Shown here: positions 1 to 64,000 of the stretch, piece by piece
Position numbering within the stretch: position 1 is the first letter of the stretch
How the letters are laid out: each line of letters starts with the position of its first letter
Assembly: GCF_028368855.1 (NCBI RefSeq)
Contig: NZ_JAQNCY010000005.1
Span: 186,001-250,000 of the forward strand
Length of the DNA: 64,000 nt
Source: Leisingera sp. SS27
GTDB taxonomy: Bacteria > Pseudomonadota > Alphaproteobacteria > Rhodobacterales > Rhodobacteraceae
Reading direction: 5' to 3'
Translations under genes and position numbers: made by a program
Notes under the pieces: generated by a model
The model's database searches: none
Told to the model about the DNA's origin: nothing
Seen by the model: only the letters and a program-made list of their open reading frames with translations

Positions 1-1223
1 TTCTGCGGCGCGTAACCTGCAAAGTTGACCGGGCCGTCATGGATCAGGGTGTCCGGATGCGCAAGACCCTGGTCAAAGGCAAGGCCGTAGATCAGCGGTT
101 TCAGGGTGGAGCCGGGAGAGCGGATCGCCTGGGTCATGTCGACAAAGCCGCGGCGGGTGGCGTCGGAGTAACCGGGGGAGCCGGCCATCGCCAGAACCTC
201 ACCTGTCTGATGGTCGGCGGCGATGAGGGCGGCGGAGAGGCGCGGCCCGGTGCGGCGGGCTGCCTCAGCCAGCAGGGTTTCCATCCGCACCTGCACCGCG
301 CCGTCGAGCGTCAGGCGCAGCTGACGCATGCCCGGGTGCCGGGCTGCCACCCGGTCCGCAAGATGCGGGGCAAGGCGCGGGAAGGCGGCCATGCGGTGCG
401 GCAGCGGGGTGCGACGGGCGGCCTCGGCCTGTTCCCCGGTCAGGATACCCTGGTGGTGCATGCGCTCCAGCACCCGGTCGCGGGCCTCGCTGGCGGCCTG
501 GGGAAAGCGGTCCGGACGGCGGCGCTCGGGGCTTTGCGGCAGGGCCACCAGCAGTGCGGCCTCTGCGGACGTCAGGCGCTTCGGCTCCTTGCCGAACCAG
601 CTGTAGGTTGCCGCGCGGATGCCCTCTGCCGCGCCGCCATAGGGGGCGTGGGTCAGATAGAGGGTGAGGATCTGATCCTTGCTGAGTCGGCGCTCCAGCG
701 CCAGCGCCACCCGCATCTGCCGCAGCTTGCCCGCCCAGCGGCCGGTGGTGCCGTCCTCCAGCAGACGCGCAACCTGCATGGTGAGGGTGGAGCCGCCGGA
801 GACTGTTCTGCCGTTCCAGAGCGCCTGCCCCGCGGCGCGCAGCAAGGCGATGGGGTCGACACCAGCGTGGGAGCGGAACCGCTTGTCCTCGTAGCGCAGG
901 AGCATATCGAGGAAGCGCGGATCGACGTCCTGTGGCTGGACGGCGAGGCGCCAGAGGCCGTCGCCTACGGGGTAGGCGCGCAAAAGCTTGCCGTTGCGGT
1001 CGAGGACTTCGGTGGATGTTTCCCCGAGGGTGAGCGGAAGGTTTGTGCGGTCGATCCAAGTGTCGAAGGCGCGATAGGCCGTAAAGATTGCAATAAGCAG
1101 AACCGCTAAAGCAACGGCATACCATTTCAGCCTTTTGCCTGGCCAAAGGCCGGGCAGCGCCCGTCCCGCTCCCCACGGGGCGGGACGGGCGCTGCCCTTC
1201 GCTTTGGTCCGCCAGCGTCTCAC
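1..1223 (-). CDS. pbpC: Penicillin-binding protein 1C, N-terminal part (runs off the window)
   Basis: Bifunctional class A penicillin-binding protein of the PBP1C type: a glycosyltransferase that polymerises lipid II plus a transpeptidase that cross-links peptidoglycan, anchored in the inner membrane facing the periplasm. The GTG start overlaps the stop of the upstream alpha-2-macroglobulin gene (GTGA). A basic stretch is followed by one membrane segment (YAVALAVLLIAIFTAY). The GT51 domain shows RYEDKRFRSHAGVDP, SGGSTLTMQVARLL and a KLRQMRVALALER segment. The start of the transpeptidase is visible, with the active-site SxxK as SPGSTLKP close to the window edge; the SxN and KTG motifs and the C-terminal domain lie outside. 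A 46-bp hairpin sequence sits inside the codons just after the start, so the true start could be further downstream. The pairing with alpha-2-macroglobulin matches the yfhM-pbpC pair of enterobacteria. Confidence 0.92.
   Translation of the reverse strand, partial: MRRWRTKAKGSARPAPWGAGRALPGLWPGKRLKWYAVALAVLLIAIFTAYRAFDTWIDRTNLPLTLGETSTEVLDRNGKLLRAYPVGDGLWRLAVQPQDVDPRFLDMLLRYEDKRFRSHAGVDPIALLRAAGQALWNGRTVSGGSTLTMQVARLLEDGTTGRWAGKLRQMRVALALERRLSKDQILTLYLTHAPYGGAAEGIRAATYSWFGKEPKRLTSAEAALLVALPQSPERRRPDRFPQAASEARDRVLERMHHQGILTGEQAEAARRTPLPHRMAAFPRLAPHLADRVAARHPGMRQLRLTLDGAVQVRMETLLAEAARRTGPRLSAALIAADHQTGEVLAMAGSPGYSDATRRGFVDMTQAIRSPGSTLKPLIYGLAFDQGLAHPDTLIHDGPVNFAGYAPQ
1152..1197. repeat. Perfect 18-bp inverted repeat inside the 5' end of pbpC
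   Basis: GGGCAGCGCCCGTCCCGC at 1152-1169 is mirrored exactly at 1180-1197 with a 10-base spacer. It resembles the REP-like hairpins found between genes elsewhere in the window, but here it is read through as codons 10-24 of pbpC, giving a Gly/Ala/Arg/Pro-rich insertion before the membrane anchor. Confidence 0.85.
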
Positions 1224-4200
1224 CTGACTTCCACACGCCCCGTTGCCGTGCGGGCGCGGTATGCGGGACGGTACATGTCCTCAACCGAGGCGGCCGGGTG
1301 GTGGAACACGCCGGGTGTCACCGCGCGGACCACATAGGCCAGCGTCACCTGCGATGCATCGCGCACATTCACCGCCGCCAGGAACCGGTCGCTGCGGAAC
1401 TCGGCGTGCTCGGCCTCTGCCGGGTTCAGCCAGTCGAGGTCGCGCAGGTCACCGGAGCGCAGAAGGTTCGGGTTGTCGATCTCAAACCCCGCGGGCAGCG
1501 GATCGTTGATCATCAGCCTCGCACCGGTCTTTTCATGCGGTTTCACCCGGAGGACCGCCACAAACCGCGCGCCAGTTTGTACGGACTGCACCTCCAGCGG
1601 CTGGCCTTCCAGCGAATAGTAGCTGCGTTTGATGGTGTAGCCGAAGCCGCCCGCGGCCGGCGGAACTTCTGGCACGCCAAGGGTGGTGAGGGTTATTTCA
1701 GCCGTTTTGCCGCTGGCGGCGGTCAGTGCCAGTTCCGGCACGTCCTGACCGCCAGCAGCCTGAACGAACGGCCCCTGCACGGGCTGGCCGTTGACCAGCA
1801 GGCCGGAGTCTTCGGGGTATTGCGTCAGTGCCTGGGCGGCCATCAGGGTCCAAGCGGACTCCTGGGTGGAGCGGTATCCGCTGGCGTTTGAAAGCCGCGC
1901 CGTCAAGCTGGCGCGGTCCAAGGCCTCAGACCCCGCTTCTGCCGCCAGTGTCAGAACGCCGGCGGTGTCGCGCAAACGGGTGCCGAAGTCGGCGCGCCAG
2001 AGGCGGGCTTCATCCTGCCCCTCGCTGCCGATCATCTGCGCTGCGCGGGCAAACATCCGGTCCGCCCGGCGCTGATCCCCATAGGCCGCCAGCGCCGCGC
2101 CTAACTGCGCGGCAGCAAGGGGCGTCGCAAACCCGTCGCCCTTCACATCCGCATAATAGCGCAGGTCGCCCATCTGGGCCGCGCCTTCGCGGGCCAGCAC
2201 CAGCAGGGCATAGGCGATCTCCTCACCGCCGATGTCGAAGTCGGGGGCATAGTTGATGCGGTTGCGCAGGTTGTCCATGGCCTGCGCGAAGGCCTGCTGC
2301 GGTACCTCATATCCTTGGGCGCGGGCACGGCTGAGGAAGTCGCTGGCGTAGGCATCCAGCCAGAACTCGCCGCTGTCAGCGCGCCATAGGCCAAAAGCGC
2401 CGCTGGGGGCCTGCCGGGTCAGCACCTGGCGGATGGCGGCGTTGATGCGCTTGTCCACCGCCGGTCCGTTGCCCAGCCCGGCCGCCTGCGCGACAGAGCT
2501 GAAATAGAGGAGCGGCAGCGCCTTGGATGTCACCTGCTCGGTGCAGCCGTAGGGGTACTGGTCCAGTTCCGCCAAGAGGCCCGGCACGTCGAATTTTGCC
2601 AGCGGGCCGGAGGATATGGTGGCACGGGCAGTGCCGGGGCGGAGGCCGGTGAAGACGTCCTTGCTGAACAGGAAGGTGTCGCCTGCCGCCAAGGTGAAGC
2701 GGCGGGTCTGTGATACCACCGGATCATTGGCACGGACCGGCATCCGCAGGGTCTGCTGCAGCTCCTGCCCGTCGGGCGTAGTGAGGGTGAGGGTCAGCTG
2801 GTGGTCGCCAACGTTTTCTGCTGTGACCGGCAGTTCCAGCACGGTCTTGCCTTGTTCCTGCAAGGTGACAGCGGCAGGCAGGCTGCCAAGCGCCAGGCCG
2901 CCTGCGGCGGTTGCGGTCAGCTGCATTTCGCCTGCCGGGCCGTCGGCGTGCACGATCTCGATCCTTGCGCGGCTCTCATCACCCGGCGCCAGGAAGCGCG
3001 GCAGCGAGGCGGTGACCACCACAGGGTCGCGCACCAGCATGTCGGCCTCTGCCTGCCCCACGGCCTTGCCTGACCACGCGACTGCCATAAGCCGCACAGT
3101 TCCGTTGAAGGCGGGGAGCGTCAGAGGGAACTCAGCCTCGCCATTGGCATCAACTTTCAGCGGGCCGGAGAACAGCGCCACCAGGTCCTGAGTGGGCGGC
3201 GGCGATTGCATCTTCATGCCGCTGTCAGCGTCGCCGCCGGAGCGGATGCGGCCCATGGCGCCATTGCCCGGGTCGATGAGGCGGCCGTAGACGTCACGCA
3301 GCTCCACGCCTAAACGGCGCTGGCCATAGTAATGCGCGCTGGGATCGGGGCTGGTGAAGCCGGTGAGGTTGAGGATGCCGTGGTCCACCGCAGCCACGGT
3401 GAGCCAGACCTCCTCGCCCTCAGCCGCGCCACCCACGCGAAGTTTCGCCACTTGGGTGCCGCGCGGACGGGCCACGTCGGGGACGTCAATCGCGACCTGC
3501 AGCTGCTGGCCGGGCTGGGTGACGCTGGCGTGGGCCAGCCCCAGGGCGCGCAGCGGGGTGCGGCCACGGTCGCCAGCCACGGGCTGGATCACGGTTGCCG
3601 TCACATAGGCGCTGCTGCCCCAATCCTGCGTGACCTCCAGCGGGATCACGGTTTCGCCGGCCGGAACTTCCACTGCCACACGGTAGATCAGATGGTTGGA
3701 GACCACCGAGACCAGCGCCGTGCCTGCGGCCTGCGGCACGATGCGCAGGCGGGCTGTGTCGCCGGGGGTGTAGCTTTCGCTATCCAGTGACAGCTCCAGC
3801 CGCGCGGGTGTTTCAGAGCTGCCTTCGGGCGCGTACCAGCCGGCATAGAAGTCATAGGCGGCGGAGGCATATTCGCCATCAAGGCGTTCCACCACCAGCT
3901 CATAGCGGCCCCAATCGACGGGCTGGGAGAGCGCCAGGGGTTCGCTGCCCAGCTGCGCCTCGCCGGTGGCGATGCGGGTGCGGCGGGTAATCGGCTCCCA
4001 GTTCCAGTTGCCGTAGAGCTGATACCATTGATAGCGGGTTTCGACCCGGTTCAGGGTCCATTTGACCCGCATCGGCATTGGCGCCAGGTCCGGGGCCAGG
4101 GCGATGAGTTCGAAACCTGCCTCGGAGCCTTCTGCCGCGACCTCGTCAAACTGCGGCTTGATGCCAAGGACCGGGCCTGCGGGCCGCACAGGCAGCTCCA

Positions 4201-6670
4201 TCGTGCGTTCCACCGGGCGGGCGGATCCATCGGAAACGCGGGTGGTGAGAGTGGCCAGCAGCGGTTTTCCCTCGGCCGGGGTGGCAGCGGGGAGGCTGGC
4301 AGCAATGACAGCGCTGCCGTCTGTGCCGGTTTCCTGGCCGCCGAAGTATTCGGTCTGGGCGGAGGAGGCCTCGTCATAGCGGCCGAAGCGGAAGCCGGGC
4401 CACTGCTCCAGCGTATTTGCGGCGGTGAGACGGAGGCTGCCCTCTACCTTCAGGCCTGCGCCGGGGGCGCCGAACAGGTAGTCGGCTTGCAGATCAATCT
4501 GGGCTGCACCGCCGGGCTGGAGGGCGTCTGCGTTGGCAACCTGCTGGGTAAAGTCGATGCGCTCAGGCAGGAAATCCTCGACCAGGATCTGGCGGCTGGC
4601 GAGCGCCGGAGCCTTGAGGTCGCTCTTGATTTCGATCCGCCAGGTGCCGCGCGGGGCGGCGGGGCCGGTGGCGAGCGCAAAGACATGGCCGCCCTGATGG
4701 ACTGCGGCGGAAGTCTGGCGGGTGTATTCCACCCCGTCCGGGCGCAACAGGATTGCAGTCAGCGGCATACCGTCGATGGCCTGCGCCTTGCTGTCACGGG
4801 CCAGCGCGGTCACATGCACCGTTTCCCCGGCACGGAAGGCGCCGCGGGTGGTCGCCAGGAACACGTCCACCGGCCCCGGCGCGGGGCGGCCCGCAACGCC
4901 GCGGTCCGACAGGTCAAAGGCGGCATCGTTCAGCGGCAGGAAAGTGAAGTCGCCCTCCCCTGCCCGCGCGGTGATCAACGCAGGCGCCGCGCCACCGGTG
5001 CCGCGGGTGAGGCCGGGGGCAAAATGCACGTAACCGCTGGCGTCGCTGCTGGCGGTCGCCAGAACCTCGTTGGCGGCAGAGATCAGGCTGACCTCGGCAC
5101 CCGCCTGCGGTTTGGCATCGCGCAGCCCCTGCACCTGAACATGCAGGCCATCGCTGCCGGACATGGTGCTGAGGCCAAGGCCGGTCAGCACGAACCACTG
5201 GGTGGCGCCGGCATCGTCATAGGGATCTGCCCCCGGCACCCGGGCGGTGAGCGCGTAAAGCCCCGGCGTCTTCTGCCCGGTCAGCGCATCGTCAAGCGGC
5301 AGACGGCTGGTCATCACCTGGTTGATGGCGGTGTCGACACTGGCACTGCCGGTCCAGATTTCCTCGGCAATATTCGCAGCGAAATGCTCATCCTCCCATT
5401 GCGAGAGCGGCTTGGCGAAATAACCTTCCTGCAGGGTACGCAGCACGTTGCGGCTGCTGACCCGGCGCAGGCGCAGGTCCATGTCTGTGACATTCACCGT
5501 CTCCACCGGCAGCGCCGCTGCGCCGCCCGCGGGCAGCACATAGGCACGGCCCGGGAAGCGGACCTGCGGGGACCGGTCACGGACATAGTGGGTCAGTTCC
5601 ACGTCCTTCAGCAGCTGCTCGCCGCTGGCCGCAGGCAGGCCGCGGCGCAGGGTGATGCGGTAGCGTTTGCCATGCTCCACCCCGTCCAGGCACAGCTGGC
5701 GGCCCTGGGCGGTGACGGCGAGGCTGGCCTCATCCATACGGACGTAATTTTCGTAATCGGTGCCGGCCTGCTCCAGATCTTCCGAAAATTCAGCGCAGAT
5801 GCGCGGCGCGGCGCTGTCGCTTTCCACCGTGCTGGAGGTAACGCGGAAGCCGTATTTGCGGATCGCATAGTTCAGCAGCTCGGCATTGGCCTTCAGCGGA
5901 ATGATCTCCTCTGCCAGATACAGGAGCGGCAGCATATCCCGCCCGCGGCCCAGTGTTTCCACCGCCTCAGCCGCTTGGCGCAAAGCCTGGGCCTGTGCCT
6001 CGGGCGCCGCGGCCCGCAGATAACCGTTCAGTGCTGCGGAATAGGACTGCGCACGGTGGCGGCGCTGCTGGCTGCGGCTGCTGCTGTCCTTGGCAGCACG
6101 CAGCAAAAATCCCGAAAATTGTGTCCAATCCGCGGCGTCGTCCTCCAGCACAACAGACTGCGCCATCCAGCGCAAGGCAGCGAAGGCCTCACCCTCCCGC
6201 CGCAGGGCGCGGGCGGCGGTTCGCGCCTCACCTGCGTCATTGGTTTCCAACGGGTAGTCCAGACCCAAGGACCGGGAGAGGCCGGCAGCGCGCTGCAAGT
6301 CCTGTTCCGGCAGGAAATCCAGCCGCGCGGCGCGGGCCGCCGCAGCAGCAGCCAGACCGGGCGCCGCAAGTTGCTTCACCGCAGTCAGGGCGCCGGCATA
6401 GGGGCTGGACTGTCCAAGTGCAGATTTTGGAAAGCAGGCGTTAGCCCTTTGATTGAAGACGAAGCCGGCGCAGTCCTCCTGTGCTGAACAGGCCCTGGCG
6501 CAGGATCCGGCGTCTGTATCAAACAAGGGCTGCAAGTCAGAGCCGAAAAAATCTGTATCCGCGTAGGCGCGGTAACGGAATTCAGGAACCGCCTGCTGCG
6601 CCATGGCAGCCGGCAGAAACATAACAAAAGCAATAAAATAGGGAAAAGCAGAAGCAAACAGACGCGGCAT
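1220..6670 (-). CDS. Periplasmic alpha-2-macroglobulin family protein with N-terminal PAN/Apple-like domain
   Basis: A 1816-residue bacterial alpha-2-macroglobulin, a broad protease trap thought to protect the cell envelope. ATG at 6670 is chosen because GGAGG lies six bases upstream; an in-frame TTG at 6682 is itself part of that site. The signal peptide (PRLFASAFPYFIAFVMFLPA, AMA|QQ) has no lipobox cysteine, so the protein is probably soluble, unlike the E. coli lipoprotein. A cysteine-rich PAN/Apple-like module (CARACSAQEDCAGF) follows at about residues 50-85, then the MG domains. The thioester motif is YGCTEQ with Cys1376, and the complement-like helical domain and C-terminal receptor-like domain follow. 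It overlaps pbpC by four bases, so translation is coupled. The family assignment is firm; the in vivo target proteases are unknown. Confidence 0.93.
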   Translation of the reverse strand: MPRLFASAFPYFIAFVMFLPAAMAQQAVPEFRYRAYADTDFFGSDLQPLFDTDAGSCARACSAQEDCAGFVFNQRANACFPKSALGQSSPYAGALTAVKQLAAPGLAAAAAARAARLDFLPEQDLQRAAGLSRSLGLDYPLETNDAGEARTAARALRREGEAFAALRWMAQSVVLEDDAADWTQFSGFLLRAAKDSSSRSQQRRHRAQSYSAALNGYLRAAAPEAQAQALRQAAEAVETLGRGRDMLPLLYLAEEIIPLKANAELLNYAIRKYGFRVTSSTVESDSAAPRICAEFSEDLEQAGTDYENYVRMDEASLAVTAQGRQLCLDGVEHGKRYRITLRRGLPAASGEQLLKDVELTHYVRDRSPQVRFPGRAYVLPAGGAAALPVETVNVTDMDLRLRRVSSRNVLRTLQEGYFAKPLSQWEDEHFAANIAEEIWTGSASVDTAINQVMTSRLPLDDALTGQKTPGLYALTARVPGADPYDDAGATQWFVLTGLGLSTMSGSDGLHVQVQGLRDAKPQAGAEVSLISAANEVLATASSDASGYVHFAPGLTRGTGGAAPALITARAGEGDFTFLPLNDAAFDLSDRGVAGRPAPGPVDVFLATTRGAFRAGETVHVTALARDSKAQAIDGMPLTAILLRPDGVEYTRQTSAAVHQGGHVFALATGPAAPRGTWRIEIKSDLKAPALASRQILVEDFLPERIDFTQQVANADALQPGGAAQIDLQADYLFGAPGAGLKVEGSLRLTAANTLEQWPGFRFGRYDEASSAQTEYFGGQETGTDGSAVIAASLPAATPAEGKPLLATLTTRVSDGSARPVERTMELPVRPAGPVLGIKPQFDEVAAEGSEAGFELIALAPDLAPMPMRVKWTLNRVETRYQWYQLYGNWNWEPITRRTRIATGEAQLGSEPLALSQPVDWGRYELVVERLDGEYASAAYDFYAGWYAPEGSSETPARLELSLDSESYTPGDTARLRIVPQAAGTALVSVVSNHLIYRVAVEVPAGETVIPLEVTQDWGSSAYVTATVIQPVAGDRGRTPLRALGLAHASVTQPGQQLQVAIDVPDVARPRGTQVAKLRVGGAAEGEEVWLTVAAVDHGILNLTGFTSPDPSAHYYGQRRLGVELRDVYGRLIDPGNGAMGRIRSGGDADSGMKMQSPPPTQDLVALFSGPLKVDANGEAEFPLTLPAFNGTVRLMAVAWSGKAVGQAEADMLVRDPVVVTASLPRFLAPGDESRARIEIVHADGPAGEMQLTATAAGGLALGSLPAAVTLQEQGKTVLELPVTAENVGDHQLTLTLTTPDGQELQQTLRMPVRANDPVVSQTRRFTLAAGDTFLFSKDVFTGLRPGTARATISSGPLAKFDVPGLLAELDQYPYGCTEQVTSKALPLLYFSSVAQAAGLGNGPAVDKRINAAIRQVLTRQAPSGAFGLWRADSGEFWLDAYASDFLSRARAQGYEVPQQAFAQAMDNLRNRINYAPDFDIGGEEIAYALLVLAREGAAQMGDLRYYADVKGDGFATPLAAAQLGAALAAYGDQRRADRMFARAAQMIGSEGQDEARLWRADFGTRLRDTAGVLTLAAEAGSEALDRASLTARLSNASGYRSTQESAWTLMAAQALTQYPEDSGLLVNGQPVQGPFVQAAGGQDVPELALTAASGKTAEITLTTLGVPEVPPAAGGFGYTIKRSYYSLEGQPLEVQSVQTGARFVAVLRVKPHEKTGARLMINDPLPAGFEIDNPNLLRSGDLRDLDWLNPAEAEHAEFRSDRFLAAVNVRDASQVTLAYVVRAVTPGVFHHPAASVEDMYRPAYRARTATGRVEVR

Positions 6671-6801
6671 GGCACCCTCCAAAACTGGGGTCAGGCTGAC
6701 ACGGGCTTAACGTCATAGCAAGATTCCTCCGCGTAACAAAAAGGGAGAGCAGCGCGGCTGCCCTGCGCGCAGAGATTGCTGCGCGCCTTTTGTGGTGATG
6801 A

Positions 6802-9105
6802 ATGGCGGAGTTTGCAGGGATGAGCCTTGCTGACAAACTGGCGGAGGAACGGCGGGCGCGGCTCGCTGCTGAACGGCTGCTTGAGCTGAAGCAGGCCGAG
6901 CTGTCCGCCGCCAACCGCAAACTGGGCCGCCACGCGCTGGCGCTGACCAAGCAGATTGGCCAGACCCAGGCCGAGGTGGCCACCGTGCGCGATGAAAACG
7001 CCAAGGTGAAATCCGACCTCCATACCGCCAATGAGAAGATCGAAACCGCCGAACGGCGGCTGTGGCATTCGATCCAGGCGTTTCAGGACGGGTTCGCCTT
7101 CTTCGACGCCGCAGGCCACCTGATCGGCGCCAATACCGCCTACCTCAACATCTTTGACGGGCTTGAAGAGGTCACGCCGGGCATCACCTATGAGCGGATC
7201 CTCGAGCTGCTGATAGAAGAGGGGCTGATCAGCACCGGCAGCATGAAAGCCCGGGACTGGCATGCGATGATGTCAGAGCGCTGGCATTGCGATTCCCCGG
7301 AACCGGTGGTTGTCCAGCTTTGGGATGAGCGGTACCTGCGGCTGATCGATCAGCGCGGTCACGGCGGCGATGTGGTCACACTGGCGCTCGATATCACCTC
7401 GACAGTGCGCTATGAGCAGGAACTGCAAGATGCCCGCGCCCGGGCCGAGGCGGCGAACCGCGCCAAATCCGCCTTCCTTGCCAATATGAGCCATGAGATC
7501 CGCACCCCGATGAACGGCGTCGTCGGCATGGCCGAACTGCTGAACGATACCGAGCTGGACGATGAGCAGCGGCTCTATGCCAAGACCATCAAGAACTCGG
7601 GCGAGGCGCTGCTGGTCATCATCAACGACGTGCTGGACTACTCCAAGATCGAGGCTGACAAGCTGGAGCTGCATCCGCAGGAATTCGACCTGGAGCGCAG
7701 CCTGCATGAGGTGGTGATGCTGCTGCAGCCCACCGCGCGGGACAAGGGGCTGGCGCTGCTGGTGGATTACGACCTGTTCCTGCCGACCTGTTTCATCGGC
7801 GATCCCGGCCGGATCCGGCAGGTGCTGACGAACCTGATCGGCAATGCGGTGAAATTCACCAAACAGGGCCATGTGACTCTGCGGGTGACCGGCATCGCCT
7901 CACCCGAAGAGGGCCAATGCGCGGTGCATGTTACCATCGAGGACACCGGGATCGGCATTCCGGAAGACAAGATCGAACATGTGTTCGGTGAGTTCAACCA
8001 GGTCGAGGACGAACGCAACCGCAAGTTCGAGGGCACCGGACTGGGGCTGGCAATCTCCAAGCGGCTGATCGAGATGATGGGCGGCGAGATCTGGGTCGAA
8101 AGCGAAGACGGCAAGGGCTCCTGCTTCGGCTTCAGGGTACCGCTGCCGGTGAAAGCCCCAGCGGAGCAAACGCTGCCGAAGCTGCCATCCAGCCTGCGCC
8201 ATGTCCTGCTGGTGGACGATGTGCCGCTGAACTGCGAAATCCTGCAAAAGCACCTTCAGATGCTGGGCCTCAAGGTGACCACAGCCGGCACCGCGGCGGA
8301 AGCGCTGACGGCCATGCAGGGCGGCGTCAATCTTGTGCTGAGCGGCCATAACCTGCCGGGGCTGGACGGGCTGCAGCTGGCCCGCGATCTCAGGTCCTAC
8401 GGCTGGAACGGGGTGCCGGTCCTGCTGCTCAACTCCAGCCCGCATGCCGCCATCGGGTCTGATGTGCGGCAGCTGGTCAGCGGCGTGCTGCAAAGCCCGG
8501 CCCCGCGCGATGACCTGTTCAGCCAGCTGGCCCGGCTCGGCAGCGAGGCCGCAAACCCGGAAGCGCCCCGCGCGGCCGCCGCTCCCGCTGCAGCAGCACC
8601 TGCTGCAGCGCCGGCGGTGTCCCCCGCTCCGGCCGCCGCGGTGCCGCTGGCGCCCGCAGCTCCAGCGTTTCGCAAAATGCGGGTGCTGGCAGCAGAGGAC
8701 AACAAGACTAACCAGCTGGTGTTCCGCAAGATCGTGAAGGAGCTGAACATTGAGCTGCAGTTCGCCGGAAACGGACTGGAGGCGGTGGAGGCCTACAAGC
8801 ACTTCCAGCCGGACCTGATCTTCATGGACATCTCGATGCCGATGATGGACGGCAAGGAAGCCACCGCAGAGATACGCAAGCTGGAGGCCGGGACCGGCAG
8901 TCATGTGCACATCGTGGCACTGACCGCGCACGCGATGGCCGGCGATTCCGAGGGTATACTGGCTGCCGGGCTTGATCACTACCTGACCAAACCGCTGCGC
9001 AAGGCGCTGATCCACGAGCAGATCCGCAGCCACGCGCCTGCAAATATCCAGCCGGTTGAAGCCGGGAGTGTCCCGCCTGAGGCCGCAGCGGGCAATGCCC
9101 CCTGA
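6802..9105 (+). CDS. Hybrid sensor histidine kinase with two receiver domains, the first degenerate
   Basis: A soluble 767-residue kinase with no membrane segment or signal peptide. Order: N-terminal coiled coil (about 5-85), PAS-like sensor (about 85-200), HisKA with the phospho-acceptor His231 in [13 protein letters not shown], HATPase_c with [11 protein letters not shown] and [12 protein letters not shown], a first receiver-like domain (about 470-590), an Ala/Pro linker, and a second receiver (about 625-750) with AAEDN, the phospho-acceptor Asp676 in [11 protein letters not shown], and a C-terminal KP. In the first receiver the acceptor aspartate is replaced ([13 protein letters not shown]), so it is probably a non-phosphorylated interaction module. 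The architecture resembles cytosolic RpfC/BarA-like kinases. No partner regulator gene is adjacent and the signal is unknown. It is transcribed divergently from the macroglobulin gene. Confidence 0.88.
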
Positions 9106-9307
9106 GCAGGCAAGAGCCAGATTTTCTGTGACCGCGCGCCCGGCTGAAACCGCTTCCGGGCCTGCGGATAATGCAAGAACCCAACGCCGGATAACCGCCG
9201 CGGCCGCCAATGCACTGCTGCCTATTCCTGACCCTGCATAGCCTCCCGGCGGCTCTCCCGCGCCCGCGGGTGCACCGGCTGCGCCGGAGACCCCCTTTTA
9301 CGGCCTT

Positions 9308-9344
9308 GGGCCCGGCAGCGCGCGTTCCGCGCGCTGCCGGGCCC
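9308..9344. terminator. Perfect 17-bp hairpin with TTC loop
   Basis: GGGCCCGGCAGCGCGCG (9308-9324) and its exact complement (9328-9344) leave a three-base loop. There is no T-run, so it is not a canonical Rho-independent terminator, but its place between convergent genes suggests a transcript end or RNA-stabilising function. Confidence 0.55.
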
Positions 9345-9400
9345 AACCGGGACGGTGCATTCTTTGAATGTGCCGGAGCAGGCGGGAGCCGCCCTTTGCG
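9341..9400. repeat. Dispersed intergenic repeat, copy 1
   Basis: Contains CATTCTTTGAATG (9358-9370) followed by CAGGCGGGAG. The same arrangement recurs at 23121-23180. It lies directly beside the 9308-9344 hairpin. Confidence 0.65.
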
Positions 9401-9404
9401 GACG

Positions 9405-10169
9405 TCAGGCCTTGCGCAGGAAGACAGGCTTGTCCGGCTCCGACATCTGCGGCTGGTAGGCATAGCCGCCGGCATCGAATTCCTTGAGGCTTTCGGCATC
9501 CGTGAGCCGGCCTTGGATGATGTAGCGGGCCATCGCGCCGCGGGCGCGTTTGGCATAGAAGCTCACCACCTTGGGGGTGCCGTTCTTGTCTTCCATGAAG
9601 ACCGGCGTGACCACCCGCAGCTTCAGCGCTGCCAGATCCACGGCACCGAAATACTCCTGGCTGGCGCAGTTCACCAGCACTTCCGCGCCCACGGCCTCTC
9701 CTTGCGCATTCAGCGCCTCGGAGATCTTGCTCCCCCAGAACTCATAGAGGTTCTTGCCCCGCGGATTTTTCAGGCGCGAGCCCATTTCCAGCCGGTATGG
9801 CTGCATCGCGTCCAGCGGCCGCAGCACGCCGTAAAGGCCGGACAGGATGCGGAAATGCTTCTGCGCCCAGGCCATTTCATCGGAATCCAGAGAGGCCGCT
9901 TCCAGACCCTGGTAGGTGTCGCCGGCAAAGGCCAGCGCCGCCGGGCGGGTTGCCTGTGTTTTGGGGTCGGCGGCAAAGTCCTGGAAACGGGCGTGGTTCA
10001 GCTTGGCCAGATCCTCGCTGATGTGCATCAGCTTCATCAGGTCCGTCACCGATTGTTCGCGGGCCACCTCTGCCAGCGCCACCGCATCGTCATGCAGCGC
10101 AGGCCAGGTCATCTCCTGTTCCCGTTCCGCCCAGTCCAGCTTCTTGGCCGGAGAGGTTACTACCAGCAT
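9405..10169 (-). CDS. yaaA: Peroxide stress protein YaaA (UPF0246 / DUF328)
   Basis: A 254-residue member of the YaaA family, which in E. coli lowers free intracellular iron and protects DNA under hydrogen peroxide stress. The N-terminus MLVVTSPAKKLDW and the block YEFWGSKISEALN are family signatures, together with VVTPVFMEDKNG and SFYAKRARGAMARY. ATG at 10169 is preferred over an in-frame TTG at 10181 because GGGGG lies about six bases upstream and the family normally starts ML(V/I). It is followed by recQ upstream on the same strand with a 42-base gap, so co-transcription is possible. Its iron-binding or DNA-binding mechanism is not resolved by the sequence. Confidence 0.93.
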   Translation of the reverse strand: MLVVTSPAKKLDWAEREQEMTWPALHDDAVALAEVAREQSVTDLMKLMHISEDLAKLNHARFQDFAADPKTQATRPAALAFAGDTYQGLEAASLDSDEMAWAQKHFRILSGLYGVLRPLDAMQPYRLEMGSRLKNPRGKNLYEFWGSKISEALNAQGEAVGAEVLVNCASQEYFGAVDLAALKLRVVTPVFMEDKNGTPKVVSFYAKRARGAMARYIIQGRLTDAESLKEFDAGGYAYQPQMSEPDKPVFLRKA

Positions 10170-10211
10170 GTCTGCCCCCAAATTTTCCTAGCCCGGTTTC
10201 TTGGCGCGACC

Positions 10212-12269
10212 CTAGCCCGCGCCGCGCAGGACGTCCAGAAACGCCGAGGCGAAACGTTCGGCGCGGCGCTCTCCTAACAGCCTTGTGATGCCGGCCTCGT
10301 CACCGTCGCGCAGCTGCGCCACCTTAGCCAGCAGCGAGGCCGAGCAGGTCAAGGGCTTCAGGGTGCCGCACTCGCCGCGCGCCAGCTGCGCCTGCACTTC
10401 CAGCAGCCCGTCATAGACGGATCCGGAGTTGCGCCCTGCCAGCTTGCGCCGCGCCGGGTGCAGCTGCTCCGTGGCGCCGGTGATCACGCTCAGGAAATCG
10501 TCGCCGTAGCGTTCCAGCTTCTTGGCGCCGACGCCGTTGATGCGGGCCATCTGGTCCAGGGTTTCCGGGCGCTGCTCGGCCATCTCAATCAGGGTGCGGT
10601 CCGGAAAAATCACATAGGCCGGCACTTTCTGCGCCTCGGCCAGCGCCCGGCGCTTGGCCTTGAGCGCGGACAGCAGCGGCGCGTCCTCCTCGGAGACCAG
10701 CGCCTTGACTGCCGGGCGGCGGTCAGCGGATTTGATGGTGTCGCGGCGCAGCTCGATGGACTGCTCACCGCGCAGGATCGGCAGCGCTGCCTCGGTGAAG
10801 CGCAGGGCGCCGTGGCGGTCCGGGTCGGGGCGCAAGAGGTCGTGGCCCATCATCTGCCGGAACACCGCCTGCCACTGGCGCTTGCCGAACTCCTTGCCGC
10901 AGCCGTAGACCGACAGTTCGTCATGTCGCTTGGCCCGGATCCGCTCGTTATCGGCGCCCAAAAGGATGTCGATCAGATGGCCGGAGCCGAACCATTCCTC
11001 TGTCCGCAGCACCGCTGACAGCGCCTTTCGCACCACGGTGGTGCCGTCGAACACATCAGCCGGGCTGTCGCAGAGGTCGCAATTGCCGCAAGGCTCTGCT
11101 TCCTCGCCAAAATACCCCAGCAGTTTCTGGCGGCGGCAGTGCAGTGCCTCGGCAAGGCCCAAGAGCGCGTTCAGGCGGGCGTGATCGGCGGCGCGGCGTT
11201 CGGGCGGAGCGAGGCCCTCGTCGATCTGCGAGCGGCGCAGACGGATATCGTCGGGACCGAACAGGGTCAGCGTCTCCGCTGGCGCACCGTCGCGGCCCGC
11301 GCGGCCGATTTCCTGGTAGTAGGCCTCGATGGATTTCGGCAGGTCGGCGTGGGCGACCCAGCGGATGTCGGGCTTGTCGATGCCCATGCCAAAGGCGACG
11401 GTGGCGACCACGATCAGCCCGTCCTCACGGGCAAAGCGGGTTTCGACGATGCGGCGGTCCTCGGCCTCCATGCCGCCATGGTAGAAACATGCGGAATGGC
11501 CTGCCTCGCGCAGGGCGGCGGACAAGGCTTCGGTCTTGGCGCGGGTGCCGCAGTAAACGATGCCGGATTGGCCCTTGCGGGCGGCGGCAAATTCCAGGAT
11601 CTGGCGGCGCGGGCTGTCCTTGGCGCCGAAGGCGAGGTGAATGTTGGGCCGGTCAAAGCCGCGCAGGAAGCTGCGGGGGGCCTCGCCGTCGAACAGTTTC
11701 TGGACAATTTCTTCCTGGGTTTCCTGGTCCGCGGTGGCGGTGAAGGCGGCCAGCGGCACGTCCAGGGCGCGGCGCAGCTCGCCGATGCGCAGGTAGTCGG
11801 GGCGGAAGTCGTGCCCCCATTGGCTGACGCAATGCGCCTCATCCACCGCGATCAGGCTGACGCCGATGCGGCGCAGCATGCCCATGGCGGCGCCGGAAGC
11901 CAACCGTTCGGGAGCCATGTAGAGGAGCTTGAGCCGCCCGGCCTCGATTGCCTCCCAGACCTGTTCGGTCTCTTCATCGGTGTTGCCGGAGGTGAGCGCG
12001 CCTGCAGTGACGCCGGCCTCCTGCAACGCGCGGACCTGATCGCGCATCAGCGCAATCAGGGGGGAGATCACCACGGTGATGCCGTCGCGCAGCAGCGCGG
12101 GCAGCTGAAAGCACAGCGACTTGCCACCGCCGGTGGGCATGATCGCCAGCACGTTCTCCCCGGCAGTCACGGCGTCGACGATCTCCTCCTGCCCCGGGCG
12201 GAAAGCGTCAAAGCCGAAAATCTCGCGCAGAATGGGAGTCGCGCCGCTGAGGGCGGTCATATCCGTCAT
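10212..12269 (-). CDS. recQ: ATP-dependent DNA helicase RecQ
   Basis: 3'-5' superfamily 2 helicase acting in recombinational repair and fork restart, 685 residues. Walker A is MPTGGGKS (residues 44-51), the DEAH box is VDEAHCVSQWGHDFRPDY, and motif VI is QEIGRAGRDG. The RQC region has the zinc cysteines (CRRQKLLGYFGE, then CGNCDLC) and an HRDC domain follows near the C-terminus (ALAEAQKVPAYVIFPDRTL). The start is placed at ATG 12269 (MTDMTALSGATPIL); the reading frame is open further upstream but those residues are not RecQ-like. A second ATG three codons later is also possible. Ribosome binding is weak (GAGG), so the exact start is less certain than the function. Confidence 0.95.
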   Translation of the reverse strand: MTDMTALSGATPILREIFGFDAFRPGQEEIVDAVTAGENVLAIMPTGGGKSLCFQLPALLRDGITVVISPLIALMRDQVRALQEAGVTAGALTSGNTDEETEQVWEAIEAGRLKLLYMAPERLASGAAMGMLRRIGVSLIAVDEAHCVSQWGHDFRPDYLRIGELRRALDVPLAAFTATADQETQEEIVQKLFDGEAPRSFLRGFDRPNIHLAFGAKDSPRRQILEFAAARKGQSGIVYCGTRAKTEALSAALREAGHSACFYHGGMEAEDRRIVETRFAREDGLIVVATVAFGMGIDKPDIRWVAHADLPKSIEAYYQEIGRAGRDGAPAETLTLFGPDDIRLRRSQIDEGLAPPERRAADHARLNALLGLAEALHCRRQKLLGYFGEEAEPCGNCDLCDSPADVFDGTTVVRKALSAVLRTEEWFGSGHLIDILLGADNERIRAKRHDELSVYGCGKEFGKRQWQAVFRQMMGHDLLRPDPDRHGALRFTEAALPILRGEQSIELRRDTIKSADRRPAVKALVSEEDAPLLSALKAKRRALAEAQKVPAYVIFPDRTLIEMAEQRPETLDQMARINGVGAKKLERYGDDFLSVITGATEQLHPARRKLAGRNSGSVYDGLLEVQAQLARGECGTLKPLTCSASLLAKVAQLRDGDEAGITRLLGERRAERFASAFLDVLRGAG

Positions 12270-12353
12270 GGGGGCGGAGGGCCTCGTGGTCAGTGCTGCT
12301 CTTCTTTGGCAGGCACAATCCCACAGGAGGCATGGGGCGGCAAGGCCCGCAAG

Positions 12354-12381
12354 CAAAAAGCCCGGCGAAAGCCGCCGGGCC
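12354..12381 (-). terminator. Rho-independent terminator after yggT
   Basis: Read on the minus strand, GCCCGGCGGCTTTCGCCGGGC forms a GC-rich hairpin followed by TTTTTG. It lies 14 bases after the yggT stop and before recQ, so it separates the two genes transcriptionally. Confidence 0.8.
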
Positions 12382-12394
12382 AAAGGCCTTCAGA

Positions 12395-12682
12395 TCAGTA
12401 GAACGCCGAGACGTTATTCACCAGGATGATGCGCAGCGCATAGACGCCGATCAGCACCGCCAGCGGCGCCAGATCAATGCCGCCCATGTTGGGCAGGATG
12501 CGGCGCACCGGCGCATAGAGCGGCTCCAGTATCCGGTTCAGGCCGTACCAGATCTGCCCCACCAGCTGCTGGTGCAGGTTCAGAACCTGGAAGTTGATCA
12601 GCCAGCTCATGATCACATGGGCAATGATGAAGAACCAGACCACGTCCAGGATCAGCATCAGGATTTGGAACAGCGAGACCAT
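12395..12682 (-). CDS. YggT family integral membrane protein
   Basis: A 95-residue protein with two hydrophobic helices (LFQILMLILDVVWFFIIAHV and LAPLAVLIGVYALRIIL) and the family signature ILEPLYAPVRRILPNMGGIDLAP between them. YggT proteins are conserved inner-membrane proteins; links to osmotic tolerance and to cell or chloroplast division have been reported for some members, but the molecular role is open. ATG at 12682 is preceded by a purine-rich GAGGGAAATAAGAG. It has its own terminator downstream and stands between recQ (same strand) and a plus-strand thioesterase-like gene. Confidence 0.9.
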   Translation of the reverse strand: MVSLFQILMLILDVVWFFIIAHVIMSWLINFQVLNLHQQLVGQIWYGLNRILEPLYAPVRRILPNMGGIDLAPLAVLIGVYALRIILVNNVSAFY

Positions 12683-12816
12683 CTCTTATTTCCCTCTTTC
12701 GAACAGCCTCACAGGTAAGCAGACGCGGCGAAATGCGCAAGGCTTCCGCGAGGTTGCGGTTGACGCGCTGTAAACGGGTGGCATCACGGGCACATGCCAA
12801 CATGGAGCGTGCGCCG

Positions 12817-13365
12817 ATGTACCCGATATTCCGCCTGATCAAGGATACCGTTCTGGCCAGCCGGATGGAGCCTTTGCCGATCACCGGCATGCATGTCTCG
12901 AGCCACATCTGCTGGCCCTGGGACCTGGACATGTGGATGGAGCTGAACAACGGCCGCACCATGACGCTGTATGATCTGGGGCGCACCATGCTGGCGCAGC
13001 GGGTGGGGCTTATCAAGGCGCTGCGCCAGCAGCGCTGGGGGCTGACGGTGGCGGGCTCGTCCGTGCGCTACCGCCGCCGCATCCGGGGATTTGAAAAGTT
13101 CGAAATGCGCAGCCGCACCGCGGGCTGGGACGGCAAGTTCATCTATGTCGAGCAGTCGATGTGGAAGAAGAGCGGCGATTGCGCCAGCCATGTGATGCTG
13201 CGCACCGCAGTGACGGACCGCAACGGCATCGTGCCGCCAGAAAAAGTTCTGGCAGCGCTGGGGCAGGACGCCGAAGCCTCGCCGGAACTGCCCGGCTGGA
13301 TCAAGGACTGGTGCGAAGCGGATGGCGGCCGGCCCTGGCCGCCGATGCAGGACGGGCTTGCCTAG
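12817..13365 (+). CDS. Hot-dog fold thioesterase-like protein (THEM6 / DSCD75 type)
   Basis: A 182-residue protein related to the 4HBT/THEM6-like thioesterases. Characteristic segments are WPWDLDMWMELNNGRTMTLYD, with the Asn-Asn-Gly of the hot-dog active-site helix, GSSVRYRRRIRGFEKFEM and EQSMWKKSGDCASHVMLRTA. The family is expected to hydrolyse acyl-CoA thioesters, but substrates are not established. ATG at 12817 (MYPIFRLIKDT) is chosen because GGAG lies nine bases upstream; ATG at 12802 is an alternative. It is transcribed away from yggT and is 79 bases ahead of the MFS gene. Confidence 0.8.
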   Translation: MYPIFRLIKDTVLASRMEPLPITGMHVSSHICWPWDLDMWMELNNGRTMTLYDLGRTMLAQRVGLIKALRQQRWGLTVAGSSVRYRRRIRGFEKFEMRSRTAGWDGKFIYVEQSMWKKSGDCASHVMLRTAVTDRNGIVPPEKVLAALGQDAEASPELPGWIKDWCEADGGRPWPPMQDGLA

Positions 13366-13444
13366 GCCCCTGCCCGCCTGCCATACCTGAAGGCAAGAGG
13401 GTGCAGACCCGTAACTCCTGCGCCCCGATAACAAGAGGGCGGGC

Positions 13445-14809
13445 ATGCAGCAGGTATCCATGCGCAAGCGCATCTGGGGGTGGTGGTTCTTTGACTGGGC
13501 CAGCCAGCCCTTTCACACCCTGCTGGTCACCTTTGTCTTCAGCCCGTTCTTCGCCGCTGTCGCGGCGGAGCATTTCCTCGGACAGGGTTTGGACGATGAG
13601 GCCGCCAAGGCGCAGGCGCAGACGATCTGGTCGCTGTGCCTGACCGTGACCGGCCTGATCATCGGCTTCGGCGCGCCTTTCATGGGAGCACTGGCCGATA
13701 TCTCCGGGCGGCGGCGGCCCTGGATCATGATGTTTTCGCTGATGTACCTGCTGGGTGCCTGCGGGCTTTGGTTCATGGATCCTGCGGGCAGCAACCTGTG
13801 GTGGATGCTGACCAGTTTTGGCCTCGGCTTTATCGGCGCGGAGTTTGCGCTGATCTTCGTCAACGCGCAGCTGCCTTCACTGGCCGGCAAGGAGGATGTG
13901 GGCAACGTCTCCGGCTCCGGCTTTGCCTTTGGCTATCTGGGCGGGGTGATTTCGCTGTTCATCATGCTCCTGCTGTTTGTCGAGCAGGCCAGCGGCAGGA
14001 CCCTGATCGGCCTCAGCCCCCTGTTCGGCCTGGACGCCGAAGCGCGCGAGGGCACCCGCGCTGTCGGGCCCTTCACCGCACTGTGGTTCGCCGTTTTCAT
14101 GATCCCCTATTTCCTGTGGGTGCGCGAGGGCCGCGCCACCGGCCAGCGCGGCACAGTGGGCCAAGCGGTGGCGCTGGTGGTGCAGTCGGTGAAAAACCTG
14201 CGCAACCGGGTCAGCCTCGCCAGCTACCTCGGCTCCTCCATGCTGTACCGCGATGCGCTCAACGGGCTCTATGGCTTTGGCGGGGTCTACGCCAAGCTGG
14301 TGCTGGGCTGGCAGATCACTCTCATTGGCGTCTTTGGCATCGTGGCGGCGCTGGCGGCCACGATCTTCTGCTGGATCGGCGGCAAGGCAGACCGGAAATT
14401 CGGGCCAAAGCCGGTGATCATCCTCTCTATTCTGGTGCTGAGCCTGGTCTGCCTGACCATCGTCAGCATGTCGCGCGACCAGATTTTCGGCATTTCTCTT
14501 CCTGAAGGGTCGAAACTGCCGGACGCCGTGTTCTTTGGCTGCGGCGTGCTGATCGGCGGATTTGGCGGCATCCTGCAATCCGCCAGCCGCAGCCTGATGG
14601 TGCGCCACACCGACCCGGCCAAGGCAACCGAGAGCTTTGGCCTTTATGGCCTGTCGGGGCGCGCCACCGCCTTTCTGGCGCCGATGATGATCGGCGTTGC
14701 AACAACTGTCACCGGCAGTGCCCGTCTGGGGATCACCCCGGTCATCGGCCTGTTTCTGATCGGATTGGTACTGTTACTTTGGGTTCAAGGAGAAGGAGAT
14801 CAGAATTGA
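13445..14809 (+). CDS. MFS transporter of the UMF1 / Atg22-like family
   Basis: A 454-residue polytopic membrane protein with about 12 helices. The N-terminus RIWGWWFFDWASQPFHTLL, the DISGRRRPWIM loop and the C-terminal SLMVRHTDPAKATESFGLY are typical of the UMF1 group, related to the yeast vacuolar amino-acid effluxer Atg22. The bacterial substrates are not known. GAGGGCGGG just before ATG 13445 serves as ribosome-binding site. Its final codons overlap the start of mepA (ATTGA), so the two genes are translationally linked, which hints at export or recycling of a cell-wall-derived or amino-acid compound; that link is inference. Confidence 0.85.
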   Translation: MQQVSMRKRIWGWWFFDWASQPFHTLLVTFVFSPFFAAVAAEHFLGQGLDDEAAKAQAQTIWSLCLTVTGLIIGFGAPFMGALADISGRRRPWIMMFSLMYLLGACGLWFMDPAGSNLWWMLTSFGLGFIGAEFALIFVNAQLPSLAGKEDVGNVSGSGFAFGYLGGVISLFIMLLLFVEQASGRTLIGLSPLFGLDAEAREGTRAVGPFTALWFAVFMIPYFLWVREGRATGQRGTVGQAVALVVQSVKNLRNRVSLASYLGSSMLYRDALNGLYGFGGVYAKLVLGWQITLIGVFGIVAALAATIFCWIGGKADRKFGPKPVIILSILVLSLVCLTIVSMSRDQIFGISLPEGSKLPDAVFFGCGVLIGGFGGILQSASRSLMVRHTDPAKATESFGLYGLSGRATAFLAPMMIGVATTVTGSARLGITPVIGLFLIGLVLLLWVQGEGDQN

Positions 14810-15675
14810 GACTGTTACTAGCCATTTGCCTGGCAGTGGCGGGGCTGTCTGTTCCAGCCAGCGCGCAGACTCCCGCCAAGGCGCTGTTCGGGGCCAAGCC
14901 GAGCGCCTCGCAGCAGAAACCCGCACCGTTCGGCTCCTACGCCAAGGGCTGCGTCGCCGGTGCTGAGCAGCTGCCCGAGACCGGCCCCACCTGGCAGGCG
15001 ATGCGCCTCAGCCGAAACCGCAACTGGGGCCATCCGGCAGCCATCGATTTCGTCAAGGATCTGAGCCGCGCGGCCGCGAAACAGCGCGGCTGGAAGGGGC
15101 TTTACATCGGTGACATCAGCCAGCCGCGCGGCGGGCCGATGCTGTCAGGCCACCGCAGCCATCAGATCGGGCTGGACATCGACATCTGGATGCGGCCGCC
15201 GGACCGGCTGAACCTGAGCCGCAACACCCGCGAGAACATCTCCTCAATCTCCATGCGCCGGGCCAAGGGCGCCTATGTAAACAGCAGCTGGACCCGTGCC
15301 CACCATGAGATCCTGAAGGCCGCTGCGCAGGACAAGCGGGTGGCGCGGATCTTTGTCTTTCCCGGCGCCAAGGTGCAGATGTGCAACGACGAAAAGGGCG
15401 ACCGCCGCTGGCTGCGCAAGATCCGGCCGTGGTGGGGGCATCACTATCACTTCCATGTGCGGCTCAACTGCCCGCGCGGCGCCCGCGGCTGTGTCGACCA
15501 AGCGGCCCCGCCCAAGGGCGACGGCTGCGCCGATGCGCAGCGCTGGGTCAATGACATTCTGAACCCGCCGCCGCCGAAACCGGTTGACCCGAACGCGCCA
15601 AAGCCTAAACCGAGACGGGATTACACCCTTTCGGACCTGCCCCAGCAATGCGCCGCCGTTCTGCAATCAAACTAA
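14806..15675 (+). CDS. mepA: Penicillin-insensitive murein endopeptidase MepA (TTG start)
   Basis: A periplasmic LAS-family zinc metallopeptidase that cuts D-Ala-mDAP cross-links in peptidoglycan. The 289-residue product has a signal peptide (LLLAICLAVAGLSVPASAQ) and the metal-binding signatures SGHRSHQIGLDIDIWM (HxxxxxxxD type) and WWGHHYHFHVRL (HxH), plus the MepA cysteines in KVQMCNDEK, VRLNCPRGARGC and GDGC. The start is TTG at 14806, inside the stop of the MFS gene, because AGGAGAAGGAG lies directly upstream and the signal peptide begins right there; an earlier in-frame ATG would put basic residues of the overlapping frame ahead of it. The last 28 bases overlap the next gene. Confidence 0.92.
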   Translation: MRLLLAICLAVAGLSVPASAQTPAKALFGAKPSASQQKPAPFGSYAKGCVAGAEQLPETGPTWQAMRLSRNRNWGHPAAIDFVKDLSRAAAKQRGWKGLYIGDISQPRGGPMLSGHRSHQIGLDIDIWMRPPDRLNLSRNTRENISSISMRRAKGAYVNSSWTRAHHEILKAAAQDKRVARIFVFPGAKVQMCNDEKGDRRWLRKIRPWWGHHYHFHVRLNCPRGARGCVDQAAPPKGDGCADAQRWVNDILNPPPPKPVDPNAPKPKPRRDYTLSDLPQQCAAVLQSN

Positions 15676-16559
15676 CCTTGGCATTTGCCGCCGCTGCAGG
15701 ACTGGCAGCGGCGGCTTTTGCTGCCAGCCGTCCAGCGCCGGCAATCAGCAAGGCGCAGTTTTTGGGCAGCTATACATGGAAACTGAAACAACCCTGGTTT
15801 GGCGGCTTCTCGGCGCTGAAGATCAGCGCCGGCGGACGGGAAATGACGGTGCTCAGCGACCGGGCCACCTTGGTGACCACCTCTCTTCAGCGCAAGGGCG
15901 GGCTGATTTCCGGCGTGACGGCGCATACGGCACACGGGCTGCGCGCTTCAACCGGCAAGATGCTGACCGGCTTTGCCGGCGACAGCGAAGGCCTTGCCAT
16001 CGCGCCGGACGGCAGCCGCTACATCTCCTTTGAGGGTGCCGCGCGGGTCGCCCGCTACCGCCGCCCTGACGGTCGGGCCAAGGTGCTGCCGCGGCCCAAG
16101 GCGTTCCGCAAACTGCCGCTCAACAAGTCGCTGGAGACGCTGGCGATCAATGCCCGCGGCCACCTTTATACCCTGCCGGAGCGCGCCTTTGACAAACACG
16201 GCCAGATCCCGGTCTGGCGCTGGAACGGCAGCCGCTGGAGCCGGCCCTTCAGCCTGCCGCCGCGCGGCGGCTTCCTGCCGGTAGACGCGGATTTCGGCCC
16301 CGACGGGCGGTTCTACCTCCTGGAACGCGACCTGACCCTGCTCGGCTTCCGCAGCCGGCTGCGGCGCTGGGATATTACTGCCGCGGGCCCTGAGAATGAG
16401 ACCCTGCTGCTGCAAACAGGCCCCGGTACCCATGACAACCTCGAAGGCCTGTCGGTCTGGGCCGGCAGCGCCGGACGGATGTTCGCCACCATGGTGTCGG
16501 ACGACAATTTCCTGCCACTGCAGCGCACCGAGCTGGTGGAATACGCCCTGCCCGACTGA
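15648..16559 (+). CDS. Secreted phytase-like esterase (esterase-like activity of phytase domain)
   Basis: A 303-residue protein with a signal peptide (about residues 1-26, RRSAIKLTLAFAAAAGLA...AFA) and a beta-propeller-like domain of the phytase-like esterase family. Motifs include FGGFSALKI, FAGDSEGLAIAPDG, SFEGAARVARYRRPDG, LETLAI, VDADFGPDGRFYLLERDL and DNLEGLSVW. Members are presumed to be exported hydrolases of phosphate or carboxyl esters; the substrate is not defined. The start overlaps the end of mepA by 28 bases, so it belongs to the same operon (MFS - mepA - esterase). Confidence 0.82.
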   Translation: MRRRSAIKLTLAFAAAAGLAAAAFAASRPAPAISKAQFLGSYTWKLKQPWFGGFSALKISAGGREMTVLSDRATLVTTSLQRKGGLISGVTAHTAHGLRASTGKMLTGFAGDSEGLAIAPDGSRYISFEGAARVARYRRPDGRAKVLPRPKAFRKLPLNKSLETLAINARGHLYTLPERAFDKHGQIPVWRWNGSRWSRPFSLPPRGGFLPVDADFGPDGRFYLLERDLTLLGFRSRLRRWDITAAGPENETLLLQTGPGTHDNLEGLSVWAGSAGRMFATMVSDDNFLPLQRTELVEYALPD

Positions 16560-16561
16560 CC

Positions 16562-16680
16562 CTGCGGCCCGCGCCGCGCCAGCGGCGCCCGGCCCAACCG
16601 CAAGGGGGCCTTTGGCAAAAGGCACCCGGCGCGGGCGGGAGCCCCCTCCCCTTGCACCCGGCTATCTTGCGAAACAGGTT
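16562..16680. repeat. GC-rich REP-like intergenic element
   Basis: Holds GGCCCGCGCCGCGCC, CCCGGCCCAACC and GCGCGGGCGGGAGCCCCC, matching in composition and order the elements near 9341 and 30397. It fills much of the 196-base gap between the esterase and the queuosine-precursor transporter. Confidence 0.5.
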
Positions 16681-16755
16681 CAAGCAGTTTAAAGAAGCCG
16701 GTCTTTTGCTGCTGCGCAGCCTTCTTCGCAGCCCCGGAACAAACGGATCCCGCGC

Positions 16756-17391
16756 ATGACCCGCTCGCATATTCCCGGCATTCTTGCCATGGCCGCCGTG
16801 GTGGTGGCCTCCAATGTCCTGGTGCAATTCCTGTTCGGCAATTGGCTGACCTGGGGCGCCTTCACCTATCCGGTGGCCTTTCTGGTCACCGATGTGATGA
16901 ACCGCGTTTACGGCGCTGCCGCTGCGCGCAAGGTCGTGGTGGCGGGCTTCATCACCGGGGTGATCTGCTCGCTCATCGGCACTCAGGTGATGCTCGAAGG
17001 TGATGGCTTTACCTATCCGGCGGTGACGCTGCGCATCGCACTAGGCTCCGGCCTCGCGTTCCTGACGGCACAGATGCTGGACGTTGCCATCTTCTCTGCC
17101 CTGCGGACCGGCAAATGGTGGCGGGCGCCGCTGGCCTCCACCCTCATCGGCTCCACCGTGGACACAGCGATCTTCTTCACCGTCGCCTTCTCCGTCCCGC
17201 TCGCGTGGATCGAGCCGGCCAATGATGTGTCATGGGCCGGCGACAGGCTGCCCTTGATCGGACAGGGGCCGGTGGTGCCCTACTGGGTCTCGCTGGCTTT
17301 CGCCGACTGGCTGGTGAAACTAACGCTGGCGCTGCTCGCGCTTGTGCCCTTCCGCATCATCGTGCGTAAGCTCTCCGTAAAGACCACATGA
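16756..17391 (+). CDS. yhhQ: Queuosine precursor transporter (YhhQ / VUT family)
   Basis: A 211-residue membrane protein with about six helices, imports queuosine precursors (preQ0/preQ1) used to modify tRNA wobble positions. Family signatures are SNVLVQFLFG, WGAFTYPVAFLVTDVMNRVYG, with the conserved Thr-Asp in the second helix, and SALRTGKWWRAPLASTLIGS with DTAIFF. The start ATG at 16756 follows CGGATCCCGCGC without a clear ribosome-binding site. Queuosine synthesis genes are not in this window. It is followed by an unrelated short transcription unit. Confidence 0.9.
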   Translation: MTRSHIPGILAMAAVVVASNVLVQFLFGNWLTWGAFTYPVAFLVTDVMNRVYGAAAARKVVVAGFITGVICSLIGTQVMLEGDGFTYPAVTLRIALGSGLAFLTAQMLDVAIFSALRTGKWWRAPLASTLIGSTVDTAIFFTVAFSVPLAWIEPANDVSWAGDRLPLIGQGPVVPYWVSLAFADWLVKLTLALLALVPFRIIVRKLSVKTT

Positions 17392-17398
17392 TTTTGTT

Positions 17399-17434
17399 TT
17401 GACATTAACCGAATCTGTGGCAGGCTAGGCTTAC
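17399..17434 (+). promoter_or_regulatory. Candidate promoter of the short transcript
   Basis: A perfect -35 hexamer TTGACA lies at 17399-17404. A -10 is less clear: GGCTAG or AGGCTA at normal spacing, TAGGCT at excessive spacing. It immediately precedes the short unit ending in a strong terminator. Confidence 0.45.
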
Positions 17435-17460
17435 ACGAAACATCAGAAAGGAGGTGCCCA

Positions 17461-17538
17461 TTGTCTAGAGAAGCTATGGAGAGCAGTGCCGGAACAGTTC
17501 AGAAGGAGTGCGGCCGAGGCAGCCCTTGGCGCGTATAG
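17461..17538 (+). CDS. Possible 25-residue peptide behind a perfect ribosome-binding site
   Basis: TTG at 17461 lies six bases after GGAGG in AAAGGAGGTG, the strongest ribosome-binding site in the window. The peptide reads MSREAMESSAGTVQKECGRG followed by SPWRV, then TAG. It is not hydrophobic and not an obvious amino-acid attenuation peptide. It resembles nothing I recognise with confidence. The complementary CACCTCC at 17570-17576 could block its translation. Confidence 0.35.
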   Translation: MSREAMESSAGTVQKECGRGSPWRV

Positions 17539-17585
17539 ATACCTGAATTGGTGCTGACCTAACCGGTGCACCTCCTATCATCTCG

Positions 17586-17625
17586 AAGGGCTGTTCCCCG
17601 CGTGTGGAACAGCCCTTTCGATTTT
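17586..17625 (+). terminator. Rho-independent terminator of the short transcript
   Basis: AAGGGCTGTTCC (17586-17597) pairs perfectly with GGAACAGCCCTT (17606-17617) across an 8-base loop, followed by TCGATTTT. Confidence 0.88.
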
Positions 17626-17654
17626 AAAGCCGCCTTCCGCAAACCAACGAAGCC

Positions 17655-18074
17655 ATGATCCGCATCAACGACCAGATTACCCTGCAGGACTGGGAAATGA
17701 CCGAGAGCTTCATCCGCGCCTCGGGCCCCGGCGGACAGAATGTGAACAAGGTGGCGACCGCGGTCGAACTGCGGTTCGAGGCGGAGCGTTCGCCTGCTCT
17801 GGCGCCTGCGGTCAAATCACGGCTGAAACGTCTGGCAGGCCGCCGCTGGACCAAGGACGGTGCTATCATCCTGCAATGCGACGAAACACGGTCCCAGCAA
17901 AGAAACCGCGAGATTGTGCGCGAGCGGCTGGCTGAGCTGGTGCGCAAGGCGCTGGTGGCACCGAAACGGCGGATCGCCACCAAACCCACCCGCGGCTCCG
18001 TCCGGCGGCGGCTGGACGCCAAGAAACAGCGCGGCGAATTGAAAGCGACGCGCGGTAAGATCGATCCGGATTGA
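17655..18074 (+). CDS. arfB: Ribosome rescue factor / peptidyl-tRNA hydrolase ArfB (YaeJ)
   Basis: A 139-residue release-factor-like protein that frees ribosomes stalled at the end of truncated mRNAs. The catalytic GGQ occupies residues 26-28 in SGPGGQNVNKV, the same position as in E. coli ArfB. The C-terminal tail is strongly basic (SVRRRLDAKKQRGELKATRG), as required to occupy the empty mRNA channel. It starts at ATG 17655, 30 bases after the terminator of the preceding short transcript, with no strong ribosome-binding site visible. Confidence 0.95.
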   Translation: MIRINDQITLQDWEMTESFIRASGPGGQNVNKVATAVELRFEAERSPALAPAVKSRLKRLAGRRWTKDGAIILQCDETRSQQRNREIVRERLAELVRKALVAPKRRIATKPTRGSVRRRLDAKKQRGELKATRGKIDPD

Positions 18075-18149
18075 CCCGTCCCGCCTCCGGGGATTGCACA
18101 GCGCTTCTCTCCACCCCATGCTGACGCCAATCAATGCGGGAGGAAAATC

Positions 18150-18896
18150 ATGCGGCTGGACGGAAAAACCGCCATCGTGACCGGCGGCGCCTCAGGCTTT
18201 GGCGCAGGCATCACACGCAAGTTCCTGGCTGAAGGTGCGCGGGTGATGATCGCCGACATCAACACCGCCGCAGCAGAGGCGATGGCAGCGGAACTGGGCA
18301 GCAACGCGGTTGCGCAGACGGTAAATGTCGCGGATGGCTCATCGGTCAACGCAATGGCAGAGGCGGCGCTGGCGGCCTTCGGGCAGCTGGATATCCTGGT
18401 GAACAACGCAGGCGTCACCCATCTGCCCAGCCCTTTGGAGGAGATCAGCGAGGCGGATTTCGACCGGGTGCTGGGCGTCAACGTGAAGTCGGTCTACCTG
18501 ACCGCCCGCGCCCTGGTGCCGCATATGAAGGCCAACCGGCGCGGTGCGATCCTGAACGTCGCCTCCACCGCCGCCGTGTCGCCGCGCCCCAACCTCAACT
18601 GGTACAACGCCTCCAAGGGCTGGATGATCACCGCCACCAAGACCATGGCGGTGGAGCTGGCGCCGCACGGGGTGCGTGTGAATGCAATCAACCCGGTGGC
18701 AGGGGAAACCCCGCTGCTCAAATCCTTCATGGGCGAAGACACGCCGGAGATGCGGGCCAAGTTCCTGTCCACTATCCCGATCGGCCGTTTTTCGACGCCG
18801 GAGGACATGGGCAACGCCGCCTGCTTCCTGTGCTCGGACGAGGCAAGCATGGTGACTGGAGTCGCTATGGAAGTGGATGGAGGGCGCTGCATATGA
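18150..18896 (+). CDS. Short-chain dehydrogenase/reductase (SDR)
   Basis: A 248-residue classical SDR, NAD(P)-dependent oxidoreductase. The nucleotide-binding TGGASGFGAGI is at residues 12-22, NNAGVTH is present, catalytic Ser in ASTAAVSPRP and Tyr/Lys in YNASKGW, with PVAGETP after it and the C-terminal VDGG. GGGAGGAAAATC before ATG 18150 is a clear ribosome-binding site. The stop overlaps the next gene's ATG (ATGA), so the downstream cupin is co-translated. Substrate unknown; similar proteins are annotated glucose 1-dehydrogenase-like or 3-oxoacyl-ACP reductase-like, neither supported here. Confidence 0.88.
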   Translation: MRLDGKTAIVTGGASGFGAGITRKFLAEGARVMIADINTAAAEAMAAELGSNAVAQTVNVADGSSVNAMAEAALAAFGQLDILVNNAGVTHLPSPLEEISEADFDRVLGVNVKSVYLTARALVPHMKANRRGAILNVASTAAVSPRPNLNWYNASKGWMITATKTMAVELAPHGVRVNAINPVAGETPLLKSFMGEDTPEMRAKFLSTIPIGRFSTPEDMGNAACFLCSDEASMVTGVAMEVDGGRCI

Positions 18897-19246
18897 AGAC
18901 CGTGAACCTGGCAGAAAAGCTGGCGATGTTCTCCAGCCACTGGGACCCGCATGTGGTGGCGGATTACAACGGCAACGATGTGATGGTGGTGAAGTTCCAG
19001 GGCGAATTTCCCTTTCATCATCACCCGGACACCGACGATTTCTTTCTGGTGCTCGAAGGGGAGATGGTCATGGATATCGAGGGTGAGCCGCCCCAGACCG
19101 TAGACGCGGGCGAATTGTTCGTGGTCCCCAAAGGCGTCACACACCGCCCCCGTGCCGATCAGGAATGCAAAGTGCTGCTTATTGAGCCGAAAGGCGAGCC
19201 AAACACTGGTGATGCAGCAACCGCAGCCTCCAAGCCTCGGATCTGA
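18893..19246 (+). CDS. Cupin domain protein
   Basis: A 117-residue single-domain cupin. The two conserved motifs are visible: HHHPDTDDFFLVLEGE, with metal-binding histidines, and GELFVVPKGVTHRP. It probably binds a divalent metal; activity unknown. ATG at 18893 overlaps the SDR stop, and GGAGG lies nine bases upstream. Coupling to the SDR and closeness to the P1 peptidase suggest a small catabolic unit, an inference from position only. Confidence 0.88.
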   Translation: MKTVNLAEKLAMFSSHWDPHVVADYNGNDVMVVKFQGEFPFHHHPDTDDFFLVLEGEMVMDIEGEPPQTVDAGELFVVPKGVTHRPRADQECKVLLIEPKGEPNTGDAATAASKPRI

Positions 19247-19255
19247 CCCGGCCTT

Positions 19256-19287
19256 TTCATCTTTCTTCAAATACTCCCGCCGGAGGC
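19256..19287 (+). repeat. Dispersed 32-nt motif, copy A
   Basis: Begins TTCATCT and ends ACTCCCGCCGGAGGC, with an A-rich centre. Other copies are at 49493-49524 (plus), 54856-54887 (minus) and a partial one at 49357-49383 (minus). It follows the cupin stop by nine bases. Confidence 0.7.
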
Positions 19288-19328
19288 CGCGCGCGCCAGC
19301 GCGCTCCCCAGGAAAAGGACATCCCACC

Positions 19329-20351
19329 ATGCTCCCCGGTCCCAGGAACCTGATCACCGACGTGCCCGGCCTGCGGGTCGGCAACGCACAGGATGCAGCA
19401 TTGAAATCAGGCACCACGGTGCTGACGGCGGACAAATCCTTCACCGCTTCGGTGCATGTGATGGGCGGTGCGCCGGGCACGCGGGAGACTGATCTGCTGG
19501 CGCCTGACAAATCGGTCGCCAGGATCGATGCGCTGGTGCTGTCGGGCGGCTCTGCCTTCGGGCTGGATGCCTGTTCCGGTGTGATGGACGCGCTGCAGGA
19601 GGCGGACCGCGGCTTTCCGGTCGGCCCGGTGCGGGTGCCGCTGGTGCCGGGGGCCATTCTTTTTGACCTGCTGAACGGCGGGGATAAGGGCTGGGCCCAG
19701 AACCCCTACCGCGCTCTGGGCCGGGCCGCCTTTGACGCCGCGGCTGAGGCGTTTGAATTGGGCACCGCCGGCGCCGGCGCGGGTGCCCTGACGGCAATGC
19801 TGAAGGGGGGCTTGGGCTCTGCCTCTCTGGTTCTGGACAGCGGCGTCACCGTCGGCGCGCTGGTCGCGGCCAATCCGCTGGGCGCCGTCACCACCCCGGG
19901 AGAGCAGCATTTCTGGGCCGCTCCCTTTGAAATCGGCGATGAATTCGGCGGGATTGGCCCTGATACAGCCGCCGGGCTGGGCCGCAGCCTGCACAGCCGC
20001 AAGATCGATGCGATCCAGAAACTGGGCGGCACCCCGCTGCCGCCGGAGCGGGCCAATACAACCATCGCCATCGTTGCCACTGATACCGCCCTGACCAAGG
20101 CGCAATGCCAGCGGCTGGCCACAGCGGCGCATGACGGCATCGGGCGTGCCATCGTGCCTGCCCATTCCCCCGGCGACGGCGATCTGGTCTTTGCCGCCAG
20201 CACCGGTGCACGCGGGCTGGACAACCCGGATGCGGAACTGGGACTGCTCTGCCATGCTGCTGCGCTGTGCCTGAGCCGTGCAATTGCCCGCGCAGTCTAC
20301 CACGCCCGGCCTGAACCGGGTGATCTGCTGCCCTGCTGGGACGCGCCTTGA
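19329..20351 (+). CDS. P1 family N-terminal-nucleophile peptidase (DmpA / NylC-like)
   Basis: A 340-residue self-processing hydrolase of family P1 (S58), which includes D-aminopeptidase DmpA, beta-aminopeptidase BapA and the nylon oligomer hydrolase NylC. Visible features: TDVPGLRVGNAQD near the start, VLSGGSAFGLDA, GTAGAGAGALTAMLKGGLGS, and the likely autocleavage site Asn243-Thr244 in ANTTIAIVATD. The Asn-Thr-Thr sequence is closer to NylC-type enzymes than to the serine enzymes, so it probably acts on an amide or omega-amino compound. ATG 19329 begins MLPGPRNLITDVPG as in relatives, although the frame is open upstream. The true substrate is unknown. Confidence 0.9.
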   Translation: MLPGPRNLITDVPGLRVGNAQDAALKSGTTVLTADKSFTASVHVMGGAPGTRETDLLAPDKSVARIDALVLSGGSAFGLDACSGVMDALQEADRGFPVGPVRVPLVPGAILFDLLNGGDKGWAQNPYRALGRAAFDAAAEAFELGTAGAGAGALTAMLKGGLGSASLVLDSGVTVGALVAANPLGAVTTPGEQHFWAAPFEIGDEFGGIGPDTAAGLGRSLHSRKIDAIQKLGGTPLPPERANTTIAIVATDTALTKAQCQRLATAAHDGIGRAIVPAHSPGDGDLVFAASTGARGLDNPDAELGLLCHAAALCLSRAIARAVYHARPEPGDLLPCWDAP

Positions 20352-20376
20352 ATTGCCGCAGCTACCCGCTGGAACT

Positions 20377-20425
20377 TTGATGCGCGTCAAACTGCCGGTT
20401 GACACTGCCGGGTAATAAACCATGA
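20377..20425 (+). promoter_or_regulatory. Class II FNR-type promoter of the cytochrome c2 gene
   Basis: TTGATGCGCGTCAA at 20377-20390 matches the FNR/FnrL consensus TTGAT-N4-ATCAA at nine of ten half-site bases. A -10 hexamer TAATAA is at 20413-20418. A start site about seven bases later, near 20425, puts the centre of the box at -41.5, exactly the position for FNR-type activation with overlapping -35. Expression is therefore expected to rise at low oxygen. Confidence 0.75.
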
Positions 20426-20460
20426 GTCACATCTGCCAACTCAGAACTGGAGCAAGCAAT

Positions 20461-20937
20461 ATGAAACCTCTTATGACCGCCGCCATTTTCGGCCTCCTCG
20501 CAGCCCCAGCCTTTGCCGAAGGCGATCCGGCCAAGGGCGAAAAGGGGTTCAACAAATGCAAATCGTGCCACATGGTGGTGTCCGACGCGGGTGACGTGAT
20601 CGTCAAGGGCGGCAAGACCGGCCCGAACCTGTGGGGCCTGGCTGGCCGTCAGGCAGGCACCGTCGAGGGATTCAATTACGGCGATGACCTGGTCGCGGCA
20701 GGTGAAGCAGGGCTGGTGTGGGACGAAGAGAAATTCATCGCCTTCGCCGCAGACCCGAAGAAATTCCTGCAAGCAGAAACCGGCAATGCCAAGGCCAAGT
20801 CGAAAATGTCGTTCCGCCTGAAGAAGGGCGGCGAGGACATCTATGCCTTCCTGGCCAGCCACAGCCCAGCGCCGGCAGAGGAAGCACCGGCCGAGGAAGC
20901 TGCTGCTGCGGAAGGCGCGGAAGCCGCTACCGAATAA
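20461..20937 (+). CDS. cycA: Cytochrome c2 (Rhodobacter-type periplasmic c-type cytochrome)
   Basis: A 158-residue periplasmic electron carrier moving electrons from the bc1 complex to terminal oxidases and other reductases. A signal peptide (MKPLMTAAIFGLLAAPAFA) precedes the mature EGDPAKGEKGFNKCKSCH; the heme is attached at Cys33/Cys36 with His37 as axial ligand. KTGPNLWGLAGRQAGT, WDEEKF, DPKKFL and AKSKMSFRLKK, with the Met ligand, follow Rhodobacter cytochrome c2 closely. The C-terminus carries an unusual Ala/Glu/Pro-rich tail (EEAPAEEAAAAEGAEAATE) that standard c2 lacks. ATG 20461 follows CTGGAGC; an in-frame ATG at 20422 precedes the signal peptide and is unlikely. An FNR-type box lies upstream and a terminator downstream. 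Confidence 0.92.
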   Translation: MKPLMTAAIFGLLAAPAFAEGDPAKGEKGFNKCKSCHMVVSDAGDVIVKGGKTGPNLWGLAGRQAGTVEGFNYGDDLVAAGEAGLVWDEEKFIAFAADPKKFLQAETGNAKAKSKMSFRLKKGGEDIYAFLASHSPAPAEEAPAEEAAAAEGAEAATE

Positions 20938-20965
20938 GCTCTGATGGCCGTCACTGACGGAGGAG

Positions 20966-20994
20966 AAGCCGCGGCATTTTGGCCGCGGCTTTTC
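20966..20994 (+). terminator. Rho-independent terminator after cytochrome c2
   Basis: AAGCCGCGGC (20966-20975) pairs with GCCGCGGCTT (20982-20991) across a six-base loop, followed by a short T-run (TTTT). Confidence 0.82.
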
Positions 20995-21090
20995 GCGTAA
21001 TTGCTTTCCGTGCCAGCAAACGTTAGCGGTAGTCTTCAAAGCTGTCGAAATGCGGCAGGCCGCAGAACAAGAAACCGTCACGGACACAGC

Positions 21091-21633
21091 ATGAGCCACA
21101 TGATCCCCGCCTGGGTGAACGGTGAATTGACACCGGTTGACAAGCTGGCCGCGCATGAGCGCGGGCTGAAGCACAAGGCGGTCTCTGTCTTTGTGGTGAA
21201 GGGCGTGGAAATCCTTATGCAGCGCCGCGCGATGGGGAAGTACCACACTCCCGGACTTTGGGCGAACACCTGCTGCACCCATCCGATGTGGGACGAACAG
21301 CCCTCGGCCTGCGCGGTGCGGCGGATGAATGAGGAACTGGGGCTCACCGGCCTTTACCCTGAATTCCGCCACCACCTGGAATACCGCGCCGATGTCGGCA
21401 ACGGATTGGTCGAGCATGAGGCGGTGGATGTGTTCCTGGCCCATGCCCACCGGCCGCTGCGGATTGCCGCCAATCCGGATGAGGTGATGGAGACCCGCTG
21501 GGTCGATTACCACGACCTCTTGGCAGAGGTGAGCCGCCACCCGGAACGCTTCACCCCCTGGCTGAAGATCTACCTGCATAACTACGCCGATGTGATCTTT
21601 GGACCCGACCTGATCATCGGCGGCCGGCGCTGA
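21091..21633 (+). CDS. idi: Isopentenyl-diphosphate delta-isomerase, type I
   Basis: A 180-residue Nudix-fold enzyme that interconverts isopentenyl and dimethylallyl diphosphate in isoprenoid synthesis. The N-terminal HERGLKHKAVSVFV, the metal and active-site block LWANTCCTHPMWDE with catalytic Cys, and the Nudix-like RRMNEELGL with the catalytic Glu are all present, as is the C-terminal FTPWLKIYLHNY. ATG 21091 (MSHMIPAWVNG) is chosen; the frame continues upstream without similarity. In photosynthetic relatives idi is found in the photosynthesis gene cluster, but no bch, crt or puf gene is seen here. It stands alone between two unrelated genes. Confidence 0.93.
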   Translation: MSHMIPAWVNGELTPVDKLAAHERGLKHKAVSVFVVKGVEILMQRRAMGKYHTPGLWANTCCTHPMWDEQPSACAVRRMNEELGLTGLYPEFRHHLEYRADVGNGLVEHEAVDVFLAHAHRPLRIAANPDEVMETRWVDYHDLLAEVSRHPERFTPWLKIYLHNYADVIFGPDLIIGGRR

Positions 21634-21711
21634 CCTCTTTCACACCCTGACAGCTTGCCCCGCTCCCCATGCCGTGGTTATCTGCGCCCGCAAATGGGGA
21701 GTATGCTTATC

Positions 21712-22968
21712 ATGTCCATCCTGATCGCCGGCGGCGGAATTGCCGGACTGACCCTGGGGCTGACGCTGCATCAGATCGGGGTTCCGTTCCGCATTTTCGA
21801 GGCCGCGCGGGAATTGAAGCCGATGGGGGTTGGCATCAATCTGCAGCCCAACGCGGTGCGGGAGCTGTTCGATCTGGGGCTGGAGCCGGAACTGGACGCA
21901 ACTGGCGTCAGGACAAGGCAGCTGGGATTTTACAGCAAGCTGGGCAAGACAATCTGGGAAGAGCCCCGCGGCACCGGCGCGGGCTATGACTGGCCGCAGT
22001 ATTCGGTGCACCGGGGCGAATTGCAAATGATGCTCTGCCGCATTCTGACAGAGCGTGCCGGGGCGGGCTGCATTGAAACCGGCGCGCGGGCCGCAGGGTT
22101 TGAGAACACGGGCGGCGGAGCCGCGTTGCTGCTGGCGGACGGGCGGCGGATCGAGGGCAGCCTGGTTGTTGCAGCCGATGGCATCCATTCCGCCCTGCGC
22201 GCACAGATGGCGCCGGATGAGGGTGCGCCCATCTGGAACGGGCGTATCCTGTGGCGGGCCACGACCCGTGCGCCCGCCTTCAAGGGCGGCGCGGCCATGG
22301 CGATGATCGGCCATGACCATCTGCGGCTGGTGGCCTATCCCATCTCCCAGCCGGATGCAGACGACCGCGTGACGATGAATTGGATTGCGGAGAAGAGCTT
22401 TGATCCCTCCACGCCCTGGCGGCGGGAGGACTGGAACCGGCCCGCGGATATCTCTGAATTCCTGCCGGATTTTGCGAACTGGCAGTTCGATTGGATCGAC
22501 GTGCCCGCCCTGATCCGCGGCGCAGAAGTGGTCTATGAATACCCGATGGTGGACCGCGACCCGCTGGCGGGCTGGACCCAAGGCAACATCACCCTGATGG
22601 GCGACGCCGCGCATCCGACCTATCCGGTAGGGTCAAACGGCGCCAGCCAGGCCATTGTGGACGCGCGGGTGATTGGCGCGAAACTGCTGGAGCACGGGGT
22701 GATTGCCGCGGCGCTCGAGGCCTATGAGGCAGGGGTGCGCCCAGTGACAACAGCGGTGGGTCTGGCCAACCGCGCGGGCGGCGGGCCGGACGGGGTGCTG
22801 CAGCGGGTTGAGGACCTCTGCGGCGGAGACTTCGGAGACATCAGTGAGGTGATCCCGCAGGCGGAGCTGGCCGCTCATGCCGCCAAGTACAAGTCGATTG
22901 CGGGTTTCTCCATCGAGGAACTGAACGCGCGCCCTCCGACCATTCCGGCAGGCGCCCGCGTGAGCTGA
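21712..22968 (+). CDS. FAD-dependent monooxygenase (PHBH/PhzS-like flavin oxidoreductase)
   Basis: A 418-residue single-component flavoprotein hydroxylase. The Rossmann motif is ILIAGGGIAGLTLGL at the N-terminus, the DG motif is VVAADGIHSALRAQM, and the GD motif is LMGDAAHPTYPVGSNGASQAI. These place it in the group with salicylate hydroxylase-like and PhzS-like enzymes, oxidising an aromatic or heterocyclic substrate with NAD(P)H and oxygen. The exact substrate is not evident and no catabolic partner genes adjoin it. ATG 21712 is preferred; an in-frame ATG at 21703 lies very close to GGGGAG. Confidence 0.88.
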   Translation: MSILIAGGGIAGLTLGLTLHQIGVPFRIFEAARELKPMGVGINLQPNAVRELFDLGLEPELDATGVRTRQLGFYSKLGKTIWEEPRGTGAGYDWPQYSVHRGELQMMLCRILTERAGAGCIETGARAAGFENTGGGAALLLADGRRIEGSLVVAADGIHSALRAQMAPDEGAPIWNGRILWRATTRAPAFKGGAAMAMIGHDHLRLVAYPISQPDADDRVTMNWIAEKSFDPSTPWRREDWNRPADISEFLPDFANWQFDWIDVPALIRGAEVVYEYPMVDRDPLAGWTQGNITLMGDAAHPTYPVGSNGASQAIVDARVIGAKLLEHGVIAAALEAYEAGVRPVTTAVGLANRAGGGPDGVLQRVEDLCGGDFGDISEVIPQAELAAHAAKYKSIAGFSIEELNARPPTIPAGARVS

Positions 22969-22984
22969 AGCACTCCTGCGGCCA

Positions 22985-23182
22985 GCCGCCGTGCCGCAGG
23001 CACGGTTTACCCTTGAGGCGCGGATGGACGCACAGACCCTCGACAAGGCGCGTTTAAGGGCGGCCCTGCCCTTAAACCGCTTCTCAGCAAAGAAACAGCG
23101 CCGCGCGAAGCGCGGCGCCACCCCCAACTGAGAGGCGCATTCTTTGAATGCGGCGGAACAGGCGGGAGAACGCCCCTTTACC
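22985..23182. repeat. Intergenic repeat region including dispersed repeat copy 2
   Basis: No gene. Contains CCGTGCCGCAGGCACGG, GTTTAAGGGC paired with GCCCTTAAAC (about 23051-23079), GCGCCGCGCGAAGCGCGGCGC, and the repeat CATTCTTTGAATG at 23138-23150 followed by CAGGCGGGAG, as near 9358. It lies between the convergent monooxygenase and glpK genes and probably ends both transcripts. Confidence 0.6.
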
Positions 23183-24673
23183 TTAGACGCCGATCACCGC
23201 CTGCACCGCGCGCTGCCAGCGGGCGTAGGCCGCCTGCCGCGCAGCAGGCTGCATCAGCGGCACAAACTGGCGGTCAAGCTTCCAGGTGTCGGCAAAGCCG
23301 GTCTGGTCCGGATAGATCCCGGCCCGCATCCCCGCCAGCCAGGCAGCGCCCAGCGCAGTGGTTTCCTGCATCACCGGGCGGTCGACGGCGGCGCCCAGGA
23401 TGTCCGACAGGCTCTGCATGGTCCAGTCGCTGGCGCTCATACCGCCATCGACGCGCAGGGTCACGGTGTGGTGGCTGTCATCCTCCCAATCAGCGCGCAT
23501 CGCCTCATAGAGATCGCGGGTCTGATAGGCGACGCTTTGCAGCGCTGCGCGGGCAAATTCAGCAGGGCCGGAGTTCCGGGTGAGGCCGAACATGCCGCCG
23601 CGGCACTCCGGCTCCCAGTAGGGCGCGCCAAGGCCGGTGAAGGCGGGCACCAGAATGACGTCCTGGCCCGGGTCGGCGCGCAATGCCAGCTCGCCGGACT
23701 CGGACGCCTGCTCGATGATCCCCAGCCCGTCGCGCAGCCATTGCACCGCAGCGCCGGCGATGAAGATCGAGCCTTCCAGCGCATAGGTCGGCTTGCCGTC
23801 CAGCTGATAGGCGATGGTCGTCAGCATCCGGTTCCTGGACACCACCGGTTCATCCCCGGTGTTCAAGAGCGCAAAACACCCCGTCCCGTAGGTGGACTTC
23901 ATCATTCCCGGCTGGAAACAGGCCTGGCCGATGGTGGCCGCCTGCTGGTCGCCGGCCACGCCCAGGATCTGGACCGGGCCGCCCAGAATTTCCGGATCAG
24001 TGGTGCCGAAATCCGCCGCGCTGTCCTTCACCTCCGGCAGCATCTGCTGCGGCACCTCCAGAAGATCACTGATGGTGCGGCTCCAGCGGCCCTTTCGGAT
24101 ATCATACATCAGCGTGCGCGCGGCGTTGGTGGCGTCGGTCACATGCGAGGCGCCGCCGGTCAGGCGCCAGATCAAGAAGCTGTCCACGGTGCCGAACAGC
24201 AAATCCCCCGCCGCCGCCCGCTCCCGCGCGCCCGGAACGGTGTCGAGGATCCATTTCACCTTGGTGCCGGAGAAATAGGGATCCAGCAGCAGCCCGGTGC
24301 GGTCAGCCACCATTTCCGCGTGGCCCGCCGCGCGCAGATGCTCGCAGATAGCGGCGGTACGGCGGTCTTGCCAGACGATAGCGTTGTGGATCGCCTTGCC
24401 GCTGGACTTGTCCCAGACCACGGTGGTTTCGCGCTGGTTGGTAATGCCGATGCCCGCAATATCCGCGGCGGAGACATCCAGATCCGCCATCACCTTGCGG
24501 CAGACCGATACGGTGGTTTCCCAGATCTCCTCCGGGTCATGTTCCACCCAGCCCGCCTGCGGGTAATGCTGAGTGAATTCCTGCTGTGCGGTGCCCGCGA
24601 CCTGCATGCCTGCATCAAACAGGATTGCCCGGGTCGACGTGGTGCCCTGATCAATTGCCAGAATATAGGTCAT
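23183..24673 (-). CDS. glpK: Glycerol kinase
   Basis: A 496-residue FGGY-family kinase phosphorylating glycerol to sn-glycerol 3-phosphate. The N-terminal phosphate-binding [15 protein letters not shown], then [30 protein letters not shown], the substrate loop YDIRKGRWS, and the C-terminal ATP-binding [10 protein letters not shown] and [11 protein letters not shown] are all intact. Length is normal for GlpK. ATG 24673 follows GGAGGGCAGCCG. No glpF, glpD or glpR is adjacent, so regulation by those genes is not visible. Confidence 0.96.
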
Positions 24674-24740
24674 CGGCTGCCCTCCAGTCTCCTCTGACCG
24701 GGGACAATAAACGCAAAGGTGCTACCGCTGCCAGCCCCTA

Positions 24741-25613
24741 CTAAGAATTTAGTTGATGAACTGCGATATTGTCGATCAGACGGATCCCGTCCATCCATGC
24801 CGCGGCCAGCAGGCGGGAGGGGCGGGAGGGTGTGTCCAGCGCCTCCAGCGTCTCAGAGCAGCGCAGGTCGAAATACTCGATATCGCCGAAACCGGCGTCT
24901 GCCAGCGATTGCCGCGCAGATGCTTCCAGCGGCGCCCAGGGCTCTCCGGCAGCGGCCTTGGCTGCCGCATCGCGCATGGCCGCATTCAACGCCGCAGCCT
25001 TGGCCAATGCGTCTTCGGACAGCAACAGGTTGCGCGAGGACATCGCCAGCCCCGAAGCCTCCCGCACAGTCTCGCAGCCGATCACCTCAATCGGGATATC
25101 AAGATCGCGGGCCATGCGGGTCACCACCATCAGCTGCTGGTAATCCTTCTGGCCAAAAAACGCCTTGTCCGCGCTGGTCTGCAGGAACAGCTTGGCCACA
25201 ACAGTCGCCACCCCGTCGAAATGGCCGGGGCGGAAGGGGCCTTCCATGACCGCAGTGATGCTGCCGCCGACCGAGACATTGGTGGCATAGCCGTCCGGGT
25301 AAATCTGGTCCGGATCCGGGCAATAGATCAGGTCGATACCAAGATGGGCCAGTTTCTGCGCGTCGTCCTGCTCGGTGCGCGGATAGTTCGCCAGATCTTC
25401 CGGTTTGTTAAACTGTTTGGGATTCACAAAAATGGTCACAATCACCCGGTCGCAAGCCTTCTTCGCGGCCTCAGCCAACGACAGGTGGCCCGCGTGCAGT
25501 GCGCCCATTGTGGGAACCAGGCCAATGGTCTCGCCGGCGCGGCGCCATTCAGCGGTCTTGGCGCGCAGGTCAGACAGGCGGCGCAGGATCGGTGCAGTCA
25601 TTTCTGAAGTCAT
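24741..25613 (-). CDS. panC: Pantothenate synthetase (pantoate-beta-alanine ligase)
   Basis: A 290-residue enzyme joining pantoate and beta-alanine with ATP, the last step of pantothenate (vitamin B5) synthesis. Signatures: [14 protein letters not shown] with the HxGH motif, [37 protein letters not shown] and SSRNLLLS (KMSKS-like site). The start ATG overlaps the panB stop (ATGA); a second ATG four codons on (MTAPILRR) is possible. panB and panC form a two-gene operon. Confidence 0.97.
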
Positions 25614-26440
25614 CCTTTGGAGGGCGCCTGATCGGCAAAGACATGCTCGGCGGCAGGGAAACTGCGCGCCCGCACCTCAGCGGCGTATTCGGCGATGCCT
25701 GCCTCTGCCAGCGGGCCAAGATCGGCATAGCGCTTCACGAACTTCGGTTTGAAGGCGGTGAAGAAGCCCAGCATGTCATCGACCACCAGGATCTGCCCGT
25801 CACACCCGGCGCTGGCGCCGATGCCGATGGTGGGGATCGCCACTTCGGCGGTGATCTTGTCGGCCAGTTTCTGCGGCACCTTTTCCAGCACCACGGAAAA
25901 TGCCCCGGCATCCGCCACCGCGCGGGCATCGGCCAGCACGGCGTCGCCTTGCGCATCACGGCCCTGCACCTTGTAGCCGCCCAGCGTGTTGATCGACTGC
26001 GGCGTCAGGCCGATGTGGGCCATAACCGGGATGCCGCGCTTGACCAGGAAGCGGATGGTCTCGGCCATCTCAACCCCGCCTTCCAGCTTGACCGCGGCGC
26101 AGCCGGTTTCCGCCATCAGCCGGGCGGCGTTGCGGAACGCCTGCTGCGGGCCTTCCTCGTAGGAGCCGAAGGGCATGTCGATCACCAGCATCGCCTGGCT
26201 CAGCCCGCGTGCCACAGCCTGCCCGTGCAGGATCATCATCTCCATCGTCACGCCCAGGGTGGAGGTCAGCCCGTGCAGCACCATGCCGACGCTGTCGCCG
26301 ACAAGCACGAAGTCGCAATGCTTGTCCATCAGCCGCGCCATAGGTGTCGTATAGGCCGTCAGGCTCACCAACGGGGTGCCGCCCTTGCGGGCCCGGATAT
26401 CTTCGGCGTTGGGCGCCTGTTTCTTGGCTGTCGCGCTCAT
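25610..26440 (-). CDS. panB: 3-methyl-2-oxobutanoate hydroxymethyltransferase
   Basis: Catalyses formation of ketopantoate from alpha-ketoisovalerate and methylene-tetrahydrofolate, the first committed step of pantothenate synthesis; 276 residues. Typical segments: [79 protein letters not shown] and KRYADL. ATG 26440 is selected with AGGA six bases upstream; a GTG at 26473 is in frame but poorly supported. It is divergent from the peptide-binding protein gene at 26608. Confidence 0.97.
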
Positions 26441-26607
26441 GGCTGTCCTGTCCGCGGTTCTTAGAGTGGACACGGATTACCAATTAACGCCGCGTGCTTC
26501 CAGTGCGCGAAATGCCGCCCGGCCTTGATTACGCACGGGAAACAGGGAAACTCGTTTCCAATAGGCGCCGTTTTCCGGCCCGCAGTTTGCACACAGGGAG
26601 ATTTCAG

Positions 26608-28086
26608 ATGGGTTTCAGATCCTTTGTTTTTGCCGCCAGCTCCGCGCTGGCGCTGGTGGCGGGCGGCGCCTGGGCCAAGGACAGCGTCACCATCGGCCTG
26701 CAGCTGGAACCGCCGCACCTGGACCCGACCAGCGCCGCAGCGCAGACCATCGACTCGGTGGTTTACAGCAATATCTTCGAGGGGCTGACCCGCTTCATGG
26801 GCGATGGCTCTGTGGTGCCGGGGCTGGCGGAAAGCTGGGAAATCTCCGGGGACGGCACCGTCTACACATTCAAGTTGCGCGAGGGCGTCACCTTTCACGA
26901 CGGCAGCGCAATGGATGCGGAGGACGTGAAATTCTCGCTCGACCGCGCCCGGGCGGAGGACAGCACCAACGCGCAAAAGGCGCTGTTTGAAGGGATCACA
27001 GCGGTCGACACGCTGGACCCGCAAACGGTGCAGATCACGCTGGACGCGCCGAACGGCAGCCTGCTGTTCAACCTCGCCTGGGGCGATGCGGTGATCGTGG
27101 CACCCGAAAGCATCGGAGACATCAAGACCAGCCCCATTGGCACCGGCGCCTATACCTTCCAGGAGTGGGTGCAGGGCGACCGCATAACGCTGGCGCGCAA
27201 CCCGGACTACTGGGGCGAACAGCCCGCACTGGCCTCGGCCACGTTCAAGTTCATCTCCGACCCCACTGCGGCCTTTGCCGCGATGATGGCAGAGGATATC
27301 GACGCCTTTGACAACTTCCCGGCGCCGGAAAACCTGCCGCAATTCGACGCCGATCCGCGGTTCCAGGTGCTGGTCGGCTCCACCGAGGGCGAGACGATCC
27401 TGTCCACCAACAACAAGCAGGCGCCGTTTGATGACATCCGGGTGCGGCAGGCCCTGGCTCATGCCATCGACCGGCAGGCGATCATCGACGGCGCCATGTT
27501 CGGCTACGGCACCCCGATCGGCACCCACTTCGCGCCGCACAACCCGGCGTATAAAGACCTGACCGGCATGTCCGCCTATGATCCCGATCAAGCCAAGGCG
27601 CTGCTGGCGGAGGCGGGTTTCCCGGACGGGTTCGAGACCACTCTGCACCTGCCGCCGCCCTCTTATGCCCGGCGCGGCGGCGAGATCATCGCAGCGCAGC
27701 TTGCTGAGGTTGGCATCAAGGCCGAGATCATCAATGTCGAATGGGCGCAATGGCTGGAAAGTGTGTTCCGCGGCAAGAGCTTTGGCCTAACCATCGTCAG
27801 CCATACCGAGCCGATGGACATCGGCATCTATTCTCGGCCCGAATATTATTTCCAGTATGACAGCGAGCCGTTCCAGGCGCTGATGGCTAAGCTGAACATC
27901 ACGACCGATCCGGATGCGCGCACCGCAATCCTGCAGGAGGCGCAGGAGATGATTTCGGCGGATTACGTCAATGGCTACCTGTTCCAGCTGGCCAAGCTTG
28001 GCGTGGCCAAAACCGGGCTGCAAGGGCTGTGGGAGAATGCGCCCACAGCGGCCATCGACCTCAGCGCGCTTAGCTGGGTGGAATAG
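26608..28086 (+). CDS. ABC transporter periplasmic substrate-binding protein, peptide/nickel family
   Basis: A 492-residue family 5 extracellular binding protein for an oligopeptide-type uptake system. A signal peptide (FRSFVFAASSALALVAGGAWA|KD) is followed by the domain start VTIGLQLEPPHLDPTSAAAQ, the family block GLAESWEISGDGTVYTFKLR and VTFHDGSAMDAEDVKFSLDR. ATG 26608 follows CAGGGAGATTTCAG. Its permease and ATPase genes follow on the same strand, but a deacetylase gene on the opposite strand lies in between. The ligand is not predictable: relatives bind peptides, opines, glutathione or amines. Confidence 0.9.
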   Translation: MGFRSFVFAASSALALVAGGAWAKDSVTIGLQLEPPHLDPTSAAAQTIDSVVYSNIFEGLTRFMGDGSVVPGLAESWEISGDGTVYTFKLREGVTFHDGSAMDAEDVKFSLDRARAEDSTNAQKALFEGITAVDTLDPQTVQITLDAPNGSLLFNLAWGDAVIVAPESIGDIKTSPIGTGAYTFQEWVQGDRITLARNPDYWGEQPALASATFKFISDPTAAFAAMMAEDIDAFDNFPAPENLPQFDADPRFQVLVGSTEGETILSTNNKQAPFDDIRVRQALAHAIDRQAIIDGAMFGYGTPIGTHFAPHNPAYKDLTGMSAYDPDQAKALLAEAGFPDGFETTLHLPPPSYARRGGEIIAAQLAEVGIKAEIINVEWAQWLESVFRGKSFGLTIVSHTEPMDIGIYSRPEYYFQYDSEPFQALMAKLNITTDPDARTAILQEAQEMISADYVNGYLFQLAKLGVAKTGLQGLWENAPTAAIDLSALSWVE

Positions 28087-28105
28087 TCCCAGCTTGCAAC
28101 CGAAC

Positions 28106-28125
28106 GCCCGGCCGGCAGGCCGGGC
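28106..28125. terminator. Hairpin between convergent binding-protein and deacetylase genes
   Basis: GCCCGGCC (28106-28113) and GGCCGGGC (28118-28125) flank the loop GGCA. No T-run follows. The position, 20 bases after the binding-protein stop, suggests a transcript end or stabilising 3' structure. Confidence 0.5.
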
Positions 28126-28158
28126 AGCGCCCACGGTTCGAGCGATGCCCTCAACGCT

Positions 28159-29277
28159 TCAAACCCCACGCCTCACCCGCAAATAATCCACCCGCTCCCG
28201 GATCTCCTGCCGCACCTCCCCGCCGCGCGGCTGATCGCGCAGCGTGGTGAACCAATGGTCCGGCGGATTGCGGCCCAGCCGGTTGCTGTTGAACTCCAGC
28301 CCGCGCAGCACCGCCTCGCCTGCCGCCGGCAAACGCTCCGGCACCTCAAAACCGTTCAGCGTGGCCCAGACACCGGTCCAGAGCCGCCCTACCGACCATG
28401 GGTTGTAACCGCCGCCGCCCAGCACCAGGTAACGCGGCGCCATCCCCATCAGCGCCCGCACCACCCCCCAATGGGCATTGTTGGACAGGTCCAAATGCGG
28501 CAGCGGGTCTTCGGTGACGGCATCCGCCCCGCATTGCAGCACGATGGCATCAGGGTCAAAGGCCGCCACCGCGGGCAGGATCAGCGCGTCTCGGATATGC
28601 CCCATCTCGTCATCGTTGAAGCCGCGCGGCACCGGCAGGTTCAGCGCTGATCCGCCCGCGTCATCGTTCAGCGTTCCGGTCTTGGGCCAGAGGTTTTCCT
28701 CATGCACCGAGATCATCAGCACATCGGCGTCGCCGGCAAAGCCATGCTCCACCCCATCCGCATGATGGGCATCAATGTCCACATAGGCAATCCGCCGGGC
28801 GCCGTGATGGCGCAGCGACAGCATTGCCAGCACCGGATCGTTCAAATAGCAGAACCCGTTGGCCCGGTCCGGCATCCCGTGATGGGTGCCGCCCGCGGGA
28901 TTGTAGATGATGCCGCCATCCGCCAGCAGCTCGCCCGCCAGGATCGACCCGCCCGCGGCGGTGGCCGGGCGGCGGAAAATTTCTGGAAACACCGGGTTGG
29001 AGATCGTGCCCAGATGATGCCGCGCACGAACCTCAGCGCTGACCTCCTGCGCTTCCTCCGCCGCCTGCAGCGCCGCGATGTATTCGGGCGTGTGCCAGAC
29101 CGTCAGCGCCGCAGGCTTGGCGCGGGGGGAATTTACATAGACCGAGTCCGGCAGCCAGCCCAGCGCACGCGAGAGATCCATCACGGTCGAAACCCGCGGC
29201 ACCCGCAAGGGATGGGTGCGGCCATAGGAGGAGCCGCGGTAAATTTCCGATCCGATGAACAAGGGGCGGGACAGCAT
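28159..29277 (-). CDS. Histone-deacetylase-like amidohydrolase (AcuC / class I HDAC type)
   Basis: A 372-residue zinc hydrolase removing acetyl or other acyl groups from amides. Motifs: GGTHHGMPDRANGFCYLND (catalytic His pair), YVDIDAHHADGVEHGF (zinc ligands Asp and His), LQCGADAVTEDPL and the end motif YLVLGGGGYNPWSVGRLWT with catalytic Tyr. The QCGAD and GGGGY forms resemble AcuC and class I HDACs more than acetylpolyamine amidohydrolases (which have SAGFDAH). ATG 29277 (MLSRPLFIGSEIYRG) is preferred; a TTG at 29325 is in frame. It lies antisense-oriented inside an ABC transporter cluster, which suggests an acylated transported compound, though lysine deacetylation of an enzyme is equally possible. 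Confidence 0.88.
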   Translation of the reverse strand: MLSRPLFIGSEIYRGSSYGRTHPLRVPRVSTVMDLSRALGWLPDSVYVNSPRAKPAALTVWHTPEYIAALQAAEEAQEVSAEVRARHHLGTISNPVFPEIFRRPATAAGGSILAGELLADGGIIYNPAGGTHHGMPDRANGFCYLNDPVLAMLSLRHHGARRIAYVDIDAHHADGVEHGFAGDADVLMISVHEENLWPKTGTLNDDAGGSALNLPVPRGFNDDEMGHIRDALILPAVAAFDPDAIVLQCGADAVTEDPLPHLDLSNNAHWGVVRALMGMAPRYLVLGGGGYNPWSVGRLWTGVWATLNGFEVPERLPAAGEAVLRGLEFNSNRLGRNPPDHWFTTLRDQPRGGEVRQEIRERVDYLRVRRGV

Positions 29278-29416
29278 GGCCCAGTGATAACCGGTTTCTG
29301 CCGAATGCCAAAGGGCACGCCTCAACCCTTTGACGTTGCGCCTTTTTGCCCGCCCGCTGCGGTTTCACTTCACCGCCCACTGGACCCGCCCGCCCCGCGC
29401 TCCTAACGTGGCATTT

Positions 29417-30364
29417 ATGCTGCGTTATGCCCTGAAACGCCTGGTGTCGCTGATCCTCAGCCTGGCCGTTGCCTCGCTGGTGGTTTTCCTTGTGGTGGAG
29501 GTGGCGCCGGGCGATCCGGCCTCCTTCATGCTGGGGGTCAATGCACAGCCCGACACCGTCGCCGCACTGCGGACAGAGCTGGGTCTGGATGAGGGCAAAC
29601 TGACCCGCTACCTGACGTGGGCCGCAGGCATGCTGAGTGGCGATTTCGGCACCTCCTACACCTACCGCACGCCGGTCGCAGGGATGATCGCCGACCGGCT
29701 GTGGGTGTCGCTGCCGCTGGCGCTTTATGCGCTGACGCTGTCGACCCTGATTGCCTTTCCCGCGGGCATTTACGCCGCCGCCCGCCGCGGTAAGCCGGGT
29801 GACATGGCGGTTATGGGGGCAACCCAGCTGGGGGTTGCGGTGCCGAACTTCTGGTTTGCGATGATGCTGGTGCTGGTGTTTGCCATCAACCTGCGCTGGT
29901 TCGGCGCCGGCGGGTTTCCGGGCTGGGACGCGGGGCTTTGGGCGGGCCTCCATGCGCTCACCTTGCCTGCCATCGCGCTGGCCCTGCCGCAGGCTGCAAT
30001 CCTGACCCGGGTGATGCGCTCTGCCCTGCTGGACATATTGGGTGAGGACTTCATGCGCACCGCCCGCGCCAAGGGCCTCAGCCGCCGTCAGGCGCTGTGG
30101 CGCCACGGAGTGCGCAACGCGCTGATCCCGGTGCTGACCATCATAGGGCTGCAGTTCTCCTTCCTGCTGGCAGGCGCCATCATCATCGAACAGGTGTTTT
30201 ACCTGCCCGGCCTCGGACGGCTGGTGTTCCAGGCGATCTCCTCGCGCGATCTGATCGTGGTGGAGTCCGTGGTGATGCTCCTGGTCTTTGCCGTCATCAC
30301 AGTGAATTTCCTGGTTGATCTCGCCTATGCGCTGGTCGACCCGCGGCTGAGGAGCCGGACATGA
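29417..30364 (+). CDS. ABC transporter permease, DppB/OppB type
   Basis: A 315-residue inner-membrane subunit with six predicted helices. The N-terminus MLRYALKRLVSLILSLAVAS, then APGDPASF, GDFGTSYTYRTPV and the EAA loop ALLDILGEDFMRTARAKGLS, and the C-terminal GRLVFQAISSRDLIVVESVV are standard for the OppB family. ATG 29417 has no strong ribosome-binding site. It begins the permease/ATPase block whose binding protein is at 26608; a repeat element separates it from the second permease. Confidence 0.92.
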   Translation: MLRYALKRLVSLILSLAVASLVVFLVVEVAPGDPASFMLGVNAQPDTVAALRTELGLDEGKLTRYLTWAAGMLSGDFGTSYTYRTPVAGMIADRLWVSLPLALYALTLSTLIAFPAGIYAAARRGKPGDMAVMGATQLGVAVPNFWFAMMLVLVFAINLRWFGAGGFPGWDAGLWAGLHALTLPAIALALPQAAILTRVMRSALLDILGEDFMRTARAKGLSRRQALWRHGVRNALIPVLTIIGLQFSFLLAGAIIIEQVFYLPGLGRLVFQAISSRDLIVVESVVMLLVFAVITVNFLVDLAYALVDPRLRSRT

Positions 30365-30396
30365 CACGGAAATACGGGAACCCGCCTCTGTCTTTT

Positions 30397-30443
30397 GGCC
30401 CGGCAACGCCGGGCCGCGCCCTCCCCTCCCCCCGGGAGGGCGC
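30397..30443. repeat. Double hairpin REP-like element between permease genes
   Basis: GGCCCGGC-AAC-GCCGGGCC at 30397-30415 is followed directly by GCGCCCTCCC (30416-30425) pairing with GGGAGGGCGC (30434-30443). The element sits within the 139-base gap inside an operon, with CACCCACCCAGGCTCGGGCG after it. Confidence 0.75.
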
Positions 30444-30503
30444 TTCGCACCCACCCAGGCTCGGGCGCGTCCCTCGGTTCATTGACGCCGTTGGAGGCGA
30501 TAG

Positions 30504-31319
30504 ATGACCCGCAACCTGATCCTAGGCGCAGTTCTGTCCTCTCTGGTGCTGCTGGCGGCAGCGGTGTCCTTCATCTGGACGCCGTTTGACCACGCCGCGA
30601 TGAACATCCCCGCCAAACTGCAGACGCCGAATGCGCAGCACTGGCTGGGCACCGATCATTTCGGGCGCGACCTGATGTCGATGATCATGGTCGGCGCGCG
30701 CACCTCCATCGCCGTTGCCTTGGTGGCCGTCGGCATCGGCATGGGCGCAGGCGTGCCGCTGGGTCTGGCCGCCGCGGCGCGCAAGGGGTCGTGGCTGGAT
30801 GAATTGATCATGCGCGGCAACGATCTGGTCTTTGCCTTCCCCTCGCTGGTGATCGCCATCCTGATCACCGCCGTTCTGGGCGCAGGAGCCGTCAACGCCA
30901 TCATCGCCATCGGCATCTTCAACATTCCCGTCTTTGCCCGCATCACCCGCGGCGCGGCGCTGTCCCTGTGGGAGCGCGAATTCATCCTGGCCGCACGGGT
31001 CGCAGGCAAGGGCGCGGCACGGATCTCGGCGGAGCATATCCTGCCCAACGTCATGAACCTGCTGATCGTGCAGGGCACCATCCAGTTTTCGCTCGGCATC
31101 CTGGCGGAGGCAGGCCTCAGCTATGTCGGCCTTGGCGCGCAGCCGCCCACCCCCAGCTGGGGGCGGATGCTGGCCGATGCGCAGACCATGGTCAGCTTTG
31201 CCCCGCATCTGGCGCTGGTGCCGGGCATGGCCATCATCCTGACGGTGCTGGGGTTGAATCTGCTGGGCGACGGTTTGCGCGACTATCTGGATCCGAAACT
31301 CAGGATGGCGCGCTCATGA
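30504..31319 (+). CDS. ABC transporter permease, DppC/OppC type
   Basis: A 271-residue inner-membrane subunit. Segments typical for OppC proteins: HWLGTDHFGRDLMSMIMVGARTSI near residue 50, FAFPSLVIAILI, the EAA loop EREFILAARVAGKGAARISAEHILPN, and the GLSYVGLGAQPPTPSWGRML block. The stop overlaps the ATPase start (ATGA), so expression is coupled. The protein lacks the long N-terminal extension seen in some OppC members. Confidence 0.93.
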   Translation: MTRNLILGAVLSSLVLLAAAVSFIWTPFDHAAMNIPAKLQTPNAQHWLGTDHFGRDLMSMIMVGARTSIAVALVAVGIGMGAGVPLGLAAAARKGSWLDELIMRGNDLVFAFPSLVIAILITAVLGAGAVNAIIAIGIFNIPVFARITRGAALSLWEREFILAARVAGKGAARISAEHILPNVMNLLIVQGTIQFSLGILAEAGLSYVGLGAQPPTPSWGRMLADAQTMVSFAPHLALVPGMAIILTVLGLNLLGDGLRDYLDPKLRMARS

Positions 31320-32923
31320 CCCTTATGGATGTCACCAATCTATCGGTCAGCATCGGCGCTCTTCAGGTGCTGAAGGACGTGTCCTTCCATGTCGATCCTG
31401 GCGAGATTGTTGCCGTCACTGGTGAAAGCGGCTCGGGCAAATCGATGACCGCGCTGGCATTGATGCAGCTGCTGCCGGAGCTGGCGGAAGCCAAGGGCTA
31501 TGTCACCCTGGACGGCACCCAGCTGCTGGATCAAAACGAAGTGCAGATGTGTGCCATCCGCGGCCAGTCCATCGGCATGGTATTCCAGGAACCGATGACC
31601 GCACTGAACCCGGTGAAAACCATCGGCGATCAGGTGATGGAAACCATCCTGATCCACAAGGCGATGCCGCGCGAACAGGCCGAAGCCCGCGCGCGCGAGG
31701 TGCTGGAGCGGGTCGGGCTGCCGCAGGACCGCTTTCCGCTGTCGCGCTATCCGCATGAGCTGTCGGGCGGCCAGCGCCAGCGGGTGGTGATTGCGATGGC
31801 TATTGCCCTGCGCCCCAAGCTCTTGATCGCAGATGAGCCGACAACCGCGCTGGATGTGACCACCCAGGCGCAAATTCTGGACCTGCTGAAGGACCTGGTG
31901 CAGGACTATGGCATGGGACTGCTGATCATCACCCATGACCTGGCGGTGGTGGCGGATCTGGCGGACCGGATTGTCGTCATGCGCCAGGGCGAGGTGGTGG
32001 AGACCGGCAACACGGACTGGCTGTTGTGCAACATGCGCCACCCATACACGCGGATGCTGTTTGAAGCCTCCAGCCATCAGGTGGCGCTGCCGGAACCGCC
32101 TGCCCCGTCACCTCTGCTGGAGGTCAGGAATGCGGTTCGTGACTACAAGACTCCGCGCCCGTCGCTATTTGCCAAACCTGGCAGCTTCCGTGCTGTCCGG
32201 GACGTCTCCTTCACCATCAACCGAGGCGAGCGGCTGGGGCTGGTGGGGGAGTCGGGCTGCGGGAAATCGACCCTGACACGGGCAATTCTGGGGCTGGAGC
32301 AGCTGCAAGGCGGAGATATCCTTTTGGATGGCGCGCCCGTGACAACCGGGCTTAGCCCCGGTCTCAGGCGTAAGATGCAGGTGGTGTTTCAGGACCCCTA
32401 CGGCAGCTTCAACCCGCGCCACCGGGTAGAGCGGCTGATCACTGAGCCGTTCCATACGCTGCCCGATCCTCCCACGGGCGCCGCGCGCGGCAATCTGATT
32501 GCAGAGACTCTGATTGCCGTCGGGCTGAAACCGGAGGATGCGCAGAAATACATCCACCAGTTCTCAGGCGGCCAGCGCCAGCGCATCGCCATTGCCCGCG
32601 CCCTGATCACCCGGCCGGAGCTGATCATCTTCGACGAGGCGGTCTCAGCTCTGGATGTTTCCGTCCGTGCCCGCATCCTCGACCTGCTGGCAGAGCTGTG
32701 CGCAGCCTATTCCCTTACCTATCTGTTCATCAGCCACGACCTCAGCGTGGTGCGCACGATCACCGACCGCTGCCTGGTGATGAAACAGGGCGAAATCGTC
32801 GAGCAGGGCGAAACCGAAGCCGTGTTCAGCAATCCGCAGCACCCCTACACCCGCCAGCTGATTGCCGCAGCCCCGGTGCTGCCTGAAATCTCCGATCCCG
32901 AAAGGAACCCCCGGCATGTCTGA
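31316..32923 (+). CDS. Fused ABC transporter ATPase with two nucleotide-binding domains (DppD-DppF type)
   Basis: A 535-residue cytoplasmic ATPase in which the two subunits that are separate in Dpp/Opp systems are joined. Domain 1 (about 1-255) has [22 protein letters not shown] and [14 protein letters not shown]. Domain 2 (about 265-535) has [27 protein letters not shown] and [14 protein letters not shown]. In the second Walker B a Glu-Ala replaces the usual Glu-Pro. Both C-terminal ends carry HPYTR segments. ATG 31316 overlaps the permease stop; the frame is open far upstream but that part is the permease region. It would energise the two permeases. Confidence 0.94.
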
Positions 32924-34367
32924 TCCCCTCTGGTTCGATCCCGCGCTTTGCCTGATTGGCGGCAAATGGCTGCCCGCGGCCAGCGGCGGCACGCTGCCGC
33001 TGGTGAACCCGTCGGACGGCAGTGAAATCTGCCAGATTGCCCGCGGCGGCGCGGCGGATATCGAGGCGGCGGTTTTGGAAGCCGAGACAGCGCTGGACGG
33101 CGAATGGGGCCGCATGACCGCGCTGGAGCGCGGCCGCATCCTGACCCGCATTGGCCAGTTCGTGCTGGAGCGGGTTGACGCGCTGGCCGCGATCGAGGCG
33201 ATGGACGTGGGCAAGCCGCTGACCCAAGCGCGGGCTGATGCGGTAGCGCTGGCGCGGTACTGCGAGTTCTACGGCGGCGCAGCAGACAAGGTGATGGGGG
33301 AGACCATCCCCTATCTCGATGGCTACACCGTCTATACCCTGCGCGAGCCGCATGGGGTGACAGGCCACATCGTGCCCTGGAACTACCCGATGCAGATCAT
33401 CGGCCGTTCTGTCGGTGCGGCGCTGGCGATGGGCAATGCCTGCGTGCTGAAACCGGCGGAGGAAGCCTGCCTGACCACCCTGGCCTTTGCCCGTATCGCC
33501 ATGGAGGCCGGACTACCCCCCGGTGCCCTGAACGTGGTGCCGGGGTTGGGCGCAGAGGCCGGCGCGGCGCTGGCGGCGCATCCGGGCGTGCATCATATCT
33601 CCTTCACCGGGTCGGTCAGAACCGGCGCGCTGGTGCAGCAGGCGGCGGGGGGCAATGTGGTGCCGGTGACGCTGGAGCTGGGCGGCAAGTCCCCGCAGCT
33701 GGTGTTCGATGATGCCGATCTGGATGCGGCCCTGCCGTTCCTGGTGAACGCAGGGGTACAGAACGCGGGCCAGACCTGCTCGGCTTCCTCGCGCATCCTG
33801 GTGCAGCGCGGAGTGTATGAGGACGTGAAGGCACGGATGGCTGCAGCCTATGGTGCGCTGACCGTGGGGCCTGCGGCAGAGGACCTGCGGGTCGGGCCGT
33901 TGATCTCTGCCCGGCAGAAACAGATTGTCGAGGACTACCTGAAGCAGGGCGCGGACCTGCCGGTGGCGGCGCAAGGGGCAATAGTGGAGCACGCCCCGGA
34001 AAGCGGCGCCTACGTCCGCCCCACCCTGTTTGCCGATGTGCCGGAGGATCACGTGCTGGCGCGGGAAGAGATTTTTGGCCCGGTGCAGGTGCTGATCCCG
34101 TTTGAGACCGAAGAGGACGCCCTTCGGATTGCCAATGCCACCGACTATGGCCTTGTCGCCAGCGTCTGGACCCGTGACGGGGCGCGGCAGATGCGGCTGG
34201 CGAAACGCCTGCGCGCGGGCCAGGTTTTCCTCAACAACTACGGCGCCGGCGGCGGGGTGGAGCTGCCGTTTGGCGGGGTCGGAAAATCCGGCCACGGGCG
34301 GGAAAAAGGGTTTGAGGCCCTCTACGGTTTTTCGCAATTGAAGACCGTGGCGGCACATCACGGTTAG
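32916..34367 (+). CDS. NAD(P)-dependent aldehyde dehydrogenase
   Basis: A 483-residue aldehyde dehydrogenase oxidising an aldehyde to the carboxylate. VTGHIVPWNYPMQ, the Rossmann FTGSVRTG, catalytic Glu254 in LELGGKSPQ and nucleophile Cys288 in NAGQTCSASSR are present, with EEIFGPV and LPFGGVGKSGHGRE near the end. The ATG at 32916 overlaps the ATPase stop by eight bases, so it is the last gene of the transporter operon and probably acts on a product of the imported compound. Similar enzymes include betaine-aldehyde, succinate-semialdehyde and aminoaldehyde dehydrogenases; sequence alone does not decide. Confidence 0.92.
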   Translation: MSDPLWFDPALCLIGGKWLPAASGGTLPLVNPSDGSEICQIARGGAADIEAAVLEAETALDGEWGRMTALERGRILTRIGQFVLERVDALAAIEAMDVGKPLTQARADAVALARYCEFYGGAADKVMGETIPYLDGYTVYTLREPHGVTGHIVPWNYPMQIIGRSVGAALAMGNACVLKPAEEACLTTLAFARIAMEAGLPPGALNVVPGLGAEAGAALAAHPGVHHISFTGSVRTGALVQQAAGGNVVPVTLELGGKSPQLVFDDADLDAALPFLVNAGVQNAGQTCSASSRILVQRGVYEDVKARMAAAYGALTVGPAAEDLRVGPLISARQKQIVEDYLKQGADLPVAAQGAIVEHAPESGAYVRPTLFADVPEDHVLAREEIFGPVQVLIPFETEEDALRIANATDYGLVASVWTRDGARQMRLAKRLRAGQVFLNNYGAGGGVELPFGGVGKSGHGREKGFEALYGFSQLKTVAAHHG

Positions 34368-34390
34368 GGCAGAAAATAGGTCAGCCGTTA

Positions 34391-34424
34391 TGTCCCAATG
34401 TTTCGCGCGCGAAACATTGGGACA
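34391..34424. terminator. 34-base perfect palindrome between convergent genes
   Basis: TGTCCCAATGTTTCGCG is followed directly by its exact reverse complement, with no spacer. It sits 23 bases after the aldehyde dehydrogenase stop and 62 bases from the end of pncB. A bidirectional terminator is likely, but the central TTTCGCGCGCGAAA also looks like a dimeric operator. Confidence 0.6.
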
Positions 34425-34486
34425 GTGACTCTGCCACTAATTGTACTGCATCACAGAATACCCGCCGCAAGACCGGCGAAGTGTTA

Positions 34487-35776
34487 TCAGACGATTACCG
34501 CCTGCCGTTCCTGCTCGCCGACACCGAAAACGCGCTTGTAGCGGTCGATTTCCTCTGCCGGCCCCATCGCCTTTTCCGGGTTGTCGGACAGTTTCACCGT
34601 GGGGCGTCCATTGGCCGCAACCGCCTTGCAGACCAGCGAGAACGGCGCCAGCGCGTCATCCGGCACCAGCTTGCGGAAGTCGTTCGTCAAGAGTGTGCCC
34701 CAGCCGAAGGAAACCTTGGTGCGGTCCGAGAACTGCGCGTGCAGGTCCTGGATTTGCTGTACGTCCAATCCATCGGAGAAGATCACCCGTTTCTCTGCCG
34801 GGTCCTCGCCGCGGGCTTTCCACCAGTTGACCGCTACCTCGGCGCCCTTGGCAGGGTCGCCGCTGTCGATGCGGATGCCGGTCCAGCCGGCCAGCCAGTC
34901 CGGCGCACGGTCGAGGAAACCCTGGGTGCCATAGGTATCCGGCAGGATGATGCGCAGGTTGCCCTCGTGCTCATCATGCCAGTCGGACAGCACGTCGTAG
35001 GGAGCCTGCGCCAGTTCCGCGTCACTGCCGGCCAGCGCCGAATAGACCATCGGCAGCTCATGCGCGTTGGTGCCGATCGCCTCAACCTCGCGGCGCATGG
35101 CGATAAGGCAGTTGGAGGTGCCGGTGAATTTGTCGCCCAGCCCCTCGATCATCGCCTGCACGCACCAGTCCTGCCACAGGAAGGAATGGCGGCGGCGGGT
35201 GCCGAAATCGGCGATGGTGAGGCCGTCCACCTCGCGCAAGCGTTCGATCTTTTCCCAAACGCGGGTCATGGCGCGGGCGTACAGCACCTGCAGTTCAAAC
35301 CGGCCCATGCTGTTGATCACTGCCCGGCTGCGCAGCTCCATCAGCACGGCAAGGGCGGGAATTTCCCACAGCATGACCTCGTGCCATTTGCCCTCGAACG
35401 TCAGCTCGTACTGATCGCCCTTGCGCTCCAGGTGGTAGGGCGGCAGGCGCAGACCTTCGAACCATTCCATGAAATCGGGGCGGAACATCTGGCGTTTGCC
35501 GTAAAAAGTATTGCCGCGCAGCCAGGTGCTTTCGCCGCGGCTGAGCGACAGCGAGCGGATGTGGTCCAGCTGTTCACGCAACTCTCCCTCGTCGATCAGC
35601 TTGGCCAGCGGCACATGCGCCGAGCGGTTGATCAGCGAGAAGGTGACGGTGGTGTCCGGCTTGTTTCGGAACACAGACTGGCACATCAGAAGCTTGTAGA
35701 AATCAGTATCAATCAGCGACCGGACGATCGGGTCGATCTTCCATTTGTGATTGTAGACGCGGGTTGCAATATCCAC
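34487..35776 (-). CDS. pncB: Nicotinate phosphoribosyltransferase (GTG start)
   Basis: A 429-residue enzyme converting nicotinate and PRPP to nicotinate mononucleotide in NAD salvage. Signatures: SLIDTDFYKLLMCQSVF near residue 20, TVTFSLINRS, FGTRRRHSFLWQDW around the autophosphorylated His, TSNCLIAMRREVEAIGTNAHE, LPDTYGT, IRIDSGDP and VIFSDGLDV. GTG at 35776 (coding MDIATRVYNHKW) is the only plausible start; a weak GAGG lies upstream. The companion nicotinamidase gene is on the same strand 2.4 kb upstream, with a sensor kinase between them. Confidence 0.96.
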   Translation of the reverse strand: MDIATRVYNHKWKIDPIVRSLIDTDFYKLLMCQSVFRNKPDTTVTFSLINRSAHVPLAKLIDEGELREQLDHIRSLSLSRGESTWLRGNTFYGKRQMFRPDFMEWFEGLRLPPYHLERKGDQYELTFEGKWHEVMLWEIPALAVLMELRSRAVINSMGRFELQVLYARAMTRVWEKIERLREVDGLTIADFGTRRRHSFLWQDWCVQAMIEGLGDKFTGTSNCLIAMRREVEAIGTNAHELPMVYSALAGSDAELAQAPYDVLSDWHDEHEGNLRIILPDTYGTQGFLDRAPDWLAGWTGIRIDSGDPAKGAEVAVNWWKARGEDPAEKRVIFSDGLDVQQIQDLHAQFSDRTKVSFGWGTLLTNDFRKLVPDDALAPFSLVCKAVAANGRPTVKLSDNPEKAMGPAEEIDRYKRVFGVGEQERQAVIV

Positions 35777-35838
35777 CGGCGGCCTCGTGCATAAGGGTCA
35801 CTGATTGATAGGACAGCGCGGCAGCCGGGGCAAGGAGA

Positions 35839-38100
35839 TCAGCCCGCGCGACGGCTTTGCGCCTGCGGCGCCAGCCGGGCCAGCAGTGCCAGCAGCTTGG
35901 GCTTGCTGATCGGCTTGCTCATGAAATCGTCCATGCCGGCATCCAGGCAGGCCTTGCGGTCAGAATCAAAGGCATTGGCGGTCAGCGCCACAATCACCGG
36001 CTGCGGCCGGGCCAAAGCACGGATTGCGCGGGTGGCTTCCAGCCCGTCCATTTCCGGCATCGACATGTCCATCAGGATGACATCCGGCACAAAAGCTTCG
36101 AACTGCGCCACCGCCTCGCCGCCATCCTGGGCAAAGGCCAGTTCGACGGGCGCTGCAAGCAGGAATTTCTCCACCAGCAGCCGGTTCACGGCATTGTCCT
36201 CTGCCACCAGCACCCGCAGCCCGTCCAGCACCGCAAGATCGCCTGGGGCCGCGGATTCAGGCTGCGCGCCGGTTTCGTCCTGCGCGTCCTGCAGAAGCAG
36301 GCGAACCGCGAAACAGGACCCCCTGCCCAATTCCGAAGATACGGCGATGCTGCCGCCCATGGCCTCTGCCAGGCGGCGGGAAATGGCCAGCCCCAGGCCG
36401 GTGCCGCCAAACCGGCGGCTGATGGCGGCATCGGCTTGCGAAAACCGCTCAAACACATCCCCCAGCTTATCCTCGGCGATGCCGATGCCGCTATCCGTCA
36501 CCGAGAACGTCAGCTCATACCCGCCTGCCGCCGGAGTGCCGCCCAGCATCACCGAAACCCGCCCCTGCTTGGTGAACTTGACCGCATTGCCGGCCAGATT
36601 CATCAGAATTTGCCGGATCCGTCTGTCGTCCCCGCGCAGCTGCGCAGGCAGGTCTTCCTGGATCTCCAGCACCAGTTCCAGCCCCTTGGCATCCGCCTGG
36701 GCCTGCAGCAGGCGGATGGTGGTTTCGAAACAGGCACGGGGGTCAAAGCTGACCGGGCTAAGCGTAAGCTCCTCTGCCTCCATCTTGGAGAAATCAAGGA
36801 CATCGTTGATCAGCCCCAGCAGCATGTCCGCAGAGCTGAGGATAGTATCGGCATAAAGCGCCTGTTCCTTGCTGAGACCGCTGTCGCGCAACAGCTGTGC
36901 CATCCCGATTACCCCGTTCATCGGAGTGCGGATTTCGTGGCTCATGGTGGCCAGAAAGTCCGATTTGGCACGCGCGCCTTCTTCTGCTGCAGCGCGCGCC
37001 TCTTCCAGCTGCTGGGCATGTTCCTTGGCGGCGGTGATGTCGCGCTCCACTGCGATCAGGGTTTCCAGCTTGCCGGCGCTGTTCAGCATCGGCACCTGGC
37101 TGGTTTCGATCCAGACCAGCCGCCCGTCCTTGCAGCGGTTGCGGATCTCAACCCGGACCGGCTGGGCATAGCGGATACTGTCCTGCAACATCTTGATTGT
37201 GCCGGGATCGGTCTCGCCGCTGTTCAGCAGGTCGCCGGGCAGCTGGCCCAGTGCCTCCTCAGAGGTATAGCCGGTTATACGGGTGAAACTGTCATTGACC
37301 CAGGTGATCCGCCCTGTCCGGTCCATCAGCATCACGCTGTCATTGGCATTTTCCGCAACCAGCGCCAGGCGGCGGGCCTCAATACGCTGTTCCTGCAGGC
37401 AGGCGTTCGCGGCCTCCAGCTCCTGCTGCTGGGTGGCGGTGGCCAGATTGTACTGGCGGGTGTTTTCAAAGGTGCGGCGCCCATAGGCGGCCAGCCAGAA
37501 CATGAAGCCGGTCAAGGTTATGATACCGACAGCATGCAGCTGCCATTCAGTGGTAAAGCCGCCGCCCGCAACAAGGTCAACCGCAAGCATGGCTGCAGGC
37601 ACGGCACAGAAGATGACCATCCAGACGATTGAAGCCGGACGGTGGTACGGAAGGGTAATCGCGGCATTCATCGCAATGCCGGCAAGGAAGGCAATCGTGA
37701 ACAGAATGTCGAGGTGATGTTCAGTGTCAACGCCGGCGTCCACCCAAGGCAAATATGGCAGGGTGGCGCAGATGCTCATCCCGGCGCCGTAAACCGTGGC
37801 AGACAAGGTCGTCAGCAGCCGCAGCTTTGCTTCAGGGATGCCTTTGGCTGCCAGGGCCTGCAGGCGCCACAGGCAAAAACTGTCGGCGATGTCACCTGTC
37901 AAGGCTGCTGTGAACGCCAAGGCGGCAATCGCCATGTCGGTCGCCAGGCCAAGCAGCACGCAAATTCCGAAAACAAAGACCTGCCGTGCCCAGAAAGTTC
38001 TGTAGCGCCCCTTGGCATAGCGCATCATCAGCTCAAACGAGCTGTACTTTCTCTCATAGCTGGCCAGCGGGCCATCGTGTGGCCCCTTCCCTATTTTCAT
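35839..38100 (-). CDS. Membrane-bound PAS hybrid sensor histidine kinase
   Basis: A 753-residue kinase. An N-terminal sensor with about six membrane helices (residues 35-215, for example FVFGICVLLGLATDMAIAAL) is followed by a short coiled coil, a PAS domain (about 240-360, WVNDSFTRITGYTSEEALG), HisKA with His388 in [13 protein letters not shown], HATPase_c with DSGIGIAEDKL and [12 protein letters not shown], and a C-terminal receiver with Asp678 in LMDMSMPEMDG and the TANAF and KP positions. No Hpt domain or output regulator is adjacent. It starts at ATG 38100. It sits between pncB and pncA, with 62 and 69 bases at its borders. Confidence 0.9.
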   Translation of the reverse strand: MKIGKGPHDGPLASYERKYSSFELMMRYAKGRYRTFWARQVFVFGICVLLGLATDMAIAALAFTAALTGDIADSFCLWRLQALAAKGIPEAKLRLLTTLSATVYGAGMSICATLPYLPWVDAGVDTEHHLDILFTIAFLAGIAMNAAITLPYHRPASIVWMVIFCAVPAAMLAVDLVAGGGFTTEWQLHAVGIITLTGFMFWLAAYGRRTFENTRQYNLATATQQQELEAANACLQEQRIEARRLALVAENANDSVMLMDRTGRITWVNDSFTRITGYTSEEALGQLPGDLLNSGETDPGTIKMLQDSIRYAQPVRVEIRNRCKDGRLVWIETSQVPMLNSAGKLETLIAVERDITAAKEHAQQLEEARAAAEEGARAKSDFLATMSHEIRTPMNGVIGMAQLLRDSGLSKEQALYADTILSSADMLLGLINDVLDFSKMEAEELTLSPVSFDPRACFETTIRLLQAQADAKGLELVLEIQEDLPAQLRGDDRRIRQILMNLAGNAVKFTKQGRVSVMLGGTPAAGGYELTFSVTDSGIGIAEDKLGDVFERFSQADAAISRRFGGTGLGLAISRRLAEAMGGSIAVSSELGRGSCFAVRLLLQDAQDETGAQPESAAPGDLAVLDGLRVLVAEDNAVNRLLVEKFLLAAPVELAFAQDGGEAVAQFEAFVPDVILMDMSMPEMDGLEATRAIRALARPQPVIVALTANAFDSDRKACLDAGMDDFMSKPISKPKLLALLARLAPQAQSRRAG

Positions 38101-38169
38101 CAGTCAGCCTTGCTGTCCGGACTCCCTGCCAGTGTTAGGGGTAACTGGTTAACATTTGGAAACTTCAAC

Positions 38170-38766
38170 TCAAGATTGAAACTCTATGCCTGCCTCTTCC
38201 ATCTGCGTCAGGGCTGCGCTGAGAGAGCCATCCAGATCAATGGCACGGCAGGCAGACAGCTGCACCGTCACGCCAAACCCCAGGCGCGCCGCATCCAGCG
38301 CGGTGAAGGCAACACAGAAGTCAGTGGCCAGCCCGGCAAGTGTCAGCCGGGTTATGCCGCGGCTGCGCAGGTATCCCTCCAGCCCGGTGGGCGTGATCTG
38401 GTCGTTCTCGAAGAAACCGGAATAGCTGTCGATCGCAGGCCTGAATCCCTTGCGGATTATCAAATCGCCATCGGTGCGCAGGCCCTTGCGGAAGGCCGCG
38501 CCTTCAGTGCCCTGAACGCAGTGGTCCGGCCACAGCACCTGGGGGCCATAGGGCATCTCAGTGGTTTCAAACGGCGCTTTGCCCGGGTGCGAGGAGGCAA
38601 AGGAGGAATGCCCCGCCGGGTGCCAGTCCTGGGTCAGGATCACGGCATCGAACCGGCCCATCATCGCGTTGATCGGGGCCACCACCTCATCCCCGCCGGG
38701 AACCGCCAGCGCGCCGCCGGGACAGAAATCGTTTTGCACATCGACAACGATCAGGGCATGGGTCAT
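38170..38766 (-). CDS. pncA: Nicotinamidase / pyrazinamidase
   Basis: A 198-residue isochorismatase-fold amidase converting nicotinamide to nicotinate, which PncB then uses. Motifs: ALIVVDVQNDFCPGGALAV with catalytic Asp, ILTQDWHPAGHSSF with metal-binding Asp and His residues, WPDHCVQGTEGA, and the nucleophile Cys in LAGLATDFCVAFTALDA. ATG 38766 (MTHALIV) is preferred because AGGAG is six bases upstream; the ATG at 38772 would abut that site. It is divergent from trhO. Confidence 0.95.
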   Translation of the reverse strand: MTHALIVVDVQNDFCPGGALAVPGGDEVVAPINAMMGRFDAVILTQDWHPAGHSSFASSHPGKAPFETTEMPYGPQVLWPDHCVQGTEGAAFRKGLRTDGDLIIRKGFRPAIDSYSGFFENDQITPTGLEGYLRSRGITRLTLAGLATDFCVAFTALDAARLGFGVTVQLSACRAIDLDGSLSAALTQMEEAGIEFQS

Positions 38767-38943
38767 CGGCATCTCCTATGCTGTATACACAACATCTAGC
38801 GGTATAGGCGGGTCATGGGAACTGCTGCTGCAGGACAGTGCACAGGCATGGCCAAAACATACATCCAAAGCCCTTGTTTTATTGGGGCCGCCGGGCGGGT
38901 TCTTTGACTTGAAAACCCGGGCGCATGGTTCTAAGGGCGGGGC

Positions 38944-39855
38944 ATGTACACGATTGCTGCCCTCTATCACTTCACCCGCTTCCCCGATCCCGCCGCGATC
39001 CGGCCGGCGCTGCTGGACCTGTGCCAGGCGCAGGATGTCAAAGGCTCCTTGCTGCTGGCGCAAGAAGGGATCAATGGCACCATCGCAGGCCCGCGCGCAG
39101 GCATCGACGCGGTGCTGGCGCATATTAAGGCGCTGCCTGGCTGTGCGGGGCTGGAATGGAAAGAGGCAACCGCTGCCGAGCCGCCGTTCGGCAAGATGAA
39201 GGTGCGGCTGAAGAAAGAGATCGTCACGATGGGGCAGCCGGACGTGGATCCGCTGGCGTCTGTCGGGCATTACGTCGAGCCGGAAGAGTGGAACGACCTG
39301 ATCCGGCAGGACGATGTGGTGCTGATCGACACCCGCAACGATTACGAAGTGGCCATCGGCACCTTTGAGGGCGCGATTGACCCCAAGACCGGGTCTTTCC
39401 GCGACTTCCCCGCTTGGTGGGAAGAGAACAAGGACCGTTTTCACAACAAGAAGGTTGCGATGTTCTGCACCGGCGGCATCCGCTGCGAGAAGTCGACCAA
39501 CTACCTGCTGGGCCAGGGGGTGGAGGATGTCTATCACCTGAAGGGCGGCATCCTGCGCTATCTGGAGGAAATGCCAGCGGAGAACAGCACCTGGGAAGGC
39601 GAATGCTTTGTGTTCGACAACCGGGTGTCGGTCGGCCACGGGCTGGTTGAAGGCCCGCATGAGCTGTGCCACGGCTGCCGGCGCCCGATCCTTCCAGAAG
39701 ACAAGGCGCGGCCCGAATTCGAGCAGGGCGTCAGCTGCCACCTGTGCATTGGCCAGACCTCGGAAGAGGACAAGACCCGGTTCCGCGAGCGGCAAAAGCA
39801 GATGCAGCTGGCGCGGGAGCGCGGCGAGGACCATCTGGGCAGCATCCCGCTGTAG
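38944..39855 (+). CDS. trhO: tRNA uridine(34) hydroxylase TrhO (YceA), rhodanese-like
   Basis: A 303-residue enzyme that forms 5-hydroxyuridine at the wobble position of certain tRNAs using oxygen. The N-terminal acylphosphatase-like region holds GSLLLAQEGINGTIAG and FGKMKVRLKKEIVTMG, and the rhodanese domain holds DTRNDYEVAIGTF and the active loop FCTGGIRCEKS with Cys175. The C-terminal zinc-like region has two CxxC pairs (CHGC and CHLC). Length and motif order are standard. It is followed by a repeat region and a shared terminator. Confidence 0.95.
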   Translation: MYTIAALYHFTRFPDPAAIRPALLDLCQAQDVKGSLLLAQEGINGTIAGPRAGIDAVLAHIKALPGCAGLEWKEATAAEPPFGKMKVRLKKEIVTMGQPDVDPLASVGHYVEPEEWNDLIRQDDVVLIDTRNDYEVAIGTFEGAIDPKTGSFRDFPAWWEENKDRFHNKKVAMFCTGGIRCEKSTNYLLGQGVEDVYHLKGGILRYLEEMPAENSTWEGECFVFDNRVSVGHGLVEGPHELCHGCRRPILPEDKARPEFEQGVSCHLCIGQTSEEDKTRFRERQKQMQLARERGEDHLGSIPL

Positions 39856-39885
39856 GCCTACTTTTTCAGCCCAGCCGCAACGGCA

Positions 39886-40016
39886 GGTTCGCGCCCGGTC
39901 CCGAGGGTGGGCGCGGTGCCGCTTGGGGCGTGTTGACAGACAAACGCCACCCATTCAGCCTGTTGCAACCTCAGTTGCATTCGCGCCCGCCCTGGGGGCG
40001 GGGCCGGGCGCGAACC
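39886..40016. repeat. Long inverted repeat downstream of trhO
   Basis: GGTTCGCGCCCGGTCCC (39886-39902) pairs with GGGGCCGGGCGCGAACC (40000-40016) at 16 of 17 positions over a spacer of about 97 bases. Inner pairing (GCGCCCGC near 39980 with GGGCGCGG near 39910) would extend the stem. No gene is present inside. Confidence 0.65.
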
Positions 40017-40057
40017 GGATCGCAGGCGATCCGGGGACGTATTCAGCGCATCAAGAA

Positions 40058-40096
40058 TAAAAACAGGCCGCTGCCCGTTAGGACAGCGGCCTTTTC
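40058..40096. terminator. Bidirectional terminator between trhO and napC
   Basis: GGCCGCTG (40066-40073) pairs with CAGCGGCC (40084-40091) across ten bases. TTTT follows on the plus strand; on the minus strand TGTTTTT follows. It serves both the trhO transcript and the end of the nap operon. Confidence 0.85.
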
Positions 40097-40118
40097 GTGC
40101 TTTGCGGGGCTGGCAGCG

Positions 40119-40787
40119 TCAGTCGCTGCTCAGGCCCAGGTAGCTGCGGGTGCTGGCCAGCAGGCCCTCGCCATGGGCCGGGGCCAGCAGGCCTGCGTGA
40201 TCCTCGCCTTCGGCTGCGGCCATGTCCGGCAGCTGGTGGGCGATACCCTTGTGGCAGCTGATACAGGTCTTCTCGCCGGTGAACAGGAAGCGCTCATGCG
40301 CATCCGCCGCCCGCTTGGATTGGCGGGTGATGTCCATCGACTCATCCGAGTGGCAGTTGCGGCATTCCAAGCTGTCGTTTGCCTCAAGCCGTGCCCATTC
40401 GTGCTGCGCCAGCTCCAGCCGGTGCTCCAGGAATTTCTCCCGCGTGTTGATGGTGCCGAAGATCTTGCCCCAGACCTCCTTGGAGGCCTGCATCTTGCGG
40501 GCGATCTTATTGGTCCAGTTGTGCGGCACGTGGCAGTCCGGGCAGGACGCCCGCACGCCGGAGCGGTTGGAATAGTGGATCGTCGGCTTCAGCTCCTCGA
40601 ACACGTTGTCGCGCATTTCGTGGCAGCTGGTGCAGAAGGCCTCAGTGTTGGTGACCTCCAGTGCGGTGTTGAAACCGCCCCAGAAAATGATCCCCATCAC
40701 AAAGCCGCCCATGGTCAGAAAGCCGAGCGAGAAGTAGGCGCTGGGCCGGCGGATGATCCACCAGAGACGTTTCAGAAAACTCCACAT
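40119..40787 (-). CDS. napC: Tetraheme cytochrome c quinol dehydrogenase NapC
   Basis: A 222-residue membrane-anchored c-type cytochrome that takes electrons from quinol and passes them to NapAB. One N-terminal helix ([20 protein letters not shown]) precedes four heme sites: CTSCH, CPDCH, CRNCH and CISCH. The block [20 protein letters not shown] and the [14 protein letters not shown] segment are typical of the NapC/NirT family. The start overlaps the napB stop by one base (TGATG). It is the last gene of napEFDABC, followed by a terminator. Confidence 0.97.
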
Positions 40788-41257
40788 CAGTCAGACCCGC
40801 CCTGTTTGGAATGGACGTAGTCCAGCACCTTGTCGACATCGACGAACTCGTTTTCGACCAGCGGCCGGGCGTTGGTCTGCACCACGTGGCACTGGGTGCA
40901 GAAATAGCGCCGCGGGCTGACCGCGCCGAGGGTCTGGCCCTCGCGGTTCATGAAGTGGGTGACCGAGATCATCGGCGCCTGGCTGACCTCCACCGCGGTG
41001 CGGCTGTGGCAGGTCAGGCATTTGTTGGAGTTCAGATCGACCTGGTAGTTGTCGGTCTTGTGCGGGATCAGCGGCGGCTGATCCGGGTAGTTGCGCACCT
41101 GGCGGATGTCAGTGTTGACGATGCCGGGAATCTGGGTGGCTTCGCCCTGCTGGTCCAGCGGCGCAGTGTTGCGCAGCGTGGCGACCTGGTTCTGGGCAAA
41201 GGCTGCCGAGGCCAGCAGGATTGGTGCGGCCAGGATGGCGAGACGGAGATGTTTCAT
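40787..41257 (-). CDS. napB: Periplasmic nitrate reductase diheme subunit NapB
   Basis: A 156-residue periplasmic cytochrome that relays electrons from NapC to NapA. A signal peptide ([22 protein letters not shown]) is followed by [21 protein letters not shown] and [21 protein letters not shown], which carry the two heme sites and the conserved spacing. ATG 41257 lies nine bases after the napA stop; an in-frame upstream start inside napA has no support. Confidence 0.96.
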
Positions 41258-41265
41258 GACGGGCC

Positions 41266-43764
41266 TCACACTGCTTCGATACGGACTGCGCATTTTTTGA
41301 AGTCCGTCTGTTTCGAGATCGGATCGGTGGCGTCCAGCGTGACCTTGTTGATCAGCCGGCGCGCATCGAACCAGGGCACAAAGACCAGGCCTTTGGGCGG
41401 CTTGTTGCGGCCGCGGGTTTCAATCCTGGTGCGGATTTCGCCGCGCCGCGAGATCACCCGCACCTCGGTGCCGCGCCGGAACCCCTGCGCCTTGGCATCG
41501 TCCGGGTGCATGTAGCAAAGCGCGTCGGGAACGGCCTGGTACAGCTCCGGCACCCGCTGGGTCATTGAGCCTGAGTGCCAGTGCTCCAACACCCGGCCGG
41601 TGGCCAGCCACATCGGATATTCGTCATCCGGGCTTTCCGCCGGCGGTTCATAGGGCAGTGCAAAAATCACCGCCTTGCCGTCAGGCTTGCCGTAGAATTC
41701 GTAATCCGAACCCGGCTTCACGTAGGGGTCAGAACCTTCCTTGAAGCGCCATTGGGTTTCCTTGCCATCCACCACGGGCCAGCGCAGGCCGCGCACCTCG
41801 TGGTAGGTGTCGAACGGGGCCAGGTCATGCGCCTTGCCGCGGCCGAATTCGGCGTATTCCTCGAACAGGCCCTTCTGGATGTAAAAGCCGAAGTCCTCGG
41901 ATTCGTGGTTGCCGTATTCGCGGGCCTTTTCGGACAGCTCGTACTGGTCGACTTTGCCGTTGGCGAACAGCACCTCGAACAGGGTCTTGCCCTTGTATTC
42001 GGGGTTGGCGTCCAGGATTTCCGCCGGCCAGACCTCATCGGTGGTGAAGCGCTTGGAGAATTCCGCCAACTGCCACAGGTCGGACTTCGACTCGCCCGGC
42101 GCGTTGACCAGCTGGTACCAGAACTGGGTGCGGCGCTCCGCGTTGCCGTAGGCGCCTTCCTTCTCGACCCACATGGCGGCGGGCAGGATCAGGTCTGCAG
42201 CCTCTGCCGTCACCGTCGGGTAGGCATCCGACACTACGATGAAGTTGTCGGGGTTGCGATAGCCCGGCAGCCCTTCCTCCATCATGTTGGGGGCGGCCTG
42301 CATGTTGTTGTTCACCTGCACCCAGTAGCAGTTGATCTTGCCGTCCTTCAGGTCACGGTTCTGCTTCACCGCGTGGGAACCGACCCAGCCCGGAACGGTG
42401 CCTTCGGGCAGCTTCCAGATCTTTTCGGCATAGGCGCGGTGTTCCGGGTTCTTGACCACCATGTCAGCCGGCAGGCGGTGCGAGAAGGTGCCGACCTCAC
42501 GCGCGGTACCGCAAGCCGACGGCTGGCCGGTCAGCGAGAACGGCGAGTTGCCGGGGGTGGAGATTTTGCCGGTCAGCAGGTGGATGTTGTAAAGCAGGTT
42601 GTTGGTCCAGACACCGCGGGTGTGCTGGTTGGCGCCCATGGTCCACAGCGACATGACCTTGGTGTTGGGATCGGCATAAAGCTTGGCGATCTTTTCCAGG
42701 GTCTCAGCTGGGACGCCGGACATTTCTTCCGCTTTTTCGAGCGTGTATTCCGACACGAACTCGGCAAATTCCTCGAAGCTCATCGGCTCGGAACCGCCCG
42801 CCTTGTCGTTGTTCTCGGCCGCCTGTTCCAGCGGGTGTTCCGGACGCAGACCATAGCCGATGTCGGTATTGCCGCGGCGGAAATTGACGTGCTTGCCAAC
42901 GAAGTCCTTATGCACCGCGTCATTCTGGATGATGTAATTGGCGATGTAGTTGAGGATCACCATGTCGGTCTGCGGCGTGAACACCGCCGGGATGTCGGCC
43001 AGGTCGAAACTGCGGTGGGTGAATGTCGACAGTACCGCGACCTTGACGTGCGGATGGCTGAAGCGGCGGTCGGTGATGCGGGTCCACAGGATCGGGTGCA
43101 TCTCCGCCATGTTCGAGCCCCACAGCACGAAGGCGTCGGCGTTCTCGAAGTCGTCATAGCAGCCCATCGGCTCGTCGATGCCGAAGGTGCGCATGAAGCC
43201 GCCCACAGCCGAAGCCATGCAGTGGCGCGCGTTGGGGTCGATGTTGTTGGAGCGGAAGCCCGCCTTCATCAGCTTGGAGGCCGCATAGCCTTCCCAGACG
43301 GTCCACTGGCCGGAGCCGAACATGCCGATGCCTTCGGGGCCTTTCTCGGCCAGTGTCTTCTTCCACTTCTCGGCCATGATGTCGAAGGCCTCATCCCAGG
43401 AAACCGGGGTGAATTCGCCGTTCTTGTCATATTCGCCGCCCGTCTTGCGCAGCAGCGGCGTGGTCAGGCGGTCGGCGCCATACATGATCTTCGACAGGAA
43501 GTAGCCCTTGACACAGTTCAGGCCGCGGTTGACCTCTGCCTGGGTGTCGCCGTGGGTGGCAACCACGCGGCCGGCCTTGGTGGCCACCATGATCGAGCAG
43601 CCGGTGCCGCAGAAGCGGCAGGCCGCCTTGGACCATTTCAGCTCAGTCACGTTTGCATCTGTTACAAGGTTCTGCGCTGCCGCGGGAACCGGCAGGCCGG
43701 CAGCAAGCGCCGCTGCGGCGGCGGCCTGCGCCTTGATGGCGTCACGGCGGGTAAGTCCGGTCAT
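41266..43764 (-). CDS. napA: Periplasmic nitrate reductase catalytic subunit NapA
   Basis: An 832-residue molybdenum enzyme reducing nitrate to nitrite in the periplasm. A Tat signal with the twin arginines at residues 6-7 (TRRDAIKA) is followed by the [4Fe-4S] cysteines Cys49, Cys52, Cys56 and Cys84 ([18 protein letters not shown]). The Mo-bis-MGD ligand cysteine is expected in the [12 protein letters not shown] segment. The C-terminal domain has [23 protein letters not shown], typical of NapA. The start overlaps the napD stop (ATGA). Export is by the Tat pathway after cofactor loading, with NapD guarding the signal peptide. Confidence 0.98.
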
Positions 43765-44039
43765 TGGGGGACTCCTTCTTCAATGGCGAGGTCCTGCGCA
43801 TCGCAGGTTTGATGGAAGACAAGCGCCGCGCTGGCGACGCCGTCGAGAAGCTGAATTTTGGCGAGTGCATCACCGATAGCCCGGTCGCTGCCGGCCTCGA
43901 ACAGGACCACGATCTTGCCCGAGGGATCGGTTTGCGAAATTTCAGCGCGGGGCATGGATTTGATGTCGGCCAGAACGGCCTCCATCCGCGCCGGGTCGCT
44001 GCGCACCAGCAGGCTGGAGATATGGATTTCTTCTGTCAC
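43761..44039 (-). CDS. napD: NapA-specific chaperone NapD (GTG start)
   Basis: A 92-residue cytoplasmic chaperone binding the NapA Tat signal peptide. The sequence [37 protein letters not shown] and [14 protein letters not shown] fits the NapD fold. The GTG start overlaps the napF stop (GTGA), with AAAGGAAG about seven bases upstream; an open frame runs further upstream but belongs to the napF region. The C-terminal stop overlaps the napA start. Confidence 0.93.
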
Positions 44040-44551
44040 GCGGACTTCCTTTGCTGGCGGGGATCGGTGATCGCAATGGCGTTGTTCGGGCAAGTGGAAA
44101 GGCAGGCGCCGCAACCGGTGCAGGCGTCGGCGTCCACCTGAATTGCGCCGACCGGGCGGACCGACAGGTCCATCCGCAAGGCGCGCGGGTCGCAGGTATC
44201 GGTGCACAGCTGGCAGGCGATGCCGGCGGCGTTCAGACAGCTGCCGGTGATCTCTACCGTGACCGGCCAGGGGGCCGGCTGCACCAAGTCGAAAACAGGT
44301 TCGGGACAGGCTTCGGCGCAAGCGGCGCAGAAGGTGCATTCGCCGCCGCGGAAATTGATGCGCGGGCGGTTGCGGCTGTCGAACTCGATAATGTTCTCCG
44401 GGCAGGCGTCCACGCAGGCATTGCAGCTGGTGCAATGGGACTGCACCCGGGCCTCATCCGTCCAGGGCGGCCGGAACTCGGGATCCGGGCGGGCCACTCT
44501 TCCGGTCAGGAAGGCGCGCCGCGAAGGAGCTGTGCTGGCATGTGCTGGCAT
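44036..44551 (-). CDS. napF: Ferredoxin-type protein NapF
   Basis: A 171-residue cytoplasmic iron-sulfur protein thought to help assemble the NapA cluster before export. Three cysteine-rich [4Fe-4S] sites are visible: CTSCNACVDACPE, CTFCAACAEACPE and CTGCGACLSTCPN, plus a further CQLCTDTC pair. The twin-arginine-like SRRAFLTGR at the N-terminus is a normal NapF feature. It follows napE by 12 bases and overlaps napD. Confidence 0.95.
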   Translation of the reverse strand: MPAHASTAPSRRAFLTGRVARPDPEFRPPWTDEARVQSHCTSCNACVDACPENIIEFDSRNRPRINFRGGECTFCAACAEACPEPVFDLVQPAPWPVTVEITGSCLNAAGIACQLCTDTCDPRALRMDLSVRPVGAIQVDADACTGCGACLSTCPNNAIAITDPRQQRKSA

Positions 44552-44563
44552 TGGCCTGGGCCC

Positions 44564-44713
44564 TTAACCTGTGGGCGGCCCCAGGAAGATCTGGGAGATC
44601 CAGATCATCAGGCCGTATCCGCCGACGATTCCCACTGCCAGAACCGGCGCCAGAATCACCGCGAGGAACAGAAAGGTATTCCGTTCTTCGGCTTTGGTTG
44701 GCTGTTCGGACAT
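44564..44713 (-). CDS. napE: Small membrane protein NapE
   Basis: A 49-residue protein, first gene of the nap operon. It begins MSEQPTKAEERNTFLFLAVI, continues with one hydrophobic helix (VLAVGIVGGYGLMIWI) and ends QIFLGPPTG. This is the NapE/TorE pattern of a charged N-terminus and a single membrane segment, as in Rhodobacter and Paracoccus nap operons. Its function is not established. GGAGGACAGAT before ATG 44713 is a good ribosome-binding site. Confidence 0.9.
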   Translation of the reverse strand: MSEQPTKAEERNTFLFLAVILAPVLAVGIVGGYGLMIWISQIFLGPPTG

Positions 44714-45308
44714 ATCTGTCCTCCATGGCTGCTTCTATTTGCACCAAAGCAGATCGAGACAGGCTCAACTCTCTGGCGATGGCAGGAAAACCCTAACCCA
44801 TTTCGGCAAAACAACAATCAAAGGTTGCAATCAGATACATCTTCACGCCCCAGCATGCTGCGTTCTGCCAGCGCCACCATGCAAATGTGCTGTTGCTGCT
44901 ACCTTGATCTGAATCATTTCGCAGGCGGCTGATTTTAAAAAATACAAATATTCAAGAAAGCGAAAGTGAACTGCAGCAGCGCTGCCCGCAAGGCCCGGCT
45001 AGTCTGAGCCTGATTCGGGTGCCCTTCCCGCTTGCACTGGCACGTTGACCTGCGAATTCCCTTTGCGCCGCCGAGGATTCAGCCATGCTGCCGGGCAATC
45101 ATGGCGCCCGCTGCAGTCAGCACGCGCCTCCGTGCAAGGCAGCCGCAACCGTAAAACTGATTCGCCCGGGGCGTTGTCTGATGCAGCGCACTCCGATCCC
45201 AGCGGCTGGACCTGCCTGCCCCTCCCCGGAAACGCAAAAAAGCACCCCAAACCAACGGCCGGACACTGCACCTGTAGTGAGATATTATGCAGCAATTTCA
45301 GGGATTAA
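44714..45308. other. Gene-poor region upstream of nap
   Basis: About 595 bases with no gene I can support; short frames of 80-100 codons exist on both strands but have no recognisable features. It holds the nap promoter region, an FNR-like box at 44904-44917, and an A-rich segment near 44937-44960. Composition between 44810 and 44960 is noticeably richer in A and T than the flanks. Confidence 0.6.
44904..44917. promoter_or_regulatory. FNR-like box upstream of nap
   Basis: TTGATCTGAATCAT matches TTGAT-N4-ATCAA at nine of ten half-site bases. It is 191 bases from the napE start. A -41.5 placement would put a minus-strand start near 44869, but the -10 there (around TTGCAT) is weak, so the site is only a candidate. 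Confidence 0.45.
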
Positions 45309-45383
<75 letters not shown>

Positions 45384-45468
45384 GCCGGTGAGGGGGCTTT
45401 TAGGCATAAACGCGAAGGCGTGCAAGAGCATTCTGGACGGTTTTTTCGCACTAAGTTAGAGAAGTCTT

Positions 45469-45624
45469 ATGGCAGAGAAGAAATCCCCTAAAAACGACGG
45501 TTCCGCAGCATCGCGCGAAGACCGGCTGAAGGCAGCGCTCAAGGCCAACATGGCCCGGCGCAAGGCTCAGGCGAAGGCGCGGTCAGACAAGCAGGATCAG
45601 GATACGGGCAAGAGTGGAGAGTAA
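45469..45624 (+). CDS. Small basic hypothetical protein upstream of murA
   Basis: A 51-residue, very hydrophilic and basic peptide beginning MAEKKSPKNDGSAASREDR, with LKAALKANMARRKAQAKARS in the second half and an acidic end (DKQDQDTGKSGE). The central part looks able to form an amphipathic basic helix, perhaps binding nucleic acid. I cannot assign a family. It stops six bases before murA, so it is probably the first gene of that operon. TTAGAGAAG upstream gives only a modest ribosome-binding site. Confidence 0.7.
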   Translation: MAEKKSPKNDGSAASREDRLKAALKANMARRKAQAKARSDKQDQDTGKSGE

Positions 45625-45630
45625 GAGCAG

Positions 45631-46902
45631 ATGGATTCGATTCTGGTAACCGGCAATGGCCCGCTGAACGGGCAAATTCCGATCGCAGGGGCCAAGAACG
45701 CCTGCCTTACCCTTATGCCGGCAACCTTGCTGAGCGAGGAGCCACTGACGCTGACGAATGCGCCGCGCCTCAGCGACATCAAGACGATGACGCTGCTGCT
45801 GCAATCGCTGGGGGCCGAAGTGTCCAGCCTTCAGGACGGCCAGGTGCTGGCAATGTCCAGCCATGACCTGACCAGCCACGTCGCCGACTATGATATTGTG
45901 CGGAAAATGCGCGCGTCGAACCTGGTGCTGGGTCCGATGCTGGCGCGGCTGGGCCAGGCTGTTGTGTCACTGCCCGGCGGCTGCGCCATCGGTGCACGCC
46001 CGATGGATCTGCACATTCACGGGCTGGAAGCGCTGGGGGCGGAGATTGAACTGAAGGACGGCTATCTGCACGCCAAGGCACCCAAAGGCCTGAAAGGCGC
46101 GGTGGTGGAGCTAAGCTTTGCCTCCGTCGGGGCGACCGAGAACATCATGATGGCGGCGACACTTGCCAAGGGCACCACCGTCATCAAAAACGCCGCGCGC
46201 GAGCCGGAAATCGTCGATCTGGCCGATTGCCTGCGCAAAATGGGTGCGCAGATTGAGGGCGACGGCTCCCCCAATATCACCATCCAGGGTGTCGACCGCC
46301 TGCATGGCGCGACCCACCAGGTGGTGACCGACCGGATCGAGCTGGGCACCTATATGCTGGCCCCCGCAATCTGCGGCGGCGAGGTGGAGCTGCTGGGCGG
46401 CCGCCGCAGCCTGCTGGAAAGCTTCTGCGCCAAGCTGGAGGCCGCTGGCATTGAAATCACCGAAAACGAAAACAGCCTGACCGTCAGCCGCAAGAACGGC
46501 CGGGTGCGCGCGGTGGATGTGGTGACAGAACCTTTCCCGGGCTTTCCCACCGACCTGCAGGCGCAGATGATGGCGCTGATGTGCACGGCTGAAGGCACCT
46601 CGGTTCTGGAAGAGAAGATCTTTGAGAACCGCTTCATGCACGCGCCCGAGCTGGTGCGCATGGGCGCCGAGATCGAGGTGCACGGCGGCCACGCGACCGT
46701 CACCGGCGTCGAGAAGCTGAAGGGTGCGCCGGTGATGGCCACCGACCTGCGCGCCTCTGTCTCGCTGATTCTGGCCGGCATGGCAGCAGAAGGCGAAACC
46801 AAGGTCAGCCGGGTCTACCACCTGGACCGCGGCTATGAGCATGTGGTGCGCAAGCTGTCCGGTGTCGGCGCAAAAATCGAGCGGATCAAGGAACAGTCAT
46901 GA
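45631..46902 (+). CDS. murA: UDP-N-acetylglucosamine 1-carboxyvinyltransferase
   Basis: A 423-residue enzyme, first committed step of peptidoglycan synthesis, transferring enolpyruvate to UDP-GlcNAc; target of fosfomycin. The N-terminal [14 protein letters not shown] contains the catalytic Lys-Asn, the active-site Cys118 lies in [15 protein letters not shown] (so the fosfomycin-sensitive cysteine form), and [15 protein letters not shown] and [13 protein letters not shown] are conserved. The stop overlaps the DUF2948 gene (ATGA). Confidence 0.98.
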
Positions 46903-47375
46903 CAGATGCGAGTTTCGAGGACGGCCGCGAGGCGCCGTTGAACCTGGGCGCATTGGATGAAGAGGACCTAAAGGTGCTGTCCTCGCTGCTGCAGGACGCG
47001 GTGTTTCCGGTGACGGAAATGAGCTGGCGCGCGTCTGAACGCCGCTTTGCTCTGCTTGTTAACCGTTTTCGCTGGGAAGACAGCGACGCAGCGGAGCGCC
47101 GTGGCCGGGCTTTTGAGCGGGTGCAGTCCTTGCTGGTGGTGGACAGCGTGCTGGGGGTTTCCTCGCAAGGGGTGGACCGCAAGGACAAGGACCTGATCCT
47201 GTCGCTGCTCTCCGTCACCTTTGAACCGGGGGAAGACGGTGCCGGCCATGTGCTCCTGACCCTTGCAGGAGACGGCGCACTGCGCCTGCCGGTGGAGGCG
47301 CTGGATGTGTCGCTGCGCGATGTCACCCGGCCTTACAAGGCCCCTTCCGGCCGGGCTCCGGACCACGGCGCATGA
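46899..47375 (+). CDS. DUF2948 family protein
   Basis: A 158-residue alphaproteobacterial protein of unknown function. Conserved features visible are [40 protein letters not shown] and the C-terminal [19 protein letters not shown]. It is usually found between murA and hisD, as here, which suggests a housekeeping role, but no reaction can be proposed. It starts inside the murA stop codon, so translation is coupled. Confidence 0.88.
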
Positions 47376-47378
47376 GCC

Positions 47379-47891
47379 GTGCAGAACAAGCGCGGCATTT
47401 CCCAGGCTTTCACCGCTCCGCCGGCACCGCTGGAGATCCGTGCCGCCACGGTTTTTGACGTCTTCGCCATGAGCCGGATTCTGATCGCCTCGATCCGCGA
47501 TCTGTGTCAGGCCGACCACGGCGGCGACTCCGCCCGGATTGCGGAATGGACCGGCAGCAAGACGCCGGAGCAGATCCGCGGATGGATCGCCGGACCCGGC
47601 CGTTACTGGCTGGCCGAACATGGCGGAGAGGCCGCTGCCGTGGGCGGGCTGTCTCCGGACGGCTCCATCTCCCTGCTTTACGTCGCCCCTGTCGCAGCCG
47701 GCCGGGGCACCGGCGCCGCCATGCTGGCACATTTGGAAGCGGAATTGCTGCGGCAAGGCCATGCTGAGGGCCGCCTTGACGCCACCCGGACAGCGCTGGA
47801 CTTCTACCGCAAGCACGGCTGGGAGGCTGCGGAGGAGACCGGCGGGTGCTGCGCAACCCCCTGCATCCCGATGCGTAAAGCCCTGAGCTAG
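47379..47891 (+). CDS. GNAT family N-acetyltransferase
   Basis: A 170-residue acetyl-CoA-dependent acetyltransferase. The acetyl-CoA-binding loop is VAPVAAGRGTGAAMLAHLEA, preceded by the beta strand GSISLLYV, with a late FYRKHGWEA typical of the family. The GTG at 47379 lies only three bases after the DUF2948 stop and has little ribosome-binding sequence; ATG 47469 (MSRILIASIRD) is an alternative that would remove a non-conserved N-terminus. Substrate unknown. It interrupts the usual DUF2948-hisD adjacency. Confidence 0.82.
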   Translation: MQNKRGISQAFTAPPAPLEIRAATVFDVFAMSRILIASIRDLCQADHGGDSARIAEWTGSKTPEQIRGWIAGPGRYWLAEHGGEAAAVGGLSPDGSISLLYVAPVAAGRGTGAAMLAHLEAELLRQGHAEGRLDATRTALDFYRKHGWEAAEETGGCCATPCIPMRKALS

Positions 47892-48013
47892 GGTCTCTGC
47901 CGCTATAGGCCGGTTTGCACCGGCCATATGCTTGCGTCCAATTGCACCGCCGGCCCGCATATTTCTTGAGGCTCTGCGCCCATGCGGATATGCGGGGGTC
48001 AAAGGAGATCCCG

Positions 48014-49315
48014 ATGCCGCAGTTTCTGAACACCTCTGAGTCCGGTTTTGAACAGTCCTTCACTGCACTGCTGGGCGCCAAGCGCGAGGACAGCCCGGAT
48101 GTGGACGCCACCGTGGCCGGGATCATTGCCGATGTCCGCGCCCGTGGCGATGCCGCGCTGGTGGAGCTGACGGCGAAGTTCGACCGGCTGGAACTGGACC
48201 CGGCGCAGCTGCGCTTTACCGAGGCGGAGGTGGATACAGCCATCGCCGAGGTTTCCGCTGAAGAACGCCAAGCGCTGGAACTGGCGGCGGAACGGATCCG
48301 TGCCTATCACAGCCGCCAGATGCCAGAAGACGCACAATGGACAGACGCCAGCGGCGCAACGCTGGGCTGGCGCTGGTCTGCGGTCTCGGCTGCCGGGCTG
48401 TATGTGCCGGGCGGGCTGGCCTCCTACCCGTCTTCGGTGCTGATGAATGCGATCCCGGCCAAAGTTGCGGGTGTGGAACGGCTGGCCATCACAGTGCCAA
48501 CCCCGGACGGGCAGGTGAACCCGCTGGTGCTGCTGGCGGCGCGGCTGGCGGGTGTGGATGAGATCTACCGCGTCGGCGGCGCGCAAGCGGTGGCGGCACT
48601 GGCCTATGGCACCGAGAGCATCGCGCCGGTGGACAAGATCACCGGACCCGGCAATGCCTTTGTCGCCGCGGCCAAGCGACGGGTGTTCGGCAAGGTTGGC
48701 ATCGACATGATTGCAGGCCCGTCGGAAATCCTGGTGATTGCCGACAAGGACAACAACCCGGACTGGATCGCGCTGGACCTGATGAGCCAGGCTGAACACG
48801 ACGAAAGCGCCCAGTCGCTCCTGATTACCGACGACGCAGCCTTTGGCCGTGCGGTGGCTGAGGCGGTGGAGAAGCGTCTGGAAACGCTGGAGCGCCGCGC
48901 CATTGCCGGGGCCTCCTGGCGCGACTTCGGCGCGGTGATCACGGTGCGGGATCTTGATGAAGCCGCAGCGCTGTCGAACCGCATTGCGCCGGAACACCTG
49001 GAGCTGTGTGTCGCTGATCCGGTTGCTCTGAGTGAAAAGACCATCCATGCCGGGGCCATCTTCCTCGGCCAATACACGCCCGAAGCAATCGGCGACTATG
49101 TCGGCGGCCCGAACCATGTGCTGCCAACCGCGCGCTCTGCCCGGTTCTCTTCCGGCCTGTCGGTGATGGATTTCCTCAAGCGCACCACGCTGAGCCAGAT
49201 GACCCCGGACTCACTGCGTGCCATCGGCCCGGCAGCCGAGGTGCTGGCAAAAAGCGAAAGCCTGGAAGCGCACGGGCTGTCCGTGACTGCCCGTCTGGAC
49301 GCGCTGAACGGGTAA
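48014..49315 (+). CDS. hisD: Histidinol dehydrogenase
   Basis: A 433-residue enzyme oxidising histidinol to histidine in two NAD-dependent steps. Motifs: GLYVPGGLASYPSSVLMNAIPA, VGGAQAVAALAYGTESI, ITGPGNAFVAAAKR, IAGPSEILVIAD, LMSQAEHDESAQS with the zinc-ligand histidine, RIAPEHLEL and GPNHVLPTARSARFSS. AAAGGAGATCCCG before ATG 48014 is a strong ribosome-binding site. No other his genes are adjacent, which is normal in this group where hisD lies in the murA-infA block. Confidence 0.98.
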   Translation: MPQFLNTSESGFEQSFTALLGAKREDSPDVDATVAGIIADVRARGDAALVELTAKFDRLELDPAQLRFTEAEVDTAIAEVSAEERQALELAAERIRAYHSRQMPEDAQWTDASGATLGWRWSAVSAAGLYVPGGLASYPSSVLMNAIPAKVAGVERLAITVPTPDGQVNPLVLLAARLAGVDEIYRVGGAQAVAALAYGTESIAPVDKITGPGNAFVAAAKRRVFGKVGIDMIAGPSEILVIADKDNNPDWIALDLMSQAEHDESAQSLLITDDAAFGRAVAEAVEKRLETLERRAIAGASWRDFGAVITVRDLDEAAALSNRIAPEHLELCVADPVALSEKTIHAGAIFLGQYTPEAIGDYVGGPNHVLPTARSARFSSGLSVMDFLKRTTLSQMTPDSLRAIGPAAEVLAKSESLEAHGLSVTARLDALNG

Positions 49316-49559
49316 GGGAGCGAGGGGCGCAGCCCCTCTGCGCGTACGCGCATTCACCCCGGGATATTTGCGGCCAGATGAAGAGGGATCCGCGCCCCGG
49401 AGCCCGCCGGGGCGCTTCACCTGGCGCGGTCATCGGCGTCCCCGCCTCTACCGCTGGACCAGGGTTGCGGAGCCTAGTTAACGAACCGTAACTTCATCTG
49501 GCCGAAAATATCCCCGCCGGAGGCATCAAGTCATTTTTCCCGGAAAAATGACGCAGACA
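49316..49559. repeat. Intergenic repeat cluster between hisD and the SDR
   Basis: No gene. In order: GAGGGGC-GCA-GCCCCTC (49322-49338), a partial 32-nt motif on the minus strand (49357-49383), GCGCCCCGG (49392-49400) pairing with CCGGGGCGC (49407-49415), a full 32-nt motif copy on the plus strand (49493-49524), and GTCATTTTTCC pairing with GGAAAAATGAC (49530-49552). The two motif copies face each other, making a 22-base near-perfect inverted repeat. Confidence 0.75.
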
Positions 49560-50318
49560 TCAATAATGCGCAGTATACCCGCCATCCACGGCGAGCACCT
49601 GCCCGGTGATGTAGGACGCAGCAGGTGATGCGAGGAACAGGATTGCGGGGGCCAATTCCTCCGGTTCGCCCCAGCGGCCTAGCGCGGTAGCGTTTTTCAG
49701 CTTCTCAGCAATCGCAGGGTCTGCAGCAGCAGCCATATTGGGTGCAGTCTTGAAGAATCCCGGGGCAATTGCGTTCACTGTAATTCCCTGAGCGCCAAGC
49801 TCTGCCGCCAGTGCCCGTGTCATACCATTGATGCCGGCCTTGGCGGTGGTATAGGCAGCATCGCCCGATTGCGCGATGAGGCCCGCGATCGACGAGATAT
49901 TGATGATGCGGCCCCAGCCCTTGGGCGCCATCTGCGCCGCCGCCATCTGCGACAGGCGGAAAGGCGAGACCAGATCGACCTCCCACAGCTTTTGCAGATC
50001 GGCGCGGGTGAATTCCGGCAGGCTGCGCCGGTCGCGCTGGCCCACGTTGTTGACCAGAATGTCCAGCCCGCCCTCCTGCGCGATCCCCGCCATTGCTGCA
50101 GTTGCGGCGCGTTCATCGGCGATGTCCAGCACCAGCGGGCGGACAGTACCTGGCGCCCGGGCGAGTGCATCCTCTACCCGCACCCGGCTGCGGCCATTGA
50201 TCCAGACCTCGGCTCCCGCCTCTGCCAGAAGGCGGGCCGCGGCGAAGCCGAGACCGTCGGTGGAGCCGGTCACCAGCGCGCGGCGGCCCTGGAGGGAAAA
50301 CTGTTCAAGGGCTGTCAT
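49560..50318 (-). CDS. Short-chain dehydrogenase/reductase (gluconate 5-dehydrogenase-like)
   Basis: A 252-residue classical SDR. NAD(P)-binding [22 protein letters not shown] (with Val replacing Ala of NNAG), catalytic Ser in [14 protein letters not shown], Tyr/Lys in YTTAKAGIN, and the C-terminal [16 protein letters not shown] are present. Start [15 protein letters not shown] resembles gluconate 5-dehydrogenase and related sugar-acid reductases, but specificity is not provable. ATG 50318 follows CAGGAGACACTGAA. It is on the opposite strand to the housekeeping genes around it and looks like an insertion into that block. Confidence 0.87.
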
Positions 50319-50478
50319 TTCAGTGTCTCCTGCTGGCGGCAGGCTGGTCGCGAGGGCGTGGCCTGTCAAGCACTGCCGCAAACGGGCAGGCGTTTGACGC
50401 CCGCTGCTGCATTGCCCCAGGCGGAGCGGTGCGATACTCATGGCCGGACGCCCCTGCGCATATCAGAGACAAAGACCC

Positions 50479-50958
50479 ATGAGCCGCATCAGCCATATCG
50501 AACTGGACGACCGCAACCTGCCGCCTCCAACGCCCGAGATCGAGCAGGAGCGCAAGGTGGCGATTTATGACCTGATCGAGGACAACAGCTTTGCCTTGCC
50601 GCAGCGGGAAGACCGCGATATTCCTGCCGGTCCCTACCACCTGGGGCTGGCGATCCGCGACAAGCGGCTGGTCTTTGATATCAACACCGAAGGCGGGGAA
50701 AAGGCGGCGGAGTTCCATCTGTCGCTGTCGCCGTTCCGGCAGGTGGTCAAGGACTACTACCAGATCTGCGAAAGCTACTTCACCGCGGTAAAGACAATGC
50801 CGCCCAGCCAGATCGAGACCATCGACATGGCGCGGCGCGGGATTCACAACGAAGGCAGCCGGGTTCTGCAGGAAAGGCTGGAAGGCAAAGCGGAAGTTGA
50901 TACCGACACGGCCCGCCGCCTGTTCACCCTGATCTGCGTCCTGCACTTCGGAGGCTGA
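50479..50958 (+). CDS. UPF0262 family protein
   Basis: A 159-residue alphaproteobacterial protein of unknown function. It shows SRISHIELDD, KVAIYDLIEDNSFAL, GPYHLGLAIRDKRLVFDI, FHLSLSPFRQVVKDYYQICE, PSQIETIDMARRGIHNEG and FTLICVLHFGG, all of which are family-typical. Acidic and soluble, no signal peptide. It normally follows hisD and precedes the tyrosine phosphatase, as seen here except for the inserted SDR. The upstream sequence AGAGACAAAGACCC has no strong ribosome-binding site. Confidence 0.92.
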   Translation: MSRISHIELDDRNLPPPTPEIEQERKVAIYDLIEDNSFALPQREDRDIPAGPYHLGLAIRDKRLVFDINTEGGEKAAEFHLSLSPFRQVVKDYYQICESYFTAVKTMPPSQIETIDMARRGIHNEGSRVLQERLEGKAEVDTDTARRLFTLICVLHFGG

Positions 50959-50961
50959 CGC

Positions 50962-51420
50962 GTGGAGGAGCTGCCGCAGTCCGTTCTGTTCTGTTGCGAC
51001 CACAATTCGGTCCGCTCTCCGATGGCGGAGGGCATCATGAAGAAATTCTATGGCACCGGCACCTATGTGCAGTCGGCCGGGGTCAAGAACGACATGGAGA
51101 TCGACGGCTTCTCCATCGCGGTGTGCCAGGAGATTGATGTCGAACTGTCCCGGCACCGGTCGCGTTCCTTTGACGAGATGGAGCGCTGGGGCGACGACCT
51201 GTCGTCCTTTGATCTGGTGGTGGCATTGTCGCCTGCCAGCCAGCGCCGGGCGCTGGAGCTCACCCGTTTTTTTCACCTCGATGTCGAATATTGGCCGATA
51301 ATGGACCCTACCGGGCTCGGCGAGACGCGTCAGGCCAAGCTAGATATCTACCGTCAAACACGGGATCAAATCATCCAGCACCTGAAAAACCGCTGGGGTG
51401 AACCGACGGAGAGAACATGA
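50962..51420 (+). CDS. Low-molecular-weight protein tyrosine phosphatase-like protein (GTG start)
   Basis: A 152-residue arsenate reductase / LMW tyrosine phosphatase-fold protein. The P-loop is FCCDHNSVRSPMAEG, keeping the CX5RS core, and the general acid Asp appears in PIMDPTG. The loop differs from the classic CLGNICRS, so the substrate may not be phosphotyrosine; arsenate reduction or another role is possible. GTG at 50962 is three bases after the UPF0262 stop; no nearby ATG fits. The stop overlaps the NTF2-like gene (ATGA). Confidence 0.88.
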   Translation: MEELPQSVLFCCDHNSVRSPMAEGIMKKFYGTGTYVQSAGVKNDMEIDGFSIAVCQEIDVELSRHRSRSFDEMERWGDDLSSFDLVVALSPASQRRALELTRFFHLDVEYWPIMDPTGLGETRQAKLDIYRQTRDQIIQHLKNRWGEPTERT

Positions 51421-51815
51421 CCGATACCATCGCGCGCTATTTCGCGGCCTTCAATGCCGGCGACACGGAGACCATGCTGGACTGCCTGGATGAGCAGATC
51501 GCCCATCACGTGAACGAGGGCCAAATCCGGGTGGGCAAGGAGAAATTCGCGGAGTTCTGCGCCCATATGGACCGCTGCTACAAAGAAGAGCTGACCGATA
51601 TGGTGATCTTTTCCGCAGCGGGCGGAAGCCGCGCGGCGGCGGAATTCATCGTGAACGGCACTTACCTGCAAACGGATGAGGGCCTGCCACAGGCCAAGGG
51701 GCAGACCTACCGCCTGCCTGCGGGCTCGTTCTTTGAGCTGAAGGACGGCAAGATTTCCCGGGTCACCACATATTACAATCTGGCGGACTGGATCGCCCAG
51801 GTCTCAGCCGGATGA
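51417..51815 (+). CDS. NTF2-like / SnoaL-like domain protein
   Basis: A 132-residue protein of the ketosteroid-isomerase-like superfamily. The N-terminal helix RYFAAFNAGDTETMLDCL, the strand pair EQIAHHVNEGQIRVGKEKFA, AAAEFIVNGTYLQTDEG and the end GKISRVTTYYNLADWIAQV form the usual cone-shaped fold. No catalytic assignment is possible from sequence. ATG 51417 overlaps the phosphatase stop and its own stop overlaps the next acetyltransferase (ATGA), so these three are one translational unit. Confidence 0.85.
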   Translation: MTDTIARYFAAFNAGDTETMLDCLDEQIAHHVNEGQIRVGKEKFAEFCAHMDRCYKEELTDMVIFSAAGGSRAAAEFIVNGTYLQTDEGLPQAKGQTYRLPAGSFFELKDGKISRVTTYYNLADWIAQVSAG

Positions 51816-52399
51816 CCATCCGGGTTGAAGCCATGACCGGCGCGGCGCTGGAGGCCGCGCTGGACGATGTGGCACGCCTGCGGATCAAGGTGTTCCGGGC
51901 CTGGCCGTACCTGTACGACGGGGATCCGGCCTATGAGCGGGAGTACCTGCAAAGCTACCGCAACAGCGCCCGCGCGGTTGTGGTCGGCGCCTTTGACGGC
52001 GAGACACTGGTGGGCGCCTCCACCGGGGCGCCCCTTAGCGACCATGCGGATGATTTTGCAGCGGCGTTTGAGGGCAGCGGGATTGACCTGAACGAGGTCT
52101 TCTATTGCGCCGAATCCGTGCTGCTGCCGGAATACCGCGGGCATGGTGTGGGCCACGGGTTCTTTGACGCGCGCGAAGCGCATGCCCGGAAGCATGGGTT
52201 CAAGAAGGCGGCCTTTTGCAGCGTTCAGCGCCCGGCAGATCATCCCATGCGGCCTGGGGATTACGCGCCGCTGGATCCGTTCTGGCGCAAGCGCGGCTAT
52301 GCCCCGCTGGAGGGCGCCATCGCGCATTTTTCCTGGAAGGATGTGGATCAGCCCGGCGAAACCAGCAAGCCGCTGCAATTCTGGAGCCGGGATCTGTAA
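51812..52399 (+). CDS. GNAT family N-acetyltransferase
   Basis: A 195-residue acetyltransferase. The acetyl-CoA-binding motif is AESVLLPEYRGHGVGHGFFD, followed by AREAHARKHGFKKAAFCSV and a C-terminal FWRKRGYAPLEGA. N-terminal VARLRIKVFRAWPYLYDGD resembles acyl-acceptor-binding helices of this family. Substrate unknown. It is the last gene of the phosphatase - NTF2 - GNAT unit and is followed by a terminator. Confidence 0.88.
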   Translation: MTIRVEAMTGAALEAALDDVARLRIKVFRAWPYLYDGDPAYEREYLQSYRNSARAVVVGAFDGETLVGASTGAPLSDHADDFAAAFEGSGIDLNEVFYCAESVLLPEYRGHGVGHGFFDAREAHARKHGFKKAAFCSVQRPADHPMRPGDYAPLDPFWRKRGYAPLEGAIAHFSWKDVDQPGETSKPLQFWSRDL

Positions 52400-52404
52400 G
52401 GGGA

Positions 52405-52436
52405 ACAGGCGCCCGCACGGGCGCCTGTCTGTTTTG
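52405..52436. terminator. Rho-independent terminator after the GNAT gene
   Basis: ACAGGCGCCC (52405-52414) pairs perfectly with GGGCGCCTGT (52419-52428) across GCAC, then CTGTTTT. It lies between convergent genes and can serve the minus-strand coiled-coil gene too, although T-rich sequence follows only on the plus strand. Confidence 0.85.
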
Positions 52437-52438
52437 GT

Positions 52439-53359
52439 TCAAACGCCTTCAGGCCGCGCCGCCTGCACTTCTTCCAACGCAATATTCTGCTGAGTTGCGT
52501 ACAGCTTCACGGAATCGCGGGCGTCATCAAATGTGCGCTTGGCCGCTGTCACCGCCTTGCCGGCCGCAACATATTCCTTCTTGCTGAAGTCTTCCTGCTT
52601 GAACTGCTTGTAGTTCTCAGCCAGTTCCTTGAACAGTTTGGGCAGGGCGCCCTTCACGTTCTTTGCATGCGCGTCGATCTTGTAGGCCTTGGTCAGGTCG
52701 CGAATGCCCTTGTCGGCCTGGGCTTCGATTTTGGAGCGGTCTGCACCCTCCTTATTGTAGGCGGTTTTCCAAGCCTTCTTGATCGCGTCCAATTTGGCCA
52801 GCGCAGCGTTCACATCCTTGGAAATATCCAGACAGGCAGCCTCAATCTTCTTGCCGCGCACCTCAGCTGCCTTGATTTCCTTGAGGATCAGCTTGCGGGT
52901 TTCCTCGTGCTCTTTCTTGAGCTTGGCCAGATGCTGGTCGGTTTCCTCGTTGGCCTTCTCGGCCTTCAGCTGCTACGCCATCTGCTTTTGCTTGATCTTG
53001 TCCGCATTACGGGCAAGATCTGCCGCCGCGTCTTCGCGTTTTTCGATCTGCTTGGCATAGGCCAGGCACAGCTCCCGGCTGTGGGACTGCAGCTTGCCGC
53101 ATTTGCCGCGTGCCTTGAGCATCGCATTGGCCAGCATGCTGAAGGCCTGAACGATTTCGCCCATGTTGTCCAGATCCGCCTTGGCCGGGTCGCCAGACGG
53201 CGGCACCCCCAGTTTCTCCAGCAGGTCCATGTATTTACCGACACCGCTGCCCTTGCAGGCCCCGGCACGGTATTCGCGCCAGAATTTGGTGCGGAAGCCT
53301 TTTTTCGGGATGTCGGCAATAACGCCCTTCAGGTTCTTGTCATCAAGCTTGGTCGCCAA
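52439..53359 (-). pseudogene. Coiled-coil protein gene interrupted by an in-frame amber codon
   Basis: A single reading frame of about 306 residues is split by one TAG at 52973-52975. Upstream part (52973-53359, TTG start, 128 residues): ATKLDDKNLKGVIADIPKKG through IEKREDAAADLARNADKIKQ. After the TAG the frame continues QLKAEKANEETDQHLAKLKK and runs without another stop to 52439. The two parts join into one continuous heptad-like, Lys/Glu/Ala-rich helical protein, so a single nonsense change, readthrough or a sequencing error is more likely than two genes. AAGAAGGAC lies upstream of the TTG. No signal peptide or membrane segment, and I recognise no family. A restart at GTG 52861 could give a 140-residue C-terminal product. 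Confidence 0.75.
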
Positions 53360-53614
53360 GGGAGTGGTCCTTCTTTCAATAAATCAAATGATCCGCTGCC
53401 TGCGAGAATGGCTAAATTGCCGGGCAGCACCAAGGTGAAACGCAGCACGCGGCTGTTTCCGTTGCAAAAATGTGCATTTTGTTTGAGTTTTTTCCTGCGC
53501 GCCCGGCGCCGGATAGGACCAGAGGGCCGCACAGTCTTGCGCAGGGCCGATAGGGCGGGCAATCCTGCAAAATGACCGCACCGGGATGCGGCCGCTGACC
53601 GCCGGAGAAACCGC
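53360..53614. other. Divergent intergenic region
   Basis: The 255 bases between the coiled-coil gene (minus) and the nitrilase gene (plus) presumably carry both promoters. A fairly T-rich segment around 53455-53495 stands out, but no clear hexamer pair or operator was identified. Confidence 0.4.
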
Positions 53615-54493
53615 ATGAAAATCGCCACCGCCGCCTATCCGCTCGACTGGCTCGACAGCTGGGCACAATATGAGGACAAGCTGGCCGCCTGGGTTGCAGA
53701 GGCCGCCGGTAATGGCGCCGAGCTGCTGGTTTTCCCCGAATACGGCGCGATGGAGCTGTCAACGCTGGATGGCGCGACGGTTGCCGGAGATCTGGAGCAG
53801 TCGATCCATTCGGTGTCAGAAAAGATGCAGGATGCGGCTGCGCTGCACCTGAAACTGGCTGCAGAACACGGTGTGCATATCCTGGGTGCCTCCGCCCCGG
53901 TGAACACCGGACTGGACCGGCCAGTAAACCGGGCGGAGCTATACACCCCCACAGGCAAGCGGGACCATCAGGACAAGCAGATCATGACCCGGTTCGAGCG
54001 CGAGGATTGGGGCATCATGGGCGGCGGGCCGCTCAAGATCTTCGACACGGCCCTGGGGAGAATCGGGGTGCTGATCTGCTATGACAGCGAGTTCCCCTTG
54101 CTGGGCCGCGCGCTGGCGGAGACAGACGTGATTCTCGTCCCCTCCTGCACCGAGGCGCTTGCCGGATACTGGCGGGTGCGCATCGGGGCAATGTCGCGGG
54201 CGCTGGAAAACCAGTGCGTGACCGCCATGGCCTCCATTGTCGGAGCCAATGAATGGTCGGAAGCCGTGGACATGAACACCGGCACCGGTGGCATTTTCGG
54301 CCCGCCGGACAAGGGCTTCCCCGGTACCGGGGTGCTGTCTGAGGGCGCGCTGAACCAGCCGGGCTGGACCTACGGCGAAGCGGACCTGGAAGCGATCGCC
54401 CATGTAAGGGCGGATGGCGGCGTGCTGAACCGGCTGCACTGGGAGGAGCAGATACCTCGCGTGAAATCGGTCACAAAGGCCGCAGTTTGCTGA
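53615..54493 (+). CDS. Carbon-nitrogen hydrolase (nitrilase superfamily)
   Basis: A 292-residue amidase-like enzyme. The catalytic triad is visible as Glu42 in LVFPEYGAMEL, Lys121 in DHQDKQIMTRFE and Cys155 in VLICYDSEFPLL. Such enzymes hydrolyse amides, N-carbamoyl compounds or nitriles; this subgroup, with EYGAMEL, is often annotated as an amidohydrolase of unknown substrate. ATG 53615 follows CCGGAGAAACCGC. It stands alone ahead of infA and interrupts the usual gene order of the block. Confidence 0.9.
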   Translation: MKIATAAYPLDWLDSWAQYEDKLAAWVAEAAGNGAELLVFPEYGAMELSTLDGATVAGDLEQSIHSVSEKMQDAAALHLKLAAEHGVHILGASAPVNTGLDRPVNRAELYTPTGKRDHQDKQIMTRFEREDWGIMGGGPLKIFDTALGRIGVLICYDSEFPLLGRALAETDVILVPSCTEALAGYWRVRIGAMSRALENQCVTAMASIVGANEWSEAVDMNTGTGGIFGPPDKGFPGTGVLSEGALNQPGWTYGEADLEAIAHVRADGGVLNRLHWEEQIPRVKSVTKAAVC

Positions 54494-54576
54494 TTGAGCC
54501 CTTGAATTATTGGGAAAATGACCCCATTTAAGCGCACGTCCCGCAGTTTGCGGGTTAACCCAATGATGGAGACAAC

Positions 54577-54795
54577 ATGGCCAAGGAAGATACGCTCGAA
54601 TTTCCCGGTGTCGTGAAGGAACTCCTGCCTAACGCGACGTTTCGGGTCGAGCTTGAGAACGGCCATGAGATCATCGCGCACACGGCAGGCAAGATGCGCA
54701 AGAACCGCATCCGTGTTCTGGCTGGCGACAAGGTCCAGGTGGAAATGACCCCCTATGACCTGACCAAGGGCCGGATCAACTACCGCTTTAAGTAA
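54577..54795 (+). CDS. infA: Translation initiation factor IF-1
   Basis: A 72-residue OB-fold protein that binds the A site of the 30S subunit during initiation. The complete sequence [20 protein letters not shown] through KGRINYRFK is canonical, with [19 protein letters not shown] intact. GATGGAGACAAC before ATG 54577 is a good ribosome-binding site. A terminator follows 27 bases after the stop, so it is expressed separately from maf. Confidence 0.98.
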
Positions 54796-54821
54796 GCGTT
54801 TGATCTGGAAGAAATATCAAG

Positions 54822-54850
54822 GCCCGGCACTCTGCCGGGCTTTTGTTTTG
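54822..54850 (+). terminator. Rho-independent terminator after infA
   Basis: GCCCGGCA (54822-54829) pairs with TGCCGGGC (54833-54840) across a three-base loop, followed by TTTTGTTTTG. Confidence 0.88.
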
Positions 54851-54855
54851 AAGCG

Positions 54856-54887
54856 GCCTCCGGCGGAAGTACTTTTGGCAAGATGAA
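54856..54887 (-). repeat. Dispersed 32-nt motif, copy B
   Basis: On the minus strand it begins TTCATCTTGCC and ends TTCCGCCGGAGGC, aligning without gaps to the copies at 19256 and 49493. It lies just after the infA terminator. Confidence 0.7.
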
Positions 54888-54959
54888 AGAGCTGGATGCT
54901 CTTTTCACGAGGCCGCTAATCGCCGTATTACGGGCACAAACCGTTAAGAGGGCCATACG

Positions 54960-55541
54960 ATGGCGTTTATCCTGGGATCGGGCAGCCCGCGGCGGCTGCA
55001 ATTGCTGGCGCAGCTGGGGGTGCATCCGGACGAGGTGCGCCCGCCGGAAATTGACGAGACGCCGCAGAAGGGCGAACTGCCGCGTGCCTATTGCGCACGT
55101 GTCACGCGTGAAAAGACCGAAGCCGTTCCTGCCGGACCTGATGACGTCGTTCTCTGCGCCGACACCACCGTTGCGCTTGGCCGCCGCATCCTGGGCAAGC
55201 CGCGCGATGCAGGCGAGGCGGCAGAGTTCCTGCTCGCCCTGTCCGGCCGCCGCCACCGGGTGATCACTGCCGTTGCAGTGCGCCGCGGGGACCGCGTCTG
55301 GGAAAAAGACGTGGTCAGCCAGGTGAAGATGAAAAACCTCTCAGACGAGGAACTGAACGCCTATCTCACCACCGGCGACTGGGAGGGCAAGGCCGGCGCC
55401 TATGCCATCCAGGGGCCTGCGGGCGCCTTTATTCCGTGGATCAGCGGATCCTTCACCGGGATCGTCGGGCTGCCGCTCTCTGAAACCGCAAACTTGCTGC
55501 GCGCCGCCGGCCTGCCGCTTTATCAGGAGGCCGCCGCATGA
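54960..55541 (+). CDS. maf: Maf family nucleotide pyrophosphatase
   Basis: A 193-residue house-cleaning enzyme hydrolysing non-canonical or excess nucleoside triphosphates. [18 protein letters not shown] (nucleotide-binding), [25 protein letters not shown], the [11 protein letters not shown] region and [18 protein letters not shown] are all family-typical. Septum-related effects are known for Maf proteins in Bacillus. The stop overlaps the RNase gene (ATGA). The start ATG 54960 has weak ribosome-binding sequence (AAGAGG ten bases upstream). Confidence 0.95.
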
Positions 55542-56560
55542 AGGGCCGCACCATCATTCTCGACCACATCCAGGACCGTGAAGCCGCAGCACTTATGGTG
55601 GACGGCAAGCTGGAGGACTTTCTGGTCGAAAGCGATGCCCCTGCCCCCGGCACCATCTACCGCGCCCGCGCCGACCGGCCGGTCAAAGGCCAGGGCGGCA
55701 TGTTCCTGACCACCCCGGACGGCCCGGCCTTCCTGCGCCAGGTCAAGGGACTGGCACCGGGCCAGATGATCCTGGTGCAAGTGTCCGGCTTCGCCGAGCC
55801 GGGCAAAGCCATTCCGGTGTCTCAGAAGCTGTTGTTCAAGAGCCGCTACGCCATTGTCACACCGGAGGCGCCGGGCCTGAATATCTCACGCAGCATCCGC
55901 GACGAGAACGAGCGCGACCGGCTGCTGGAGATTGCACATGAAGAGATGGGCGACTCTGGTTACGGGCTGATCCTGCGCTCTGCCTGCGCCGCTGCAGACA
56001 GCGAGGAAATTGCCGAGGACGTGGCCGCCATGGCAGCCCTTGCTGCGCAGGTGATGCAGGACGAAGGGACCGAGCCTGAGGTTCTGGCCGAAGGTGACAC
56101 CCCGCACCTGCTGGCCTGGCGGGACTGGGTAGAACCTGCGGATATCGAGCGTGACCCCGGCGGATTCGAACGATTGGGCGTACTGGATGCGCTGGACACT
56201 GCACAGGGCATCCGTGAGCCGCTGCCGGGCGGCGCCTTCCTGTTCATCGAGCCGACCCGCGCCCTGGTCGCGGTGGATGTGAACACCGGCTCCGACACGT
56301 CTCTGGCAGCAGGTGTGAAGGCCAATATGGCCGCCGCCAAGGCCCTGCCCCGCGCCTTGCGGGTGCGCGGTCTGGGCGGCCAGATCGTGCTGGATCTGGC
56401 GCCGATGCCCAAGAAGGACCGCCGCGGGTTTGAAACCGCGCTGCGGGCCGCTTTCCGGGCGGATTCCGAGGAAACCGTGCTGGCAGGGTGGACCAACCTC
56501 GGCCACTACGAATTGCAGCGCAAGCGCGGCCGCATTGCCCTGAGCGAGGTGCTGAAATGA
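55538..56560 (+). CDS. Short ribonuclease E/G family protein
   Basis: A 340-residue RNase E/G homologue, much shorter than RNase G (about 490). The catalytic magnesium-binding aspartates appear in VAVDVNTGS and QIVLDLAPM, and [14 protein letters not shown] and [10 protein letters not shown] match the family's core. The N-terminal S1 domain is poorly conserved, and the zinc-link CPxC and the C-terminal half are absent. This compact form is placed between maf and yacG. It may be an active but non-tetrameric nuclease, or one specialised for certain RNAs; a full-length RNase E is expected elsewhere in the genome. Confidence 0.88.
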
Positions 56561-56760
56561 GCTGTCCGATCTGCGGCGGGGAATCGCAAAAGAGCTACCG
56601 CCCGTTCTGCTCCAAACGCTGCGCCGATATAGACCTTGGGAAATGGCTGACCGGCGCCTATTCGGTGCCCAGCCAAAACCCGGAAGACATTGAAAACGCT
56701 TTGGAAGAAGCCGGACGCGCCTCAGCACAGAAAGAAATTCCGCAGCAAACCCGGCATTAG
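56557..56760 (+). CDS. yacG: DNA gyrase inhibitor YacG
   Basis: A 67-residue zinc protein that in E. coli binds GyrB and inhibits its ATPase and DNA binding. The four zinc cysteines are in SCPICGG and PFCSKRCADIDLGKWL, followed by the conserved GAYSVP segment and an acidic tail. The start overlaps the RNase E/G stop (ATGA). It is the end of the murA-to-yacG block; a tRNA-Phe gene follows. Confidence 0.94.
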   Translation: MSCPICGGESQKSYRPFCSKRCADIDLGKWLTGAYSVPSQNPEDIENALEEAGRASAQKEIPQQTRH

Positions 56761-56841
56761 CGATTTTCTTTGAAAAACCCTCTGGACACCGCCGCCCCCA
56801 GAGCATAGAAGGCCCCCACCCAAGGCGAACAGCCTTCCCGT

Positions 56842-56916
56842 GCCCGGGTAGCTCAGGGGTAGAGCAGTGGATTGAAAATCCTCGTGTCGGTGGTTCGATT
56901 CCGCCCCCGGGCACCA
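56842..56916 (+). tRNA. tRNA-Phe (GAA anticodon)
   Basis: The acceptor GCCCGGG pairs with CCCGGGC, followed by ACCA encoded in the gene. The D arm is TAGCTCAGGGGTAGAGC, the anticodon arm GGATT-GAA-AATCC gives anticodon GAA, and the T arm is CGGTGGTTCGATTCCGC. All arms fold normally. Confidence 0.97.
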
Positions 56917-57395
56917 TTTATACCAAAGAAAAACAGTGCGTTGGCGATGTGGTCGCTGCTGCACCTCGCTGTTAGCTTGCCCGGGACTGCAAACATCATA
57001 TCTGCACGCTGATGAGAATTGAATTCCGCCATTTGATGGTGTTTCGATTTGGCGCTTCACTCGACGCTGTTGATGATCAGGAGATCAAGCAGGGTTTCAC
57101 CGCCAGGGTAGAACCTTACCATCAACGCCTCCCCGTTCGCGCTTCTGATACCTGGCGGCGCTCCTCCTCGGCAAAGCAAGCCAGCAGATGCAGGAAGAAG
57201 TTCGAGACGTTCGGGTGCACGCAGACAGTCAGCTCTATGCCTTGTCCGATGATCCCCTATATGAACGACACCTTACGGGAGAACCGATCCAGCTTCGGGA
57301 TACCTGTCACAATGCACGAAGAGTAAATCCGTCAGGGGAAGGGGGGCCTGCGGTCAGACCCGGATTTGCGCTACAGCTCCGATACGCGGAAATTA
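56917..57395. other. Gap after tRNA-Phe with a recombinase relic
   Basis: About 480 bases without an intact gene. A decayed serine-recombinase fragment lies at 57122-57330 on the minus strand; the rest shows no coding features I can support. Composition is less GC-rich than the neighbouring genes. No direct repeat of the tRNA 3' end was found in this window, so attachment-site remnants are not demonstrated. Confidence 0.6.
57122..57330 (-). pseudogene. Serine recombinase (resolvase) relic
   Basis: Reading the minus strand gives CIVTGIPKLDRFSRKVSFI, a stop, then GIIGQGIELTVCVHPNVSNF, followed by FLHLLACFAEEERRQVSEAR and a stop. This matches the resolvase catalytic-domain stretch with the conserved LDR-SR, the middle G-(I/V)-E-(L/F) and the A-E-(E/H)-ER-ISE helix of serine recombinases. 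The N-terminal active serine region and the DNA-binding part are missing, and an in-frame stop breaks the rest, so it is a non-functional fragment. Its position just after a tRNA gene suggests a vanished mobile element. Confidence 0.7.
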
Positions 57396-58592
57396 CTAAG
57401 CCTCAAGAGCGCTGTGGCCCTCGGGAAGCTGCAAGCAGACCCCAAGATTGAAGCCTTCAGGCGGGTGATCCAGAATTTTCAGCCCGCCGCCCATCAGCCG
57501 GGCCAGCTCGCGACAGATCGACAGCCCCAGGCCGGACCCGCCCGCATGCTGGGACAAGGCATTCTCCAGCTGAGTGAAACGTTCAAAAACCCTGCTGCGG
57601 TCCTGTTCAGAAATTCCGGGCCCGGTGTCCAGAACGGTTATTCTGACAGGGCATTCCGTCGTCGCGTCATATTCCAGCATGATGCAAACGCTGCCAGAAA
57701 CAGAGAATTTCACCGCGTTGTCGATCAGGTTGTTCACGATCTGAGTAACCTTCGGCAAATCAATCACCAGCGTTTCTGGAATGCCATCGGCAAGCGTCAC
57801 CCAAGTGCGGAGCGGCTTGCCGTAGCGGATGGCGCTGGCCTGCAGTGCCTCGCGCCACAGCCCGGCCAAGGCTGCGGTTTCCTCAGGTTTGGGCGTATAT
57901 TCCACAGCATCGGATTCAATCCGCGCGGTTTCCAGCACGTTGACCAGCTGTGTCATCAGCATTTCAGCGGCCCGGTGTCCCACATCCGCCCGTTCCCGGG
58001 TTTTCCCGGATGCGCTCGCATCAGTCCTTATCAGATGCAGCAAACCGAGGATCACATTCAACGGCGTGCGGATCTCGTGGCTCATCGTGGCCAGAAAGGC
58101 AGTTCGGGCCTCAACTGCGGAATTGGCACGTTCAACCTCCGCCTCCAGCACCGCGTTCATCTTTTCGAGTTTCGCTTCGCTCTCCTTGAGTTCGGTCAGG
58201 TCGTTATGCGCACCAAGCATCCGCACCGGCTTACCCTGTTCATCCCGGATCGCCAGACCACGGCAGCGAACTGTAACCATGTGGCCTTTGGCATGGCGGT
58301 AACGCACGATCTGGTCATAAGGATGCTCCGGATCTTCAAGGTGCCTTTGAAAATTCTCAAGCGCCAGCGCCAAGTCGTCCGGGTGAATAAGATCCTGCCA
58401 TTCGGATGCAAAGTGCCCTTTGGTTTCCGGATCGATGCCAAACAGGCGCCAGAATTCCGAACTCATCCATTCATGTTCGGGGTTTTCCAGATCCCAGTAC
58501 CAGAGGCCGTCCAAAGAGCCGATTTGAAGAAAGTCGAAAATGGCACCATCGCTTTTGACCAGGTCGTAAAGCTCGCGTTTGAGATAATGCAT
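57396..58592 (-). CDS. PAS domain sensor histidine kinase
   Basis: A 398-residue soluble kinase. The PAS domain (about 15-140) has SLDGLWYWDLENPEHEWMS and LIHPDDLALALENFQRHLED, and includes the PAC-like GLAIRDEQGKPVRMLGAHND. A short coiled coil precedes HisKA with His172 in [18 protein letters not shown], then HATPase_c with LIDNAVKFS, DTGPGISEQDR and GSGLGLSICREL. There is no receiver domain. ATG 58592 (MHYLKREL) is preferred, with AGGTG upstream; ATG 58625 is in frame. No partner regulator is next to it; LysR lies upstream. The adjacent recombinase relic suggests a rearranged neighbourhood. Confidence 0.88.
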   Translation of the reverse strand: MHYLKRELYDLVKSDGAIFDFLQIGSLDGLWYWDLENPEHEWMSSEFWRLFGIDPETKGHFASEWQDLIHPDDLALALENFQRHLEDPEHPYDQIVRYRHAKGHMVTVRCRGLAIRDEQGKPVRMLGAHNDLTELKESEAKLEKMNAVLEAEVERANSAVEARTAFLATMSHEIRTPLNVILGLLHLIRTDASASGKTRERADVGHRAAEMLMTQLVNVLETARIESDAVEYTPKPEETAALAGLWREALQASAIRYGKPLRTWVTLADGIPETLVIDLPKVTQIVNNLIDNAVKFSVSGSVCIMLEYDATTECPVRITVLDTGPGISEQDRSRVFERFTQLENALSQHAGGSGLGLSICRELARLMGGGLKILDHPPEGFNLGVCLQLPEGHSALEA

Positions 58593-58705
58593 TTTCACCT
58601 GTCCTTGCCGGTCTTGCACAGCCATAGACCGCCACCAAGCAATGTCAGATTTACGACCCGCGTGCCAGCGCAATCATTGGGCGACTGCCCCGCAGCGCGG
58701 ACCGC

Positions 58706-59626
58706 TCAGGCTGCCTTTACAGACGAGCGCTTCAGCTGTTTCCAGAGCACATCCAGCGTCTGCTTGGTACTGCGCGGATCACGATACAGGCGAATTTCCA
58801 GGTCTGTGCCCAGCCTTTCATCCACAATCGCAAAACGGCCGGACGCGATTTCCTGGCGGCAGAGGCTCAGCGGCAGCCAGCCCATGCCGAAGCCTTCCTG
58901 GATCATCGCCTTGACGCTGTTGGCCAGCGCGTTCTGGTTGACAACGAACACCTTCTGATCGGGCAGCAGCTGGGTCAGAGCAAATTCCTGCACCGAGCGT
59001 AACGCTGACACCGCACCATAGGACAGCAGAGGCACCGCGTCTTTGCTGCCGGGTTTGAAAGCGAATTCCGCCGTGCTGTCCGGGGCCGTGCGGGAAACCG
59101 GCACATAGCGGTCGGTGGACAGCGTCAGGTAATCGAAATTGGCAACCTCCAAGGGCCCCAGGAAATCCATCGACGGATGCCAGTAGGTCAGGATCACATC
59201 GCAGTAGCCCTGCTGCAGCGCGCTTACGAACTGGTCGGCCGCCCAGGAAGTGGAGTTGAGGTCGGTGTCCACCCCGCCTTCGCTGGCAAGCGGCGCAATC
59301 AGGGTCTTGTAGTGAGTCATGTAGAGCGACTGCGAGGCGGCGAAGCGGATCACGTTTTCGCTTGCCGCGTCGATGGTCTGGCAACGCTCAATGGTTTCCT
59401 CGTAAGTGCGCAGCATGATGCGGGACTGCGACAGGAACACCTCGCCTGCAGGCGTCAGGGTCAACGGCAAGGTTTCGCGGTTGATCAGCCGCACGCCGAT
59501 CTCGTTTTCCAGTGCCCGGATCCGGCGTGAGAAGGCCGGCTGGCTGACATTACGTTCTTCGGCCGCGCGCGAGAAGTTCTTGCACGCGACCAAAGCTTCG
59601 AAGTCCTTGAGCCAGATGATGTCCAA
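58706..59626 (-). CDS. LysR family transcriptional regulator (TTG start)
   Basis: A 306-residue LysR-type regulator. The winged helix-turn-helix is at residues 1-60 (WLKDFEALVACKNFSRAAEE, then SQPAFSRRIRALENEIGVRL), followed by a substrate-binding-type effector domain. The start is assigned to TTG 59626 because the protein N-terminus DIIWLKDFEALV matches the family's usual start there, and no ATG fits; upstream codons overlap the ATPase gene. It is 14 bases after the stop of the ABC ATPase on the same strand, so it is likely the last gene of the transporter operon and may control it. A Ser/Thr-rich effector pocket cannot be interpreted. Confidence 0.88.
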   Translation of the reverse strand: MDIIWLKDFEALVACKNFSRAAEERNVSQPAFSRRIRALENEIGVRLINRETLPLTLTPAGEVFLSQSRIMLRTYEETIERCQTIDAASENVIRFAASQSLYMTHYKTLIAPLASEGGVDTDLNSTSWAADQFVSALQQGYCDVILTYWHPSMDFLGPLEVANFDYLTLSTDRYVPVSRTAPDSTAEFAFKPGSKDAVPLLSYGAVSALRSVQEFALTQLLPDQKVFVVNQNALANSVKAMIQEGFGMGWLPLSLCRQEIASGRFAIVDERLGTDLEIRLYRDPRSTKQTLDVLWKQLKRSSVKAA

Positions 59627-59640
59627 CTGGGCGTCCCGTC

Positions 59641-60684
59641 TTAACCGGCAGCCACCGCATCCAGCCTGTCTTCTTCGACGGCATGGCATGCAACCATGCT
59701 GCCGTCGGGCTGGTGAATGGCCTTGGGCTTTTCACTCTTGCATCGTGCGTCCGCAAAGGCGCAGCGGCTTTGGAACGGGCAGCCTTTCGGCAGGTTGATC
59801 GGCGTTGGGATCTCGCCCTTGAGGCGGATGTGGTTCGGCCGGTCGTCCTTCAGCTGCGGCACCGCGGACAGCAAGGCCCGAGTATAGGGGTGTTTCGGGC
59901 TGGAGAACAATGTCGCGGTGTCCGCAACCTCGCAAACCGACCCAAGGTAAAGAACCGCCACCCGGGTGCCGAAATGCTCCACCACGCTCAGATCGTGGGT
60001 GATGAACAGATAGGTCAGGCCGCGGCTTTCCTTGGCCTCCAGCATCAGGTTCAGAACCTGCGCCTGGATCGACACATCCAGCGCGCTGATCGGTTCGTCG
60101 GCAATGATGAATTCTGGATCCACCGTCAGGGCGCGGGCGATGGCGATCCGCTGGCGCTGGCCGCCGGAAAACTCATGCGGGTAACGCTTGGCCCAGCTGG
60201 GATCGACGCCAACCGAAAGCATTACCTCGGTCACCTTGTCGCGCACCTCTGCCGCCGAGGCATTTGGATAGTGGTGGCGCACCGGCTCCTCCAGCGCCTG
60301 CCGAATGGTCATGCGCGGGTTGAGCGAGGCATAGGGGTTTTGGAAGATCATCTGGATCTTCTTGCGCAGGGGCTGCATGCCGGCCCGCGGCAGGTTGTCG
60401 ATGCGCTGGCCGCCATAGTGGATCTCACCTGCGGATGGGGTCAGCAGGCCTGCCACCAGCCGCGCCACGGTGGATTTTCCGCAACCCGATTCACCCACGA
60501 CACACAGCGCCTCGCCCTTGCGGGCCTCCAGCGAGATGTTGTTCACCGCATGGACAGAGCGGCTCTCGCGCACGATCTTGCCCTGCTTGAACTTGAGCGT
60601 TTCCAGGAAGCCCTGATCGAGGTCGAACCTTTTTTCCAGGTTCTTGATCTCCAAGAGCGGGCGGTCAGTCTTTGCGTCGCTCAT
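59641..60684 (-). CDS. ABC transporter ATPase, DppF/OppF type
   Basis: A 347-residue ATPase of an oligopeptide-type importer. Walker [14 protein letters not shown], signature [15 protein letters not shown] and Walker B FIIADEPISALDVS are intact. The C-terminal oligopeptide-transport domain has CPFQSRCAFADARC and the HPYTRALLSAVP segment. The start overlaps the stop of the paired DppD-type ATPase (ATGA). Cysteines in the C-terminal region (CPFQSRC, CKSEKP, ACH) can bind an iron-sulfur cluster as in other DppD/DppF proteins. Confidence 0.95.
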   Translation of the reverse strand: MSDAKTDRPLLEIKNLEKRFDLDQGFLETLKFKQGKIVRESRSVHAVNNISLEARKGEALCVVGESGCGKSTVARLVAGLLTPSAGEIHYGGQRIDNLPRAGMQPLRKKIQMIFQNPYASLNPRMTIRQALEEPVRHHYPNASAAEVRDKVTEVMLSVGVDPSWAKRYPHEFSGGQRQRIAIARALTVDPEFIIADEPISALDVSIQAQVLNLMLEAKESRGLTYLFITHDLSVVEHFGTRVAVLYLGSVCEVADTATLFSSPKHPYTRALLSAVPQLKDDRPNHIRLKGEIPTPINLPKGCPFQSRCAFADARCKSEKPKAIHQPDGSMVACHAVEEDRLDAVAAG

Positions 60685-61676
60685 GCCCGTGCCTCCTGAC
60701 GGTCTTCATCACTGTTCAGGCGCTGCACCTCATGGCAAGCCACCTCCACGCCGCCGTAATGCACCGCTTCCGGCACCCTGCTGCGGCACAGGTCAGTGGC
60801 GTATTTGCAGCGCGGGTTGAAAGCGCAGCCTGCGGGAATGCTGGCCAGACCCGGCATGTTGCCCGGGATCTGCTTCAGCCGCTGGCCTGGCACCGTCTGC
60901 TGCGGCAGCGCGTTGATCAAGCCCTGGGTATAAGGGTGCTGCGGGTCGTTGATGATCTCGCGGGTGCGCCCGCTCTCGATGATCCGGCCAGCATACATCA
61001 CCAGCGTCCGCTCCGTCATCTGGCTGACCACCCCCAGGTCGTGAGTGATCAGGATCAGTCCCACCTGATTCGACTGGCACAGCTCCAGCATCAGTTCCAT
61101 AATGTCGGCCTGGATGGTCACGTCCAGGGCGGTGGTCGGCTCATCCGCGATGATCAGCTGCGGATCCAGCAGCAGCGCAATCGCAATGATGATCCGCTGG
61201 CGCATACCGCCGGACAACTCGTGCGGATACTGCTCCAGGCGTTCCTCGGGTGACGGAATGTAGACCTCGCGCAGTTTGACGATGGCGATCTGGCGCGCTT
61301 CCTCATGGCTCAGCTTGCGGTGCGCCATCAGGGTCTCGATCATCTGCTGACCGATGGTCAGCACTGGATTGAGCGTCACCATCGGGTCCTGAAAGATCAT
61401 CGCCATCCGATTGCCGCGCAGATTGCGCAGGCGCTTGTCGTTCATCTGAACGACGTCCTCGCCCTCGAACAGGATCTTACCGGTGTCGATGTAGCCCGGG
61501 CGGCTGAGAAGGTTCATCAGCGAAAACCCGGTGATCGACTTGCCGGCGCCGCTTTCGCCGACGATGCCCAGACGCTCGCCTTTGGCAAGGTCAAAGGAAA
61601 TGCCGTTAAGGGCAGTAACCGTCTGGTCGCGCATGGCGAATTTGACGGTGAGGTCGCGAACGGAAAGAAGGCTCAT
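60681..61676 (-). CDS. ABC transporter ATPase, DppD/OppD type
   Basis: A 331-residue ATPase. Walker [15 protein letters not shown]-loop [12 protein letters not shown], signature [16 protein letters not shown] and Walker [15 protein letters not shown] are present. The C-terminal region has the family cysteines [14 protein letters not shown] and a VACHEV end. A four-base gap separates it from the permease upstream and it overlaps the second ATPase by four bases, so this is a tight operon. Confidence 0.95.
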
Positions 61677-61680
61677 CGCG

Positions 61681-62631
61681 TTACCCCTTGTAGAGTTTCG
61701 GGTTCAGGACATCGCGCATCCAGTCGCCCAGCAGGTTGATGACAAGAACCAGCACCACCAGCACCACGCCGGGAATGGCGGTGATCCACCAGCTGCCGGA
61801 GAAGATGTAGTCGAAACCGGAAGAGATCAGCGAGCCCAGCGACGGCTGGCTCGGCGGCATGCCCAGGCCCAGGAAGCTGAGCGAGGCCTCGGAAATGATC
61901 GCATTGGCGACCTGCACGGTAGAGATCACGAAGATCGGCGACAACGAGTTCGGCAGGATGTGCCGCACCATGATCCGCATCGGGCCAAAGCCCAGAACGC
62001 GGGCGCTGTCGACATATTCCTTTTTCTTCTCAGCCAGCACGGTGGCACGCACGGTGCGGGCATACTGCGGCCACTCTGCCACCCCGATCACCGCAATCAG
62101 GAACACCACCGCATATTTGTTGAAGGTGTCGGTTCCAAACATCGCCTGCGTGACGGCCAGAAAAATGATCGCCACCATCAGGGTGGAGAATGACAGCTGA
62201 ATATCCGCCAGCCGCATCAGCAGACTGTCGAGGCGGCCGCCGACATAGCCCGCAATCAGGCCGATGGAGATGCCGAGGAACGCCTGCAGGGCCACGGCGC
62301 AGATGCCGATCAGCAGCGACAAGCGGGTGCCGTAAAGGATAGTGGACCACAGGTCGCGGCCCTGGTCGTCGGTGCCCAGCACAAATTCGGGCAGCGACCC
62401 GCTGACCCAGGCCGGCGGGTACTCGGAGTTCATGATATCGATCTGTGCCGGATCGTAAGGGTCATAGGGCGCGATCAGCGGCGCGAGGAACGACGCGAGT
62501 GCGATCAGCAGGAACACGATCATGCTCACCACCGCCACCGGATTGCGGCGGAAGCTGTAGCCCATGTTGGAGTTCCAGATCTTGGACCAGCGCGAGGGTT
62601 CGGATTTCGGGTTCAGCGTTTCGGTGCTCAT
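61681..62631 (-). CDS. ABC transporter permease, DppC/OppC type
   Basis: A 316-residue inner-membrane permease. The N-terminal cytoplasmic segment (SRWSKIWNSNMGYSFRRNPV) is followed by about six helices, TDDQGRDLWSTILYGTRLSL, the EAA loop KEYVDSARVLGFGPMRIMVRHI, and GLGMPPSQPSLGSLISSGFD. It starts with ATG 62631, overlapping the DppB-type stop (ATGA). The second permease gene of the operon; the transported compound is unknown. Confidence 0.94.
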   Translation of the reverse strand: MSTETLNPKSEPSRWSKIWNSNMGYSFRRNPVAVVSMIVFLLIALASFLAPLIAPYDPYDPAQIDIMNSEYPPAWVSGSLPEFVLGTDDQGRDLWSTILYGTRLSLLIGICAVALQAFLGISIGLIAGYVGGRLDSLLMRLADIQLSFSTLMVAIIFLAVTQAMFGTDTFNKYAVVFLIAVIGVAEWPQYARTVRATVLAEKKKEYVDSARVLGFGPMRIMVRHILPNSLSPIFVISTVQVANAIISEASLSFLGLGMPPSQPSLGSLISSGFDYIFSGSWWITAIPGVVLVVLVLVINLLGDWMRDVLNPKLYKG

Positions 62632-63608
62632 GCGCCCATCCTCGCAATATTCACGGTCGGGTTCACCAGCCCGTAGATCAGGTCGACGATGGTGTTGGTG
62701 ACGACAAAGATGAAGCCGACAACAATCAGGTAGGCCACAATCAGCGGAGTATCGACGCGGTTCACCGCCTCAAGGAACATGAAGCCCATGCCCGGCCACT
62801 GGAACACTGTCTCAGTCAGGATGGTGTACGCCACCATGGTGCCGATCTGCACGCCGCCCACGGTGATCACCGGCAAAAGCGTGTTCTTCAGTGCGTGGAC
62901 AAAGTAGATCCGCCATGGGTTGATGCCTTTGGCCTTGGCGTATTTCACATATTCGGACTGCAGCACTTCCATCATTTCAGCCCGGATCAGCCGGACAAAC
63001 AGCGGCAGCATGATGGAGGCGAGCGCAATCGAGGGCAGAATGATGTGCAGCCAGCCGTCGGCGGTGGCAAAGTTGGTCTGCCAGTAGCCCCAGACCTGCA
63101 CGGTATCGCCACGCCCGTAGGAGGGGAACCAGCCGTATTCTACCGAGAACACGAAGATCATCAGGATGGCAGTCAGGAACACCGGGATCGAGATGCCGAC
63201 AATCGACAGGCCCATGATAACGCGGCTCAGGATGCTGTCCGGCTTGATCGCGGTATAGACGCCCAGCGGGACCGAGAAGCCGACGATGATCAGCGTTGCG
63301 CCGAACACCAGCTCCAGCGTCGCGGGCAGTTTCTTCAGGATCACGTCCAGCGCCGGCTCCTTGAAGAAATAGGAGGTGCCCAGGTCGCCCTGCAGCGCAT
63401 TACCCGCAAACCGCAGGTATTGCGTTACGAAGCTGTCGTTCAGCCCCATTTCGTCGCGCAGCTGCTGGCGCACTTCTTCCGACACCGACTGCCCGACCAG
63501 CTCGCGCAGCGGGTCGCCCAGGTTGCCCTGGATGGCAAAGGCAATCAGCGAAATGACGAACATCACCGCCACCGCCTGAATCACTCGCTTGGCGAGATAG
63601 GCAAACAT
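62628..63608 (-). CDS. ABC transporter permease, DppB/OppB type
   Basis: A 326-residue inner-membrane permease with MFAYLAKRVIQAVAVMFVIS at the start, NLGDPLRELVGQSVS, GDLGTSYFFKEPALDVILKK, the EAA loop SEYVKYAKAKGINPWRIYFV and VFQWPGMGFMFLEAVNRVDT near the C-terminus. The ATG at 63608 is preceded by GTCAGGACA. It lies 146 bases downstream of the binding-protein gene, with a hairpin in the gap. Confidence 0.94.
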   Translation of the reverse strand: MFAYLAKRVIQAVAVMFVISLIAFAIQGNLGDPLRELVGQSVSEEVRQQLRDEMGLNDSFVTQYLRFAGNALQGDLGTSYFFKEPALDVILKKLPATLELVFGATLIIVGFSVPLGVYTAIKPDSILSRVIMGLSIVGISIPVFLTAILMIFVFSVEYGWFPSYGRGDTVQVWGYWQTNFATADGWLHIILPSIALASIMLPLFVRLIRAEMMEVLQSEYVKYAKAKGINPWRIYFVHALKNTLLPVITVGGVQIGTMVAYTILTETVFQWPGMGFMFLEAVNRVDTPLIVAYLIVVGFIFVVTNTIVDLIYGLVNPTVNIARMGA

Positions 63609-63712
63609 TGTCCTGACCTTTGTAGAGTTTGGTTACAGCGCAGGTCGCAGTGTCCGATGGAAACGCGGGTCCTGCAAGCGCAGCCTTGGCGGCCGCTTGT
63701 TGTTTGAAAGTC

Positions 63713-63740
63713 CCGGGCCGGCCGGGGGAGACCGGCCCGG
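63713..63740 (-). terminator. Intercistronic hairpin between binding-protein and permease genes
   Basis: CCGGGCCGG (63713-63721) pairs perfectly with CCGGCCCGG (63732-63740) across ten bases, without a T-run. Such hairpins after a binding-protein gene commonly protect its mRNA segment so more of the binding protein is made than of the membrane subunits. Confidence 0.6.
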
Positions 63741-63753
63741 AAGTATTCAGTGA

Positions 63754-64000
63754 TCAGCTGCCGGTTTCGACAACCAGGTCACCGAAGTAGGGGAAGTTCA
63801 GCGCGTTCACGATGTCGGCCGAGTTCATGCCGGACTTGGAACCCCATGCCAGGTTCTGCCAGTGCAGCGGGATGAAGGCAGCTTCATCATACAGGATGCC
63901 TTCCAGCTTCTGCAGCATTTCCGCGCGTTTGGCCGGATCGGTTTCCGCGTTCGCGGCATTCATCAGCGCATCGGCTTCCTCGTTGCAGTAGTTGCCCGAG
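63754..64000 (-). CDS. ABC transporter substrate-binding protein, C-terminal end (runs off the window)
   Basis: The last 81 codons of a family 5 peptide-type binding protein, first gene of the operon. The visible part reads SGNYCNEEADALMNAANAET, PAKRAEMLQKLEGILYDEAA and FIPLHWQNLAWGSKSG, ending YFGDLVVETGS; the block with EADALMNAAN and the AAFIPLHW loop is typical of C-terminal lobes in DppA-like proteins. The signal peptide and ligand-binding lobes are outside, so ligand class cannot be judged. Confidence 0.88.
   Translation of the reverse strand, partial: SGNYCNEEADALMNAANAETDPAKRAEMLQKLEGILYDEAAFIPLHWQNLAWGSKSGMNSADIVNALNFPYFGDLVVETGS

Follow-up and report, generated by a model that had tools for sequence, protein, structure and literature searches.

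A small RNA of Rhodobacteraceae, apparently a divergent homologue of CC2171, with a conserved short reading frame and a fold that ribosome entry may disrupt

In type I toxin mRNAs such as hok and aapA1, the Shine-Dalgarno (SD) sequence of the full-length RNA is closed by a distal 3′ element. The RNA described here shares this feature in Rhodobacteraceae, where its SD is likewise predicted to be closed by a distal 3′ element, but it differs from hok and aapA1 in being mostly single copy, in lying at a syntenic locus, and in encoding a peptide that, judged by eye, is not obviously toxin-like. Small RNAs of Caulobacter were reportedly the subject of a tiling-array paper by Landt et al. in 2008, which lay outside the literature covered by our search; within the literature covered, no function was described for this RNA or for CC2171, the Rfam family that it most resembles. 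Rfam files CC2171 (RF01867) as an sRNA, and the portion of its record available to us does not mention an ORF. Rfam 15 reports one further covarying pair for RF01867 (PMC11701678), and an RF01867 RNA of 215 nt, MH_s33, was detected by sequencing in Mesorhizobium huakuii (PMC5596092).

Two other RNAs, rnTrpL of Sinorhizobium and Pos19 of Rhodobacter, are likewise short and carry a small ORF. The excerpted accounts that we compared present rnTrpL as a leaderless trp attenuator product (PMC10117765) and Pos19 as an RpoE-regulon RNA of 219 nt, and those excerpts describe neither an extended SD nor a 3′ fold-back. The Caulobacter sRNAs SisA to SisD contain an anti-SD-like 10-mer, which the available part of the source gives as the likely target-pairing motif (PMC12559287). 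An anti-SD-like element is common to these sRNAs and to the RNA described here, but in the latter its partner is the RNA's own SD.

Anatomy, distribution, and relation to CC2171

Within the window (the 64,000-nt stretch of Leisingera sp. SS27 DNA that was analyzed), positions 17399 to 17625 form a self-contained unit consisting of a promoter, an extended SD, a 25-codon ORF, a distal anti-SD element, and a terminator (Table 1), which would be transcribed as a single RNA. The initial annotation had placed here a TTGACA, a near-perfect SD, a TTG codon, a 25-codon frame, an exact 9-nt complement, and a terminator, and the coordinates of all of these were confirmed. Neither the promoter nor the terminator hairpin of the RNA was on the lists returned by a simple promoter scan and a simple terminator scan of the sequence. 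TTGAC lies 46 to 51 nt upstream of the SD (GAAAGG) in 84 of 111 Rhodobacteraceae loci, indicating that the promoter is conserved. The extended SD, GAAAGGAGGTG, occurs twice in the 4.8-Mb draft genome, which is about the chance expectation, and the second copy, judged from its sequence, appears to lie inside a coding region.

Table 1. Coordinates of features of the RNA unit in the window
Feature	Start	End	Strand	Details
Promoter	17399	17427	+	-35 TTGACA at 17399-17404; minimal -10 CAGGCT/AGGCTA at about 17421-17427
Extended SD GAAAGGAGGTG	17446	17456	+	Complementary to the 16S 3′ end
P1 5′ strand, SD core GGAGGTG	17450	17456	+	In the window 9 bp, AGGAGGTGC at 17449-17457
P2, start-codon hairpin	17457	17480	+	17457-17465 with 17472-17480; consensus structure
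ORF, 25 codons	17461	17538	+	TTG start at 17461-17463; TAG stop at 17536-17538
Pseudoknot 5′ strand GAGA	17468	17471	+	P2 loop, codons 3-4; from covariation
P5 5′ strand	17488	17492	+	Partner 17563-17567; 5 of 5 pairs with retained two-sided changes
P3 arm	17495	17550	+	In the window 17495-17502 with 17543-17550; all 5 pairs counted show two-sided changes
P1 3′ strand, anti-SD CACCTCC	17569	17575	+	In the window 9 bp, exact complement GCACCTCCT at 17568-17576
Pseudoknot 3′ strand TCTC	17581	17584	+	Directly 5′ of the terminator; position of the long helix of Rfam CC2171
Intrinsic terminator	17586	17625	+	Hairpin 17586-17618, T tail interrupted; consensus structure

The RNA had been described at first as matching no known class. 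This held at Rfam gathering thresholds, where a search of the whole window returned no family at the locus; the only matches at that level were tRNA genes at 45312-45383 (minus strand) and 56842-56913 (plus strand). In an E-value scan, however, the RNA matched RF01867 across 281 bases at 32.4 bits (E = 1.9e-5), which is below the gathering cut-off of 75 bits, and a stricter whole-genome RF01867 scan reported no match for the source genome. Conversely, a covariance model built from 54 diverse Rhodobacteraceae homologues (R1, whose E-values are rough) matched all 30 RF01867-found loci tested (E ≤ 0.0024), 21 of them better than the best (6.1e-5) of eight opposite-strand terminator matches. In the two alignments of R1 to RF01867 loci that were inspected, agreement was best in the 5′ motif and the terminator. 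The weaker of the 30 R1 matches might be due in large part to the terminator by itself. Given that the two models recover one another's loci, that a helix between early codons and the segment just before the terminator is shared, and that the score is below the cut-off, the window RNA appears to be a divergent, sub-threshold homologue of CC2171 rather than a formal member of the family, and the claim that it belongs to no RNA class is not supported.

The likeness to CC2171 consists of the co-located GAAAGGAGGUG and start-codon motif, a helix joining the early ORF to the pre-terminator segment, and the terminator. The Rhodobacteraceae RNAs differ from CC2171 in scoring below its cut-off, in the sequences that form the long-range helix, and in their extra sequestration of the SD, their start-codon hairpin, and their P3 and P5 helices. 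Of the 289 genomes of the class, RF01867 itself matched 68 at E ≤ 0.01, some of them weakly and nine above the cut-off, with the weakest of these nine doubtful; three of the four Rhodobacteraceae genomes in the class sample were among those matched. Matches in control genomes were to Caulobacter vibrioides and, presumably by chance, to Deinobacterium chartae. Identity with 6S RNA was rejected, since the RF00013 match of this genome lies elsewhere and is itself below the cut-off. That 6S RNA candidate (L031, G000:C23:102688-102840) scores 38.9 bits against an Rfam cut-off of 46.4 and would therefore be missed by annotation that applies the cut-off.

Of the outcomes that the initial annotation had named as refuting, a lack of conservation does not apply, since the RNA is conserved in relatives, and a match to a known Rfam family was found only below threshold. 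Matches at the DNA level were found in all 21 genus genomes searched and in 5 of 40 other relatives. Within the family, 203 of 295 genomes contained a pattern spanning the SD and start codon, GAAAGGAGGTGN{5,6}TGTC, and the reversed control pattern was absent from the matches listed. Within the class, 55 of 289 genomes contained the pattern and three contained the reversed control. Genomes had one pattern match each, except for two of the 55 class genomes, which had two. Contig C1 of genome G048 carries two SD-start matches, at positions 805112 and 2922049, a possible duplication. Among the 80 listed of at least 120 matching stretches, some belong to named records outside Alphaproteobacteria, for example Acetivibrio (flagged for contamination), Pedobacter, and Streptomyces, and these are probably chance matches or contamination. 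At E ≤ 1e-3, R1 matched all but 17 of the 295 family genomes (278), a count that includes 31 matches weaker than 1e-14 (counted by hand) and the 54 training sequences, which match by construction; the latter are 54 of the 70 listed among 97 diversity-filtered references. The corresponding R1 figure for the class, 102 of 289 at E ≤ 0.01, is not a prevalence, since many of the matches are short.

Loci L002 to L021 of the window's genus are near-duplicates and were left out of diversity filtering and of the ORF, covariation, promoter, SD-opening, pairing, anti-SD, and neighbor counts; the ORF codon counts (n = 114) and the column-shuffle tests additionally omit L001. Four Rhodobacteraceae loci, L113, L120, L169, and L148, have the SD-start motif but depart from the fold, their ORF or 3′ part being of another kind, and are possibly paralogous or replaced copies; both the QueT and the ArfB neighbors described below are missing at the first three. 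All four were left out of the promoter count and of diversity filtering but kept in the ORF counts (n = 114) and in the SD-opening and own-versus-other energy tests (n = 115), while L113, L120, and L169 were also left out of the covariation scan and the column-shuffle tests.

Reading frame and Shine-Dalgarno sequence

Comparison across loci indicates that the short ORF is maintained by conservation and suggests that it is translated. Of the 114 Rhodobacteraceae loci outside the window's genus, 101 have a frame of exactly 18 codons, and in most Rhodobacteraceae this frame starts with GTG. The 101 loci use all three stop codons at codon 19 (TGA 50, TAG 34, and TAA 17). The codon conservation proposed as a check on the frame is found in both its length and its stop position. 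Among the 111 loci of the column-shuffle tests, which ignore relatedness, codon 19 is a stop in 101, compared with 82.8 ± 2.5 after shuffling, and premature in-frame stops number 0, compared with 9.2. The synonymous share is 0.41 in frame and 0.26 and 0.31 in the other two frames, and the in-frame value is only modestly above the column-shuffled null (0.412 versus 0.368). Frames of 18 codons were also present in all eight loci that R1 found and that lack the search pattern. Over a range of 16 to 35 codons, frame 0 reaches a stop in 115 of 115 Rhodobacteraceae sequences, whereas the two alternative frames do so in 40 of 114 and 32 of 115. For other alphaproteobacteria the corresponding counts are 40 of 40 loci in frame 0, the frame of the 41st running off its contig, and 6 of 41 and 14 of 41 in the alternative frames. 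The window's genus has a TTG start, a shorter 16S match, and CGA at codon 19, giving 25 codons, in 18 of 18 distinct loci. When set against L022 to L026, the genus loci L001 to L021 have GTG exchanged for TTG, the 16S match shortened, and the ORF lengthened from 18 to 25 codons.

One explanation for this conservation is that the locus is a gene for a functional micro-peptide of 18 to 25 residues whose expression is restrained by fold-back of the RNA, comparable to fold-inhibited small mRNAs. The constant ORF length, the use of three stop codons at one position, the absence of in-frame stops, and the synonymous share are all consistent with such a gene, as is the N-terminus MSRxxLE(R/K)GVGTV, which recurs across Rhodobacteraceae and has its first 13 residues fairly conserved. 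However, peptides from other orders are dissimilar (MSHCH..., MSSE...EQPP) even though the layout is retained, and the excess of the synonymous share over its null is modest. Furthermore, part of the N-terminal conservation, which keeps the micro-peptide in contention, is imposed by the P2 hairpin and the pseudoknot described below. AGA occupies codon 3 in 93 of 114 loci, and codon 4 varies at its second base but ends in G in 103 of 114, which P2 needs for its pairing. Since these codon choices follow the RNA helices, constraints at the protein and RNA levels are mixed. The TGTC of the search pattern dictates Ser2 in every locus found with it, and residue 2 is His, Val, or Ile in four of the eight pattern-free loci. 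Altogether, we regard a functional micro-peptide as possible but rather unlikely.

The window's SD is complementary to 11 nt of the 16S tail, with a predicted duplex energy of -22.0 kcal/mol compared with -30.4 kcal/mol for the family consensus. Just after the SD, the window's genus has CCCA and most relatives have ATCC or GTCC. Among the Rhodobacteraceae outside the genus, 54 of 114 carry a 15-nt complement of the 16S tail, GAAAGGAGGTGATCC, as do 29 of 41 other alphaproteobacteria, while a further 41 and 4, respectively, have GTCC instead, which places one G-U pair in the 16S duplex. A pattern for the 16S tail matched 5 of 10 genomes (5 of 6 in the genus and 0 of 4 others) and then 1 of 10 (G050) in a second set. 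The tail reads TGGATCACCTCCTTTC in five of six genus genomes and, over the letters that the pattern covers, in G050, and CTGGATCACCTCCTTTCT was seen in two genus genomes (L324/L325). The pattern was not matched in four further family genomes and four further class genomes, whose rRNA stretches may be missing from the sequence searched. Outside the window's genus, apart from G050, the tail to which the SD is matched is thus largely one that we take to be the same.

Consensus fold and long-range pairing

The window RNA has a predicted folding energy of -80.5 kcal/mol (z = -5.4), and 0 of 200 shuffles were as low. RNAalifold gave a single consensus structure comprising the SD/anti-SD helix P1, the start-codon hairpin P2, P5, P3, and the terminator. 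In the alignment of 54 diverse sequences, the covariation score of the whole structure was 0.232, compared with 0.165 after shuffling (0 of 500), with two-sided changes at 21 pairs, and six control structures slid along the alignment all scored lower (0.061 to 0.166). The covariation shuffles ignore relatedness, and significance is therefore inflated. The terminator columns (helix 8) were offset in the covariation count, so that the 64.1% obtained for that helix is an artefact that enters the whole-structure figures, whereas the register in RNAalifold is right. P2 is paired in 93.6% of cells of this alignment, and fewer of its pairs form in the window's own fold. For P3, the arms of one locus pair better with each other than with those of other loci (-12.6 versus -8.3 kcal/mol).

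The stem between the SD and its distal complement, for which the initial annotation had proposed a search for paired substitutions, is retained in 97.4% of cells, but its changes are one-sided only, because the SD side, whose core is part of the search pattern, is invariant in this set. Its anti-SD variants CAUCUCC, CACCUCC, and CGCCUCC all pair with the SD, and own and other arms differ little in pairing energy (-17.10 versus -16.48). A C(A/G)(C/T)CTCC-like element is present in 99 of 115 Rhodobacteraceae sequences, the pattern having missed 16, and so wide an occurrence might be expected of a trans-acting sRNA that blocks the SD sequences of target mRNAs with an exposed anti-SD, its ORF being vestigial. 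A regulatory RNA working through this element was one of the two options put forward at the outset. In the consensus, though, the element is base-paired with the SD instead of being an exposed single strand, most other orders are without a closed SD partner, and the ORF is maintained, so we give this option very little credence.

A covariation scan of 112 sequences revealed a contact between codon 4 and the pre-terminator segment (G-C in 85 of 112 and A-T in 21 of 112; APC z = 16.9). Since this contact crosses P1, it makes a pseudoknot from the P2 loop. All four of its pairs have two-sided changes, 88.9% of cells are paired compared with 77.4 ± 1.7 after shuffling, and the pseudoknot alone accounts for 25 two-sided cells compared with 10.0 (0 of 500). 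Within Rhodobacteraceae, own-versus-other energy is weakly better (-3.37 versus -2.98), and an own-versus-other test of run length between early codons and the pre-terminator segment gave no signal (4.75 versus 4.76; 113 of 115 sequences), because the arms are too alike there. In other alphaproteobacteria, the longest run between codons 3 to 6 and the pre-terminator segment averaged 6.31 within a locus and 4.89 with the segment of another locus (39 of 41 loci, without L086, which is at a contig end, and one locus without a found terminator). The paired sequences are quite different from one another, as in CATTGTC/GACAATG, CATGGTTCAG/CTGACCATG, and ATGAGATT/AATCTCAT. Judged from these comparisons, the core shared across the class appears to be an extended SD, a short ORF, pairing of codons 3 to 6 with the pre-terminator segment, and a terminator.

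Closure of the SD itself follows a different distribution. The SD is predicted to be closed in 109 of 115 Rhodobacteraceae sequences, compared with 35% of downstream-shuffled controls, and in 10 of 41 other alphaproteobacteria (L086 included), compared with 53% of shuffles, so that in the latter the SD tends, if at all, to be open more often than expected by chance. Because of this difference, the SD lock would be an addition made in Rhodobacteraceae, and characteristic of that family only, rather than a common feature. For Rhodobacteraceae, these predictions, the pairing of both SD and start codon in the consensus, and the conservation of the frame support the initial proposal of a self-contained unit with a fold-gated short frame.

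A predicted open SD outside Rhodobacteraceae, codons just after the start held in a helix, a widespread 15-nt complement to 16S rRNA with a duplex of about -30 kcal/mol, and a single pattern match in nearly every genome might also suggest an idealized initiation region that captures 30S subunits as a decoy, the ribosomal counterpart of 6S RNA and RNA polymerase. However, such a decoy would not need the conserved stop, its SD would be closed in Rhodobacteraceae, its 16S match is shortened throughout the window's genus, and sightings of the 16S tail are limited to five genus genomes and one further genome; we consider it very unlikely. Distinctly improbable, in our judgment, is a class-wide "6S RNA for ribosomes," in which a mimic of an ideal initiation region would pair with nearly the whole 16S 3′ tail, switch between folded-back and 30S-bound forms, and capture or gauge free 30S subunits, with an extra lock in Rhodobacteraceae.

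Neighboring genes and a possible role for translation

A QueT-like gene upstream and ArfB downstream, both on the strand of the RNA, flank 93 of 123 Rhodobacteraceae loci. The initial annotation's remark on translation-related neighbors therefore applies to this family, but the arrangement is not conserved elsewhere. Around other loci, no Pfam family was found in more than 2 of 77 flanking proteins, these being 77 of 85 flanking ORFs picked by length, four of them from the Rhodobacteraceae loci L113 and L120, and the top count of 2 applying to the best 25 of 75 families. ArfB lies within 1.4 kb, in divergent orientation, in 2 of 41 other loci, which belong to two other families, adjoining in L086 (G063) and one ORF away in L073 (G219), an arrangement that may reflect chance or ancestral linkage. 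Linkage to ArfB across the class was rejected, there being none beyond these two loci outside Rhodobacteraceae. Some RF01867-positive genomes, such as G039 (97% complete) and G043 (93% complete), have no ArfB match at 1e-10.

In Rhodobacteraceae, 101 of 123 loci have ArfB downstream in the orientation of the RNA, with the terminator in between, and the RNA might therefore be thought a leader or attenuator of arfB. However, the ORF and post-stop segments pair no better with the terminator arm of their own locus than with that of others (-11.98 versus -12.12 and -5.74 versus -5.56 kcal/mol), and we found neither a covarying antiterminator nor a co-directional downstream gene conserved beyond Rhodobacteraceae. 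Given the lack of a terminator-arm pairing signal and of a common neighbor outside Rhodobacteraceae, a transcription attenuator was rejected, and we regard any role as an arfB leader as extremely improbable.

The explanation that we prefer, and that we hold to be about evenly balanced between right and wrong, is that the RNA belongs to an alphaproteobacterial family of small RNAs that includes CC2171, and that it is a minimal mRNA that can be either folded or occupied by a ribosome but not both, with translation acting as the switch. From the anatomy we infer how such a switch might operate. A 30S subunit would land on the exceptionally strong SD (11 nt here and 15 nt in many relatives), and the ribosome would translate 18 to 25 codons. 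When no ribosome is present, codons 3 and 4 (3 to 6 in other orders) would pair with the pre-terminator segment, and in Rhodobacteraceae the distal anti-SD and the start-codon hairpin (P1 and P2) would shut the site further. A ribosome entering at the start codon would open the helix that codons 3 to 6 form, while the closed helix would hinder entry or accommodation. During transcription the SD and frame would be made before their 3′ partners, and since they emerge first, an early ribosome could win over folding. It would thus be the act of translation, not the peptide, that sets the form of the RNA, and through its open or closed form the RNA would report or respond to initiation capacity.

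We favor translation as the switch over the peptide as the product because the layout persists while peptides differ between orders. Several observations count against this preferred explanation. A pure act-of-translation model does not need the conserved first 13 residues, the pseudoknot is short (4 bp) and within the family its own arms pair only weakly better than those of other loci, and P1 is without two-sided changes while the SD is mostly predicted to be open outside Rhodobacteraceae.

An RNA filed as a Caulobacter noncoding sRNA has relatives in most of the sampled Rhodobacteraceae genomes and in many other alphaproteobacteria. RNAs of the CC2171 kind combine a conserved short ORF, in many members an SD that matches 15 nt of 16S rRNA, and a fold that an entering ribosome would be expected to break up. 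Should the switch indeed be ribosome occupancy, these RNAs would be candidates for a direct sensor or buffer of translation initiation.
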